64,000 nt of DNA from a bacterium endosymbiont of Escarpia laminata. GTDB taxonomy: Bacteria; Pseudomonadota; Gammaproteobacteria; Chromatiales; Chromatiaceae. The stretch lies in NCBI GenBank assembly GCA_003660235.1, contig QGON01000064.1:1-64000 (forward strand). Direction: 5' to 3'. This document shows, piece by piece, positions 1-64,000 of this stretch. Within the stretch, counting starts at the first letter, position 1; the number at the start of each line of letters is the position of its first letter. The translations under genes and the position numbers were made by a program. The notes beneath the pieces were generated by a model. The model made no database searches, was not told where the DNA came from, and saw nothing but the letters and a program-made list of their open reading frames with translations.

Positions 1-432
1 GACGATTTTCAGCAACCCGATGGTGACGATATTTTGGGACCAGGGATAGGATGGCTGATTGAGTTTGGCGGTGTGGTCGTGGAAAAATCCGCAGCCGAAG
101 ATTTTGCGCCCGCTCTTGTTGTTGATCGAATCATCCAGGGCGACAAGAATCCGCCCGTCCACTGAAGGGTTTGGAATCAACCCCCACAGCACAGACCAAA
201 GCGGGTCCCAGGGTAGCTTGGAGGAGGCCATGAAGGTATAGAAGCGCCGTCGATTCAGATCCAGGCCGAACAGGGTATGTAGCGAACGAAGCAGATTGGA
301 GGTCATCGAGGAGGTAAAGGGGACGATGACCGCCAGCAGCGTGAATACGAACCAGTGGGCGCGTTCACGGCCCAGGGAGGAGGTGGAAAACGGGGCTTGG
401 AGGGCGGTGAGCAGATCGCGTAGAATGAACAT
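1..432 (-). CDS. Transposase, DDE superfamily, partial (C-terminus beyond left edge)
   Basis: An open minus-strand frame of 144 codons runs off the left edge, starting at the ATG at 432-430. The translation has the look of an IS4/IS701-type DDE transposase N-terminus: an opening helical region, then LDDSINNKSGRKIFGCGFF and HTAKLNQPSYPWSQN, a pattern I know from DDE endonuclease-type transposases; the first Asp of the catalytic triad probably lies in the LDDS motif. The rest of the element, including the other catalytic residues, is outside the window, so I cannot tell whether it is intact. No terminal inverted repeat could be fixed between 433 and 584. Confidence 0.75.
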   Translation of the reverse strand, partial: MFILRDLLTALQAPFSTSSLGRERAHWFVFTLLAVIVPFTSSMTSNLLRSLHTLFGLDLNRRRFYTFMASSKLPWDPLWSVLWGLIPNPSVDGRILVALDDSINNKSGRKIFGCGFFHDHTAKLNQPSYPWSQNIVTIGLLKIV

Positions 433-584
433 TGAATGAGGGTGCTTTTTGTTGGGTTATCAATGACTTATCACCACTGATTATACCCGAAAAGCGGCCC
501 TCATTCACCTTTATCTTGTTGATATTACAGCGAATATTCGCATTTTGCCCGAGTCGGCAGGGAATTATATTCCTACCCACTTTA

Positions 585-791
585 TTAGTGAAAGCTTATA
601 TTGCAGACCTGAAAAAACGGTGAAATTTCAGACACCTTACAGAGGCCTGTTTTGATTATTGATCTGGATGATCTCCGCTCAGAAACAGAACGTTCTTCGC
701 CGATAAGAATCTGGGCAATTGTGTCGGCAAGGTCTTGTTGGGCCAATCCATAGCCCATGATTTGGAAGAAAGATTTCAACTGCCCCAGCAC
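585..791 (-). CDS. Small hypothetical protein coupled to nhaD
   Basis: A 68-codon frame begins with GTG at 791, three bases after the nhaD stop, and is preceded at a good distance by an AGGAGG Shine-Dalgarno that overlaps the end of nhaD. That placement suggests translational coupling. The first half (LGQLKSFFQIMGYGLAQQDL, then ADTIAQILI) looks like a real amphipathic protein. The second half is less protein-like and may be read-through of a decayed end. I do not recognise the family. It lies between nhaD and the transposase fragment, so truncation by past insertion is possible. Confidence 0.4.
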   Translation of the reverse strand: MLGQLKSFFQIMGYGLAQQDLADTIAQILIGEERSVSERRSSRSIIKTGLCKVSEISPFFQVCNISFH

Positions 792-793
792 GC

Positions 794-2068
794 TCAGCCT
801 CCTGTGAAATACGCACCGTTGACAGCCATATGTACCAGGATACTGGCAATATAACCGGCGGCAATTGCCGGTGTCCATTTGAGATGGCCGAAGAAGGTGT
901 ATTTCCCTCGTGCCTGGCCCATTAGGGCAACGCCCGCTGCAGAGCCGATGGAGAGCAATGATCCACCGACACCGGCGGTCAATGTCACCAGCAACCACTG
1001 TCCCGTCGACAAATCAGGATTCATGGTAAGTACTGCAAACATCACGGGGATGTTGTCGACGATGGCTGAGAGGACACCAATAGCCACATTGGCGTTGGTG
1101 GCACCCCAACCCGCATACATCATCTCGGATGCCATGCTCAGATAGCCGATGAAACCCAGTCCACCCACGCAGAGCACCACACCGTAGAAGAAGAGCAGGG
1201 TATCCCATTCAGCCTTGGCCACCGGAGAAAATACATCGAAGGCGCCCGGCGTACCCATCTGACCATCGTGTTCTGCATCGTCTGGCTGTCCGTGGTGATC
1301 CCGGTAGGCGGTCTTCTTCAGGAAGTAGCCAAACAGTTGCAGATAACCCAACCCGGTCAACATGCCGATTACCGGCGGCATGTGCAAAAAGTTGTGGAAA
1401 GAGACTGCGGTGGCAATGGTGGCGAGAAACAGCGCGATGATACGTCGTGCTCCCCGCTGCATCGGCACTTGTTCCCCTGATGCATCCGGCTTAACGTCGG
1501 GTACGGCGAAATGCATGATTGCTGCCGGAACAATAAAGTTGACCGCCGCAGGGATAAACAGGGCGAAAAAGGTCCAGAATTCCACGAAACCTTTCTGCCA
1601 GACCATCAATGTGGTGATGTCGCCAAAAGGAGAGAATGCTCCGCCTGCATTGGCGCCGACTACGATATTGATACATGCCAGGGTAACGAAGCGGCTGTTG
1701 TCTCCTCCCACCGCCAGCACGACAGCGCACATCAGCAGCGCCGTAGTCAGGTTATCCGCCACAGGCGAGATGAAAAACGCCAGGGTACCGGTGATCCAGA
1801 AAAGGGCGCGAAAACCGAATCCGCTACGAACCAGCCAGGCGCGCAAGGCATCGAATATCCGCCGCTCCTCCATGGCGTTGATATAGGTCATCGCCACCAA
1901 CAGGAACAGCATAAGCTCCGCATACTCCAACAGATTATGCCGTACTGCATGCTCCGCTGCTTCGTTCAGGCCGTGGCTGGCATAGACCCAGGCAATAACA
2001 CCCCAGATAAGACCCGCAGCGATAATAACCGGCTTGGATTTGCGCAGATGGGTGAACTCCTCTGCCAT
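794..2068 (-). pseudogene. nhaD: NhaD-type Na+/H+ antiporter, main body (N-terminus separated by insertion)
   Basis: This 424-codon frame is the body of an NhaD sodium/proton antiporter (ion transporter superfamily), an inner-membrane protein that exports Na+ for H+. It starts with MAEEFTHLRKSKPVI, which in intact NhaD is internal: it normally follows a signal-like segment and a first membrane helix ending in LAYxxV. That N-terminal part is found 0.4 kb upstream at 2513-2677, separated by inserted DNA. Conserved NhaD segments SPVADNLTTAL and GANAGGAFSPFGDITTLMVW are present, and no further break is seen. The ATG at 2068 could still give a protein lacking the first helix, but I see no strong ribosome binding site there. 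Downstream of an SLC13-family gene in the same operon. Confidence 0.8.
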
Positions 2069-2519
2069 AACGAATAAGGTTAGATTGTGTGAGCGAAGCG
2101 AACCACAATCTGAACCGTTTGTTGGACGAGCCCGGGTATACGAAATTGGGGGAATAATCCGGCGGTACTAGGGGTAGCCAGAAAGGCACTTGACAACGCG
2201 GAATAATGTGCTATTTAGAAAACATCTTTTTCCCGGTCGTTTCCATCGGAAAAACAAAGGGTTACGTTTTTCCAGATAAAAGCCACAAACATAGGATAAC
2301 GCGGTGCGGTCGATTAGACAAGAAGCCTGCGCCCGTCGGAGGCAACCGGGCTGGCGCAGGAGGCGAAATGGATCTGGCCGAGCTTCGTTGTTGGCGTATT
2401 ACTCGGATGCGGCCGTTCTTGGGCCATGCTGATAAACGCCTCGCCGCTCGTTTGGGAGCTACAGCGGTTAACCGCAGGCGTGGGACTTTTCTCCGCGATA
2501 GCGGCTTCGTCCAACAAAC
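2069..2519. mobile_element. MITE-like insertion in nhaD
   Basis: DNA between the two nhaD fragments. A 13-bp inverted repeat, GTTTGTTGGACGA at 2117-2129 and its complement at 2507-2519, bounds about 400 bp. A separate palindrome at 2078-2116 abuts the left end. No transposase gene lies inside; short frames there resemble no family I know. Exact ends are uncertain because the 2507-2519 repeat overlaps bases that could encode the expected nhaD residues Leu-Phe-Val. A short non-autonomous element is the simplest reading; a composite insertion or rearrangement is possible. Confidence 0.6.
2078..2116. repeat. REP-like palindrome
   Basis: Arms GGTTAGATTGTG (2078-2089) and CACAATCTGAACC (2104-2116) pair except for one bulged base, with a short GC-rich loop containing GCGAAGCG. 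It sits directly against the terminal repeat of the nhaD insertion, so it may be part of the same event or an earlier one. Confidence 0.6.
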
Positions 2520-2677
2520 AGATAGGCCAAAACAAACAGCCCAATAGAGAGCCAGCCTACCCAGTGCCCGGTCAAATCCAGATGATCTGCGGCGTGTTCA
2601 GCGGCCATTACCCCACCCGGCAGCGCTGAAAGCAGCACGATAGGAGAGAGTCTTCTCAAGATGTTTTGCATCTTCAT
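2468..2677 (-). pseudogene. nhaD: NhaD N-terminal fragment
   Basis: The frame from ATG 2677 encodes a signal-peptide-like start (MKMQNILRRLSPIVLLSALP, cleavage near VMAAE) followed by HLDLTGHWVGWLSIGLFVLA and then YLFV. This is the usual N-terminus of NhaD and should continue directly into the MAEEFTHLRK segment now found at 2068. After codon 55 (about position 2513) the frame enters inserted DNA and stops at 2468. It begins 16 bp after the stop of the SLC13 gene, which supports one operon. A strong GGAGG-type site is not evident, but the start matches the family. Confidence 0.75.
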
Positions 2678-2693
2678 TCCTACTGTAGCCCCC

Positions 2694-4682
2694 CTAGAAG
2701 ACCAGATTCATCATGACCATCATGACGACCAGAAACAGCACCGTCATAATGCCGCCTGCTTTCATGAAGTCCGCCACCCGGTAGCCTGCCGGCCCCATGA
2801 TCAAGGCATTGACCTGATGGGTGGGAATAAGGAATGAGTTGGAGGTGGCAATCGCCACGGTCAGTGCGAATACAGCCGGATTGGCCCCCGCACCGATGGC
2901 GATATTAACCGCCAGCGGTACCAGCAGCACTGTGGCACCGACGTTGGACATGACGAGAGTGAAGAAGGTGGCCAGTACGGCAACTGCACCCTGAATCACC
3001 CAGATCGGCATATCGCCAACCACGAAAAGCACCTGTTCGGCGATCCACTTTGCAGTGCCGGTGGTCTCTACAGCCAGACCCAGAGGGATCAGTGAGGCGA
3101 GCAGGAAAACTGTTTTCCAGCTGACAGCATCGTAGGCCTCCTCGATCTTCAGTACGCCTGATAACACCATGCCGATGGCGCCTGTCATCAACGCCACAGA
3201 GAGACGGATATCGGTGAACAGCACCATGGAGAGTGCAATGGCGAAGAAGAGGGTGGCGGGTAGAATCTTGTGTGGACGCATCTCCTCTTCACGGGGATAT
3301 TCGGTGGTCACTACCACGAAATCGCGATCTTTTTCGATCCTTTCCAGTGCTTTCCAGGCAGTGTGAACCACCAGGGTGTCACCAGGACGGAGGCATTTAT
3401 TGCGGATATCATCTCCCTCACGCAATGTTTCACCATCACGATGCAACCCGATCAAGGCCAGACCATAGGTCTTGCGCATCCACACATCACGCGCACTCTT
3501 GCCTATCAAGCTTGAACCCAGTGGGATGACCACTTCGGCAATACCCGCCTTGGCGGCGGCAAGCGAATCCGCAAAGGTTCGCAGCTCACTACGCCTTTTC
3601 AGACTGTACTTCTCCACAAAGTGTTCAAGGTCATGCGGGTCAGCCACTACACCCAACACCATGCCTGCCTGGAGATCAGTATCGCGAGCCAAGGTGCCGG
3701 GGCCAACCCGACTCGCTTCGCCTGAGCGCTTGCTGGCGATAACCCGCACCCGGTAGCTGCCTTCAACCTCATCGAGTTTTTTACCGATCAGGTCGCTGCC
3801 GTCGGTGATGACCAGTTCCTTTATAGCGAAATCCACGCCGTAGACATCATGGAAATAGACCATGGGATCAGCACCCACGGTGCTGCTTTCACTCTTCGTC
3901 TTGGGCAATACAAAACGGCCTGCCAATACGAAATAGAGGATGCCTGTGACGATCAATGCCGCGCCCACCGGGGTCACCGAGAAGAGTCCCCAGGTATCCA
4001 TCTGTTGTGCAGCGGGCAACGCCTGATTGGAGGTAAGGATTAGATCATTCAGCAGTATCAGTGGACTGGAACCGACCATGGTCATGGTGCCGCCGAGAAT
4101 CGCGGTAAAACCCATCGGCATCAGCAAGCGCGACATGGGCAGTCCTGAGCGGGCCGAGATCCGCGAGACGACTGGGAGGAAAAGGGCCGCAGCCCCGACG
4201 TTCTGCATAAAGGAGGAGATAAATCCCACGGTGGCTGAGATGATCGGAATGATCCGCCCCTCTGTGGTGCCACCAACCTTCAGAATAAAGGCCGCCACCT
4301 TGCTCATGATGCCCGTTTTATCCAGGCCGGCACCGATGATCATGACCGCGATGATGGAGATTACCGCGTTGGAAGAGAAACCGTCGAACAGGTGCTTATT
4401 ATCCACCAGCCCCTGCTCCAACCCCATGAAAGGGGCCAGGAGCGTGGTCAAGCCCAACAGCACCATGACGGTTGCGGCCGCAACGTCGACACCCACGACC
4501 TCAAACGCAAACAGGTAGATGGTCAACATGAGGATAGCACTGACCCAGGCGATCTCTATCGAAGGCACAACACTGGCCAGAAACAGGGCAAGTGCGGCAA
4601 ACACTGCCGCTGCGATCATCTGTTTTGGAGTGACTATTCCCGGTTTTGCGATAGTCTGTTCTTCATCCGCAAGTTTGTTCAT
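2694..4682 (-). CDS. SLC13-family (DASS) permease with two RCK_C domains
   Basis: This 662-residue inner-membrane protein has the layout of bacterial SLC13/CitT-like permeases that carry regulatory domains: an N-terminal membrane half (about residues 20-260, with SSFMQNVGAAALFLPV and GSSPLILLNDLI), two TrkA-C (RCK_C) domains (about 285-365 and 385-465), and a C-terminal membrane half (470-660, with MSNVGATVLLVPLA and TSNSFLIPTHQVNALI). Family members move anions such as sulfate, phosphate or dicarboxylates, usually with Na+. The substrate cannot be read from sequence. It heads an operon with the Na+/H+ antiporter gene nhaD, which would regenerate a Na+ gradient. The start has a purine-rich site (GAAGAGAG) upstream. 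A consensus sigma-54 promoter lies 250 bp upstream. Confidence 0.88.
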   Translation of the reverse strand: MNKLADEEQTIAKPGIVTPKQMIAAAVFAALALFLASVVPSIEIAWVSAILMLTIYLFAFEVVGVDVAAATVMVLLGLTTLLAPFMGLEQGLVDNKHLFDGFSSNAVISIIAVMIIGAGLDKTGIMSKVAAFILKVGGTTEGRIIPIISATVGFISSFMQNVGAAALFLPVVSRISARSGLPMSRLLMPMGFTAILGGTMTMVGSSPLILLNDLILTSNQALPAAQQMDTWGLFSVTPVGAALIVTGILYFVLAGRFVLPKTKSESSTVGADPMVYFHDVYGVDFAIKELVITDGSDLIGKKLDEVEGSYRVRVIASKRSGEASRVGPGTLARDTDLQAGMVLGVVADPHDLEHFVEKYSLKRRSELRTFADSLAAAKAGIAEVVIPLGSSLIGKSARDVWMRKTYGLALIGLHRDGETLREGDDIRNKCLRPGDTLVVHTAWKALERIEKDRDFVVVTTEYPREEEMRPHKILPATLFFAIALSMVLFTDIRLSVALMTGAIGMVLSGVLKIEEAYDAVSWKTVFLLASLIPLGLAVETTGTAKWIAEQVLFVVGDMPIWVIQGAVAVLATFFTLVMSNVGATVLLVPLAVNIAIGAGANPAVFALTVAIATSNSFLIPTHQVNALIMGPAGYRVADFMKAGGIMTVLFLVVMMVMMNLVF

Positions 4683-4829
4683 TTTTTCTCTCTTCGATAA
4701 TGTTAAATTCTTTGCGAGTGCAACAATGCACCCAGGTTTTCACACTTCGCACCAGTGTCTGCGGCAGCGAGCAGGCAATAATCCACTCCACCTGACTGGA
4801 GACGTCATACCTATCCTGAGCAATGAGTC

Positions 4830-4895
4830 TTAAGCTGCATCCTGATTAGCCAGACCGAATAAAATTTTCTTCAAATCATCACTGAGTATTTTCAT
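4830..4895 (-). CDS. Possible 21-residue leader peptide or gene remnant
   Basis: Within the transcribed leader ahead of the SLC13 gene, an ATG at 4895 opens a frame of 21 codons, MKILSDDLKKILFGLANQDA plus Ala, ending TAA. The composition is protein-like and the GLAxQD segment weakly resembles GLAQQD in the small protein at 585-791. It could be a leader peptide or the start of a decayed gene, since the remaining 150 bp to the transporter has no convincing frame. No good ribosome binding site is visible. Confidence 0.25.
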   Translation of the reverse strand: MKILSDDLKKILFGLANQDAA

Positions 4896-4930
4896 TATCT
4901 TTAATTCCGAATATTAATTACCTCTGATAT

Positions 4931-4946
4931 TGCAATCCCCATGCCA
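4931..4946 (-). promoter_or_regulatory. Sigma-54 (-24/-12) promoter for the SLC13-nhaD operon
   Basis: Read on the minus strand, the 16 bases are TGGCATGGGGATTGCA, preceded by C. This matches the RpoN consensus (TGGCAC-N5-TTGCA) at all but one core position, with the invariant GG and GC dinucleotides separated by 10 bases. It points to the SLC13 gene, predicting a start near 4920 and a leader of about 240 nt. The adjacent NtrC-type activator gene supports the call. Confidence 0.75.
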
Positions 4947-5002
4947 GCTGTGGCCGCTTGTAACCTATTGTTTTTATTGGCCGTTAGAATGACAATTCCA
5001 AA

Positions 5003-5023
5003 GCAATCATTGCATAGTGCAAT
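5003..5023. promoter_or_regulatory. Candidate activator site (palindrome) between sigma-54 promoters
   Basis: Two overlapping palindromes, GCAATCATTGC (5003-5013) and ATTGCATAGTGCAAT (5009-5023), lie about 60-70 bp from each of the two opposed sigma-54 promoters. A dyad in this place is what a shared upstream activating sequence for an NtrC-type regulator would look like. The assignment to the neighbouring regulator is inference. Confidence 0.45.
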
Positions 5024-5078
5024 AGCTGGAAGAATTCTTTTCTGGAAAACAGCAGCAAATGCACTGATGGCATAAGTC

Positions 5079-5094
5079 TGGTAAAATTGTTGCA
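5079..5094 (+). promoter_or_regulatory. Sigma-54 type promoter for the kinase-regulator genes
   Basis: TGGTAAAATTGTTGCA has the GG and GC pairs 10 bases apart and a perfect TTGCA -12 element; the -24 element is weaker (TGGTA instead of TGGCA). Predicted start near 5105, about 17 nt before the ATG at 5122. It would make the two-component genes self-activating. Confidence 0.5.
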
Positions 5095-5121
5095 ATATGT
5101 AACAGATGGTTGCGTTTTGTT

Positions 5122-6609
5122 ATGGCTACTCTCTTCGATCTAACCAGCTTGGGGGGCAAAATCACCAGCGCGTACAACACGCTGGTCGTTAGCACCGCAG
5201 TGCTTGGCATCATTGCCTTTTCAGACTTGTTGTTTCTGGAGCGACAAGTGACAGAGGGCGAGGTGGTTTCTGATTTGAAAGATGCGGTTCTGGAAATGCG
5301 CCGCGAGGAAAAGAATCTGTTTCTCTACGCAGACACTGACGCCTTCTCCAGCGCTGACGAGCAGGCCGCATTATCCCTGAGAATTCTGCAAGAGCACCAA
5401 ACCGCCCTTGGCACAATTTTGCGTGAATCCGACCCAATGACTATGGTGAAGACACTAAAGACCTATCGCAGTAGGCTGGGGCAATGGAAAGTCACAGCGA
5501 TCAGCGATCGGAAACCCATACAGGACGAGATAAGAACTCTCGGGCATCAGGCCTATCTCTCCATTGAATCACTCTCCAGCCAGGAGCGCCGGATGCTTGA
5601 GACTGCGGTTCGGGAGTCTCAGTGGTTTTTATTGATCTCCCTCTTCATGATTGGTCTTTCGATCTATATCGTCGGGCGCCAATTAAAACGCGTGGCAGTC
5701 ACCCCACTCAAGCAACTGGAATCACGCTTGAAGCCAATCGCTGAGGGGCGTTTCAACCATTTAGACACACCTTCAAGTGATCGCGAATTTATCACTTTTA
5801 CCAATGCCTTCAATCGGATGCTGAAAGAGCTGGAGGTCCGCCAAAAGCGTATGTTGCAATCGGAAAAACTGGCATCATTGGGCATCCTTGCATCCGGCGT
5901 GGCGCATGAGCTGAACAATCCACTGTCCAATATCTCCTCATCCTGCCAGCTGCTTATGGAAGAACTTACAGAGGCAGACCCGGAACAACTGAATATCTGG
6001 CTGAAACAGATTGACAGCGAAACCGAGCGTGGACGAAACATCGTGCGAACACTGCTTGATTTCGGCAGCCAGCGTGTCTTCCAGAAGCAGCGGCTCAAGC
6101 TGCTGGATCTGATTAATGAGACCCAGATCATCATCGGCAAGACACTGCAGCAATATTCGGCAAAGCTTTCGATCAATGTGCCCGATGACCTTGCTCTTGA
6201 GGTAGACAAGCAGCGCATTCAACAGCTGTTTATCAATCTTATTCAGAATGCCCTGCACGCAGGCGGTCAAGGCGTCCACCTGCGGATCAGCGCCATCTCT
6301 TGCGAACGAAGTGTTTCGATGATCCCGGATGGTGCCGAGGTGGCTGGAAACCTCAACTGCATCACCGATTACAATGGCAGGTTCATCGAGATTCTGGTTG
6401 CCGATAACGGTCCCGGTATCCCGGCCGAGCAACTTTCCAACGTTTTTGACCCGTTCTTCACTACTAGCGAACCGGGACACGGTGTTGGACTCGGTCTGTT
6501 TATTGTTCAGGAAATCGTGCGCGAACATGATGGCTGTCTTGCCATCGCCTCACGTCAGGGAAAGGGGACTCAGGTGATTGTGCTGCTTCCCGACAAAGCA
6601 CCCGTATGA
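5122..6609 (+). CDS. Sensor histidine kinase, NtrB/ZraS-like
   Basis: A 495-residue membrane kinase that should phosphorylate the response regulator encoded 12 bp downstream. Order: membrane helix (about 15-40), periplasmic sensing region (about 45-165) rich in charged helices, second membrane helix (about 168-185), HAMP linker, dimerisation domain with [10 protein letters not shown] (phospho-acceptor His262), and an HATPase_c domain with N box [11 protein letters not shown]1 DNGPGIP, F box FFTT and G2 GVGLGLF. The ATG at 5122 is preferred over an in-frame TTG at 5110, which lies almost on the predicted transcription start. The stimulus is unknown; the periplasmic domain resembles helical four-helix-bundle sensors. 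Confidence 0.9.
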
Positions 6610-6621
6610 CCGGATCGAATC

Positions 6622-8019
6622 ATGACTGAATCTTCATCGAGTGCCGGGCACATTCTGATCGTCGATGATGAGCCAACAGCGGTCAACAATCTGGCCCATG
6701 TGTGCCGCAAGCAAGGCCATGAAGTCACCACGCGAACAACTGGCATGGGGGCAATCGAGGCACTGGAAAACCACCGTTTCGATGTCATCCTTACCGACTT
6801 GAGAATGGAACGGGTCGACGGCATGGATATACTTCGCAAGGCCAAAGCGCTGAATCCGGAAACTGCGGTCATTCTGATCACAGGTTATGCCACACTCGAT
6901 TCCGCAGTGGCAGCGATGAAAGCCGGGGCGTTTCACTACATTGCCAAACCTTTTCGCCTGGATGAGGTGCGCGAGGTCATACGAAACGCACTGGAGATGG
7001 TTAATCTGAAACGGGAGAATCGACAGCTGAAGGGGCAGCTGACAAACCGCCGTAAGGGACCCTCCATTATCACTCAGGACGCCATTATGCAGCGTCTGCT
7101 GGAGATGGCGCAGCAGATAGCGCCCACCGACACGAACGTACTCATTACCGGAGAGAGTGGAACAGGCAAAGAACTGCTTGCCCGCTTCATCCACGACCAC
7201 AGCCATCGAAGAGACAATATTTTTCAGGCGGTCAATTGCGGCGCCCTGCAAGAGGATCTTCTGGCCAATGAACTTTTCGGTCATGAGAAGGGGGCCTATA
7301 CAGGCGCAACCGAAGCAAGAGAGGGTTTGATCGAGGCAACGAACGGAGGCACGTTGTTACTGGATGAGATTGCGGAGATGTCACTGGGCATGCAGGTCAA
7401 GCTGTTGCGGGTCATACAGGAGAGGGAGGTTCAGCGTCTGGGATCGACTCAGGCCACGGCAGTGGATATCCGCTTGATTGCCGCAACTCACCGCGATCTG
7501 CGTACGGAAGTGGCTGCAGGCCGTTTCCGCCAGGATCTCTATTACCGTCTTGATGTTGTTGATCTGCATCTTCCTCCATTGGCTCAGCGGCGTGATGATA
7601 TACCGCTGCTGGCATTCTATTTTCTGCGCAAGCATGCGATGCGTATGGAGCGCAGTGTGAATGATATCGTTCCTGCAGCGATGGCTATCCTGCTTGAGTA
7701 TGACTATCCAGGAAATATCCGCGAGCTTGAAAACATCATTGAGCGTGGTGTGGCGCTGGCCCAGGAAGGACAACTGACCACGGAGGACCTGCCTGCCACC
7801 CTTACCGAGCATGCCGTGCATGTGGTTCACGAGGAGGTGGTACGCCTGCCCACGCTGGCAGAACGGGAGGTTGACTATATTCGCTATGTATTAAAACAGA
7901 GTGGAAAGAATCGCACTCGGGCGGCGAAAGTCCTTGGTATCGATCGCGTCTCTTTATGGCGAAAGTTAAAAAAGTACGGCATGGAAGAGGAACGGCAGAG
8001 CGATGTAAACGAATCTTGA
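6622..8019 (+). CDS. Sigma-54-dependent response regulator, NtrC family
   Basis: 465 residues with three domains: receiver (about 10-125, phospho-acceptor Asp59 in TDLRM, Lys109 in AKPF), AAA+ sigma-54 activation domain (about 150-385, Walker A GESGTGKE at 177-184, Walker B GGTLLLDEI), and a C-terminal Fis-type helix-turn-helix (GKNRTRAAKVLGIDRVSLWR). The sigma-54 contact loop reads GAYTGA rather than GAFTGA, a conservative change seen in other activators. It is co-transcribed with the kinase upstream. Two sigma-54 promoters in the divergent gap 1.5 kb upstream are its natural targets, controlling its own operon and the SLC13-nhaD operon. Confidence 0.93.
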   Translation: MTESSSSAGHILIVDDEPTAVNNLAHVCRKQGHEVTTRTTGMGAIEALENHRFDVILTDLRMERVDGMDILRKAKALNPETAVILITGYATLDSAVAAMKAGAFHYIAKPFRLDEVREVIRNALEMVNLKRENRQLKGQLTNRRKGPSIITQDAIMQRLLEMAQQIAPTDTNVLITGESGTGKELLARFIHDHSHRRDNIFQAVNCGALQEDLLANELFGHEKGAYTGATEAREGLIEATNGGTLLLDEIAEMSLGMQVKLLRVIQEREVQRLGSTQATAVDIRLIAATHRDLRTEVAAGRFRQDLYYRLDVVDLHLPPLAQRRDDIPLLAFYFLRKHAMRMERSVNDIVPAAMAILLEYDYPGNIRELENIIERGVALAQEGQLTTEDLPATLTEHAVHVVHEEVVRLPTLAEREVDYIRYVLKQSGKNRTRAAKVLGIDRVSLWRKLKKYGMEEERQSDVNES

Positions 8020-8155
8020 GGCAATGATCTCCGATATAAAAACGGATTCCGATTTTGGTTGTGAGTATTCAACCCCGTGATTGTTAATAACCTTAGCTGC
8101 AGCGGGAGTGTGAGTTTCACGACAATGATGATGATTATTTTAATGGGGTATTAAC

Positions 8156-9301
8156 ATGTACGGAACCACCGGCTTAATTTCAAGCCTTTTGGGCGCCTAT
8201 CAAATGTCAGAGGTGTCGATGCGTTATAGCCGATTCATGCCTCGCTTTTACAATTTGGCAAAATCACTGGGATTCGAGCGTGGAAAGATCATGCCATCCC
8301 GGGCCTTCTGCTCTGATGAAAGCCAGGGGTATCCGATCATATTGATTGCAAAGCATTTCGGCTCCTTTCCATTTAATCACGGCCTGGTAGGTGGCATTGT
8401 TGCTACCGACAGGCATGCCCCTCATGCACATCACGGCAAAGATTTGGTTATTATTCAAGCCAGTCATGTGGGTTATGACCCTGAAAACGGAAGATTTGGG
8501 GTTTATCGCAGACTACAGACAGAAAAGACGAGCGAGACGTCCAACTGCGGAAAGATCTGTGGCGCATTGGATTGGTATCTGCGTGAATATGCGTTCGCAC
8601 GGGACAATATTTTTCTCTACCAGGAAAACGGTAAAAACAAGGTCATTGTCGACAACCTGCTGTTACATGCAGAACGTAACGAAGGCCTGTTGCTCAAGTT
8701 AGATAGAATCGTGAAAGTGGACGCCCAAGGCAATCCAATACCGGAAATATCAAAAAGTACCGCAAAGGTTTTTTCCGCATCACCGGCTCTACTTGATTAT
8801 CTGGAAGACTATGAATGGAAGCAGGATCGCGCTGAACCTATCGGCCGCCGCCTGCATCCTGACCTTTTCTTCTATAAACGTGAAATCAGCCATCATAGTG
8901 AGGGACGGGATCATCTGGAGCAAAACCTTATCGATGTAATGCCCTATGTTGTGACATCGCAATGGCCGGCTCTCACGGCCGCCCAGGCAAACACCCAGGT
9001 AGAGTTTGATCGCGCCTTTAGAACCATCCTTCAGGAACCCGCATACAGCAATAAAAAGATCTTGTTCATCTCGGGACTGAATGTGGACATCTCACCACAG
9101 GAAGGACAGGTGTTCCCGCTTACAAAGTTCATTCCGTGGGCTGCTTATGTTCAGGACGAGCATGGAAACCACCAAACCTGGGAACAGATGGAACTCTATG
9201 AGCAACTGCAGGCGCAGTCACCAGAGAACCCGGATCAGATTGATCTGGAGACGGCAATCGAAATCATGGAGAAGGAAAAAGAGATTCGGCTGCCATTCTA
9301 A
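8156..9301 (+). CDS. LCIB/LCIC-like (limiting-CO2-inducible) putative carbonic anhydrase
   Basis: 381 residues, cytoplasmic, no signal peptide. The first 145 residues carry a pattern I recognise from the algal LCIB/LCIC family, which has beta-carbonic-anhydrase-like folds with a Cys-His-Cys zinc site: FCSDE (Cys52, Asp54), a glycine-rich stretch HGLVGGIVATDRHAPHAHHG, the HVGYD His104, GRFGVYRR, and NCGKICGA (Cys131, Cys135). The algal proteins show CRDE, HIAFG, GVVYRRG and ACGA at corresponding places. The remaining 235 residues are unfamiliar. If correct, it hydrates CO2 or dehydrates bicarbonate, in keeping with autotrophy. It lies 136 bp after the sigma-54 activator, with no sigma-54 promoter in that gap, so co-transcription is possible. 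Ribosome binding site is weak (GGGGT). Downstream is a ssb terminator. Confidence 0.65.
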   Translation: MYGTTGLISSLLGAYQMSEVSMRYSRFMPRFYNLAKSLGFERGKIMPSRAFCSDESQGYPIILIAKHFGSFPFNHGLVGGIVATDRHAPHAHHGKDLVIIQASHVGYDPENGRFGVYRRLQTEKTSETSNCGKICGALDWYLREYAFARDNIFLYQENGKNKVIVDNLLLHAERNEGLLLKLDRIVKVDAQGNPIPEISKSTAKVFSASPALLDYLEDYEWKQDRAEPIGRRLHPDLFFYKREISHHSEGRDHLEQNLIDVMPYVVTSQWPALTAAQANTQVEFDRAFRTILQEPAYSNKKILFISGLNVDISPQEGQVFPLTKFIPWAAYVQDEHGNHQTWEQMELYEQLQAQSPENPDQIDLETAIEIMEKEKEIRLPF

Positions 9302-9365
9302 CGGGCTGAGATAGCAAAAAGGGGACAGATTTATTTTTCAGATGGTCAAGCCGACCAATTTCAAA

Positions 9366-9384
9366 AGCCCGCAAAAAGCGGGCT
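9366..9384 (-). terminator. Intrinsic terminator of ssb
   Basis: AGCCCGC and GCGGGCT pair around a five-base loop; read on the minus strand the stem is followed by TTTT. It lies in the gap between two convergent genes and may also slow plus-strand transcripts. Confidence 0.7.
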
Positions 9385-9412
9385 ATATGACAGTTTATAT
9401 CGCCGGCATCCG

Positions 9413-9877
9413 TCAGAACGGAATATCGTCATCAAAATCATTATCGGGCATCGGCGCAGGTGCGGACGCGGATGCTTGCGGCTGCGACGGGGCCGACTGC
9501 TGTGGCGCAGGTGCGCTATCGAAGGAGGCACTGCCGCCGCCCCGACTGTCGAGCATCTGCATCTCACTGGCCACGATCTCTGTAGTATAGCGATCCTGAC
9601 CATCCTGCCCCTGCCATTTACGGGTACGCAGACTACCTTCAATATAGACTTTGGAGCCCTTTTTCAGATACTCGCCCATGATCTCGCCAAGACGGTTGAA
9701 GCCTACGACGCGATGCCACTCGGTTCTCTCCTGCTGCTGGCCTGTGTTCTTGTCTTTCCAGCTTTCGGACGTTGCCACTGTGACATTGGTAACCGCTCCA
9801 CCACTCGGCATGTAACGGGTCTCGGGGTCTTTACCCAGATTGCCGATCAGGATTACTTTATTGATTCCTCTTGCCAT
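9413..9877 (-). CDS. ssb: Single-stranded DNA-binding protein
   Basis: 154 residues. The N-terminal 110 residues are the OB fold ([20 protein letters not shown], then [13 protein letters not shown]); a Gln/Pro/Ala-rich linker follows, then the acidic tip [10 protein letters not shown] that binds partner proteins at forks and repair sites. Good site AGGAGG upstream of the ATG. Sits next to an MFS gene and uvrA, an order conserved in many gammaproteobacteria, linking two DNA-maintenance genes. No LexA box is evident in the 115-bp gap upstream. Confidence 0.97.
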
Positions 9878-9992
9878 CTTTCCTCCTTAGACTCCAAGAT
9901 TTGCAGCTTCCCTGCCTGTGGAGCGCTGTATAAATTTGATTGGTTCAACTCCCCTGCTCCAAAAAGACAGGGGGGCGTCTAGAATAACTGAT

Positions 9993-11378
9993 TTATGCCT
10001 CAGAGACACAATAGGGATCCAGCGTAGATTCATCAAATAGCGCCAGATCCACTTTCAGATAGGCGATACCATCCTCGACGATGACAACAGCCTGAGACAC
10101 TCCATCAACCTCGGTCAACTTTCCTTCGAGCAGGCTGGCCTGTTGTAGATCCATACTACCGACCGGCAGGAGGAAATTACTGAGCTGCTTCGGATCGTTC
10201 ATGCCCCGCGCAACCAATAGCCAGAGCAGGGCAACCCCACCACAGAAGAGGAAGACCCCTTCAATACCGAACCGGGTATGCACCCAACCACCCAGCAGAC
10301 CACCACCGAAAGCACCGAGGAACTGCGAACTGGAGTAGACACCCATCGCCGTGCCTTTGCGCTCACCCGGCGCCATCTTGGCGATCAGAGAGGGCAGCGT
10401 TGCCTCCAGCAGATTGAACGCGGTAAAGAAGACCAGTAGCCCCACTGCCATGCCGATCAGACTGCTCTTGAACAGATAGAGTCCGAACAAGGATAGCATC
10501 AGCGCCGCAACGGCGCCGATGAATACAGGTTTCATCCGCTGCTTGCTCTCTGCGGCAATGATAAAGGGGACCATCGCCCCCATGGCCAGCAACATCACCG
10601 GCAGATAGATTATCCAGTGACTCTCACTGACCAACCCAAGATCGCGCAGGACCAGCGGGTAGGCCAGGAACAGCGCGGTAAGAATCATATGGAGGGCAAA
10701 GATACCAAAGTCGAGCCGTAACAGTTCCGGCTCCGCCAGCACCTTGCCAAACTGCCCCGGCACGGCCTCGGCATCGCGATGAAACACGCTCTTTGCCGGT
10801 GTCGGCACCACAAACAACACCACCAAAATCCCGCTCAGAGCAAGCCCTGCAGTCAGCCAGAAGATACCGGGGACGCCGATCCAGCTATTGAGCACGGGCC
10901 CCAGCACCAGGGATACCGCAAAGGCGAAACCAATACTCATGCCGATGATCGCCATGATACGCAGGCGCCGCTGCTCACGACTGAGATCAGCCGCCAGCGC
11001 CATGATAACCGCAGCTATCGCCCCACCACCCTGCAGGGCGCGTCCGAGAATGATGCCCCAAATATCATCGGCAGAAGCAGCCACCACGCTGCCAAACGCG
11101 AATATCAGCAGGCCGGCGATGATCACAGGTTTGCGCCCGACGCGATCGGAAAGCATGCCGAAGGGAATCTGCAAAACAGCCTGGGTCAGACCATAAACAC
11201 CGATAGCCACACCGATCAGCAACGGCGTCACATCTGCCAAATCTTCGGCGTAGAGGGCAAAAACCGGCAGAATCAAAAACAGACCCAGCATGCGCAGGGA
11301 AAATATTCCTGCCAGAGAAAAGGCTGCACGCCGTTCAACCGGGTTCAGGCCCGATGCACCATCCCCTGCTTTTGTCAT
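9993..11378 (-). CDS. MFS transporter, YajR-like with C-terminal YAM-type domain
   Basis: 461 residues from the ATG at 11378 (MTKAGDGASGLNPVERRAAF); the frame stays open 50 codons further upstream, but that part crosses the divergent uvrA start and lacks protein character. Twelve predicted membrane helices, with the MFS loop motif GMLSDRVGRKPVI between helices 2 and 3. After the last helix there is a soluble tail of about 65 residues (LEGKLTEVDGVSQAVVIVED, then GIAYLKVD) resembling the ferredoxin-like YAM domain of E. coli YajR. Substrate unknown. Lies between ssb and uvrA, as in Pseudomonas. Confidence 0.88.
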   Translation of the reverse strand: MTKAGDGASGLNPVERRAAFSLAGIFSLRMLGLFLILPVFALYAEDLADVTPLLIGVAIGVYGLTQAVLQIPFGMLSDRVGRKPVIIAGLLIFAFGSVVAASADDIWGIILGRALQGGGAIAAVIMALAADLSREQRRLRIMAIIGMSIGFAFAVSLVLGPVLNSWIGVPGIFWLTAGLALSGILVVLFVVPTPAKSVFHRDAEAVPGQFGKVLAEPELLRLDFGIFALHMILTALFLAYPLVLRDLGLVSESHWIIYLPVMLLAMGAMVPFIIAAESKQRMKPVFIGAVAALMLSLFGLYLFKSSLIGMAVGLLVFFTAFNLLEATLPSLIAKMAPGERKGTAMGVYSSSQFLGAFGGGLLGGWVHTRFGIEGVFLFCGGVALLWLLVARGMNDPKQLSNFLLPVGSMDLQQASLLEGKLTEVDGVSQAVVIVEDGIAYLKVDLALFDESTLDPYCVSEA

Positions 11379-11390
11379 AACTGATCCACT

Positions 11391-11420
11391 TTGCCACTCG
11401 CTAAAAAGAGGGCGTATAGT
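11391..11420 (+). promoter_or_regulatory. Sigma-70 promoter for uvrA
   Basis: TTGCCA, an 18-bp spacer, then TATAGT, giving a start about 65 nt before the uvrA ATG. The -10 region also reads as TACTAT on the other strand, so an overlapping promoter for the divergent MFS gene is possible. No SOS box seen. Confidence 0.5.
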
Positions 11421-11492
11421 AGCAGGTTCGCCCAAATAGATGCACGCCGCTGAAAATGCGGTTTTACGGGCCACAGAGCCGCAAATCAAAAG

Positions 11493-14321
11493 ATGGAAAC
11501 AATCCGAATTCGTGGGGCCCGTACCCACAACCTGCAGAATATCGACCTCGATCTGCCCCGTGACAAGCTGATCGTCATTACCGGTTTGTCGGGTTCCGGC
11601 AAATCATCCCTGGCCTTCGATACCATCTACGCCGAGGGCCAGCGTCGTTATGTGGAATCACTCTCCGCCTACGCAAGACAATTTCTGTCGCTGATGGAAA
11701 AGCCCGATGTGGACCATATTGAAGGTCTCTCACCGGCCATCTCCATCGAGCAGAAGACCACCTCCCACAACCCGCGCTCCACCGTTGGAACCATTACCGA
11801 GATTTACGACTACCTGCGCCTGCTGTTTGCCCGCGCAGGCACCCCTCGCTGCCCGCAACACGATAGCGTACTCGAGGCACAGACCGTCAGCCAAATGGTG
11901 GACCAGGTGCTTTCCCTGCCTGAGGGAAGCCGCCTGCTGTTGTTGGCTCCGGTAATTTCCGAGCGCAAGGGGGAACACCACAAGCTGTTGCAGGAGATGC
12001 ATGCCCAGGGGTTTATCCGCGCCCGTATCGACGGCGAGATCTTTGAACTCGACGAGCCGCCGGAGTTGGAACTCAACAAGAAACACAGCATCGAAATCGT
12101 AGTGGATCGCTTCAAGGTGCGCCCCGATCTGGCAAACCGGCTAGCAGAGTCCTTTGAGACCGCACTCCATCTCTCTGACGGCCTTGCCCGGGTCGCCTGG
12201 ATGGATGAGAGCGGCGAAGAACTGGTCTTCTCCTCCCGCTTCGCCTGCCCGCAGTGCGGCTATAGCCTGCCGGAACTGGAGCCCCGCCTCTTCTCCTTCA
12301 ACAACCCGGTGGGGGCTTGTCCCACCTGCGACGGTCTAGGAGTAGAGCAGTTTTTTGACCCGGGGAAGGCGGTCGCCCACCCCGAACTCCCTCTGGCTGG
12401 CGGTGCCGTACGGGGCTGGGATCGCCGCAACGCCTACTACTACCAGATGATCACCTCTCTGGGCCGCCACTACGATTTTGATCCCGAAACACCCTGGGAG
12501 GATCTGCCGGAAAAGACCCGCAGCGTTATTCTCTACGGCAGCAAGCGGGAGTCCATCAAGTTCAGCTACTTCAATGAACGTGGCCGCTCCACCACCAAGA
12601 CCCACCCCTTCGAAGGTATCATCCGCAACATGGAACGCCGCTATCGGGAGACCGAATCCAACGCGGTGCGCGAGGAGCTTGCACGCTATATATCAAGCCA
12701 ACCCTGCCCTCAGTGTGGCGGTACGCGTCTCAATGAAGCGGCCCGCCACATCTTTATCCTGGATCATAATCTGCCGAGATTGACAGCATTGCCCATCGGC
12801 AAGGCCCTCGGTTTCTTCTCTTCACTGGAACTTCCCGGCAAACGTGGCGAGATCGCCTCCAGGATAGTGAGTGAAATAGAGCAACGACTCAGTTTTCTGG
12901 CCAACGTGGGCCTCGACTATCTGACCCTCGACCGTAGCGCAGAAACGCTCTCCGGCGGGGAAGCACAACGTATCCGGCTCGCCAGCCAGATCGGTGCAGG
13001 CCTCGTGGGTGTCATGTATGTTTTGGATGAACCCTCTATCGGCTTGCATCAGCGGGACAATGAACGTCTGCTAAAGACGCTCATCTACCTGCGGGATCTG
13101 GGCAATACCGTCATCGTCGTTGAACATGACGAAGAGGCGATCCGCATGGCCGATCATGTGGTAGACATCGGACCCGGCGCGGGGGTGCATGGAGGCCGAA
13201 TCATTGCCGAAGGCACGGCAGCACAGATCACAGAAAACACCGAGTCACTTACCGGCCAGTATCTTGCCGGTGTCATGTCGATAGCAATCCCTGACACACG
13301 CACACCCTGCGATCCTGAACGACAACTTCGGGTTATCGGTGCACGCAGCAACAACCTGAAGTCGATCGATCTCTCCATTCCGGTCGGCACCTTTTGTTGC
13401 GTCACAGGGGTTTCCGGCTCCGGCAAGTCGACCCTGATCAACGACACCCTATACCCTGTCTGCGCTGCCGTTCTAAACGGGGCCAACACCTCTCCGGCAC
13501 CACACGACGAGGTGCTGGGTCTCGACCTCTTCGACAAAGTGGTGGATATCGATCAGAGTCCTATTGGGCGCACCCCCCGCTCTAATCCGGCCACCTACAC
13601 CGGCCTCTTCACCCCGATCCGTGAACTCTTTGCCGGCACTCCGGAATCCCGCGCGCGTGGCTATTCACCGGGGCGTTTCAGTTTCAACGTCAAGGGAGGG
13701 CGCTGTGAAGCCTGCAGAGGCGATGGCGTCACCAAGGTGGAGATGCACTTTCTGCCCGATATCTATGTGCAGTGCGATATCTGCAAAGGCAAGCGCTATA
13801 ACCGCGAGACCCTTGAAGTCAAATACAAGGGCAAAACTGTCGACCAGGTATTGAACATGACGGTGGAGATGGCGCTGGAGTTCTTCGACGCAGTCCCGTC
13901 CCTCAAGAGAAAATTGCAGACCCTGATGGATGTCGGCCTCTCTTATATCTCATTGGGACAAAACGCTACCACGCTCTCCGGCGGTGAGGCACAACGCGTC
14001 AAACTCTCCCGTGAGCTATCCAAACGCGATACCGGCAATACGCTCTATATCCTTGATGAGCCGACAACCGGGCTCCATTTTCATGACGTTAAACACCTGC
14101 TGGAAGTGCTCCACCGCCTGCGTGACCACGGCAACACCGTAGTTGTCATCGAACACAATCTTGACGTCATCAAGACTGCCGACTGGGTTATCGACTTGGG
14201 ACCGGAAGGGGGGGATAAAGGTGGCGAGATCATTGCGACCGGACCCCCGGAAGCCGTGGCGAATATAGCCGCATCCCATACCGGCCGGTATCTGAAACCA
14301 CTGCTTGAGCGAAAACGGTAG
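11493..14321 (+). CDS. uvrA: UvrABC excinuclease subunit A
   Basis: 942 residues, the usual full length. UvrA dimers find bulky DNA damage and load UvrB in nucleotide excision repair. Two ABC ATPase halves are visible: Walker [10 protein letters not shown] (31-39) and GVSGSGKST in the second half, with signatures [12 protein letters not shown] and [12 protein letters not shown]. Zinc-binding Cys pairs occur in the first half (CPQCGYSL and CPTCDGLG) and in the second (CEACRGDG and CDICKGKRY). Divergent from the MFS gene. A short GC-rich hairpin (14323-14346) without a T run follows the stop. Confidence 0.98.
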
Positions 14322-14401
14322 ACCGGTTCAAGCGTAGTGGAACCGGCAAACACTCCTGATTTTACCGAATCCTTTGCCTGATCCGCTGCGCTTGATCAGG
14401 C

Positions 14402-15145
14402 CTACAAATCTTCTATGATTTTGATCGGATCCCCAAGTCTTGCATCGAAGTGGTCCCGTGCGCTGCCCCGATTTACGGCAATCTCGATCAATCCCATTGA
14501 ATTTGCATACCAGAACGACTCTCCCGGTGGGCATTCACTAAAGATCAATCCGGCGTTGATTCTCTGATTTTTCAGCACAATCACTGAAGTCTCGTCGACA
14601 GCAGCAGCACGCATCCCGGTAATCAGGTTACCGAAGCCATCAATATAGATAATTTTTGACAGGTCGTCCGCAAGCCCACAACCCATTATCTGGGTATTCG
14701 TCAGAGAGTTCCCCTGAACTGATTCGTCAGCGGCAATTTTGGCAGCCACTGGCGCAAAGAGGTCTCTGCCATGGAAACTATTGGAGAGTACCTTTGGTCG
14801 CCAGGTTATCGAGCAGATTCTGCATTGGGAAGCCCTGCGCACAACCAGCGCAAGCAGGCCATTATCCGGCCCCACATACCATTTTCCATCTGCCTCCACC
14901 ATGAGCGGCTGGCGACTGCCCCCTACTCCCGGATCCACTACACAGACAAATACCGTTGCAACGGGAAAGGGATCCGTTAGTCTTGGGATGAGATAAGCTG
15001 AAAGTTCAGGAGTGAACCGTGGTAGATCAGAGATCAGATCGACAACGCGGGATTGCTCTGAATGCTGCAGGATTGCGGCATGCATCTGCCCTGTATAGGG
15101 ACCGGTCACACCAAAGTCGGTAAGTGTGGCAATCAGTTTAGGCAC
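14402..15145 (-). CDS. S-adenosyl-L-methionine hydrolase (DUF62 / SAM hydroxide adenosyltransferase)
   Basis: 247 residues matching the DUF62 family: TLTDFGVTGPYTGQMHAAIL at the N-terminus, VFVCVVDPGVGGSRQPL, YVGPDNGLLALV, FHGRDLFAPVAA and IYIDGFGNLITG. Members cleave SAM with water to adenosine and methionine; they are relatives of the fluorinase and chlorinase but use hydroxide. Cytoplasmic, single gene, transcribed convergently to uvrA and just downstream of the rplQ terminator. Cellular role in bacteria is not settled. Confidence 0.9.
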   Translation of the reverse strand: MPKLIATLTDFGVTGPYTGQMHAAILQHSEQSRVVDLISDLPRFTPELSAYLIPRLTDPFPVATVFVCVVDPGVGGSRQPLMVEADGKWYVGPDNGLLALVVRRASQCRICSITWRPKVLSNSFHGRDLFAPVAAKIAADESVQGNSLTNTQIMGCGLADDLSKIIYIDGFGNLITGMRAAAVDETSVIVLKNQRINAGLIFSECPPGESFWYANSMGLIEIAVNRGSARDHFDARLGDPIKIIEDL

Positions 15146-15163
15146 TATGGGACAGCAGACAAT

Positions 15164-15190
15164 AAAAAAGCCGGGGTAAACCCGGCTTTT
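15164..15190 (-). terminator. Terminator at the end of the alpha operon
   Basis: A 12-bp stem (A-rich side, GCCGGG, loop, CCCGGC, T run) lies three bases after the rplQ stop. It is symmetrical, with A and T runs on both sides. Confidence 0.9.
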
Positions 15191-15193
15191 TTA

Positions 15194-15583
15194 TTAATCT
15201 TCGATTTCGCTCGATTCGTCTTCAACAGGCCTGTCGACAAGCTCGACAAATGCCATCGGCGCTTTGTCACCATCGCGATAGCCACATTTAAGGATACGCA
15301 GATAACCACCTGGACGGTCCTTGTAACGCGGACCAAGGTCGGTGAACAGCTTGCCGACTGCTGCATCGTCACGCAGGCGCGCGAATGCCAGACGGCGTTT
15401 GGCAACGCTATCACTCTTGGACAGGGTAATAAGAGGCTCGGCTACACGGCGTAATTCTTTTGCCTTGGGCAGAGTGGTTTTGATCAATTCTTGGTTGATC
15501 AATGAAACAGTCATGTTGCGAAACATCGCCTGGCGATGACTGCTGTTACGGTTCAATTGCCGTCCGGATTTGCGATGACGCAT
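15194..15583 (-). CDS. rplQ: Ribosomal protein L17
   Basis: 129 residues starting [20 protein letters not shown], the L17 signature. L17 lies near the exit of the 50S tunnel. Last gene of the alpha operon, 49 bp after rpoA, closed by an intrinsic terminator. The C-terminus ends in an acidic tail (EDESSEIED), slightly longer than in E. coli. Confidence 0.98.
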
Positions 15584-15632
15584 GGATCGACTTCCCTAAA
15601 ATCTAATAGTTAATGAATTCGGTGTTAGCTGG

Positions 15633-16631
15633 TCAGTTTATAAACTGATCGTCGATGCCTTCCGGCGGCCAACGCTCGAGGCGCATGCCAAGAGAGAGTC
15701 CGCGGCGGGCGAGGACATCCTTGATCTCTGTAAGAGACTTCTTGCCAAGATTAGGCGTCTTGAGAAGCTCGACTTCCGTCCGCTGAATCAGATCACCGAT
15801 CAGGAAGATATTCTCAGCCTTCAGACAATTTGCCGAACGAACGGTGAGTTCGAGATCATCCACCGGACGCAGCAGGATCGGGTCGATTGCCGGCTCTTCA
15901 GGTTCAGCAGTCGCTTCGGCAGCCTCGGCCTGCAGGTCAACAAACACAGAAAGCTGGTCGCGCAGGATGTTTGCTGAACGGCGAATCGCCTCTTCCGGAT
16001 CGATTGTACCGTTGGTTTCCAGTTCGATAACCAGACGATCCAGATTGGTACGCTGCTCTACACGTGCCGCTTCAACTGAATAGGCGACACTGCGCACAGG
16101 ACTGAATGAGGCATCGATCTGCAACATACCGATAGGGCGATCATCTCCAGCGGCACCCTGACGGGTGGCGGCGGGTTGATAGCCACGACCACGCTTGACC
16201 TGCAGTGTCATGTTGATCTCGCCCGACTTGGTCAGATTTGCAATCACATGATCCGGATTCGAAATCTCAACATCATGGTCAAGCGTAATGTCGCTCGCCA
16301 ACACGGGACCGGGGCCTTTTTTCTGAAGTTTCAGGGTAGCCTCGTCACGTGCGTGCATAACCAAGGCAACCTGCTTCAGATTGAGCAGAATATCCAGCAC
16401 ATCTTCTTGCACACCTTCAATCGTGGTGTACTCATGCAGAACATCCTGGATTTCAACGTCTGTAATCGCAGAGCCTGGCATAGAGGAGAGCAGAATCCGG
16501 CGCAGCGCATTACCCAAGGTATGACCGAAACCTCTTTCCAGGGGCTCTAAAGTCACTTTTGCATGGGTCTCGCTGATCGACTGCACATTCACAATGCGCG
16601 GCTTGAGAAACTCCGTAACGCTTTCAGTCAT
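15633..16631 (-). CDS. rpoA: RNA polymerase alpha subunit
   Basis: 332 residues. The N-terminal domain (to about 235) drives core assembly, with [20 protein letters not shown]; the C-terminal domain (about 250-325, [20 protein letters not shown]) binds UP elements and activators, with the key Arg at [10 protein letters not shown] in place. Located between rpsD and rplQ as in all gammaproteobacterial alpha operons. Confidence 0.98.
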
Positions 16632-16652
16632 GAATCTTCCTCTCGACAGACC

Positions 16653-17273
16653 TTACTTGGAGTACAATTCAACGACGAGTTGCTCGTTGATTTCCGCAGA
16701 CAAGTCGGCTCGGTCGGGAACACGCTTGAAGGTTCCCTTCATCCCTTTGGGATCGACTTCAACCCAGTCTGCAAAACCATACTGCTCCGCTAATGCGAGC
16801 GCACCCTGGATGCGTACCTGTTTTTTTGCCTTTTCACGAATCGAGATCTCATCGTCGGCGGCTACCTGGTAGGAAGCGACATTCACGATCTTGCCATTTA
16901 CCATAATCGCCTTGTGGCTGACGAGCTGACGCGCTTCGGAGCGAGTGGAGCCGAAGCCCATGCGGTAGATGACGTTATCGAGACGACACTCGAGAAGTTG
17001 CAGCAGGTTCTCACCGGTTGCACCCTTCTGCTGCGCTGCAGCCTTATAATAGTTGCGAAACTGACGTTCCATTACACCGTAGATGCGGCGTACTTTCTGC
17101 TTTTCACGCAGTTGCAGACCGTAGTCAGAGATGCGACGACGACGGTCGCCACTCTGGCCCGGGACCTTCTCCATGTTACACTTGGAGTCTAAGGAACGGA
17201 CGCGGCTCTTCAGGAACAGATCTGTTCCCTCGCGGCGACTCAATTTACATTTGGGACCAATGTACCTTGCCAT
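16653..17273 (-). CDS. rpsD: Ribosomal protein S4
   Basis: 206 residues, [20 protein letters not shown] at the start and an S4 RNA-binding domain ([20 protein letters not shown]) in the middle. S4 nucleates 30S assembly and in E. coli represses the alpha operon by binding its leader. No zinc-binding Cys cluster at the N-terminus, as in other proteobacteria. Confidence 0.98.
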
Positions 17274-17288
17274 GATACGACTCCAGAA

Positions 17289-17678
17289 TCAGACCCGGCG
17301 CTTCTTAGGAGGCCGGCAACCGTTATGCGGTATAGGGGTTACGTCGGAGATGCTGGTAATCTTGAATCCAGCATTGTTCAAAGCACGCACGGCAGACTCA
17401 CGACCAGGACCTGGGCCTTTGACGTTAACGTCAAGATTTCTTACCCCAAATTCCTTGACCATCTGACCTGCACGATCTGCTGCAACCTGTGCAGCAAATG
17501 GAGTGCTCTTGCGTGAACCACGGAAACCGGAACCACCGGCAGTAGCCCAACCCAAGGTGTTGCCCTGACGGTCGGTAATGGTAATGATGGTGTTATTAAA
17601 CGACGCATGTACATGCGCGATGCCATCAGTAACGGTCTTTTTGACCTTCTTCTTGGAACGGCCAGTTGGTTTTGCCAT
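17289..17678 (-). CDS. rpsK: Ribosomal protein S11
   Basis: 129 residues; [20 protein letters not shown] and the basic end [13 protein letters not shown] identify S11, which forms part of the 30S platform near the mRNA exit. Lies 15 bp before rpsD and 34 bp after rpsM in the alpha operon. Confidence 0.98.
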
Positions 17679-17712
17679 TATCTGTTCCTGCGAACTCGTT
17701 TATGTGTAAATC

Positions 17713-18069
17713 TTAACGCTTGATCGGACGACGTGGACCTTTGCGGGTCCGCGCATTGGTCTTGGTACGCTGACCACGCAGCGGCAGACCACGACGATGA
17801 CGGATGCCCCGATTACAACCGAGATCCATCAGACGCTTGATATTCATCGAAACCTCACGCCGCAGATCACCTTCGACTGTGATCTTGCCGATGATGGCAC
17901 GAATTGCATCGACCTGACCCTCGCTCAGCGCCTGGATCTTTACAGAAGGTTCAATACCAACCTCTTTACAGATCTCTATGGCGCGAGTGCGACCAATGCC
18001 ATAGATCGATGTCAGCGCAATAACTGCGTGTTTGCGATCTGGAATGTTGACTCCTGCGATTCGAGCCAT
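17713..18069 (-). CDS. rpsM: Ribosomal protein S13
   Basis: 118 residues; [20 protein letters not shown] at the start and a basic tail ([18 protein letters not shown]) that reaches the P-site tRNA. First gene of the alpha operon proper. The 108-bp gap upstream has a CCCGC/GCGGG hairpin (18135-18156) and may hold the S4-binding leader. AGGAG sits before the ATG. Confidence 0.97.
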
Positions 18070-18177
18070 TCTTTATTCTCCTGAACTTCTCAAGCGACTT
18101 TCGTTGAGCGTAAGCGGTTAATAGTACCCACCCCCGCTAAATAAATCAAGCGGGAAATACTAATTCACCTTGCGATT

Positions 18178-18291
18178 TTAGCCTTGGCGCTGCTTGTGGC
18201 GGCCTTCTTTGCAGATGACCCGCACGACGCCTTTGCGGCGAACGATCTTGCAATTACGGCAGATCTTTTTTACCGATGCACGTACTTTCAT
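18178..18291 (-). CDS. rpmJ: Ribosomal protein L36
   Basis: 37 residues, too short to be listed by length-limited gene finders: [20 protein letters not shown], then [17 protein letters not shown]. Cys11, Cys14, Cys27 and His32 form the zinc ribbon, so this is the zinc-containing type. It sits between secY and rpsM in the conserved spc to alpha junction. Confidence 0.96.
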
Positions 18292-18428
18292 GAACCTGTC
18301 TCCAAAATCCCATTAGTGCAGGTTGGAAAAATCAAGCTGCACATGCCTGGCGGGACTAACCTGCCAATTTAAACTAACTGTGAACCACCGTCATCAATCG
18401 CTGACCGATGATTATGTAATCAATGATG

Positions 18429-19781
18429 TCAGCGGACCAGTCCGCTGCCACCACCTTTGAGGTTGGCTTTCTTCATCAAACCTTCGTATTGATGAGACAT
18501 CAGGTGCGCTTGTACCTGCGCCATGAAATCCATTACCACCACCACGATAATCAACAAAGATGTACCACCGAAATAGAAGGGTACATTCCAACCAACGATC
18601 AGAAACTCAGGCAACAGACAGACTGATGTAATGTAAATCGCTCCAGCCAGGGTCAAGCGCGACATTACGCCATCAATGTATTTTGCAGTCTGCTCGCCTG
18701 GACGAATGCCGGGAATGAAGGCACCGGATCGCTTCAGGTTGTCCGCTGTCTCTCTGGAGTTGAAAACCAGAGCCGTATAGAAGAAGCAGAAGAAAATTAT
18801 CGCTGCCGCATAAGCCATGACATAGACCGGCTCACCAGGGGAAAGCTTGGAAAAAATGTCCTGGATCCAACGCGTGTCTTCACTATTGCCAAACCACTGC
18901 CCGAGCGTTGCCGGAAACAGAATGATACTGGAGGCGAAAATCGGCGGAATTACGCCTGCCATATTGAGCTTTAGTGGCAAGTGCGTGCTTTGCGCCGCCA
19001 TCAAACGCCGACCCTGCTGGCGTTTCGCATAGTTGACTGCAATCCTGCGCTGGCCACGCTCAACAAAGACGACAAAGCCCGTCACTGCGATTGCCAGGAC
19101 GAACAGGAAAAGAATCGTCAGCGCATTCAGCTCACCGGTACGGGCCAATTCAAGCGTACCGCCTATTGCCGAAGGCAGACCCGCAACGATACCGGCAAAA
19201 ATGATCATGGAGATACCATTGCCGATACCACGCTCCGTGATCTGCTCACCCAACCACATCAGAAACATCGTTCCAGTAACCAGAGAGACTGCGGCAGTGA
19301 CGATAAAGCCCAAGCCCTGTTGGGCAACAACGGATTCTCCGCCAACTGTCTGGCTCTGCAGTGCAATTGAAATGCCAACTGCCTGAAACGTTGCCAGCAC
19401 TACAGTGCCGTAGCGCGTGTACTGGGTAATCTTGCGGCGTCCCGCCTCACCCTCTTTCTTCAACTGCTCAAGCGTGGGGATAACAGCCGACATCAGCTGC
19501 ATAATAATAGAAGCAGAGATGTAGGGCATGATACCAAGCGCGAAAAGACTCGCACGTTCAAGCGCTCCACCGGAGAACATATTGAACATATCCAGGATCG
19601 AACCCTGGGCCTGCTCGAACAGTGCAGCAAGCGCAACAGGATTTACGCCAGGCACGGGAATGAACGTGCCAATACGAAAAACCAATAACGCACCAACAAC
19701 AAAAAGCAGTCGCTGTCGCAACTCCGTCAGGCGGCCCATGCCGCCTAACGAGTTCATCATGGAAGCCCCTTGACCAGCCAT
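18429..19781 (-). CDS. secY: Protein translocase channel SecY
   Basis: 450 residues with ten predicted membrane helices; it forms the SecYEG channel in the inner membrane. Family segments: [17 protein letters not shown] near the start, [15 protein letters not shown], and the cytoplasmic loop [20 protein letters not shown] that contacts SecA and ribosome. Its start abuts the rplO stop directly, which suggests translational coupling within the spc operon. Confidence 0.98.
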
Positions 19782-20216
19782 TTAGTCCTCGACCTTGCCG
19801 CCAGCCGCTTCGATAGCGGCACGAGCACCCTTGGTTACACCAATGCCTTTCACGGTGACGACGCGTTCGATCGAGCCGGAGGCAACGATCTTGGCGCGTC
19901 GAATCACCTTAGTGATAACACCAGCCTTCTTCAGCGCCTCCAGGTCGACAGTTTCGCCCTCGACCTTGGCAAGCTCGCTCAAACGCACTTCGGCGGTCAC
20001 CATGCCGATCCGGGAGCGAAATCCAACCTTGGGAAGCCGACGCTGCAGTGGCATCTGACCACCTTCGAATCCAACCTTGTGGAAACCGCCATTACGGGAT
20101 TTCTGTCCCTTGTGGCCACGACCACAGGTCTTGCCTAGCCCACTGCCAATACCACGCCCAACGCGTTTTTTAGCAGACTTACTGCCTTCAGCAGGCTGTA
20201 AACCATTAAGTCGCAT
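19782..20216 (-). CDS. rplO: Ribosomal protein L15
   Basis: 144 residues with the glycine-rich start [20 protein letters not shown] and [14 protein letters not shown]. Late-assembling 50S protein. One base separates it from rpmD upstream; secY follows without a gap. Confidence 0.98.
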
Positions 20217-20217
20217 C

Positions 20218-20406
20218 TCAGGACTCCTCGACCTTGAGCATATAGGAAACCTTGTTCACCATACCGCGGGTACAAGGCGTGTCTTCAACTTCAACCGTCT
20301 GGTGCATACGGCGCAATCCCAAACCACGCACACAAGCCTTGTGGCCAGCCAGTCGTCCGTTCATGCTTCGCACCAAAGTGACCTGCATCATTTTCTTGTC
20401 AGACAT
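20218..20406 (-). CDS. rpmD: Ribosomal protein L30
   Basis: 62 residues; [20 protein letters not shown], then [16 protein letters not shown], the typical bacterial L30 pattern. Three bases after rpsE and one base before rplO in the spc operon. Confidence 0.97.
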
Positions 20407-20409
20407 GAG

Positions 20410-20916
20410 TTACCCCAGAATCTCTTCGACAGTCTTGCCGCGCTTGGCCGCAGCCGACTCAGCATCAGCCATCTCTGTCAGACCATTGATCGTCGCGCGA
20501 ACTACATTCATCGGATTGTTCGTGCCGATACATTTCGCCAACACATTTTGCACACCAAGCACCTCGAAGACAGCACGCATGGCGCCGCCCGCGATGATAC
20601 CTGTACCTTCAGATGCAGGCTGCATATAGACCTTGGCTGCGCCGTGGCTGCCGAATATCGGATACTGCAGCGTGTTGCCGTTCATCTTGACGGAAACCAT
20701 GTTCTTGCGAGCAGTTTCCATCGCCTTTTGGATGGCAATCGGCACTTCGCGGGCCTTGCCGGTACCAAAGCCAACACGCCCCTCTCCGTCGCCAACCACG
20801 GTCAGAGCAGAGAAGCCGAACTGGCGACCACCTTTGACAACCTTGGCGACACGGTTGACGTTAATAAGCTTTTCAAGCAGATCATCGCCTTCCGGCTTTG
20901 CATTATAATTTGCCAT
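20410..20916 (-). CDS. rpsE: Ribosomal protein S5
   Basis: 168 residues with an N-terminal double-stranded RNA-binding fold ([20 protein letters not shown]) and C-terminal domain ([16 protein letters not shown]). S5 affects decoding fidelity and lines the mRNA entrance. Follows rplR by 12 bp. Confidence 0.98.
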
Positions 20917-20928
20917 AACCTTGAACCC

Positions 20929-21285
20929 TTAAAATTGCAGACCGGCTTCGCGCGCCGCATCAGCCAAGGCCTTTACTCGACCGTGATAACGAAAACCCGA
21001 GCGATCAAATGCAACCTGCTCGATACCTGCCTCTTTCGCCCTTTCAGCGATATATTTACCAACTACAGAGGCAGCCGCCGCATTACCACTCGCGCCTGAA
21101 AGCTCACCTCGAACACCCTTATCCAGAGTGGAAGCGCTCACCAGGACTTCAGAGCCAGTAGGCGCGATAACCTGCGCATAAATATGCTTTGGCGTACGGT
21201 GAATGGCCAGACGATGGACACCCAGTTCACGAATCTTTGCGCGAGTCCGACGACTACGACGTAGACGAGTTTGTTTCTTATCCAT
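20929..21285 (-). CDS. rplR: Ribosomal protein L18
   Basis: 118 residues; very basic start [20 protein letters not shown] and AIEQ-type core region ([20 protein letters not shown]). L18 binds 5S rRNA with L5 and L25, both also encoded in this window. Confidence 0.97.
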
Positions 21286-21294
21286 CGTTTAACC

Positions 21295-21828
21295 CTATTT
21301 CTTCTTGGCTTCTTTACGAATCACATGTTCGTCGGAATAACGGACACCTTTGCCTTTGTAAGGCTCCGGCGGACGGTACGCGCGAACTTCAGCCGCAACC
21401 TGCCCAACCAGCTGCTTATCTGTACCCGAAACAACAATCTCAGTTTGTGAGGGTGTTACTATTTCAATACCCTCCGGCACCGGATATTCCACAGGATGGG
21501 AAAAACCGAGACTCAGATTGAGCACTTTACCCTTGACCTGAGCACGATAACCAACGCCGACGAGCTCAAGCTTACGCTCAAATCCCTGAGTGACACCGGT
21601 AACAAGATTGTTGATGAGTGCGCGCATCGTGCCGGCCATCGCCCAGGAAGGCTTGTCTTCCTGTTTGGGAGAGACGTTGATAACGCCATCATCCTGATTG
21701 ATTGTCACCAGATCGTTTACGATCAGCTCCATCGAGCCTTTCGGGCCCTTGACAGTGACACTCTGACCATCCAGCTTGACCTCAACACCCGATGGCAGGG
21801 AAATTGGACTTTTTGCTATACGAGACAT
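21295..21828 (-). CDS. rplF: Ribosomal protein L6
   Basis: 177 residues from the ATG at 21828 ([20 protein letters not shown]); an in-frame TTG-type extension upstream to 21894 overlaps rpsH and is not needed. C-terminal [20 protein letters not shown] is the L6 signature. Lies near the sarcin-ricin loop on the 50S. Confidence 0.97.
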
Positions 21829-21841
21829 CTTCTTACACCCC

Positions 21842-22237
21842 TTACGCGACGATAGCGATGACTTCACCGCCCTGTCCCGCAGCGCGGGCAGCACGATCGG
21901 TCATTATGCCTTTCGAGGTGGAGATGATTGCGATACCCAAACCATTACGTACTTTGGGAAGATTACCGCAGCCTTTATATATGCGCAGACCAGGACGACT
22001 TACCCGTTTAATCAGGTCGATAACAGGACGCCCTTCAAAATAGCGCAGATCCACAACCATCGTCGGCTTGGATGCACTCTCGTCCATCTTGACATCCTGC
22101 ACATAACCTTCGTCTTTCAGGAGGTTGGCGATTGCAATTTTCTGCTTGGATGCCGGCAATCTGACTGAAGTCTTATTTGCCGATTGTCCGTTACGGACAC
22201 GGGTGAGCAAATCCGCAATGGGATCTGACATACTCAT
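21842..22237 (-). CDS. rpsH: Ribosomal protein S8
   Basis: 131 residues, [18 protein letters not shown], nearly the E. coli start MSMQDP, with AGGAG six bases before the first ATG, so the first Met is used. In E. coli S8 represses the spc operon by binding mRNA near rplE. C-terminal [20 protein letters not shown] is typical. Confidence 0.98.
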
Positions 22238-22325
22238 TTCGAGCTCCTGGGGTCAGTCCGTCTTTGCGACGCGATACCCAAATATAGTTAATCCTGGCAG
22301 AAATGCCCGGAGAAAACGACGTATT

Positions 22326-22631
22326 CTACCAGCTTGCCTTCACAAGTCCAGGAACATCTCCGCGCATGGCAGCTTCCCGCAGCTTGTTACGGCCAAGACC
22401 GAACTTACGATAAAAGCCATGGGGACGACCAGTGACCCGGCAGCGATTGTGTTTCCGGGAAACACTGGCATCACGAGGCATCTTCTGCAGCTTGAGAACG
22501 GCGGCTTCAACCTCTTCATATGTGCTGTCAGCATTCTTTATGACAGCCTTCAGCGCTTCACGCCTGACTGCATACTTGGCTACGGTGCGGGCACGCTTTT
22601 TCTCACGTGCAATCATGCTCTTTTTTGCCAT
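22326..22631 (-). CDS. rpsN: Ribosomal protein S14
   Basis: 101 residues, [20 protein letters not shown]; the C-terminal part [20 protein letters not shown] identifies S14. It is the long, zinc-free form (single Cys where the short form has CxxC). An 88-bp gap to rpsH is the largest in the spc operon and shows no clear signal. Confidence 0.97.
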
Positions 22632-22639
22632 AACGAAAC

Positions 22640-23179
22640 TCAGTTCTTAAAGGGAAACTTAAAGGCTTCCAGCAGTGCACGTCCCTCTTCATCGGTACGT
22701 GCAGTGGTGGTAATCGTAATATCGAGTCCACGCAACTTATCGATTTTATCGTAATCGATCTCCGGGAACATGATCTGCTCTGCCACCCCCATGCTGTAGT
22801 TTCCACGGCCATCGAAGGATTTTCCGTTCATACCACGGAAATCCCGAATACGCGGAATTGCTACATTGATCAGGCGGTCAAGAAACTCATACATGCGCTC
22901 TTTGCGCAGAGTCACCTTACACCCAATCGGCCAGCCTTCGCGGACCTTGAAACCTGCGATGGACTTACGGGCATAAGTGATAATCGCTTTCTGGCCGGCA
23001 ATTTTCTCCATATCGTTCACTGCGAACTCAAGGATCTTTTTATCACCTATGGCCTCACCAACACCCATATTAAGGGTAATCTTGGTGATGCGCGGTACCT
23101 GCATAATGCTCTGGAACTGAAACTTGTCCATCAACTGCTGGACAACAGTGTCAGTGTACTGTTGCTGTAATCTTGCCAT
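22640..23179 (-). CDS. rplE: Ribosomal protein L5
   Basis: 179 residues; [20 protein letters not shown] and [20 protein letters not shown] are the L5 signatures. L5 links 5S rRNA to the 30S head. Eight bases before rpsN. Confidence 0.98.
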
Positions 23180-23192
23180 TGCCGGACTTGCC

Positions 23193-23513
23193 TCAGATAT
23201 CTACGACTTCGCCGCTGGATTTGAACACTCGAACCTTTTTGCCGTCTTCAAGAGTCTTGAAGACGACACGGTCACCCTTTCCGCTCGCGGGATTGAACAG
23301 GGCAACATTGGAGATATGCAAAGGCATCTCCTTATCGAGAATGCCACCAGGCTCACCCTTATTCGGGTTTGCCTTGGTGTGCTTCTTCGCCATGTTGATA
23401 TTTTCGACAACGACACGCTCATTTTCCATCATGCGAATGATGGTCCCGCGTTTACCCTTGTCTTTACCCGCAACGACGATAACCTCGTCGCCTTTCTTAA
23501 TCTTGTTCGCCAT
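23193..23513 (-). CDS. rplX: Ribosomal protein L24
   Basis: 106 residues from the ATG at 23513 ([20 protein letters not shown]), matching the usual L24 start and its KOW motif; the frame extends ten codons further upstream but into the rplN region. L24 starts 50S assembly. Confidence 0.97.
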
Positions 23514-23523
23514 GTCTGCCGCC

Positions 23524-23892
23524 TCACAAAACCTCTGGTGCAAGCGAAATGATCTTCATAAATCGCTCGCTCCGTAATTCACGGGTAACGGGGCCGAAGA
23601 TACGAGTACCAATTGGCTGCAGCTGCGCGTTCAGCAGTACAGCAGAATTGGTATCAAATCGAATCACGGAACCGTCAGGACGACGCACACCCTTTTTCGT
23701 GCGCACGACAACTGCATTGTAGACGTCGCCTTTCTTAACCTTGCCGCGAGGGATCGCATCCTTCACGCTAACCTTTATGATATCGCCAATTCCGGCGTAT
23801 CGACGGTGCGAACCGCCCAGTACCTTTATGCACTGAACCCGCTTTGCGCCGCTGTTATCGGCAACATTCAGGCTTGTCTGCATCTGAATCAT
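23524..23892 (-). CDS. rplN: Ribosomal protein L14
   Basis: 122 residues, [20 protein letters not shown] and [20 protein letters not shown]. First gene of the spc operon, 53 bp after rpsQ; the promoter of the operon would lie in that gap, but I see no clear one. Confidence 0.98.
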
Positions 23893-23945
23893 GGTTCTGC
23901 CCTAAATAGTATTAATCTCTGTCGGCAAAATATTTTGCCTACCGA

Positions 23946-24206
23946 TCAGCTGGCGCGCTCGATAACTTTTACCAGCCGCCACTTCTTCGTCTTGGACAAG
24001 GGCCGGCACTGTTCGACTATCACTGTATCACCCTTGTTGCATTCGTTGCTCTCGTCGTGTGCGTGTACTTTCGTGGAACGACGTATGTATTTTCCATAGA
24101 GCGGATGTTTTACCTGACGCTCAATCGAAACGGTAATGGACTTATCCATTGCACTGCTGACGACCTGACCAACTAGAGTGCGGTTATTGGCTGCCTGTTC
24201 GCTCAT
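23946..24206 (-). CDS. rpsQ: Ribosomal protein S17
   Basis: 86 residues; [20 protein letters not shown] and [20 protein letters not shown] mark S17. Its start overlaps the rpmC stop by four bases (ATGA), so it is translationally coupled. Last gene of the S10 operon. Confidence 0.98.
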
Positions 24207-24403
24207 GATGCGCTGCCCGATTTCTGTTCATTCATAACTGTTTTAACACGCGCGATATCCTTACGAACGGTATTCATACGATCGGGACGCGCCAACTGAC
24301 CGGTACCCTTCTGCATACGCAGGTTGAACTGCTCTTTCTGCAATTCTTCAAGAGCAACGCTCAACTCCTCAGAGGACTTTTCACGCAATTCGTTTGCATT
24401 CAT
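24203..24403 (-). CDS. rpmC: Ribosomal protein L29
   Basis: 66 residues from the ATG at 24403 ([20 protein letters not shown]). The ATG overlaps the rplP stop as TGATG, which favours it over the GTG one codon upstream. L29 sits at the tunnel exit near trigger factor. Confidence 0.96.
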
Positions 24404-24816
24404 CACATCACCGTCCGTTTCACGAATGTAGTGGGAACCGGTAGCTTGGCTGATGCCAGCGCAAACGCCTCACGAGCCAGCTCTTCCGAAACACCTTCGA
24501 TTTCATAGAGCATGCGGCCAGGCTGGATCTGCGCCACCCAGTACTCGACATTACCTTTACCTTTACCCTGACGAACTTCCAAAGGTTTCTTTGTAATTGG
24601 TTTGTCAGGAAACACCCGTATCCACATATTTCCGCCACGTTTTACATGACGGGAAATAGCTCGGCGCGCCGCCTCTATCTGGCGAGCGGTAATACGTCCG
24701 CGACCGGTTGATTTCAGACCGAACTCACCAAAAGAGACGCTGCTACCGGTGACCGCAAGGCCACGGTTTCGACCCTTGTGCTGTTTACGGAATTTTGTTC
24801 GTTTTGGCTGCAACAT
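24403..24816 (-). CDS. rplP: Ribosomal protein L16
   Basis: 137 residues; [20 protein letters not shown] and the [20 protein letters not shown] core. L16 lies by the A site on the 50S. One-base overlap with rpmC and 3 bp from rpsC. Confidence 0.98.
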
Positions 24817-24819
24817 CGA

Positions 24820-25503
24820 TTACGACCTCTTCGCGCCGGGTTTGGTTTTTGATGCAGCTTCAGAAGATTCGCCGTCACCAAAAATTTCACCCTTAAAAAT
24901 CCAGACCTTGACACCGATGATACCGTAGGTGGTATTCGCCTCAGCGAAACCGTAGTCGATATCTGCGCGCAATGTGTGTAGTGGGACGCGGCCTTCGCGG
25001 TACCACTCACTACGGGCAATTTCTGCACCATTCAGACGACCACCGATGTTTATCTTGATACCTTCGGCACCGAGTCGCATGGCATTTTGAACCGAACGCT
25101 TCATCGCCCGACGGAACATAACGCGGCGCTCCAACTGCTGCGCAACGCCCTCGGCGACCAACTGGGCATCGAGTTCCGGCTTGCGGATCTCTTCGATGCT
25201 GATATGCACCGGAATTCCCATCATGTCGGATACCACAGCACGCAGCTTATCGATATCCTCGCCTTTCTTACCGATCACAAGACCAGGACGCGCTGTGTGA
25301 ACAGTAATGTGGGCATTCTTGGCTGGCCGATCGATCTGGATCCTGCTGACTGAAGACTGCGCCAGGCGTTTCTTCAGGAACGCACGAACCTTAAGATCCA
25401 TATTCAGCAGATCAGGGAACTGCTTTGAATCCGCGTACCACTTGGAAGTCCAGTCCTTAACGATGCCCAGACGTATTCCGGTAGGATGTACTTTCTGACC
25501 CAT
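24820..25503 (-). CDS. rpsC: Ribosomal protein S3
   Basis: 227 residues; [22 protein letters not shown] domain with [15 protein letters not shown], and C-terminal domain [20 protein letters not shown]. Forms the mRNA entry with S4 and S5. In the S10 operon, 18 bp after rplV. Confidence 0.98.
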
Positions 25504-25521
25504 ATCGGCCTCTCTAACCTG

Positions 25522-25854
25522 TTACTTGTCAGCGACAGTCACGGTAATGTGACTGGTGCGTTTTAGAATCCGGGAGGCACGGCCTTTCGCCCGAGCTCTG
25601 ATGCGTTTCATGGTTGGACCTTCGTCCACACCAATCGCTGCAACCTTGAGCTCGTCAATATCCGCGCCTTCATTGTGCTCTGCGTTGGCGATAGCGGATT
25701 CGAGAACCTTCTTCACCAAGACGGCACCTTTCTTCTTGCTGAAAGCAAGAATATTCAGTGCCTGCTCGACTGGAAGCCCTCGAACCTGATCTGCAACCAG
25801 ACGTCCCTTCTGGGCCGACATACGTGCATGACGCAATTTTGCTGTTGCCTGCAT
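25522..25854 (-). CDS. rplV: Ribosomal protein L22
   Basis: 110 residues; [20 protein letters not shown] at the start, and the loop region [20 protein letters not shown] that reaches into the exit tunnel (a macrolide-resistance site in other species). No change there that I would flag. Confidence 0.98.
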
Positions 25855-25866
25855 TATGAATTCCTC

Positions 25867-26139
25867 TTACCTGGACTTCTTATCGGCAGTATGACCCCGA
25901 TAAGTACGGGTCAGCGCGAACTCACCGAGCTTATGCCCAACCATGTTCTCGGAAATGATGACCGGAACATGCTGACGACCATTGTGTATTGCTATGGTAA
26001 GCCCCACCATCTCAGGCAAAACCATGGACCTGCGGGACCAGGTTTTGATTGGGCGCTTATTATTCTGCGCTACTGCCTCTTCCACCTTTTTCGCCAGGTG
26101 ATGATCGACAAACGGGCCTTTGCGAATTGAACGTGGCAC
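25867..26139 (-). CDS. rpsS: Ribosomal protein S19
   Basis: 90 residues; [20 protein letters not shown] and [20 protein letters not shown]. Sits in the 30S head by S13. Twelve bases before rplV. Confidence 0.98.
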
Positions 26140-26159
26140 GACACTAACCCCTAATTTAA

Positions 26160-26987
26160 TTACTTACGGTTCCGACGACGAATAATCATCTTGTCGGTAC
26201 GCTTGTTACTTCGGGTTTTGTAACCCTTCGTCGGCATACCCCAGGGTGAAACCGGATGACGGCCTCCTGATGTACGACCTTCACCACCACCATGCGGGTG
26301 ATCCACAGGATTCATCACAACACCGCGAACGGTGGGACGAACACCTCTCCAGCGCGTCGCGCCGGCCTTTCCGAGTGAGCGGAGACTATGCTCAGGATTG
26401 GAGACTTCACCCATCACTGCCCGACAGTCAGCGGGAACCTTTCGCATCTCACCGGAGCGGAGACGAAGGGTCGCATAATCACCTTCACGAGCAATCAACT
26501 GAACTGAAGCGCCGGCAGAACGCGCCAACTGCGCACCCTTGCCCGGCTTCATCTCAACACAATGCACCACCGAACCCAACGGCATGTTGCGTAGCGGCAT
26601 GCAGTTACCTAGGCCAATCGGCGCATCAGCACCGGAACGCACTTCGTCACCAGCCTTAAGACCGTGGGGTGCGATGATGTATGAACGCTGACCATCCACA
26701 TAGCGAATCAAAGCGATATGCGCGGTACGATTCGGATCATACTCAAGACGCTCAACGACGGCGGAAACACCCTCTTTATTGCGCTTGAAATCGATAATAC
26801 GATAGCGCTGCTTGTGGCCACCACCACGATGACGCGTAGTGATGCGACCGTTATTGTTACGACCGCCAGTCTTGCTCTTCTTTGCGAGTAGCGGGCTATA
26901 GGGAGCGCCTTTATGCAGCTCCGTATTGACCACTTTTACAACAAAGCGGCGACCTGGGGAGGTCGGTTTTGTTTTAACGATTGCCAT
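26160..26987 (-). CDS. rplB: Ribosomal protein L2
   Basis: 275 residues; the peptidyl-transferase-proximal segment [20 protein letters not shown] contains the conserved His essential for function. Largest ribosomal protein of the S10 operon, 20 bp before rpsS. Confidence 0.98.
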
Positions 26988-27010
26988 TATTCCAATCCCG
27001 TTTAATTAAC

Positions 27011-27307
27011 TCAGGCGCCGCCGGCGAAGTCGATATCACTGCCGGGCTTGAGCTTAACGTAGGCCTTCTTCCAATCGGAACGGCGACCCTGCATAGCACC
27101 AAATCGCTTGGCCTTACCTTTTACATTAACCACCTGGACCCGCTCGACTTCGACATCAAACATCTTCTCAACCGCCTTGGCGATTTCACGTTTGGTCGCG
27201 TCGGTGGCAACCTGGAAGGTGAACTGGTGATTTGCATCCGCCAGGTTCGCACTCTTCTCAGAAACCAGCGGGCTCAGCAGAACCTGCATCAGACGTTCAT
27301 TGTTCAT
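27011..27307 (-). CDS. rplW: Ribosomal protein L23
   Basis: 98 residues; [20 protein letters not shown] and [20 protein letters not shown]. It docks trigger factor and SRP at the tunnel exit. Start overlaps the rplD stop by four bases (ATGA). Confidence 0.97.
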
Positions 27308-27927
27308 GCCAGGCGCTCCTCAATCTTTTTCACTGCACCTTCAGTCATCAGAACCTTTTCGTAGGCGACGAGACTGACCGGGTCGATCTCATTCACATCG
27401 CGAATATCGACACCATAAAGGTTGCGCGCCGCGAGATAGAGATTCTCATCAGGATTCTCTGCAACAACCAGCACATCTTTCAAATTCATCTCTTTCAGCT
27501 TGCCGGCAAGCTCTTTAGTCTTGGGCGCCGAAACAGTGAACTCATTGACGGCAATGAAGCGCTCCTGGCGCAGCAGTTCGGACAAAATAGAGCGAATCGC
27601 ACCGCGATACATCTTACGGTTGACCTTCTGCGCAAAGTTGCGCGGGGAGGCTGCAAACGTCACACCACCGGAACGCCAGATGGGGCTGCGAATGGTGCCG
27701 CTTCGAGCACGACCCGTACCTTTCTGACGCCAAGGCTTGGCACCGCCACCGCGAACTGCCGCGCGATTTTTCTGCGCCTTGGTTCCAGCCCGAGCCGCTG
27801 CCATGTGAGCAGTGACAACCTGGTGAACCAGGCCCTCGTTATACGAAACACCGAATACATCATCGGATACCTGGATCGTCTGCGAGTCGCCGTCAGCAGA
27901 AGTTACATTCAGATCCATCAGATTCAC
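27304..27927 (-). CDS. rplD: Ribosomal protein L4
   Basis: 207 residues; the tunnel loop [20 protein letters not shown] identifies L4, which in E. coli also represses its own S10 operon. Starts at the ATG overlapping the rplC stop by four bases; a second Met lies three codons on. Confidence 0.98.
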
Positions 27928-28574
27928 CCTTTGTTCTTCATCTTCACCGCAGGCACGATGACAACGTCACCACCTTTGGAGCCGGGCACAGAACCCTTCA
28001 CCAACAGCAGGTTGCGCTCGCCATCAACCCGAACGACTTCCAGATTCTGCTGGCAGCGCTGCTTGTCACCCATGTGGCCCGCCATCTTCTTGCCTTTGAA
28101 GACACGGCCGGGGGTTTGGCATTGGCCAATGGAACCCGGCGCACGATGAGAGAGCGAGTTACCGTGCGTGGCATCCTGCATATGAAAGTGATGCCGCTTA
28201 ACGCCACCCTGAAAACCTTTACCCTGAGTGCGACCACGTACATCGACCAGTTGTCCGACTTCAAAGATATCGGCCTTGATCTCAGAACCGATCTCGATGT
28301 CGTCGCCTTCGCCATCTTCCAGGCTAAATTCCCAGAAACCACGACCGGCTTCTAAACCAGCCTTAGTTAGATGACCAGCCACCGGCTTGCTCACGCGGGA
28401 AGCCTTGCGGTCGCCCGTAGTTACCTGAACAGCACGATAACCATCAGCATCTTTCGTTTTAAGTTGAGCAACCCGATTGGGCTCAACCTCAATGACGGTC
28501 ACAGGAACTGACACGCCATCTTCGGTGAACACCCGAGTCATTCCGGCCTTCCGGCCGACCACTCCAATCGCCAT
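27924..28574 (-). CDS. rplC: Ribosomal protein L3
   Basis: 216 residues; [20 protein letters not shown] at the start, and [20 protein letters not shown] near the PTC, with the Gln that PrmB methylates in E. coli. Eleven bases after rpsJ. Confidence 0.98.
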
Positions 28575-28585
28575 GGTTATTAACC

Positions 28586-28897
28586 TCAGTTCAACTTGAT
28601 CTGGACATCAACGCCAGCAGCCAGATCTAGCTTCATCAATGCGTCAACCGTCTTATCGGTTGGATCGACGATGTCCATCAAACGCTTATGGGTGCGAATT
28701 TCGTACTGGTCACGTGCATCTTTATTGACGTGTGGTGAAATCAGCACAGTAAACCGCTCTTTCTTCGTCGGCAGTGGAATCGGTCCCAGCACCTGCGCAC
28801 CAGTGCGCTTTGCTGTTTCCACGATTTCGCTGGCAGACTGATCAATCAGTCGATGATCAAACGCCTTCAGACGGATACGAATTCTCTGGTTTGCCAT
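28586..28897 (-). CDS. rpsJ: Ribosomal protein S10 (NusE)
   Basis: 103 residues; [20 protein letters not shown] and [20 protein letters not shown]. Besides its 30S role, S10 pairs with NusB in antitermination and with NusG in transcription-translation coupling. Only 6 bp separate it from tufA, so the S10 operon is fused to the str operon with no leader of the E. coli type. Confidence 0.98.
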
Positions 28898-28903
28898 TAT
28901 CTT

Positions 28904-30094
28904 TTACTCGATGACCTTGGATACAACGCCGGCACCTACGGTACGGCCACCCTCACGGATAGCAAATCGCAGACCTTCTTCCATCGCAATCGGCGCAATC
29001 AGTCTTACCGTCATTTTTACATTGTCACCCGGCATTACCATCTCTACGCCCTCAGGCAGATCGCATGCGCCGGTCACGTCGGTCGTTCTGAAGTAGAACT
29101 GCGGACGATAGTTTGCAAAGAACGGGGTGTGACGTCCACCTTCGTCCTTGCTCAATATATAAACTTCACACTCGAAGTAGGTATGCGGGGTAATCGATCC
29201 CGGACGCGCCAGCACCTGCCCACGCTCAACCTCTTCACGCTTGGTGCCGCGCAACAGCACGCCCACGTTGTCCCCCGCTTCGCCCTGATCCAGCAGCTTG
29301 CGGAACATCTCAACCCCGGTACAGGTGGTCTTGGCGGTCTCGCGGATACCCACGATCTCGATCTCTTCACCCACCTTGACCACGCCGCGTTCAATACGAC
29401 CGGTTACCACGGTACCGCGTCCGGAGATGGAGAAGACGTCTTCGATCGGCATCAGGAAGGCGCCGTCAATCGCACGCACCGGGTCGGGGATGTAGGTGTC
29501 CAGGGCCTCAACCAACTTCTCAATGGAGCCAGAACCCATTTCGGACTCGTCACCCTCCAGCGCCTTCAGCGCTGAACCAATGATCACCGGTGTATCATCA
29601 CCCGGAAACTCGTAGCTGTCGAGCAGCTCACGAATCTCCATCTCAACCAGTTCCAACAGCTCATCGTCGTCTACCATGTCCGCTTTGTTCATGTAGACTA
29701 TGATATAGGGCACGCCTACCTGACGGGAGAGCAGGATGTGCTCGCGCGTCTGTGGCATGGGGCCGTCTGCCGCAGATACCACCAGGATTGCGCCGTCCAT
29801 CTGCGCCGCACCGGTGATCATGTTCTTTACATAGTCAGCATGTCCCGGACAGTCAACGTGCGCATAGTGACGCTTTTCAGACTCATACTCAACGTGGGAG
29901 GTGGCGATGGTGATACCACGCTCACGCTCTTCCGGAGCATTGTCGATCTGATCGAAGGCCTTCTGCTCACCGCCGAACTTCTTTGCCTGCACCAGCGTGA
30001 TCGCCGCCGTCAAAGTGGTCTTGCCGTGATCAACGTGACCAATGGTTCCCACATTGACGTGCGTTTTTGTGCGTTCGAATTTTTCCTTGGACAC
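28904..30094 (-). CDS. tufA: Elongation factor Tu, str-operon copy
   Basis: 396 residues: G1 GHVDHGKT, G3 DCPGH, G4 NKAD (E. coli has NKCD), then domains 2 and 3. It delivers aminoacyl-tRNA to the ribosome. Starts with GTG ([14 protein letters not shown]) while the second copy at 45522-46712 starts with ATG; otherwise the proteins are identical and the genes differ at only about seven bases that I could find. Between fusA (21 bp) and rpsJ. Confidence 0.98.
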
Positions 30095-30115
30095 AGTAGC
30101 TACCCCTATACCCGA

Positions 30116-32212
30116 TTACTGTTTCTTGTTGATAGCGTCGACAATATTAGCCGGCACTTCCGAATACTTGGCGAATTCCATGCTGTAGGTGGCACGACCC
30201 TGCGTCGCCGAACGCAGGTCTGTTGCATAACCGAACATCTCGGATAGCGGTACCTCAGCCTTAATCTGTCTACCTGCAGGTGAATCATCCATCCCCCGCA
30301 CAATGCCACGGCGACTGTTTAGATCTCCCATAACATCACCCATGTACTCTTCGGGCGTAACCACCTCGACCTTCATTCTCGGTTCCAGCAGAACCGGCCT
30401 GGCCTTCAAGGCGCCCTCTTTGAAACACATGGACCCTGCGACCTTGAACGCCATCTCATTCGAGTCGACGTCATGATATGAACCGTCATACAGAGTGACC
30501 TTCACATCCACCATGGGATAGCCGGCAATTACACCACCCTGCATCGCTTCCTGAACACCTTTGTCCACTGCTGGGATGTACTCACGCGGCACTGCGCCGC
30601 CCACAATCTCATTAACAAATTCGTAACCCGCACCGGACTCCTGTGGCTCGAGGCGCAGGTAGACGTGACCATACTGGCCGCGACCACCTGATTGACGTAC
30701 AAATTTGCCTTCCTGTTCTACCTTGACCCGGATGGTCTCCCGGTAGGCCACCTGCGGCGCACCTACATTCGCTTCGACATGAAACTCCCGCCTCATCCGG
30801 TCAACGATGATATCAAGATGCAGCTCGCCCATCCCGGCGATGATCGTCTGCCCCGACTCTTCGTCCGTCGTCACGCGAAACGAGGGATCCTCCTGCGCCA
30901 GCTTGGAGAGAGCTACACCCATCTTTTCCTGATCGGTCTTGGTCCTCGGCTCAACCGCAACCGCTATAACCGGCTCCGGGAACTCCATGCGCTCCAGCGT
31001 AATAGGCTGATCCAGCGCGCAAAGCGTGTCACCTGTAGTGACTTGCTTGAGACCGACCGCCGCCGCAATATCGCCTGCACGCACTTCCCTGATCTCCTCG
31101 CGGGAGTTGGAGTGCATCTGCAGGATGCGGCCGATTCGCTCCTTCTTGCCCTTTGCCGAATTAAAGACCGTATCGCCGGACTTCAAAACACCCGAGTAGA
31201 CCCTGAAAAATGTCAAGGTACCCACAAAGGGGTCGGTGGCAATCTTGAATGCCAACGCCGCAAACGGCGCATCATCGGATGCCTTGCGTTCAGCCTCGGT
31301 ACCAGCCGCATCGTCCAAAACTCCGGTGATAGCCGGCACATCGACAGGCGAAGGCATCAATTCGATAACCTTGTCCAGTACCGCCTGCACACCTTTATTC
31401 TTAAAGGCCGATCCGCAGGTCACCGGAACAATCTCGAGTCTCAGCGTGCGCAGACGCAGCCCTTCCAGTATATCTTCCTCGGAGAGATCACTCTCTTCGA
31501 GATACCTCTCCATTATCTCATCACTGCCCTCGGCAGCGGCCTCAACCATGCGCTCGCGCCACTCGTTGCAGGTATCAACGAGATTGGCCGGGATATCCTC
31601 ATAGGCGAAATCAACACCCATGTTTTCTTCCGACCAAACCACGGACTTCATCTTGACGAGATCAACAATCCCCCGAAAACCCTCTTCGGCGCCTACCGGC
31701 ACCTGGACCGGCACAGCATTTGCGCCCAAACGTTCCTGCAACTGCTCGACTACCCGAAAGAAGTCCGCCCCCATGCGATCCATCTTATTGACGAACGCCA
31801 TCCGCGGGACGTGGTACTTGTTGGCCTGACGCCAAACAGTCTCGGACTGCGGCTCCACACCACCAACCGCGCAAAGCACGAACACCGCACCGTCCAGCAC
31901 TCGCAGGGAACGCTCGACTTCAATCGTGAAGTCAACATGCCCAGGTGTATCAATGATATTCAGGCGGTGCTCAGCAAACTGCTTAGCCATACCGCTCCAG
32001 AAGCAGGTCGTTGCAGCGGACGTAATGGTTATGCCGCGTTCCTGTTCCTGCTCCATCCAGTCCATGGTGGCAGCACCATCATGAACCTCTCCGATCTTGT
32101 GAGAAACACCTGTGTAATAAAGCACGCGTTCGGTGGTTGTCGTCTTGCCGGCATCAATGTGCGCCATAATACCGATATTCCGGTAGCGCTCGATTGGTGT
32201 ATTGCGTGCCAT
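30116..32212 (-). CDS. fusA: Elongation factor G
   Basis: 698 residues, normal length. G domain at the start ([31 protein letters not shown]), then domains II-V ending [20 protein letters not shown]. It drives translocation by GTP hydrolysis. Between rpsG (39 bp) and tufA in the str operon. Confidence 0.98.
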
Positions 32213-32251
32213 TTTAAAGAGCTGTTTCTAAAGAGACGAATAACCTGCCAC

Positions 32252-32722
32252 CTACCAACGGTAGTGCGAGAAAGCCTTGTTCGCCTCAGCCATGCGATGG
32301 GTATCATCGCGTTTCTTCACAGCCGACCCTTTATTCTCAGAAGCGTCCAGAAGCTCACCTGCCAGGCGCTGTGCCATCGACTTCTCACTCCGCTTGCGTG
32401 CCGCCTCGATCAACCAGCGCATCGCCAGGGAGTTACGACGAACCGGACGCACCTCAACCGGCACCTGATAGGTCGCACCACCCACTCGACGGGACTTAAC
32501 TTCAACAACCGGCCGAACATTATCCAGCGCGGTTTCAAGCATATCCAAGGGCTCACCACTTCGCTTCTGTGACATCTGGTCCAAGGCGACGTAAAGGATC
32601 TTTTCGGCCACGGACTTCTTACCGTCAACCATCACCATATTGATGAACTTGGCAAGCAATTGACTTCCAAACTTGGGATCCGGCAGGGTTTCCCGGCGGG
32701 ATACTACTCGTCTTCTAGGCAT
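32252..32722 (-). CDS. rpsG: Ribosomal protein S7
   Basis: 156 residues; [20 protein letters not shown] and [21 protein letters not shown]7 nucleates the 30S head and in E. coli represses the str operon. 25 bp after rpsL. Confidence 0.98.
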
Positions 32723-32747
32723 AGCTCTGTCTCAATCCTGTGCGCTG

Positions 32748-33122
32748 TTAGCTTTTAGGCCGCTTGGCGCCATACTTGGAACGACCTTGACGGCGACTCT
32801 CGACACCTGAGGTATCCAGACTGCCACGCACTACGTGGTAACGCACGCCGGGAAGATCCTTTACGCGGCCACCGCGAATCAGAATTACCGAGTGCTCCTG
32901 GAGGTTATGGCCCTCACCACCAATATAAGTGGTAACCTCAAAACCATTTGTCAGCCTGACACGGGCAACCTTTCGCAGCGCCGAGTTCGGCTTTTTCGGC
33001 GTAGTCGTGTACACACGGGTACATACGCCTCGTCTCTGCGGGCAGGCGTCGAGCGCCGGCACATTGCTCTTTTGAGGTTTACGCTTCCTGGGCTTACGCA
33101 CCAGCTGGTTAATCGTTGCCAT
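32748..33122 (-). CDS. rpsL: Ribosomal protein S12
   Basis: 124 residues. [20 protein letters not shown] and [20 protein letters not shown] are intact, with Lys at both classical streptomycin-resistance positions (43 and 88), so the sensitive form is encoded. The Asp that is methylthiolated in many bacteria is present (KDLPG). First gene of the str operon, about 200 nt from its promoter. Confidence 0.98.
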
Positions 33123-33328
33123 CTATTCCGTCTCCAGAGACGCGATGTTTGTCTAACGTATAAAAATTTAGAGAAGCCGAGACCCTACCGGATGCCGCAA
33201 GGCAAAAGCTTGCGCCGATAAGCGTCGATTTCTCTGGCAATACATTTGCTCCACCTGCCCAGTAATGGACCGTACGGAGCAACAGATAGTGACAGACCAA
33301 CTGAGTGCCGGTGTGTCAAAGAGCGCGC

Positions 33329-33357
33329 ATTCTATGCCCGCCACATAAGGATGTCAA
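33329..33357 (-). promoter_or_regulatory. Sigma-70 promoter of the str operon
   Basis: On the minus strand: TTGACA (33357-33352), a 17-bp spacer, TAGAAT (33334-33329), followed by the GC-rich discriminator GCGCGCTC. A perfect -35, near-perfect -10 and GC discriminator fit a strong promoter under stringent (ppGpp) control. It lies in the 324-bp gap between rpoC and rpsL, which otherwise holds about 200 nt of leader without a clear frame. Confidence 0.85.
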
Positions 33358-33446
33358 GAAAAAAGCTTTATAGAAACCGGCAAATACCCATGCGCCCTGC
33401 AACTGCCCGGGTACCTGCCGATCTCAACACCTTTATGCTCTAGGAA

Positions 33447-37661
<4,215 letters not shown>

Positions 37662-37676
37662 GGTACTGTCTCCCCT

Positions 37677-40600
37677 TTATTCCTGTTCCAATTCGATATT
37701 GATGGCAAGAGAACGAATCTCCTTGACCAATACATTGAAGGACTCGGGCATACCGGCCTCCATGCGATGGTCGCCATCGACAATGTTTTTGTACATACGG
37801 GTACGTCCGTTGACGTCGTCAGACTTGACGGTGAGCATCTCCTGCAGGGTGTAGGCTGCGCCATAGGCCTCCAGCGCCCAGACTTCCATCTCACCAAAGC
37901 GCTGGCCACCGAACTGCGCCTTACCACCCAACGGCTGCTGGGTAACCAGACTGTAGGGGCCAGTGGAGCGGGCATGCATCTTGTCGTCGACCAGGTGATT
38001 CAGTTTCAGCATGTACATGTAACCCACGGTCACAGAGCGCTCAAACTTCTCTCCTGTACGTCCATCGAAGAGGGAGCACTGACCGGTATCGGAGAGTCCA
38101 CCCAGTTTCAGCATGTGCTTGATCTCGGACTCGTCGGCGCCATCGAAGACCGGGGTCGCCATAGGCACGCCGCGGCGCAGATTCCTGCACAGCTCGATCA
38201 CCTCGTCGTCGTTGAGGGAGTCAAGATCTTCCGACTTGCCACTGGTGTTATAGACCTTATCAAGAAAGCCTCGTAGTTCCGCAACCTTCGCACTGGCCTG
38301 TAGCATCGCACCAATTTTGCGCCCAACACCCATGGCGGCAAAACCCAGATGAGTCTCCAGCACCTGTCCCACATTCATACGTGAGGGTACGCCGAGCGGG
38401 TTGAGTACGATATCCACCGGTTCGCCATGCTCGTCGAAGGGCATATCCTCAACCGGCACGATCATGGAGATGACACCCTTGTTACCATGGCGGCCGGCCA
38501 TCTTGTCGCCCGGCTGGACGCGGCGCTTCACCGCCACATAGACCTTGACCATCTTGAGCACACCAGGCGCGAGGTCATCACCTGAGGTCAGCTTGCGCCT
38601 CTTCTCCTCGAACTTTTCGCGGAACGCCTCGCGCTGTTGTTTGATCTGGGCTGCGATGGCTTCCAACTGAGTGGCGGCCTCCTCTTTACGCAGACGGATC
38701 TCCAACCACTTGTCACGCTCCAGTTCGGCGAGGTAGGTCTTGGTGATCTTGCCACCGGCCTTGATGCCCCCTGGACCGCCATCCGCAATCTTGCCAACCA
38801 ACATCTTCTCGACACGCTGGAAGGTATCGTCTTCCATGATGCGCAGCTGGTCGTCCAGATCCTTGCGCACATGATTCATCTCGACTTCTTCGATCTGCAA
38901 CGCACGGGCATCCTTATCAACACCATCGCGCGTGAAGACCTGGACATCGATAACCGTTCCGACGACGCCTGACTTGATGCGCAGAGAGGTATCCTTTACG
39001 TCGGAAGCCTTCTCACCAAATATGGCGCGCAACAACTTCTCTTCCGGGGTGAGCTGAGTCTCGCCCTTTGGCGTGACCTTGCCCACCAGGATGTCGCCCT
39101 CTTTCACCTCGGCGCCGATATAGACAATACCGGACTCATCGAGTTTGGAGAGCGCGGACTCACCAACATTCGGAATATCCCCGGTGATCTCTTCCGAGCC
39201 CAGCTTGGTATCGCGGGCCATGCAGGTCATCTCTTCGATATGGATAGAGGTAAAACGATCCTCCTCGACCACCCGCTCGGAGATGAGAATCGAATCCTCA
39301 AAGTTATAACCGTTCCAGGGCATGAAGGCGATGCGCAGGTTCTGGCCCAGCGCCAGCTCACCCATGTCGGTGGAGGGACCGTCTGCCAGCACGTCGCCGC
39401 GCGCGATGACGTCACCTACTTTCGTCAGCGGCCGCTGATTGATACAGGTATTCTGGTTGGAACGGGTGTACTTGGTCAGGTTGTAGATATCCACACCTGG
39501 CTCGCCCGCTTCCGTCTCATCATCGTTGACACGCACCACAATGCGGGCGGCATCCACAGATTCGATTTCACCACCACGATTGGCCACCACGGTCACACCA
39601 GAGTCCACCGCCACAGTGCGCTCCATACCGGTACCCACCAGAGGCTTCTCGGCCCGCAGGGTCGGCACGGCCTGGCGCTGCATATTGGACCCCATCAGGG
39701 CGCGGTTGGCATCATCATGCTCCAGGAACGGGATCATGGAGGCTGCCACTGAAACAATCTGCTTTGGCGACACATCGATGTACTCCACCTTCTCCGGCCT
39801 GGAGAGGGTGAACTCATTCTGGAACCTGGAGGAGATCAGCTCTTCGGTCAGTTTGCCATCAGCATCTGTCGAGGCACTTGCCTGGGCGATGACATAGCGC
39901 CCCTCTTCGATCGCGGAGAGGTAGTCGATCTGATCCGTTACCTTACTGTCCATCACCTTGCGGTAAGGCGTTTCGAGGAAACCGAAACGGTTGGTACGGG
40001 AGTAAACCGCCAGCGAGTTGATCAGACCGATATTAGGGCCTTCAGGGGTCTCGATTGGGCAGACACGGCCATAGTGGGTCGGATGCACATCCCGCACCTC
40101 GAAGCCCGCACGTTCACGGGCAAGACCGCCCGGACCGAGTGCAGAGACACGCCGCTTGTGAGTGATCTCGGAGAGCGGGTTGTTCTGATCCATGAACTGG
40201 GAGAGCTGGCTTGAGCCAAAGAACTCCTTGATGGCGGCGGAGACCGGCTTGGCATTGATCAGCTCCTGAGGCATCAAGCCTTCGGACTCAGCCTGGGTCA
40301 GGCGCTCCTTCACAGCACGTTCGACGCGCACCAGACCTACGCGGAACTGGTTTTCCGCCATCTCACCGACACAGCGAATGCGACGATTGCCCAAGTGGTC
40401 AATATCGTCCACGATGCCGTTACCGTTGCGAATATCGATCAGTTCTCTAAGGACATCGACAATATCCTCTTTCGAGAGTATGCCCTCGCCGACCTCCTCT
40501 TCGCGTCGGAGGCGTCGATTGAATTTCATTCGACCTACCGCAGAAAGATCATAGCGGTCAGAAGTAAAAAACAGGTTTTTGAACAGGTTCTGGGCTGCAT

Positions 40601-41753
40601 CTTTGGTAGGGGGCTCACCCGGACGCATCATGCGGTAGATCTCTACCTGCGCCTCCAGCTCATTGGTCGTGGCGTCGATACGCAAGGTATCGGAGAGGAA
40701 GGGACCGTGGTCGAGATCGTTGGTGAAGATCGTCGCGAACTTCTTCACGCCTTTCTCGGTAAGATGCTCGACCAGCTCTTCGGTCAGCTCGGCATTCCCT
40801 TCGGCAAGCAGCTCGCCGGTCTCTTTGTCCACGATGCTGTGCGCCAACACTCTGCCGTAGAGATAGTCGCGGGGCACATCAATCTTCTTGACACCCGCCT
40901 TTTCCAACTGACGGATATAGCGCGCAGTGATGCGGCGGCCCGCCTCAACAATCACCTCGTCACCGTTCTTGATATCGAAAGTCACGACCTCGCCACGCAG
41001 ACGCTCCGGCACCAAATTCACCTTCAGGGTGCGCTTGGTCATGGAAAAGCTGTCGGTCTCGAAAAACATCTCGAGAATCTGGTCGGTGTTGTAACCCAGG
41101 GCACGCAACAGAATGGTCGCCGGCAGTTTGCGGCGACGATCGATACGCACGAATACATTGTCCTTGGGATCGAACTCGAAGTCGAGCCAGGAACCGCGGT
41201 AGGGAATCACGCGTGCGGAAAAGAGCAGTTTTCCGGAGGAGTGAGTCTTGCCTTTGTCGTGATCGAAGAAGACACCGGGTGAACGATGCAGCTGCGAGAC
41301 GATGACACGCTCGGTGCCATTGATCACAAAGGTGCCGGTGTCGGTCATGAGCGGCAGTTCGCCCATGTAGACCTCTTGCTCACGGATATCCTTGACCACC
41401 TTGGAGCCCGCAGGAGCCTCCTTGTCATAGATAACCAGCCGTACCAGTACACGCAGTGGCGCCGCATAGGTCGTACCCCGTAACTGGCACTCACGCACAT
41501 CAAAGACGGGGTCGCCGAGACGATAGCTCACATACTCGAGTATAGCGTTACCAGAATAACTGGTGATCGGCAGTACCGACTTGAATGCCGCATGCAGGCC
41601 AGCGTCTTTACGCGCAGCGACGGGTACGCCGTCCTGTAGAAAACTGCGGTATGAGTTGATCTGCGTCGCAAGCAGAAAGGGCACATCCAGAATACTGGGG
41701 CGCTTACCAAAGTCTTTACGAATACGCTTTTTCTCGGTGAAAGAATAGGCCAT
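37677..41753 (-). CDS. rpoB: RNA polymerase beta subunit
   Basis: 1358 residues from the ATG at 41753 ([20 protein letters not shown]), the usual gammaproteobacterial start with GAGGGACGG upstream; a further ATG-type codon seven positions upstream is not needed. The rifampicin-binding segment ([20 protein letters not shown], then RVSALGPGG) is wild type. Forms the catalytic cleft with beta'. Confidence 0.97.
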
Positions 41754-41956
41754 GCTGCCGTCCCTCAGTGTCAAAGGCTTGGTGATTCAAGCGTTCGTTG
41801 TAGAGTCCGGCATCCGGCCGGACCTCGAAAATTCGTTTAATTCGACATCCTGTCGAGGCCCTCCAAGTGGACCTCACTTCATACAAGCGGGAAAGAGCCG
41901 GTGACGTTAAGCCACCAGCCCTGACCATGACTGCTTGCAGACAGTCGGGAACAGAG
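41754..41956 (-). promoter_or_regulatory. rplL-rpoB intercistronic region with hairpins
   Basis: 203 nt without a gene. On the transcript several short stems can form, for example GCTGGTG/CACCGGC, TCCGGC/GCCGGA and GACTG/CAGTC. In E. coli the same gap holds an attenuator and an RNase III site that reduce rpoBC relative to L7/L12; the same role here is inference. Confidence 0.4.
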
Positions 41957-42337
41957 TTATTTGATCTCGACTTCGGCGCCTGCCTCTTCAAGCAGCTTCT
42001 TGGCCTCTTCAGCCTCGTCCTTGGAAACCGCTTCCTTTATGGCGGAAGGTACGTCTTCAACAGCTGCCTTCGCTTCCTTCAGACCCAGACCAGTGAGGCT
42101 GCGAACAGCCTTGATGACAGAGATCTTGTTGGCACCGAAAGAGGTCATTACGACATCAAACTCGGTCTGCTCTTCTGCAGCAGCGGCTTCACCACCACCA
42201 CCAGCGGCGGGGGCAGCTGCAACAGCGGCAGCGGCGGTCACACCGAACTTCTCTTCCATCGCCTCGATCAGCTCGACAACGTCCATTACGGACATCTCGG
42301 CAATAGCCTCAAGGATATCTTCTTTAGATACGGCCAT
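41957..42337 (-). CDS. rplL: Ribosomal protein L7/L12
   Basis: 126 residues: N-terminal dimer part [20 protein letters not shown], an Ala-rich hinge (about 35-55), and the factor-binding C-terminal domain ([20 protein letters not shown]). It forms the multi-copy stalk on L10. 54 bp after rplJ. Confidence 0.98.
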
Positions 42338-42391
42338 TGGTTAACTCCTGAATGTTAAATTGCACGTAAATGATTAAAATGAAAAACCGAA

Positions 42392-42928
42392 TCAAGCCGC
42401 CTCTTTGGCGTCTTTGATTGCCGCCACAGTCCGGACCAGCTTGCCAGGCACCTCTTTCATGGTGCGTGCCAGCTTCTCCACCGGAGCCTTCATGACCGCC
42501 ATCAGCATGCTGATAGACTGGTCGTAAGTCGGCAGTTTCGCGAGTGCGTCGATATCCGCCGGCTGCAGCAATTTGCCGCCGATGGAAACCAACTTCACCA
42601 CGAGCTGCTCGTGCCCCTTGGCAAAGTCCTTAATGACGCGTGCCGCAGCACCCGGATCTTCCTGCGAGAAGGCAAGGATCAAAGGACCCGTAAAACCTTC
42701 TGCCATGCAGGCAAATTCGGTGCCTTCCACTGCTCGCTTGGCCAGGGAGTTCTTGACCACACGAAGATAGACGCCATTGTTGCGCGCTTCACGGCGCAAC
42801 ACGGTCATCTGCTCTACGGTCAAGCCCCGGTACTCAGCGGCTACAGCGGAAAGTGCACTGCTTGCAACGTCACTGACTTCGGCGACGATGGCTTTCTTCT
42901 GCTCGAGATTGAGTGCCAAAGTCGTCAC
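42392..42928 (-). CDS. rplJ: Ribosomal protein L10
   Basis: Up to 178 residues; anchors the L7/L12 stalk. The GTG at 42928 gives the longest frame, but the TTG at 42919 starts MALNLEQKK, exactly the E. coli-type N-terminus, and has GAGGTGA five bases upstream, so the true start may be that TTG (175 residues). C-terminus KLVRTVAAIKDAKEAA is typical. Confidence 0.96.
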   Translation of the reverse strand: MTTLALNLEQKKAIVAEVSDVASSALSAVAAEYRGLTVEQMTVLRREARNNGVYLRVVKNSLAKRAVEGTEFACMAEGFTGPLILAFSQEDPGAAARVIKDFAKGHEQLVVKLVSIGGKLLQPADIDALAKLPTYDQSISMLMAVMKAPVEKLARTMKEVPGKLVRTVAAIKDAKEAA

Positions 42929-42984
42929 CTCATTGACTACGGGGAGCGGAATATCCGCCCCTGTTTACACTTCCGATACCATCG

Positions 42985-43120
42985 GTATCGAATCCCAACG
43001 TGCACCGTCTTCAGGAAAAATCCTGATTCGGGGTGCACCGTCTGCGCGGGCGAATATTAAGCCTCCACGAATGGAGACGCCTGCGGTCTTTGACGGCGCC
43101 GGTCTACAACCGGTGCCCCA
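42985..43120 (-). ncRNA. L10 leader (autoregulatory mRNA element)
   Basis: The 242-nt gap between rplA and rplJ carries, on the transcript, GACCGCAGGCGTC, CTTAAT and CGCGCAGACGGTGC in the order known from the ribosomal L10 leader family. That element binds the L10-L12 complex and represses rplJL. Ends are approximate. Confidence 0.7.
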
Positions 43121-43170
43121 AAGCCTTTTGTGCATCGGCCTGGCGACTAAAATCGCCGACCCTGCAAAAC

Positions 43171-43866
43171 TTAAATGGAAAGGGTCGCCTGATCGACCAC
43201 CAATCCCGGACCCATGGTCGAGGAGGCGGTAATTTTCTTCAAGTAGACGCCCTTTGCTGCGCTGGGCTTGGCCTTGACCAAGTCCACCAACAGAAATTCC
43301 AGATTCTCTTTGAGTTTCTGTGGCTCGAAATCAATCTTGCCGATGGAGCAGTGGATGATTCCGGCCTTGTCGGTACGATAGCGCACCTGACCTGTCTTGG
43401 CGTTTTTCACCGCTGCTGCCACATTCGGCGTAACCGTGCCCACTTTCGGGTTTGGCATCAGTCCACGGGGACCCAGGATCTGGCCCAACTGGCCCACAAC
43501 GCGCATTGCGTCCGGACTCGCGATAACCACATCGAAGTCCATCTTGCCGGCTTTCACGTCGGCGGCAAGGTCTTCAAAACCCACAATATCGGCACCCGCT
43601 TCGGTAGCCGCATCCGCGTTCGCACCCTGGGCGAAAACCGCCACGCGGACGGTCTTGCCGGTACCATGGGGCAATACGGAGGAGCCACGAACAACCTGAT
43701 CCGATTTACGGGGGTCAACACCAAGGTTGATACTGACATCAACCGCTTCGGAAAACTTCACCGATGAGACCTCTTTCAGCAGACCAAAAACCTCTTCAGC
43801 AGCATACAGCTTACCTGGCTCAACCTTTTCGCGAATCGCCTTCGCGCGCTTGCTTAACTTAGCCAT
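43171..43866 (-). CDS. rplA: Ribosomal protein L1
   Basis: 231 residues; [20 protein letters not shown] and [15 protein letters not shown], the L1 signature. It moves with the E-site tRNA and represses its own operon by binding mRNA before rplK. Three bases after rplK. Confidence 0.98.
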
Positions 43867-43869
43867 GAC

Positions 43870-44304
43870 TTAGATCACCCCTTCTACATCAAGACCCATC
43901 TGTCGGGCGCTACCGGCGATGGTCCGTACTGCCGCATCCATATCCGCCGCAGTCAGATCGGGCATCTTGGTAGTGGCTATCTCCTCAAGCTGCGCACGGG
44001 TCACCGTACCCACCTTGACGGTATTCGGCGTGGAACTGCCTTTGCTCAACCCTGCTGCCTTTTTCAGCAACACGGCTGCCGGCGGTGTTTTGGTGATAAA
44101 GGTAAAGGAACGATCTGTGTAGACTGTGATCACCACAGGGGTGGGCATCCCCTTCTCCAGACTCTGGGTCTTGGCGTTGAACGCCTTGCAGAACTCCATG
44201 ATGTTCACACCATGCTGTCCCAGGGCGGGACCAACCGGCGGACTCGGGTTCGCTTCCCCTGCAGCAACCTGAAGCTTGATAAAAGCCTCGATCTTCTTAG
44301 CCAT
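43870..44304 (-). CDS. rplK: Ribosomal protein L11
   Basis: 144 residues; [20 protein letters not shown] and [12 protein letters not shown], the thiostrepton-site protein also needed for RelA activation. First ribosomal gene after nusG; a repeat hairpin fills the gap between them. Confidence 0.98.
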
Positions 44305-44367
44305 GATTTACCTCACTGTGGGTGCAAACGCTTGGGACTGTTTACCCAAACTCCCCTTAAAACAAAT

Positions 44368-44422
44368 AGGGCCACGGGCCGAGGTCCGAGGCAAAAGATT
44401 TCTTACCTCGGCCCTTGGCCCT
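44368..44422. repeat. Large inverted repeat between nusG and rplK
   Basis: 18-base arms at 44368-44385 and 44405-44422 pair with one mismatch around a 19-base loop. GGGCCGAGG-type words recur on both sides (also near 44431), as in a small dispersed repeat family. Without a T run it is not a standard terminator. Confidence 0.75.
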
Positions 44423-44441
44423 GATTCCTCGGCCCCTACTC

Positions 44442-44975
44442 TTATCCCTTCTCTACTTGCCCGAACTCCAGATCCACCGGGGTGGAACGACCGAAGATCA
44501 GCACGGAAACTTTCAGACGACTCTTCTCGTAGTCGACTTCCTCGACCACGCCACTGAAATCGTTGAACGGCCCGTCGACCACACGCACCACTTCGCCGGG
44601 TTCGAACAGAACCTTTGGACGCGGCTTCTCGACGCCTTCCTGCACACGCTGCAGAATGGCATCAGCCTCTTTGTCGGTGATCGGCGCAGGACGATCGCCG
44701 GTGCCGCCGATGAAACCCAGCACTTTGGGACAATCCTTTACCAGATGCCAAGTCTCGTCGGTCATCTCCATCTGCACCAGGACGTAACCAGGGAAGAACT
44801 TACGCTCACTCTTCTTCTGTTGACCGGCGCGCATCTCAACGACCTCTTCGGTAGGCACCAAGACCTCACCGAACTTGTCTTCCATGCCAAAACGCTCGAT
44901 GCGCTCCGCCAGGGAAGCCTTCACGCGGCCTTCAAAGCCGGAGTAGGCGTGTACTACATACCAATGCATGGACAT
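44442..44975 (-). CDS. nusG: Transcription antitermination factor NusG
   Basis: 177 residues; [21 protein letters not shown]-terminal domain, and KOW domain [20 protein letters not shown]. It joins RNA polymerase to S10 or Rho. 12 bp after secE. Confidence 0.98.
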
Positions 44976-44987
44976 ATCACCCGCCTC

Positions 44988-45356
44988 TTATCCGGTCAGG
45001 GCGCGCAAAATCGCACCCAACATCATATCAAACAGCCAGAGCACGATACCTATGATCAAGACCATCACGAAGACGATTAAAGTTGTCTGCACCGTCTCCT
45101 GACGGCTTGGCCAGACTACCTTACGCACTTCGATCTTGGCGTCTGACGCAAACTGCCAGACCTTACGACCAACCAGTGTCTGATAAGCGACAAAGGTCGC
45201 AATACCGATAACCAACAGCAATCCCAGTACTCTCAGCAGCTGGGAATAGTCATCGAAATAGTAAAAGCCGAGAATAGCCGCAATGATCAGGCCCACTGCT
45301 GCGAGCAGCTTCACCGTATCCATGCTTGAGGCTTCGACTTGGGACTTCGCGTTCAT
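44988..45356 (-). CDS. secE: Protein translocase subunit SecE
   Basis: 122 residues with three predicted membrane helices (E. coli type); the conserved cytoplasmic segment KIEVRKVVWPSRQETVQTTL precedes the last helix. It clamps SecY in the membrane. Between tRNA-Trp and nusG. Confidence 0.97.
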   Translation of the reverse strand: MNAKSQVEASSMDTVKLLAAVGLIIAAILGFYYFDDYSQLLRVLGLLLVIGIATFVAYQTLVGRKVWQFASDAKIEVRKVVWPSRQETVQTTLIVFVMVLIIGIVLWLFDMMLGAILRALTG

Positions 45357-45390
45357 AGGTTAAAATTGCCCGGATGCGCCAGATTGAAAA

Positions 45391-45466
45391 TGGCAGGCCA
45401 GGAGGGACTCGAACCCCCAACCTGCGGTTTTGGAGACCGCTGCTCTACCAATTGAGCCACTGGCCT
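45391..45466 (-). tRNA. tRNA-Trp (CCA)
   Basis: 76 nt with encoded CCA; acceptor AGGCCAG-type pairing with TGGCCT, loop CTCCAAA with anticodon CCA, T arm GGTTCGAGTCC. Between tufB and secE, likely cut from that transcript. Confidence 0.95.
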
Positions 45467-45521
45467 AGAAACGCTTAACAACAGGACCGGCCAAGCCGGC
45501 CCTGCACTTTCAGTATATCGA

Positions 45522-46712
45522 TTACTCGATAACTTTGGATACAACGCCGGCACCTACGGTACGGCCACCCTCACGGATAGCAAATCGCAGACCTTCTTCC
45601 ATCGCAATCGGCGCAATCAGTCTTACCGTCATTTTTACATTGTCACCCGGCATTACCATCTCTACGCCCTCAGGCAGATCGCATGCGCCGGTCACGTCGG
45701 TCGTTCTAAAGTAGAACTGCGGACGATAGTTTGCAAAAAACGGGGTGTGACGTCCACCTTCGTCCTTGCTCAATATATAAACTTCACACTCGAAGTAGGT
45801 ATGCGGGGTAATCGATCCCGGACGCGCCAGCACCTGCCCACGCTCAACCTCTTCACGCTTGGTGCCGCGCAACAGCACGCCCACGTTGTCCCCCGCTTCG
45901 CCCTGATCCAGCAGCTTGCGGAACATCTCAACCCCGGTACAGGTGGTCTTGGCGGTCTCGCGGATACCCACGATCTCGATCTCTTCACCCACCTTGACCA
46001 CGCCGCGTTCAATACGACCGGTTACCACGGTACCGCGTCCGGAGATGGAGAAGACGTCTTCGATCGGCATCAGGAAGGCGCCGTCAATCGCACGCACCGG
46101 GTCGGGGATGTAGGTGTCCAGGGCCTCAACCAGCTTCTCAATGGAGCCAGAACCCATTTCGGACTCGTCACCCTCCAGCGCCTTCAGCGCTGAACCAATG
46201 ATCACCGGTGTATCATCACCCGGAAACTCGTAGCTGTCGAGCAGCTCACGAATCTCCATCTCAACCAGTTCCAACAGCTCATCGTCGTCTACCATGTCCG
46301 CTTTGTTCATGTAGACTATGATATAGGGCACGCCTACCTGACGGGAGAGCAGGATGTGCTCGCGCGTCTGTGGCATGGGGCCGTCTGCCGCAGATACCAC
46401 CAGGATTGCGCCGTCCATCTGCGCCGCACCGGTGATCATGTTCTTTACATAGTCAGCATGTCCCGGACAGTCAACGTGCGCATAGTGACGCTTTTCAGAC
46501 TCATACTCAACGTGGGAGGTGGCGATGGTGATACCACGCTCACGCTCTTCCGGAGCATTGTCGATCTGATCGAAGGCCTTCTGCTCACCGCCGAACTTCT
46601 TTGCCTGCACCAGCGTGATCGCCGCCGTCAAAGTGGTCTTGCCGTGATCAACGTGACCAATGGTTCCCACATTGACGTGCGTTTTTGTGCGTTCGAATTT
46701 TTCCTTAGACAT
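45522..46712 (-). CDS. tufB: Elongation factor Tu, tRNA-operon copy
   Basis: 396 residues, identical in protein to tufA at 28904-30094 after the start codon; here the start is ATG (GTG in tufA). The few base differences are silent. Follows tRNA-Thr by 74 bp in the Tyr-Gly-Thr-tufB transcript and precedes tRNA-Trp, the E. coli thrU-tufB layout. Confidence 0.98.
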
Positions 46713-46786
46713 TGGTTTTCTCCAGGTCTCTCTTCTACTCTCAAATCAAAGATAAATTCGCGCGCTTACGCACGCCTTAACAAAAC

Positions 46787-46862
46787 TGGAGCCCAGAAGC
46801 AGATTTGAACTGCCGACCTCACCCTTACCAAGGGTGTGCTCTACCAACTGAGCTATCTGGGC
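46787..46862 (-). tRNA. tRNA-Thr (GGT)
   Basis: 76 nt including CCA; GCCCAGA/TCTGGGC acceptor stem, anticodon GGT in the loop CTTGGTAAG, T arm with GTTCAAATC. Directly before tufB. Confidence 0.95.
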
Positions 46863-46926
46863 AAAACTCTCTATTGCCGTCCCACCGGGCGTGCAACATA
46901 ACTAAGTTATGTGCCCCCCGTTTATT

Positions 46927-47000
46927 TGGAGCGGGTGATGGGAATCGAACCCACGTATTCAGCTTGGAAGGCTGAAGTTCTACCATTGAACTACACCCGC
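46927..47000 (-). tRNA. tRNA-Gly (TCC)
   Basis: 74 nt including CCA; GCGGGTG/CACCCGC acceptor stem, anticodon TCC in CTTCCAA, T arm GGTTCGATTCC. Confidence 0.95.
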
Positions 47001-47072
47001 GCAGCCAAGCGACGCTTCGTTCACCAAAACCGCTACAACTTCAAAAATCTGCTGGAGGGGGGAGGATGATTC

Positions 47073-47212
47073 CGGGCATCCTGCCCTCCACCCCTCCGGG
47101 GCCGGCCTAAGGCCGTTCAAATTCGTTCCCGACGAATTTGTATTTCGGGCGTCCTGCCCTTCACCCCACGGGCCGGCCTGCGGCCGTTCAAATTCGTTCC
47201 CGACGAATTTGT
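47073..47212. repeat. Two-copy tandem repeat of about 70 bp, with palindrome
   Basis: Copy 1 at 47073-47141 and copy 2 at 47146-47212 share CGGGC-TCCTGCCCT, GGCCGGCCT and the palindrome AATTCGTTCCCGACGAATT, with scattered differences. They fill most of the gap between tRNA-Gly and tRNA-Tyr and would form stable stems in the precursor RNA. Confidence 0.8.
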
Positions 47213-47303
47213 CGAACCTTTTTCGGTTCTCATCCTCCCCTTTTCAGAGTAAGGAGCCACCTTGCGATACAAACCAATCTCCCAGTTGCATCGCAATAAC
47301 ATC

Positions 47304-47388
47304 TGGTGGAGGGGGGAGGATTCGAACCTCCGAAGGCTGAGCCGTCAGATTTACAGTCTGATCCCTTTGGCCACTCGGGAACCCCTCC
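47304..47388 (-). tRNA. tRNA-Tyr (GTA)
   Basis: 85 nt including CCA; long variable arm, anticodon GTA in ACTGTAAAT, GGAGGGG/CCCCTCC acceptor stem. First gene of the tRNA-tufB operon, just after its promoter. Confidence 0.95.
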
Positions 47389-47403
47389 AAGCGCGAGCCG
47401 GGC

Positions 47404-47432
47404 ATTCTGCCGCCTTGGAAACACAAAGTCAA
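47404..47432 (-). promoter_or_regulatory. Sigma-70 promoter of the tRNA-tufB operon
   Basis: On the minus strand: TTGACT (47432-47427), 17-bp spacer, CAGAAT (47409-47404), then the GC-rich discriminator GCCCGGC. A start near 47397 places it about 10 nt before mature tRNA-Tyr. GC discriminator fits stringent control. Confidence 0.75.
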
Positions 47433-47607
47433 CATAAAGACGAAACAAAATCACTTGGCGCAGGGCGCTAAGAATTATACACAGACACGGGCCGGCGCTC
47501 ACTCAAAACCCTTCGATTCATCCAATTCAAACGACCGGACTTGCAGGCAGACCTGATTACCTTTTTACTACCCCACAGGAAAAACCCGACAGCCACAGCA
47601 GATCCAA

Positions 47608-49335
47608 ATGAAAAATCAGACCTTTGCTGCCTTTGCAGCCACCGCACTACTTGTCATAACCGGCTGTACCGGGATACCGACAACAGACCCGCAAACCGCC
47701 ATCACGACCCCGCCAAAGACGCCGACACAAATCCCGCCAGCCTCGATGGATGACCGCAAGCCAGACATTATCTACGACATCCTTGCCGCTGAGATCGCAG
47801 CCCAGCGCGGCCAGCACGACATAGCCTATAAGCACGCCTCCAATGCCGCACGCACCAGCCGGGCGCCTGCCGCCGCTGAACGTGCGACGAGACTTGCACT
47901 GCTTAGCCATCAGACAGATAAGGCGCTGCAGAGCGTAAACTTCTGGATTGAGATCGACCCTGAATCCCTTAAGGCCCATCAGATTGCGGCCATCCTCCAT
48001 ATTCGCGCTAACAACCGGCAGGAGTCGGTCTTGCATTTAAGTAAGGTTGCCGCGATCGCCAATCAGGCTGGCCAAACCGGTTATATTCAGGCAGCCGCCA
48101 TCGCCGAGAAATCCACCAACAAAGACAACGCCCTGCAACTGATGCAGCAGGTCATTCCTCAGGATACGTCTGATCCGGAGGCACTATACGCCCTCGCTCT
48201 GAGCGCCAGTCACGCCAAGGAACATGCCGTTGCTGAAGACTATCTTCGCCGGGCCCTTAAAATTCGGCCGGACTGGACAAAAGGCCTGTTACTGCTAAGT
48301 CGCTCACTGATGGTACAGGACCGCAAGGATGAGGGTATTGAGGTTCTTGCCAAGGCAGCCCTTCAGTCACCCGAGGACATTCAACTTCGCATCACATACG
48401 CCCGCACGCTGGTGGATCTGCATCGGCTTGACGATGCGCACAATGAGTTCAGCAAGCTCTACAAACTGGAACCCGATAACGCCGATATCGTCTACGCGCT
48501 CGGAGTGCTCTCCATTCAGCGCAAAGAGCTCAAAGCTGCGAGAGGCTTTTTTCAGCACCTGCTTTCGATGGGAAAAATGGGGAGTCAGTCTACCCTGCAT
48601 CTGGGACAGATCGAAGAACTCGACAAACATCCACAAAAGGCCTTCGAATGGTATGAAAAGGTCGACGGCAAAGAGCGGGCAGAGGCACGCATCCGCATGG
48701 CAGGCATTCTGGTGTCCCTGGACAACCTGAATGGCGCCCGTGAAATATTGCAGCAATTGCGCTCATCCACACCCACAAACGCCCTCAGACTCTTTCTCGT
48801 TGAAGCCAATCTTATGCGCGATGCCGGTGAATACAAAATCGCGATGGAGATCTATGACACCGCCTTGCAAAAATTCCCGGACAACATCGATCTGCGCTAT
48901 GCTCGCGCCCTGAACGGCGCCGATCTCGGCCGGGTCGACATCCTTGAAGCAGACCTGAAACGCATATTGAAAGACAATCCGGATCACGCCGACTCCCTCA
49001 ATGCCTTGGGTTATACCCTGGCCGACCAGACCGATCGCCTGCAGGAGGCGCTGGCCTATATCCAGAGGGCACTCGACCTGAAACCCGGCAATGTTGCCAT
49101 CCTCGACAGCATGGGCTGGGTTGAGTACCGGCTCGGCAATCTGGAGCAGGCCCTGAAATTTCTGCAACAGGCCGCCGACAAGGAACCGGATGCCGAGATC
49201 GCCGCCCACCTTGGTGAGGTTCTCTGGATGATGGGGAGAAAGCAGAAGGCCCGCGAGGTTTGGGACGCCGCAATGAAGCGGGACCCAAAGAATCGATATA
49301 TCGGCCCCACCATGAAGCGACTCTCCGGCAACTGA
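47608..49335 (+). CDS. TPR-repeat outer-membrane lipoprotein
   Basis: 575 residues. A lipoprotein signal ends at LLVITGC (Cys20), followed by a Pro/Thr-rich linker, then many tetratricopeptide-like helical pairs (for example ADSLNALGYTLADQTDRLQE and ALAYIQRALDLKPGNVAILD). Family members upstream of lolB-ispE in gammaproteobacteria have no settled function; a role in envelope assembly is likely. Here lolB is not between it and ispE. Confidence 0.88.
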   Translation: MKNQTFAAFAATALLVITGCTGIPTTDPQTAITTPPKTPTQIPPASMDDRKPDIIYDILAAEIAAQRGQHDIAYKHASNAARTSRAPAAAERATRLALLSHQTDKALQSVNFWIEIDPESLKAHQIAAILHIRANNRQESVLHLSKVAAIANQAGQTGYIQAAAIAEKSTNKDNALQLMQQVIPQDTSDPEALYALALSASHAKEHAVAEDYLRRALKIRPDWTKGLLLLSRSLMVQDRKDEGIEVLAKAALQSPEDIQLRITYARTLVDLHRLDDAHNEFSKLYKLEPDNADIVYALGVLSIQRKELKAARGFFQHLLSMGKMGSQSTLHLGQIEELDKHPQKAFEWYEKVDGKERAEARIRMAGILVSLDNLNGAREILQQLRSSTPTNALRLFLVEANLMRDAGEYKIAMEIYDTALQKFPDNIDLRYARALNGADLGRVDILEADLKRILKDNPDHADSLNALGYTLADQTDRLQEALAYIQRALDLKPGNVAILDSMGWVEYRLGNLEQALKFLQQAADKEPDAEIAAHLGEVLWMMGRKQKAREVWDAAMKRDPKNRYIGPTMKRLSGN

Positions 49336-49344
49336 GCCAGCACC

Positions 49345-50184
49345 GTGCCTGAAAGCACTGCATGGCCAGCCCCGGCCAAACTGAATCTGATGCTGCGCAT
49401 CGTTGGACGCCGCCCCGATGGCTACCACGAATTACAGACGGTCTTTCAGTTTCTCGACATGCGGGATGAACTCCGCTTCCAATCACGCAGTGATGGCCGC
49501 ATCGTTCTCGCCACACCACTACCCGGCGTGACTCCGGAAACCGACCTCACGGTACGCGCCGCAAACCTGCTGAAACAGCACACAAAGCCCGCACAGGGCG
49601 TCACCATCTCTATCGACAAGCACCTGCCGATGGGCGGCGGCCTGGGCGGCGGCAGCTCCGATGCCGCCACCACGCTTGTGGCACTCAACCAAATCTGGGA
49701 GACGGGACTGGACAATACAACGCTGGCAGAGCTCGGCCTCACCCTGGGAGCCGACGTACCAATCTTCATCCACGGCCGGGCTGCCTGGGCGGAAGGCATC
49801 GGCGAGACGCTCACTGACCTGGATCTTCCCCAGCCCTGGTATCTTGTCCTTGCGCCCGACTGCCACGTCTCCACCGCAGAAATATTCTCCGCACCTGATT
49901 TGACACGCAACTCCCCCCGCATCAGAATACGCGACTTTCTGGAGGGCGACAGGAGAAACGACTGCCTATCCGTGGTGCGCCGGCGCTATAGCAGAGTCGC
50001 AGCAGCACTCGATTGGCTGGATCAGTTTGCTCCAGCGCAGATGACCGGTACCGGCGCCTGCGTATTTGCCGCATTTTCGGATGCATCAACAGCAGAGGCG
50101 GTTCTTAATCGCCTGCCCGCTGACTTTGTGGGTTTTGTGGCGCGCGGGATCAACCGGTCACCGCTGCTGACACGGGTCGTTTAA
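49345..50184 (+). CDS. ispE: 4-diphosphocytidyl-2-C-methyl-D-erythritol kinase
   Basis: 279 residues, MEP pathway of isoprenoid synthesis: ATP-dependent phosphorylation of CDP-methylerythritol. GHMP kinase fold with AKLNLML (Lys12 region), RRPDGYHELQTVFQFLD, the ATP loop PMGGGLGGGSSDAA (95-108) and GADVPIF; C-terminal MTGTGACVFAAF. Starts with GTG at 49345, 9 bp after the TPR stop, so the genes are likely co-transcribed. tRNA-Gln follows. Confidence 0.97.
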   Translation: MPESTAWPAPAKLNLMLRIVGRRPDGYHELQTVFQFLDMRDELRFQSRSDGRIVLATPLPGVTPETDLTVRAANLLKQHTKPAQGVTISIDKHLPMGGGLGGGSSDAATTLVALNQIWETGLDNTTLAELGLTLGADVPIFIHGRAAWAEGIGETLTDLDLPQPWYLVLAPDCHVSTAEIFSAPDLTRNSPRIRIRDFLEGDRRNDCLSVVRRRYSRVAAALDWLDQFAPAQMTGTGACVFAAFSDASTAEAVLNRLPADFVGFVARGINRSPLLTRVV

Positions 50185-50212
50185 CGAGCTGTTGAGTGGC
50201 ATAAAGAATTAT

Positions 50213-50287
50213 TGGGGTATAGCCAAGCGGTAAGGCAGCGGGTTTTGATCCCGTCACGCCCAGGTTCGAATCCTGGTACCCCAGCCA
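50213..50287 (+). tRNA. tRNA-Gln (TTG)
   Basis: 75 nt with CCA; TGGGGTA/TACCCCA acceptor, anticodon TTG in the loop TTTTGAT, T arm GGTTCGAATCC. The ispE-tRNA-Gln-prs order is classical. Confidence 0.95.
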
Positions 50288-50314
50288 TTTTCCGTCAACC
50301 AAGGGGATGCCTCC

Positions 50315-51268
50315 GTGCCCGTCACTTCCATGACCGTATTTTCCGGTAACTCAAACCCGGAACTTACCAGCGAAATCGTCTCCCATCTCAACATCCCCCT
50401 GGGCAAGGCTCAGATTGGCCGTTTCAGCGATGGCGAGGTCATGGCCGAAATACAGGAGAATGTCCGCGGTCACGATGTCTTCATCGTTCAGCCCACTTCG
50501 GCGCCGACCAATGAAAACCTGATGGAACTGCTGGTCATGATCGATGCCGTGCGTCTCTCCTCAGCCAAGCGCATCACTGCCGTCATCCCCTATTTCGGCT
50601 ATGCGCGCCAGGATCGCCGCCCCCGTTCCGCCCGCGTGCCGATCACCGCACGACTGGCCGCCAAGATGATCGCCACCGCCGGGACCGACCGGGTTTTAAC
50701 CATCGATCTGCATGCCGACCAGATCCAGGGTTTCTTCGACATCCCGGTCGACAATGTCTACGCCTCGCCCCTGTTGCTTGGCGACGTCTGGCGTCAGAAA
50801 CTCCCAAACCTGATCGTAGTCTCGCCCGATGTCGGCGGCGTGGTACGGGCTCGCGCCCTGGCCAAACGGCTCGATGATGCCGACCTCGCGATCATCGACA
50901 AACGCCGCCCCCGTCCCAACGAGGCCAAGGTAATGAACATCATCGGCGAGGTTGAGGGCCGCAGCTGTGTGCTGATCGACGATCTGGTGGACACCGCAGG
51001 CACCCTCTGCCAGGCGGCAAGCGCCCTGAAGGAGCGCGGCGCCACCAAGGTCGTGGCTTACTGTACCCACCCGGTACTCTCCGGCCCCGCAGTTGATAAC
51101 ATCAATAATTCAGTACTGGATGAGTTGGTGGTTACCAACACCATCCCTCTCTCACCCGCGGCCAGAGGCTGCCAAAAGATCCGCCAAGTCAGCATTGGTG
51201 AACTACTGGCGGAGACCATGCGCCGCATCAGCGCAGAGGAATCGGTCAGCTCTCTCTTTATCGACTGA
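50315..51268 (+). CDS. prs: Ribose-phosphate pyrophosphokinase
   Basis: 317 residues; makes PRPP from ribose 5-phosphate and ATP. Present: [20 protein letters not shown], the flexible loop [23 protein letters not shown] and the PRPP loop [13 protein letters not shown]. Starts at GTG 50315 with AAGGGG upstream; an ATG five codons on is an alternative. Cytoplasmic hexamer in other bacteria. Confidence 0.97.
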
Positions 51269-51295
51269 CGAGGTTTCAGGTTTCACCTGTCACCT

Positions 51296-51324
51296 TTCAC
51301 CTTCCACCCATTTCCTGTTAGAAT
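51296..51324 (+). promoter_or_regulatory. Sigma-70 promoter for rplY-pth
   Basis: TTCACC, 17 bp, TAGAAT, then CGCCCGCTCG, a GC-rich discriminator, in the 147-bp gap between prs and rplY. About 85 nt of leader remain before rplY. Confidence 0.55.
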
Positions 51325-51415
51325 CGCCCGCTCGCCGCGAGTCGGCGTGTTATTCCCGGCCTCTGGTCGCAAGAGTCCGGAATCACCCAATCGATTAATT
51401 ATTTAGGAGATTGAC

Positions 51416-52054
51416 ATGTCTGTCAGTTTTGAAATCAATGCGCAATCACGGACTGACGCTGGGAAAGGTGCGAGCCGCCGCCTGCGTCACCAGGGTGCGG
51501 TTCCCGGCATCATCTATGGCGCCAATAAAGAACCGTCCATGATCACCATGGCTCAAAATGAACTTGCTCATGCCCTCGAAAACGAGGCCTTCTACTCACA
51601 TATTCTGGACCTGAAACTGGACGGAAAGAGTGAACAGGTCGTTATCAAAGATCTGCAGCGCCATCCGGCCAAGCCGTTCATCATGCATGTTGACTTTCAA
51701 CGCGTTGACGTGAATGAGAAGCTCCGCATGCACGCACCGCTGCACTTCATCAACGAAGAGGCCTCACCCGGAATGAAGATGGGCGGCAACGTCTCCCACA
51801 GTCTTGCCGACGTGGAAATCACCTGCCTGCCCAAGGATCTGCCGGAGTTCATCGAGATAGATATGGCTGACATGAATATCGGCGACAGCGTTCATCTCTC
51901 AGACCTGCAACTGCCTGACGGCGTTGAACTCACCCACGCCGGAGGAGAAGACTCGCTGGTGGCTATGATCCACACCGGTCACACTGGTGAGGACGAAGAC
52001 GAAGACGAGGAAGGTGATGCGGAAGAGGCAGTTAGCGAAACTGCACCAGAGTAA
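51416..52054 (+). CDS. rplY: Ribosomal protein L25 (long TL5/CTC form)
   Basis: 212 residues: N-terminal 5S-rRNA-binding domain (RTDAGKGASRRLRHQGAVPG, IIYG), a second beta domain, and an acidic tail (GEDEDEDEEGDAEEAV). Longer than the 94-residue E. coli L25, as in most non-enteric gammaproteobacteria. AGGAG before the ATG. Confidence 0.97.
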   Translation: MSVSFEINAQSRTDAGKGASRRLRHQGAVPGIIYGANKEPSMITMAQNELAHALENEAFYSHILDLKLDGKSEQVVIKDLQRHPAKPFIMHVDFQRVDVNEKLRMHAPLHFINEEASPGMKMGGNVSHSLADVEITCLPKDLPEFIEIDMADMNIGDSVHLSDLQLPDGVELTHAGGEDSLVAMIHTGHTGEDEDEDEEGDAEEAVSETAPE

Positions 52055-52103
52055 GCATTGCACAAGCGGGACAGGTGGCGGCCTGTCCCGTAGCCCCTCA
52101 CCC

Positions 52104-52688
52104 ATGCCATCTCAGCCCATCAAGCTCATCGTCGGACTCGGCAACCCAGGCAGTGACTATGCAGGAACCCGGCACAACACTGGCTTCTGGTTCGTCGACC
52201 TGCTGGCTCAACGTTTTAACACCCCGCTAAAATCCGAATCCCGGCACCACGGCATGACCTGCCGAATCAACGTCAACGGCCACGACTGCCGACTGTTAAA
52301 ACCGACGACCTTCATGAATCGCAGTGGTCAGGCAGTCTCCAGTCTCGCCAACTATTTCAAGATCCAGCCCCAGGAGATCCTGGTCGCCCACGACGAACTC
52401 GACCTGCCCGCGGGCAAGATTCGTCTCAAAACAGGGGGCGGTCACGCCGGACACAATGGGCTTAGGGATATCATGAGCGCCATCGGCAGCAAAGACTTTC
52501 ATCGCCTGCGTATCGGCATCGATCATCCCAACGATCGGCGCGAAGTGGTCAACTATGTTCTGGGCCGGCCTTCAAAAGCAGACAGGGAAGCCATCGGCGA
52601 CAGCCTCGACCAGGCAACCGCCTGCCTCACGGACATCCTGAATGGCGATTTACAAAAAGCGATGAACCAGCTCCATTCAAGTCGATAA
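52104..52688 (+). CDS. pth: Peptidyl-tRNA hydrolase
   Basis: 194 residues from the ATG at 52104 (MPSQPIKLIVGLGNPGSDYA); the frame is open 39 codons upstream, but that part overlaps the rplY end. Catalytic His24 in RHNTGFW, FMNRSG and HDELDLPAGKIRLKTGGGHA are intact. It recycles peptidyl-tRNA dropped from ribosomes. Follows rplY by 49 bp. Confidence 0.96.
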   Translation: MPSQPIKLIVGLGNPGSDYAGTRHNTGFWFVDLLAQRFNTPLKSESRHHGMTCRINVNGHDCRLLKPTTFMNRSGQAVSSLANYFKIQPQEILVAHDELDLPAGKIRLKTGGGHAGHNGLRDIMSAIGSKDFHRLRIGIDHPNDRREVVNYVLGRPSKADREAIGDSLDQATACLTDILNGDLQKAMNQLHSSR

Positions 52689-52784
52689 ATTCCCTCTAGG
52701 CCGATAAACTGGATTTATATTAACTATCTCTTATAATCAATCAAGGGGGGATTGATAGCTGTGCGTATATTTAGGTGGAAGTCG

Positions 52785-53564
52785 ATGAAAAAATTATTCT
52801 CCCCCATAGTGGGATTTCTGATGCTGGTGATTCTGTGCCACGCCGCATCTGCTGTGGAGAGTGACCCGGAGGCTCTTGAGCTTTTGCAGAAGAGCGAATC
52901 CCTGATGCGCTCGAAGGCCACGGAAGTCACCTATCAAGTGGATATAGTTCGCCCCGACTGGAAACGCACCCTGGAGTTTCTCAGTCATGACGACTACGAT
53001 AACAACCGTTTCCGTATGGAGATCCTCTCGCCACGCAAAACCAGGGGAACAGTGTTTCTGAAAGTCGAGGGTAAACTCTCCATGTATCTGCCGAAACTGC
53101 GCCGCCAGATCGCCATCTCTCCCGCCATGATGCACGACGCCTGGATGGGCTCTGACTTCAACAACCAGGATCTTCTGGAGGCCGGTTCATTGATCAGCGA
53201 CTACACTCACCTGATTGCACGGCGAGAAGGGGAGGGACCGGAGGCAATTATCACCATCGAATCCTTTCCTAACGAAGACGCCACTGTCTCCTGGCATATG
53301 CTCGTACAGCGCATTCGCGGCGATGGTATGCCACTGGAGATCAGGTACATCTGCAAAGACAAGGTTCCCGGGCGCCGCCTATTGTTCGAAGCCCCCAAAG
53401 AGATGGACGGACGGGTGATCCCCACCCGCCTGATAATGGAGCCACTAAAGAAACAGGGAAAACATACGACAATTACCATCAAATCCGTCACGTTCGATGC
53501 AAACTTCAATCCTGGTCTGTTTGATCCAATGAAGAAAAAGAAACCACAGGCGGCCAAGCAGTAG
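52785..53564 (+). CDS. LolA-like outer-membrane lipoprotein-sorting protein (ABC-linked)
   Basis: 259 residues from the ATG at 52785 with a clear signal peptide (MKKLFSPIVGFLMLVILCHA, cleavage near ASA). The mature protein fits the LolA-like beta-barrel family of periplasmic carriers (outer membrane lipoprotein-sorting protein, PF17131-type), with YLPKLRRQIAISPAMM and DAWMGSDF (118-125). The same motif occurs in the protein at 62209-63147. It heads a module with two ABC permeases and an ATPase and probably hands a lipid or lipoprotein across the periplasm. Gap to the permease gene is 24 bp. Confidence 0.8.
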   Translation: MKKLFSPIVGFLMLVILCHAASAVESDPEALELLQKSESLMRSKATEVTYQVDIVRPDWKRTLEFLSHDDYDNNRFRMEILSPRKTRGTVFLKVEGKLSMYLPKLRRQIAISPAMMHDAWMGSDFNNQDLLEAGSLISDYTHLIARREGEGPEAIITIESFPNEDATVSWHMLVQRIRGDGMPLEIRYICKDKVPGRRLLFEAPKEMDGRVIPTRLIMEPLKKQGKHTTITIKSVTFDANFNPGLFDPMKKKKPQAAKQ

Positions 53565-53588
53565 AAGCAGCCAAGACACGGAGATTCT

Positions 53589-54805
53589 GTGATAAAGCCG
53601 GTCATCTACGCCGTTGCGCTACGCAACCTCCTGGGGCATCTACGCCGCACCATGCTCACGGTTGGTGCCATCGCGGTAGGACTCAGCTCATTGATCTTCC
53701 TCTGGAGTTTCAATGATGGTCTGCATCGCAACATGCTGCAGAACTTTCAGGACGCGATCATCGGCAGCATCCAGATCCATCACGAAGGCTTTTTTGAACG
53801 ACCGGAACTCTCCCGCCATCTGAGAAACCCCGACAAGATCATCGCTGCCGTTGAACAGGCTGGCGTCAAGCGCTGGAGCCGGCGTCTTGAAGCCTTCGCC
53901 CTGGCTGCCTCCGATGAAACCACTGAAGGCGTCATGCTGATCGGCATGGACGCAGACAGAGAGCCTGCCATCACTAATCTTGAAAAACGCATCTCCATCG
54001 GGCGTTTCCTGCAGGAAGACGATGCGTATGCCTGCATCCTCGGTGCCACAACCGCCCGCAACCTCAAACTTGATCTCGGCGACCCGGTCGTTATGATCGT
54101 TTTGGCGCACTCGTGGCCGAAGAGTTCACACTAGTCGGCATCATCACCAGCGGCGAGATGGGGCTGGATCGAGGCATGGCCCTGACCGATATCAAATCCC
54201 TGCAGGAGATGCTCGATATGCCTGACGGGGTGACGGATATCGTGCTACGCACCCCGGAAGACAGGATTCAACAACTGACGGATGAATTGATTTTTGCGCT
54301 GTCGGATGAAAGCGTCGAGGTCATGCCCTGGAGCACCATGTTTCCCGTCATGAATGAGTGGATCATTCTGCACGACGGCTTTCTCTACCTTTTTCTCGTT
54401 GTCGTGCTCTTTCTCGTCTTGGCCGGCGAACTCAATACGATGCTGCTCTCGATGCTGGAACGCACCCGTGAATTCGGCATCTTCATGGCCATTGGAACCG
54501 AGCGGCATGAAATAGGCTTAATGCTGGTATTTGAAGCCTTGTTTATCGGTCTTGCCGGGACACTACTGGGAATTATCTTAGGCACTGGCATCGTTCTCGT
54601 GACCCACTCAACCGGCATCGATCTATCCCTCCTGCTGGGCTCCACTTCAAGATTTTACGTGGATTCATTGGTCTACCCTCATCTCAATCTCGATCATCTT
54701 GGCACAACTGTGGGGGCTATCCTCATCGCCTCCATCATTGCCGGCCTCTATCCCGCCTGGAAGGCCAGTCGACTGCAACCTGTGGAGGCGATGCGCAGTG
54801 TCTGA
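53589..54805 (+). pseudogene. MacB/LolE-like ABC permease, frameshifted
   Basis: Two overlapping frames (53589-54134 and 54113-54805) together make one permease: N-terminal part VALRNLLGHLRRTMLTVGAI with a first helix and periplasmic domain, then the C-terminal three-helix FtsX-like part (ELNTMLLSMLERTREFGIFM). The frame changes near 54095-54113: after DPVVMIV the frame runs to a stop, while FGALVAEEFTLVGIITSG continues in another frame. The whole is 1217 bases, one short of a multiple of three. Alignment with the neighbour permease suggests two or three residues are missing, so about a 7-base loss. Starts with GTG behind GGAG. Real lesion or sequence error cannot be told apart. Confidence 0.8.
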
Positions 54806-56048
54806 TGCGAGGCGCCTCACGCCTACAACCTATCTCTCCCTGGCCGTGCGAAACCTGCTACGAAATCCACGCCGCACAGGCATTACGCTGGCGACCATGA
54901 TTTTCGGTATCGCCACGCTGACCCTGCTCAGTGCCCTCAATGATGGCTGGCTGGAGCAGATGAGGGACAACTTTATTCTCAGTTTCACCGGGCATGTACA
55001 GATACATACCAGCGGATTCGAGTCCTCACAGAACCTCAATGACCATATCAAGGATCCCAGCGAGATAATCCTGCTGGTACAGGACTCCCCGGAGATCCAG
55101 GGCTGGACGCAGCGCATTCGCACCTCCGGTCTGGTCTCTCTCGGAGGCAGCAGTACCGGCGTCCAGATCATGGCCACCGACCCTGAACAAGAGACTTGGG
55201 TAACACATATGCACCGGGGACTTAAACAGGGCCGCTGGCTCAATCCCGGTTCATCCCACGATCTTCTGTTGGGCATCACGGTGGCACAGAACATCGGCGC
55301 TGAAATTGGCGACAGGATCGTGCTCATGGCGCAACGTCCTGACGGTGAGATGGTCTCCGAAATCTTTTTTCTGCGCGGCATTCTCGAGACCGGCGCGCCT
55401 CAGATTGACCGCACACTGGCGCTGATTCCCCTAAATGCCGCACAGGACTGGCTCGAGATGGGAGAGTCCGTCACCGACATCGTCATAAGAGCCAACAGCC
55501 ATGATGACACTGCCAGGCTTCAGCAGCGGTTCAATCAGGCGTTTGCCAGTGATGGCTATGAGATCCTCGCCTGGCAGAATCTCGATCCGATGGTTCGCCA
55601 ATGGCTGGAGTTCAGCGATGCCTACGGCCTTATCATCATCCTTGTTGTGGTGGCACTGGTACTCACCGAGATCCTTAATACCATGTTGATCGCCCTCCAT
55701 GAGCGGCAGAAAGAGCTTGGCATCATGATCGCCATCGGCACCCGAAAGTCGCAAATCTTTTTTATGCTGTTGCTGGAGGCCGTGATGCTGATCCTGCTCG
55801 GCGGCGCCCTGGGTTACGGTGCCGGCGGCCTGCTTGTTTTACATCTCTCAGAGACCGGCATCGACCTCTCCTATTTTGCCAATGCCTTCAAGTTCTTCTA
55901 TATGGATCCTGTCATACTGCCGCTGCTGACCCTCGATTCAGCCACACGGATCCTCGGCACCACACTGGTCGCCGCCCTGCTCGCAGGCCTCTATCCGGCC
56001 TGGAGGGCGACAAAAACGGACATCAGCCAATCCCTGCGAACCTTCTGA
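54798..56048 (+). CDS. MacB/LolE-like ABC permease
   Basis: 416 residues starting at GTG 54798, which overlaps the stop of the first permease; the frame is open further upstream but that part lies inside the neighbour. First helix near residues 20-45 (LLRNPRRTGITLATMIFGIA), large periplasmic domain, then three C-terminal helices with EILNTMLIALHERQKELGIM. It resembles permease 1, so the transporter is probably a heterodimer in the inner membrane, like LolCE. Gene order matches lipoprotein or lipid extraction systems. Confidence 0.85.
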   Translation: MSDARRLTPTTYLSLAVRNLLRNPRRTGITLATMIFGIATLTLLSALNDGWLEQMRDNFILSFTGHVQIHTSGFESSQNLNDHIKDPSEIILLVQDSPEIQGWTQRIRTSGLVSLGGSSTGVQIMATDPEQETWVTHMHRGLKQGRWLNPGSSHDLLLGITVAQNIGAEIGDRIVLMAQRPDGEMVSEIFFLRGILETGAPQIDRTLALIPLNAAQDWLEMGESVTDIVIRANSHDDTARLQQRFNQAFASDGYEILAWQNLDPMVRQWLEFSDAYGLIIILVVVALVLTEILNTMLIALHERQKELGIMIAIGTRKSQIFFMLLLEAVMLILLGGALGYGAGGLLVLHLSETGIDLSYFANAFKFFYMDPVILPLLTLDSATRILGTTLVAALLAGLYPAWRATKTDISQSLRTF

Positions 56049-56050
56049 CC

Positions 56051-56896
56051 ATGATTCAGCCAGACAACAGTTCAGCTATCATCACCATCAAGAAGCTGCA
56101 TAAATGCTATTGGGTCGGCAGCATGCCTTTCCCTGCGCTCAACGGCGTCAACCTCTCAATCGATAAGGGGGAGTTTGCTGTTCTCGCCGGACGCTCGGGC
56201 TCTGGAAAAAGTACGCTACTGAATGTCATTGGCGCACTTGAATCTGTCGACAAAGGTGAAGTCATCGTCAATGGCGCAAATATTCTCGGCATGAATCACA
56301 CTGAACGCACCCTCTTTCGACTGCACAATATCGGTTTTGTTTTTCAATCATTCAACCTGATCAGAGTGCTAAGTGCCAGGGAGAACATCGCCTATGTCTG
56401 CCAACTACAGGGCATGGAGAAAAAAGAGAGCGAAGCGATCGCCGACCACTGGTTGAATGAAGTGGATATAGGGCATCTCGGCTACCGCAGACCTGACCAG
56501 CTCTCCGGCGGCCAACAGCAGCGGGTCGCCGTGGCCAGAGCATTGGCGAGCAATCCAAAGATCGTGCTGGCCGATGAACCCACCGCAAACCTCGATACCC
56601 TGACCGGTCAGAAGCTGATGTGTCTGCTACAGCAGCTCAACGATAAATTCGGCACCACCTTTCTGATCTCATCCCATGATCCCGATGTCAAAAATGCCGC
56701 CAGCCGTCTCATCAAGCTCGCCGATGGTCAGGTGGTGCGCAAGTGGGAAAAGATCCCTCCTGCTCCACCGCCAATCAGTAAAGCCTGCCCTATAAAGAAT
56801 CTGCCAATAGCCCAAAGAATACGGCAATTCCTGCGCAAAAAGCGCAAAAGATCTTCACAAAGGGACAACAAAGGCTCTACGCCACGCCGTTCATAA
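56051..56896 (+). CDS. ABC transporter ATPase, LolD/MacB-like
   Basis: 281 residues. Walker [10 protein letters not shown] (47-55), Q loop FVFQSFNLI, signature [15 protein letters not shown], Walker [13 protein letters not shown] and switch His in ISSHDPDV. After the ATPase core there is an unusual basic tail (about 235-281, [17 protein letters not shown]) not usual in LolD. 2 bp after the permease, last gene of the module; a terminator follows at 56926-56953. Confidence 0.92.
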
Positions 56897-56925
56897 AAAA
56901 CCGATGGCGCACGCACTGAAACAAA

Positions 56926-56953
56926 AAAGCCGGCCCTGAACCAGGCCGGCTTT
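56926..56953 (+). terminator. Intrinsic terminator of the ABC module
   Basis: AAAGCCGGCC pairs with GGCCGGCTTT around CTGAACCA, with T residues after the stem and A residues before it, so it can work in both directions. Confidence 0.85.
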
Positions 56954-56968
56954 CACTTGTGGTCTTTT

Positions 56969-57122
56969 GTAGGTCGGGTTAGATGCGCGTTGCACCAAGT
57001 TTAAATTCCATCACTCGACTTGCCGCGCATTGTAACCCGACACCGTTCCGTCGGGTTACGTCGCGAGGAAATCGTTGTACCCGATCCAAGTTGAGTGCCA
57101 TTTCGCGCCTAACCCGACCTAC
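56969..57122. mobile_element. MITE-like element between convergent modules
   Basis: 154 bp bounded by GTAGGTCGGGTTAG (56969) and its complement CTAACCCGACCTAC (57109-57122). An inner pair GTAACCCGAC and GTCGGGTTAC (57031-57060 region) makes a second hairpin. No coding capacity. Similar GTAGGTCGGGTTAG elements are widespread in bacterial intergenic DNA. No clear target duplication. Confidence 0.75.
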
Positions 57123-57178
57123 GTTTATCTCCGGCATCCATACAGTCGTACGTTTTTCAAGAACCACTTGGGCTGTGA

Positions 57179-59949
57179 CTAATTATCACCAAACACAAAC
57201 TTCGGTTTGAGCCACTTCACCAGCAGCGGCAGCAGCAACAGCGCCGTCACCACGTCGATCAGAAGCGCCTCACTGATGTAGATACCCAATCCCCAGGTAT
57301 TTGCCAGATCGGTATTCAGCAGCGGAACGAAACAACCCAGCAACACCAGTACGGAGACGATGACCGCAGATCCGGTAGTGTTCAGGGTGTTCTCCAGCGA
57401 CTTGGTCCAGTCACCGGCGGTGGCCTGCATCTCTTCACGAAGTCGCGATATCATATAGATGCCGTAGTCGACACCCAGTCCCATTGCGATACTCAATGCA
57501 ACTTGCAGATGGAAGGCGAGGTTGCCGGACCAGTTCTGCACGCTGGTGAAGTAGCCGCCAAGACCATACTGGGCATACAGAGTGATGAACAGCAACACAA
57601 CCAGGATCACCGAAACCGTCACCGAACGGAATATCAGTGCCGCGATAACGAAGATTGCCGCCGCCGTCAGCATGGGACCGGAGAGCCAGTTGGCAACCGC
57701 CACTTCCCGGGTTGCTTCGGTCGCCCCAAGGAAACCGCCAACCGCAGGCCTGACATAATCAGGACCCTCCACGGATAACTCATTGGTATCACCCGACAGG
57801 TCTTCCACCGGACCAGTGCGCAGACCGAAATTGACTTTGCTGAAACCGGGATCATTCTTGTGATCCTCAATATACTGCTGAATATCCATGGTGACCTGAT
57901 GGGTCTCCTTCGGATCCATGGTGTTGACAAATCCCATTACTACACCATCGTTCCAATCCCGGGTAACGAAGGAGTCCATGTCGCCATCGTCTGTCATGGT
58001 CTCCAGCAGACCATTGTAGAGCTGCACAATATCGTCACCACTGCGATCGTCTTCCGGATCGATGCTGCGCAGCTTGGCAGAGGTCGGGATGTAGAGATCC
58101 TTGATGTCCGGCATGGTGCCCGGTTCCGCCGTCAACAGCATGTTGAGGAGACGGATGTACTGTGCATAGGAGCCGGTGAAGCCGATAAACTCATGGGCGC
58201 GCATCCACACTCCTCCATCGCCTCGATATCCGCCAGCACATCAGCCTGGTTGAAGATACCCTGCGCCCCGCAGGGATCAGGGTCCCAGCATCCAAGTTTT
58301 GTCTTGTACTTCTCGCACTGTGCCAGGCGCTCGCCCATATCCTCGATATCGAAGAGTTCTTCAGGAAAGGGTTCGTCGACGCAGGTTTCCGCCACCGGCT
58401 CCTTACCTCGAATCGGCACGGTCACGGAGATAACCCCGGGCATGATCTCATTCAGACGTTCGATCTGCTGAATGGTGATTGACTGCTCCTTGAATGCGGC
58501 CCGGGAGTAGTTGATCCCCTTCTCCACGCCAGGCATCAGATCGTCGGAAGTGCCGTTGAGAATATCGGTATAGTAGGTCGACACGCCAAAGATCAACGCG
58601 ACAAAACCAATCGGCAGCCATTTTCCCGGTCCTGCCAGCAGACCGGAGATGAAGCCCCCCACCTTGGTCTCCCACCCCCGTTCGAGTTCGGCCTCTTCCC
58701 TATTCGCTTCCGCCTTATTGCAGGGAAAGCTGAGCATCAGCAACGGAATCAATGTCGTGGTTGAGAACAGCAGGGTCAGCATGCCGAACATGCCGAAGTA
58801 GGCGTATGCCTTGTAGAAGGAGATATCCACCGTCGCCAACGTGGCAAAACCCACCATGTCGGTCACGATTGAGAGCGTGGCCGGAACGATAGTATGGGAG
58901 ATCGAAACCTTGGCGGCAGTCTCGCATTCAACCCCCTTCGCCTGCTCCTGCATAAATCGGCGGGTCACCTGTACCGAGTGCCCGATACCGATTGCCAACA
59001 GCAACATCGGGGTCAGCACCATCATGGTAGTCAGCTTGAATGCAGTAAAACCCATCAGACCGAGGGTCAAAATGATGGTCGCGCCCACACCAAGCATCGG
59101 GAACAGCGCCCCGCGCCAGTTGCGGAACTCAAACCAGAGCGCTGCAACCACGATCACCAATGAGATGACAAAGAGCCACCATTTGTTGACCAGGTCCGCC
59201 AGCATCCAGGCAAGAAAGTAGGGCTCACCCGCCACCAAAAGCTCATAGCGGTCATCCGCACCATGCTCATCCATCATGGCACGCACTTCACGTACCCAGG
59301 GCAGGTAGATCTCTTTTACATCGTCGGTATAGTCACCGATGATAAAGAGCGATTTGGCGATACAGTTGTTTGCAACGCGATCAGAAAATTCGCATTTATT
59401 GCCATCCGCGTCTTCAAATCCCACCAGCATCGGCCCCATTACAGGGTTTGTCTCGATACCCTCTTTAAGAAAGGCAAGCTGCTCTTTAGCCGTTGCAGGG
59501 TCGCTGCTGATGCCTGCTGTGGGAATCAGACGCTTGAAAACGAGGCCATTCTCATCCGCCCCCATATATTTGATCTTCTTCGCCGCGATGTCGATGAAGT
59601 TGGAAGGCCGGGATGTCTCCAGAGAGACCAATATTTCATGGATCTCCTGTACCTTGTTGATAAACCAGCTCTGGTAGACATCACCCTCTTTGATCCGCAG
59701 CGTGGCAACCATCAGATTGCCCATGCCGTAGTTATGTTCGGCATAGAGGTTGGTGGCGACATAGCGGTTACTGGGCGGTAACAGCGTATCAGGATCGTTA
59801 CGCATATCCAGATTCTTGACCTGTAATGCAGTAATGACTGTCATTATCAACAACAGAAACATCAGCGGTTTGCGGTGACGGACTACAAACGCCGCATAAC
59901 GTTCGGCCAATGTGTTATTCGATTTGTTATTGGTTGCAGCATCGCTCAT
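57179..59949 (-). pseudogene. MMPL/RND family exporter, frameshifted
   Basis: Two frames, 58132-59949 and 57179-58210, join into one RND protein of about 922 residues: N-terminal helix (RHRKPLMFLLLIMTVITALQ), periplasmic domain, SSD-like helices (MMVLTPMLLLAIGIGHSVQV), a second periplasmic domain with several Cys (CVDEPFPEEL to CWDPDPCG), and C-terminal helices (VALSIAMGLGVDYGIYMISR). The break is at 58206-58210: GAGGAG is followed by TGTGG where TGG-ATG-CGC would keep the frame, so a TG was duplicated. Total length is 3n+2, as expected. Members of this DUF1302-linked family are thought to move hydrophobic compounds or lipids. Follows a strong terminator after the DUF1302 gene. Confidence 0.85.
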
Positions 59950-59982
59950 AGCGAAGACCTCTACCGGAAGGGTAAAATAGAA

Positions 59983-60016
59983 AAGGCAGACAGCGGCGTC
60001 TACCGCTGTCTGCCTT
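59983..60016 (-). terminator. Strong hairpin between DUF1302 gene and RND gene
   Basis: A perfect 14-bp stem, AAGGCAGACAGCGG with its complement, around a six-base loop; read on the minus strand it is followed by TTTCTATTTT. It lies between two genes on the same strand, so it should reduce transcription into the RND gene. Confidence 0.8.
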
Positions 60017-60049
60017 AGTTTAGATCAAAATACAGATATCATAGGAAAC

Positions 60050-62065
60050 TTATTCGAAGATCCACCTGAGTCCCAACTGTACATTTGATGAGTCGGCGAA
60101 CTGACCGAAGGTCGTATTCTCTTCACCCCAATAGTTGTTCCACTCGAAGGCGCCGATGATCTCGTCGGTAAAGCTGTACTCCACGTCGAAACGATTCCAC
60201 CAACCACCGGTTTCTTCGAACATGACGATGTTGTTCCAGCGATGCTCCTGAGAACCACCGAAAGGCTTGGAGAAGAAGAGTGAATAGAACTCCTTGAACT
60301 CACGCGCCTTGTACATGCCGTTGCTCATGTTCATGGTGGGCATGTCGCCGGTGTATCTGGAGCAGTCAAACTCTCCACCCACCTGCGTTTTGCAGGTTCT
60401 CTCCTCTTCAATAAAGTCTATATTCCAGAACTGGATAAACTGAGCACTCACCAGCATGTTGGTCGCCACAGTGATATCCGCGCCCAACACATACTTGAGC
60501 ATGTCCGCCTCTTCCATGACCAACGCATTGGTAAGGTCGCCGACCGCCAGCAGTCGTTTGTCAACGACAGGCTGCATCTCATCCTTGTTATAGAGAATCT
60601 CGCCTCGAAGTACGATCGACCCCATGGAACCCGTATCCCACGCATAATCGAGGGCGCCGCCGAGACTGTGGATACGATTCAGTTTTTCCGTAAACCGCAG
60701 CTCAGGCGCTGTAGTGTTAGCATTCGGCGCACCCGTGATTGGATCAAAGTCGCCGTAATACGCACCTGCCGCGTTCTTAACCAAGATCGTCGTGGTCGGA
60801 TCAACCGTCAAATCACTACCAACTTGAGCAGCGGTAAGATTGGTCGTCGTATCCGGCATACCGCCGGCACCCGGCGTTACCCGCTGAACCTGCAGTTTTT
60901 CGTTGGTGTTGGGGTCGTACCAGTCCATTTCAATAAATGGATTCGCATCGTAATGGTAGAAATAGTTTACGGAGAAGTTCAGTCCACTATCCATACTATG
61001 CTTATAACGAGTACCGAAGTTGGCATCCATATCATCCGGATAGTCAGTCACATAGCGACTCGTCGCACTGGCAAAGGTATTGAAGGTGGAGAATGTCGCA
61101 TTCCCCATATACTCAAAGGCCGAGGTGGGATTCGATGAATTCCAACCTGAATCAGGAGAGCCGGGGCCGTTCAATCCAGTAATCGGCATCAGATTTGTCA
61201 CGCCGAAGTTACCATTCGGATCACCGGCAGCAAGACCATATTGGGCAATATCATTCAACATCGTTGGGTCACCGCCACTTCCGCCCATAGCCGGTGGACC
61301 ATTAACGAAAAAGTCGACCGTAAAGGTGGTAAAGGGAACCAAACCGATGGGTGATCCAAAAAAGGGAAGCGCCGCGTTGGAAAAACTCTGCGCCACATTA
61401 AGAAAACCATTGACGCCGCCGGTGATGGAGTCGACACCCTTCATCAGGAAGGGCTGCTCTGGATCACCGGAATCATTCAGGCCCGGGATCTTGTTCTGCT
61501 CCACCTGCGAAACGATGAACTGAATATTGCCACTCTCTCCAATATTCTTTTCCGCATTGAGCATCCAGATCGGTATACGCGCATCTTCCATAGCGTTCTG
61601 GTTGAGCTCGCGATAGTCTGTGGGGTTGATGATATCGAGCAGCTTGATGCCGTCCGCCGTGCCCCAGACCACCTGCTGCTTACCAAGACGGAAGTCCCAG
61701 CCAAACGCATAGGTATCGAGGTAGAGTTCCCGGAACCAGTCGTTCTGCGTATCACTCTCGTGCCCCTTGTAATCATCGACACCTTCGGTGTCGTAGATCA
61801 GGTTCAACTCACCATGCCAGGAACTCTCTTCACCGATATCGCCATTGAAGAAGATACGCGCGGAGTTCTCGAACTTCATCAGATCGCCGGCATTGTGTTC
61901 AGCGGTGTCCAGCATGGTCTTGGCCTGACCGGTCCGCTGTCCCGACTTGGTAAAGACTGCAGTTTCATTTTTCAGATAACCACTGATTTCGACTTCAGCC
62001 AGTGCGGCACCAGGCAGCAGCATGGCAGCCAGCATGGACCGATAGAGCACGGAGCGCTTATACAT
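60050..62065 (-). CDS. DUF1302 family outer-membrane protein
   Basis: 671 residues. A signal peptide (MYKRSVLYRSMLAAMLLPGA, cleavage after ALA) precedes a beta-rich protein typical of DUF1302: FFNGDIGEESSWHGELNLIY, GKQQVVWGTADGIKLLDIIN, and PTDYRE. The C-terminus QLGLRWIFE has the alternating hydrophobic pattern of a barrel end. A Gly/Pro/Asn-rich middle stretch (about 200-340) may be loops or a plug. DUF1302 proteins co-occur with DUF1329 and MMPL exporters, and the same trio is seen here; it may form the outer-membrane end of an export path. Confidence 0.9.
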   Translation of the reverse strand: MYKRSVLYRSMLAAMLLPGAALAEVEISGYLKNETAVFTKSGQRTGQAKTMLDTAEHNAGDLMKFENSARIFFNGDIGEESSWHGELNLIYDTEGVDDYKGHESDTQNDWFRELYLDTYAFGWDFRLGKQQVVWGTADGIKLLDIINPTDYRELNQNAMEDARIPIWMLNAEKNIGESGNIQFIVSQVEQNKIPGLNDSGDPEQPFLMKGVDSITGGVNGFLNVAQSFSNAALPFFGSPIGLVPFTTFTVDFFVNGPPAMGGSGGDPTMLNDIAQYGLAAGDPNGNFGVTNLMPITGLNGPGSPDSGWNSSNPTSAFEYMGNATFSTFNTFASATSRYVTDYPDDMDANFGTRYKHSMDSGLNFSVNYFYHYDANPFIEMDWYDPNTNEKLQVQRVTPGAGGMPDTTTNLTAAQVGSDLTVDPTTTILVKNAAGAYYGDFDPITGAPNANTTAPELRFTEKLNRIHSLGGALDYAWDTGSMGSIVLRGEILYNKDEMQPVVDKRLLAVGDLTNALVMEEADMLKYVLGADITVATNMLVSAQFIQFWNIDFIEEERTCKTQVGGEFDCSRYTGDMPTMNMSNGMYKAREFKEFYSLFFSKPFGGSQEHRWNNIVMFEETGGWWNRFDVEYSFTDEIIGAFEWNNYWGEENTTFGQFADSSNVQLGLRWIFE

Positions 62066-62208
62066 AAATTCCTCCCAAAACCTCGCAGGTAGCCGGCAAC
62101 AGGTTCCCCATGGTAGTGCCGACTAATTTTTAGTGCGGACCGCCTCTATTGGGTGGTCCGTCTGTTTTATGGCAGCAATGCCTCCTCCGGCACCTCCGCC
62201 CTTAATCG

Positions 62209-63147
62209 TTAACGCTTGATCTTACGCAGCGTCTTCTCCGACCACTTGCTCTGCTTCCAATCCTGATTGAATTTCACAATCACGTCGGGAATCACCGCCC
62301 AGGTCTCGTGGCCGTTGGAAAGGCTCTTGCCATACCAGTAGGCCCAGGACTGGGCACGTGGATCATCCTGACCGAGACTGACCCAGTTGCGATCGATCAC
62401 CTTGATCTTCTCTCCGCCCTTGAAATAGTCGGTGCGATAGTCGGCAAAGGTCTTGGTATTGATGTAGCTGATACGATTGTCATACCACCAGTTCTGCTTC
62501 TTGGTAGTACTCTTCAGCTTGTAGACCTCTTTGCCTTTGTGTCCGCAAGCAGCTTCCGGCGGACTGGGCAGATACTTGACCTTCACATCGGCGATGCCTC
62601 CCAAGCAGTCGTTGAAGGTTTCAGTCCCCAACAGCTCGTGGGTCTCATCCTGTGGCTTACGCAGGGTGACATCACCAAAGGTGAAATCGGAGCCGCCCCA
62701 GGCATCATCGTGAGCCGGCTCGGCAAAACGGCGGATCTTACGCAGTGCTGGCAGCCAGATGGCGTAGGACTGACTCTTGTTATCATCGCTGTAGTCAGTG
62801 ATCAACATGCCGGTGCCACGCAGCTTACCGGAACGGAAGATCGCCAGATCCATTGAGTTAATTGCGCTATCACTGAAGTTATTATTGACGTAACGCTCCA
62901 GAGCGATGGTGGTCGGCTTCTTGCCTTTCGACTTGTTGATCAGCACGGTCATCGTTCTGCCTTTCTTGGTGATACCGTAGTTCTTCAGCGCATAGAAGTG
63001 GTTGACGAAGTAGACCTGATCAGCGATGGCGTTGGCATCCGGTGTGCCTGTAGGCATGGGGAGATTCTTGGATACGCCGGCAAAAGCCTCGGCGGACAAA
63101 AGTACCGGAACGACCGCGATTGCGGCCACAAGCTTGCGCAGTTGCAT
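62209..63147 (-). CDS. LolA-like / DUF1329-associated lipoprotein-sorting protein (RND-linked)
   Basis: 312 residues from the ATG at 63147 (MQLRKLVAAIAVVPVLLSAE), preceded by AGGAGG at eight bases, so the ten-codon longer frame is not used. Signal peptide cleaved near AFA. The mature protein has WLPALRKIRRFAEP and DAWGGSDF (148-155), the same motif as the ABC-linked carrier at 52785-53564, placing both in the outer-membrane lipoprotein-sorting family. Heads the DUF1302-RND module. The 293 bp upstream holds no gene and no clear promoter. Confidence 0.85.
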   Translation of the reverse strand: MQLRKLVAAIAVVPVLLSAEAFAGVSKNLPMPTGTPDANAIADQVYFVNHFYALKNYGITKKGRTMTVLINKSKGKKPTTIALERYVNNNFSDSAINSMDLAIFRSGKLRGTGMLITDYSDDNKSQSYAIWLPALRKIRRFAEPAHDDAWGGSDFTFGDVTLRKPQDETHELLGTETFNDCLGGIADVKVKYLPSPPEAACGHKGKEVYKLKSTTKKQNWWYDNRISYINTKTFADYRTDYFKGGEKIKVIDRNWVSLGQDDPRAQSWAYWYGKSLSNGHETWAVIPDVIVKFNQDWKQSKWSEKTLRKIKR

Positions 63148-63440
63148 TAATGCATCCTCCTGTTGGACGGCATTCAAACTGAAAACCGTCAGAGTATTAT
63201 TGAGTTAGCCACTTCTTATCGAGGACTATTTGTACCCGTTACGCCGCATTAGACATGAATGAATACGCTCTATGCAATAAGGGATTACCTTAACCCCCCT
63301 GGAATTTGACGCCACACCGTCTCGTAAATACGACAGCGCATTGGTTTCGATGGCTAAGAGTCGGAGTCAGACAGGAGAGAGTGGTGGGCAATGGGTATAG
63401 AGTCTGACGGGTTGCTTTCAACCTCTACCGGACTGCAACC

Positions 63441-64000
63441 TCAACCCAACTCGGCAAGCAGCCGCTCCATCATTCCGCTTGCCTGCCCCAGGTACCCGCC
63501 ACCAAAGAGATTCAGGTGATTGAGGATATGATAAAGATTGTAGAACGTCTTGCGGGTTGAATAACCAGGATCCAACGGCCAGGCCTCATGGTAGGCTGCA
63601 TAGAAGTCGCTACCGAAACCGCCGAACAGCTCAGTCATCGCCAGATCCGCCTCACGGTCTCCAAAATAGACGGCCGGATCGAAGATAACTGGATTCCCCT
63701 GTAGATCGTAGGCCAAATTCCCCCCCCAGAGGTCTCCATGCAGCAGGGATGCCTTGGGACTATGATCGAGCAGCGCAGGAGACGCCAGCAGGAGCCGTTC
63801 CCCCATGCGCTGTAGTGCCCCGCCATAGCCATTGCGGCCGGCAAGTTCAAGTTGGAAACCGAGGCGCCGACGCTGCCAGAAGAGTATCCAGCTTTCGTCT
63901 GGCGTGTTCGACTGAAACGTTGAACCGATAGTGTTGTCCCGCCACCAGCCAAACGCTGACTGCACAGTCCGGTGCATCTCCGCCAACTGCCTCCCAGCCA
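63441..64000 (-). CDS. Fructosamine/ketosamine-3-kinase family protein, partial
   Basis: The last 186 codons of a gene whose start is beyond the right edge. The catalytic loop HGDLWGGN, the metal site FDPAVYFGDREADLAM, and FGWWRDNTIGS identify the fructosamine-kinase family (PF03881), which phosphorylates sugar-amine adducts so they break down, repairing glycated proteins. The frame remains open to the end of the window (AGRQLAEMHR), so the TTG at 63986 is not the real start. Cytoplasmic. Confidence 0.9.
   Translation of the reverse strand, partial: AGRQLAEMHRTVQSAFGWWRDNTIGSTFQSNTPDESWILFWQRRRLGFQLELAGRNGYGGALQRMGERLLLASPALLDHSPKASLLHGDLWGGNLAYDLQGNPVIFDPAVYFGDREADLAMTELFGGFGSDFYAAYHEAWPLDPGYSTRKTFYNLYHILNHLNLFGGGYLGQASGMMERLLAELG

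Follow-up and report, generated by a model that had tools for sequence, protein, structure and literature searches.

An LCIB-like gene, putatively for a carbonic anhydrase, beside a sigma-54-associated SLC13-RCK permease operon in an endosymbiont of Escarpia laminata

LCIB is an algal CO2-trapping protein, and tubeworms and clams house thiotrophic bacteria that fix much CO2. The SLC13 and SulP families include sulfate carriers too; the algal SLT/SAC1-like sulfate transporters, presumably SLC13/DASS permeases with TrkA_C domains, are those to which we liken the permease described here. The LCIB/LCIC family comprises theta/beta-type carbonic anhydrases of algae and diatoms, PtLCIB4 (PDB 5b5y) among them. 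Other systems close to the locus are the DAB/DAC complexes, made of DabA (PF10070) and DabB (available text of PMC13144422), and bicarbonate uptake by BicA/SulP and SbtA (PMC10880623); in the available text of the latter source the SulP families include sulfate transporters and SLC13 has no occurrence. The carbonic anhydrases discussed in the available parts of two Riftia papers are host enzymes (PMC7787665; PMC6918071). In the text available to our literature search, the coverage of which left out most subscription journals, we found no description of an LCIB-like gene in chemolithoautotrophic bacteria.

The LCIB-like protein as a putative carbonic anhydrase

We analysed 64,000 nucleotides of contig QGON01000064.1 from a bacterial endosymbiont of Escarpia laminata (hereafter, the window), in which a preliminary description had placed, between positions 2694 and 9301, a possible sigma-54-controlled module for inorganic carbon and sodium. 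Its open reading frames are present at the positions given, and Pfam confirmed an SLC13/DASS-type permease, a sensor histidine kinase, a sigma-54 activator and an LCIB-like protein; the Na+/H+ antiporter is also real, but sits at 794-2068, outside that span. The observation is thus confirmed, and its interpretation is partly supported. Our own reading, to which we assign a probability of roughly 0.56, is that a divergent bacterial LCIB-type zinc carbonic anhydrase replaces the ordinary beta-type enzyme in bacteria most of which use RuBisCO for CO2 fixation, and that it adjoins a separable, sigma-54-switched SLC13-RCK/NhaD anion unit.

The product of 8156-9301 (plus strand; 381 aa) matches the Pfam profile LCIB_C_CA (PF18599), shared with the LCIB/LCIC family, with 29.9 bits (cut-off 25, E = 4e-7); of the 39 members aligned, among them the copy in the window, 31 match it at E ≤ 1e-3. 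The match is confined to residues 25-140, the N-terminal third, and to positions 5-121 of the 223 in the profile; it is the sole Pfam match at E ≤ 1e-3, with the canonical beta-carbonic anhydrase profile Pro_CA (PF00484) unmatched, as were all NCBIfam models. The motifs C52-S-D-E55, H104 and C131-G132 occur in the same order as C-S-D-E, S-H-V-G and C-G in PtLCIB4, and Cys52, His104 and Cys131 line up with the diatom protein in the sequence alignment. The Cys-His-Cys set anticipated by the preliminary description, together with D54, is invariant in 92 of 92 aligned sequences (300-480 aa, above 300 bits; the window's own copy is included and some genomes appear twice). Going by motif order, we take C52, H104 and C131 to be the probable metal ligands, with the acidic D54 near the first of them. 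An hhalign comparison with one PtLCIB4 segment gave a probability of 19 (E = 0.0012), and when A1 was used for a profile search of the PDB, no LCIB chain came up at E ≤ 1; the link to PtLCIB4 therefore rests on weak single-sequence matches, hhalign and Pfam. The protein departs from the LCIB/LCIC family in its length, in a conserved part C-terminal of residue 140 that matches no Pfam family, in being bacterial and in being encoded near transporter genes. The Ser of C-S-D-E, for which the structure of the PtLCIB4 S47R mutant offers a comparison, was considered as a mark of an inactive enzyme and dropped, PtLCIB3 and PtLCIB4 being called constitutively active in the available text of one review.

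In three genomes from which the SLC13 block has been lost, the LCIB-like gene is still open, and its dN/dS of 0.035-0.09 indicates purifying selection. Among the matches listed (80 of 261 stretches) it also occurs in records titled Desulfobacteraceae and Desulfospira, and no relative was found in plasmid and phage collections. The cultured Cocleimonas flava (L084) has the gene as well, with no SLC13-RCK found in the 21-kb stretch examined. Class-wide, all 25 LCIB-positive matches were compared with 344 LCIB-negative genomes, phylogeny being ignored. RuBisCO is present in 20 of the former and 167 of the latter (p = 0.003), and strong beta-carbonic anhydrase matches (limit E 1e-20, chosen after the list was viewed) in 4/25 and 220/344. 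Within RuBisCO-positive genomes, strong matches occur in 4/20 LCIB-positive versus 104/167 LCIB-negative genomes (p = 5e-4), and matches of any strength in 7/20 versus 112/167 (p = 0.007). No such depletion was seen for alpha-carbonic anhydrase (5/25 versus 78/344). The window's genome itself has a weak beta-carbonic anhydrase match and an alpha-carbonic anhydrase. Five of the 25 LCIB-positive genomes have no RuBisCO match; three of these are 72-77% complete, and the other two are G502, which is 100% complete, and G407, whose match is weak (31% identical). Microcompartment shell genes (PF00936), which would indicate a carboxysome-type CO2-concentrating mechanism, are absent from the 14 LCIB-positive genomes examined out of 47, the window's among them, and from all six genomes examined of the window's genus.

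The depletion of ordinary beta-carbonic anhydrase in the genomes that hold the gene lends indirect support to carbonic anhydrase activity, and we interpret the protein as a carbonic anhydrase of the LCIB type that works in carbon uptake. It would be a cytoplasmic zinc enzyme of a divergent bacterial subfamily, taking the place of the ordinary beta-type enzyme in bacteria whose CO2 fixation mostly runs through RuBisCO; in the window's genus it would do so in genomes devoid of carboxysome-shell genes. It would interconvert HCO3- and CO2 brought in by the uptake system of the lineage, whether DAB, SulP or SLC13-RCK, with Na+/H+ antiporters assisting these systems. If an LCIB-type enzyme does tend to replace the beta-type beside several unrelated carbon importers, it would be a carbon-supply route for symbionts and a link between the LCIB system of algae and one in bacteria.

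The SLC13-RCK permease and transporter neighbourhoods

The permease (2694-4682, minus strand; 662 aa) has the layout of SLC13/DASS permeases with TrkA_C, namely CitMHS (256 bits) and two TrkA_C (RCK_C) stretches (54 bits), but falls under the cut-off of the NCBIfam DASS model (98.3 versus 198.6 bits). Besides CitMHS, the Na+:sulfate symporter profile Na_sulph_symp is also exceeded, weakly, at 36 bits against a cut-off of 27. This match fits an alternative in which the SLC13-RCK/NhaD operon and its sigma-54 pair transport sulfate, or some other anion of sulfur, for a sulfur-oxidising cell, and are unrelated to the LCIB-like gene, beside which they would lie through shared genome turnover. We regard this alternative as tentative, if a serious one. 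It draws further on the sulfate transporters in the SulP families (PMC10880623, available text) and on the genome-level distribution of SLC13-RCK, which is found in 31 of 48 LCIB-positive and 15 of 19 LCIB-negative relatives; it is not commoner with LCIB, and the pairing of LCIB with the permease that the preliminary description had envisaged is not supported at this level.

The neighbourhoods argue the other way. They were counted in 47 of the 52 matching genomes, G013, G116, G133, G322 and G407 (fragments or weak matches) being dropped, and with 94 of 144 SulP, 37 of 38 SLC13 and 28 of 28 DabA matches. The LCIB-like gene has SLC13-RCK no more than 10 kb away in 8/47 genomes and 5/31 genera, where about 0.25 genomes would be expected by a simple Poisson estimate that ignores kinship; the grouping of the two is more than chance. 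SulP is found within this distance in 11/47 genomes (expectation 0.64 from the matches used, about 1.0 with all 144) and DabA in 3/47, and an ammonium transporter, read from coordinates as a control, in 1/47. By reading, none of the unused SulP or SLC13 matches lies within 10 kb of an LCIB-like gene. Two of the neighbours counted are incomplete: SulP in G340, and DabA in G047, which sits at the end of its contig. Taken together, SLC13-RCK, SulP or DabA adjoin the gene in 18/47 genomes and 14/31 genera, which bears out the recurring neighbourhood with inorganic-carbon and Na+-linked transporters. The presence of inorganic-carbon or similar transporters nearby in about one third of the related genomes suggests a carbonic anhydrase aiding CO2 fixation. 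In relatives, SLC13-RCK recurs near LCIB in the five genera; the complete five-gene set was seen in two genera only.

In several symbionts (L055 = L167, L057, L086 and L166) the LCIB-like gene ends a DAB operon, last and on the same strand after AntipM-DabA-DabB-AntipM-AntipM. Its product is nevertheless separate from DabA, and in the window's genome DabA is on another contig (C11), not beside it. As in the BicA/SulP and SbtA systems (PMC10880623, available text), an anion permease beside a Na+/H+ antiporter is found near carbon-fixation genes: in G061 the genes close to RuBisCO include SLC13, SulP and NhaD, and in the window's genome (G000) SulP and a second NhaD sit together with phosphoribulokinase, RuBisCO and CbbQ, which again speaks against a sulfur anion. 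On our preferred reading, the SLC13-RCK/NhaD operon would be a separable unit, probably for Na+-driven anion uptake, with bicarbonate the most likely substrate and NhaD pumping back out the Na+ that enters with the anion.

Sigma-54 sites and the two-component pair

Upstream of the permease operon, a -24/-12 site (TGGCATGGGGATTGCA; 4931-4946, minus strand) faces SLC13. A site facing SLC13 recurs in six of the seven other loci, thus in 7/8 overall (L187 is without one), against a chance expectation of 0.03-0.15 per locus; the spacer is as in the window only in L050 and differs in the other five. A weaker site with two mismatches (5079-5094, plus strand) faces the kinase and is also present in L050 and L159, but not in L160, L186, L175, L187 or L062; it would give the kinase a very short leader. 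The whole window holds 31 sigma-54 sites where 36 are expected, which is not above chance, so only position and recurrence lend these sites credibility. Before the LCIB-like gene no site was found in 8020-8155 with up to two mismatches allowed, nor does one face it in any of the 8 loci, and a sigma-70 promoter scan found none there; the gene may be expressed by read-through from the kinase promoter.

The kinase (5110-6609, plus strand; 499 aa; HisKA and HATPase_c) starts with TTG, an ATG 12 bases downstream being a possible alternative. It is followed by an NtrC-type response regulator (6622-8019, plus strand; 465 aa) with Response_reg, Sigma54_activat and a Fis-type HTH_8 domain. This pair, acting on a signal that we infer the kinase to sense, would switch the SLC13-RCK/NhaD unit. 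In L175, L186 and L187 it flanks SLC13 with the LCIB-like gene elsewhere or absent, as a sulfur-anion unit would have it, and it does so in only 3 of 18 SLC13 stretches examined; conversely, the LCIB-like gene of Desulfospira (L125) has a related kinase and regulator next to it in a stretch that lacks SLC13, which counts against that alternative. The pair associates with SLC13 more than with the LCIB-like gene. Of the dedicated sigma-54 control proposed earlier, the part concerning the permease operon is supported; that concerning LCIB is not.

Erosion of the locus

The five-gene set is eroding in the window's genome. An insertion of about 440 bp (2075-2513), absent from L050 and associated with imperfect 18-nt inverted repeats (2117-2134 and 2502-2519), separates SLC13 from nhaD and splits off the 5' end of the latter, leaving a 424-aa frame (794-2068, minus strand) where L050 has 479 aa. 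Between the sigma-54 site and SLC13, where relatives have a gene (184 aa in L050), comparison reveals a 21-codon remnant followed by a stop (4830-4895, minus strand). Three sister genomes have lost most of the set and kept the LCIB-like gene; three of the six genomes of the genus yielded no SLC13 and have just fragments of the regulator ahead of that gene. Such losses could mean that the neighbourhood is a decaying relic, with a dead SLC13 operon and only LCIB of importance, an explanation compatible with the others that we nonetheless find doubtful: SLC13, kinase and regulator are all open with dN/dS of 0.04-0.11 (0.04-0.07 for SLC13), the residual NhaD frame still spans the whole NhaD_1 profile (NCBIfam; 654 bits, cut-off 80), and the sigma-54 site is retained.

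Broader still, and in our view unlikely, is an extension of the preferred reading in which the LCIB-like protein would be a general soluble partner that docks to DAB, SulP or SLC13-RCK/NhaD and converts imported carbon on the spot, the equivalent in bacteria of the LCIB route of algae, and in which it would define CO2-concentrating systems without carboxysomes in many thiotrophic symbionts. Least probable of all is a non-catalytic CO2/HCO3- sensor or scaffold partner of transporters, which would suit both the change of neighbouring transporter (DAB, SulP, SLC13) with lineage and the conserved part beyond residue 140, but sits poorly with the invariance of the candidate ligands and of the Asp near the first Cys and with the tendency of LCIB-positive genomes to be without an ordinary beta-carbonic anhydrase. 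As to the kinase, the HAMP domain scores below its own cut-off in the L050 copy.

The LCIB-like protein and its genomic company

The preliminary description proposed a sigma-54-controlled inorganic-carbon and sodium module of five genes, all of which are present: NhaD (794-2068, - strand), an SLC13-type permease with two TrkA_C (RCK_C) stretches (SLC13-RCK; 2694-4682, -), a histidine kinase (5110-6609, +), a sigma-54-activating response regulator (6622-8019, +) and an LCIB_C_CA protein (8156-9301, +); NhaD, however, falls outside the span then given (2694-9301). The genome measures 4.25 Mb in 71 contigs, the window being contig 69. The best-supported reading is that the LCIB-like protein is an LCIB-type carbonic anhydrase (CA) of bacteria that mostly fix CO2 and whose carbon importers vary (probability about 0.56).

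The protein matches the LCIB_C_CA family of Pfam at 29.9 bits (cut-off 25), as the preliminary description anticipated; the match is confined to residues 25-140, and 31 of 39 aligned members match at E ≤ 1e-3. The part beyond residue 140 is conserved across members and matched no Pfam family, and none of the NCBIfam models match the protein. The diatom LCIB-family protein PtLCIB4 gave a weak phmmer match to residues 25-155 (E 0.29), which pairs the motifs C-S-D-E, S-H-V-G and C-G; hhalign returned an identical alignment (E 0.0012, probability 19). In a set of 92 sequences, which takes in the window's own copy and counts some genomes twice, C52, D54, H104, C131 and G132 are invariant (92/92) and E55 is found in 91. 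Ser occupies residue 53 in 90 sequences and Ala in the other two (38 and six, respectively, in an earlier set of 44); PtLCIB4 likewise has Ser at the equivalent position.

RuBisCO, in counts that take in RuBisCO-like matches, was found in 20/25 genomes with the LCIB-like gene (LCIB+) and 167/344 without it (LCIB-) in the class sample (p 0.003), and in 37 genomes of a 47-genome set (31/33 of those of good quality). Strong beta-CA matches (E below 1e-20, a limit chosen after the list was seen) occurred in 4/25 LCIB+ versus 220/344 LCIB- genomes (p 5e-6), and any beta-CA match in 8/25 versus 233/344 (p 7e-4); among RuBisCO-containing genomes the figures were 4/20 versus 104/167 (p 5e-4) and 7/20 versus 112/167 (p 0.007), all these tests ignoring phylogeny. 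The presence of RuBisCO, with the ordinary beta-CA mostly absent, is the main reason, phylogeny ignored, for thinking the protein a working carbonic anhydrase. The window's genome has one weak beta-CA match (E 1.5e-5) and one alpha-CA. Depletion of alpha-CA in LCIB+ genomes was not found (5/25 versus 78/344 LCIB-), nor were BMC shell genes in the 14 LCIB+ genomes tested. In its accessible part, a 2024 carbon-toolkit survey lists theta-class CA among prokaryotic genes (PMC10880623), so the family is not wholly unknown in bacteria; neither LCIB nor SLC13 is mentioned in the same part. No description of LCIB-like gene neighbourhoods, or of a trade-off with beta-CA, was found in the partly accessible literature.

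The gene occurs in 28/146 family genomes and 25/369 genomes drawn from the class, the window's own being counted in both samples. A species-genome collection yielded 261 related stretches; the best 80 of these, which were used here, are mostly titled gammaproteobacteria, several symbionts among them, and some are titled Desulfobacteraceae, Deltaproteobacteria or Desulfospira. Within these 80, the named matches closest to the window's protein are Lamellibrachia and Escarpia tubeworm endosymbionts (90-97% identity). The plasmid and phage records searched gave no match. Locus L113 carries a second LCIB-like gene of 31% identity (7363-8469, -), about 1.5 kb from the first, possibly a paralogue class.

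The SLC13-NhaD unit and its control

When the gene set was sought in relatives, the same arrangement, with nhaD and SLC13 in one direction and kinase, regulator and LCIB in the other, was recovered in L050/L171 (one genome), L159 (the window's genus) and L160 (another family); regulator and LCIB are separated by 136 bases in the window, 271 in L050, 1.6 kb in L159 and 76 in L160. Among 18 stretches with a called SLC13, NhaD adjoins it in five, and in three (L175 and L186, from G010 and G228; L187, from G011) the kinase-regulator pair flanks SLC13 with no LCIB within the stretch. Thus, the pair tracks SLC13 more than LCIB. In L125 (Desulfospira joergensenii, non-gammaproteobacterial), the LCIB-like gene adjoins a related regulator (43% identity) and kinase (31%), and no SLC13-RCK was found beside it in that stretch.

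In 7/8 loci the interval between SLC13 and the kinase contains a -24/-12 site with one mismatch or none, oriented towards SLC13 (0.03-0.15 expected per locus from single-base shuffles), three of the seven being from one genus and the L050 spacer being that of the window; L187 has none. In four loci the site stands 36-60 bases before a 173-188-aa gene, followed by SLC13 and nhaD (L050 6051-6605; L159 8753-9307; L160 12685-13206; L186 10834-11400). Its product matched no Pfam family; a candidate in L062 (1494-2069) is assigned from size and place alone. A weaker site faces the kinase only in the window, L050 and L159, and none was found before the LCIB gene. The sigma-54 control suggested earlier is supported for SLC13 but not for LCIB.

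Of this 173-188-aa gene (184 aa in L050) the window keeps only a 21-codon remnant (4830-4895, -), and an insertion of about 440 bp (2075-2513) with imperfect 18-nt inverted repeats, absent from L050, sits between SLC13 and nhaD and severs the 5' end of nhaD. The window's SLC13, kinase, regulator and LCIB genes are open, with dN/dS of 0.035-0.11 where computable. Three genus members out of six, G138, G020 and G099 (L049, L051 and L052, matched by coordinates), gave no SLC13 match at E ≤ 1e-60; in them only regulator pieces precede an LCIB gene that is intact and evolves under purifying selection. LCIB is therefore the part retained in 6/6. The single-contig genome G120, of the same genus, has a second LCIB copy in several pieces (C1:1739845-1740768).

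The SLC13-RCK/NhaD operon could instead carry sulfate or another sulfur anion and be unrelated to LCIB, a substantial possibility of somewhat less than even odds. SLC13-RCK, scored at E ≤ 1e-60, is not enriched with LCIB (31/48 LCIB+ genomes versus 15/19 LCIB- family members), and for this reason we raised the weight of the sulfate alternative and slightly lowered that of the carbonic anhydrase reading and of the docking role considered below. Bicarbonate is mildly favoured over sulfate since a SulP and second NhaD pairing recurs on contig 16 of the window's genome (L174, 18000-37000), clustered with phosphoribulokinase, a GGDEF/CZB protein, RuBisCO and CbbQ. Under the carbonic anhydrase reading, the SLC13-NhaD unit and its sigma-54 pair are a neighbour that may well, though not certainly, share LCIB's carbon purpose.

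Transporter genes near the LCIB-like gene

Within 10 kb of the LCIB-like gene, SulP was found in 11/47 genomes (9 genera; about 0.64 genomes expected, or 1.0 with all SulP rows), SLC13-RCK in eight (5 genera; about 0.25) and DabA in three (3 genera; about 0.19), the expectations being Poisson values for a 3.3-Mb genome with kinship ignored. One or another of them is present in 18/47 genomes and 14/31 genera; the ammonium-transporter control was found in 1/47 (G029, about 7.6 kb). Local profiles over 81 loci (80 named plus the window; LCIB ORF called in 79, many contigs short) gave SulP in 17, SLC13 in 12, NhaD in 10, MrpD-type in nine, DabB in six and DabA in five. The order AntipM-DabA-DabB-AntipM-AntipM-LCIB, on one strand with LCIB last, occurs in L055 (= L167, Solemya velesiana symbiont; DabA 752 bits), L057 (Ctena symbiont), L086 (Bathyaustriella symbiont) and L166, and its end is visible in L056; in L101 and L106 the LCIB-like gene adjoins the DAB (DabA plus DabB) system on the opposite strand. 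A general soluble partner that would dock to DAB, SulP or SLC13-RCK/NhaD importers is an unlikely role for the protein. RuBisCO lies, from coordinates, 2.5 kb (G024), 8.6 kb (G433) and 12.2 kb (G486) from the LCIB-like gene.
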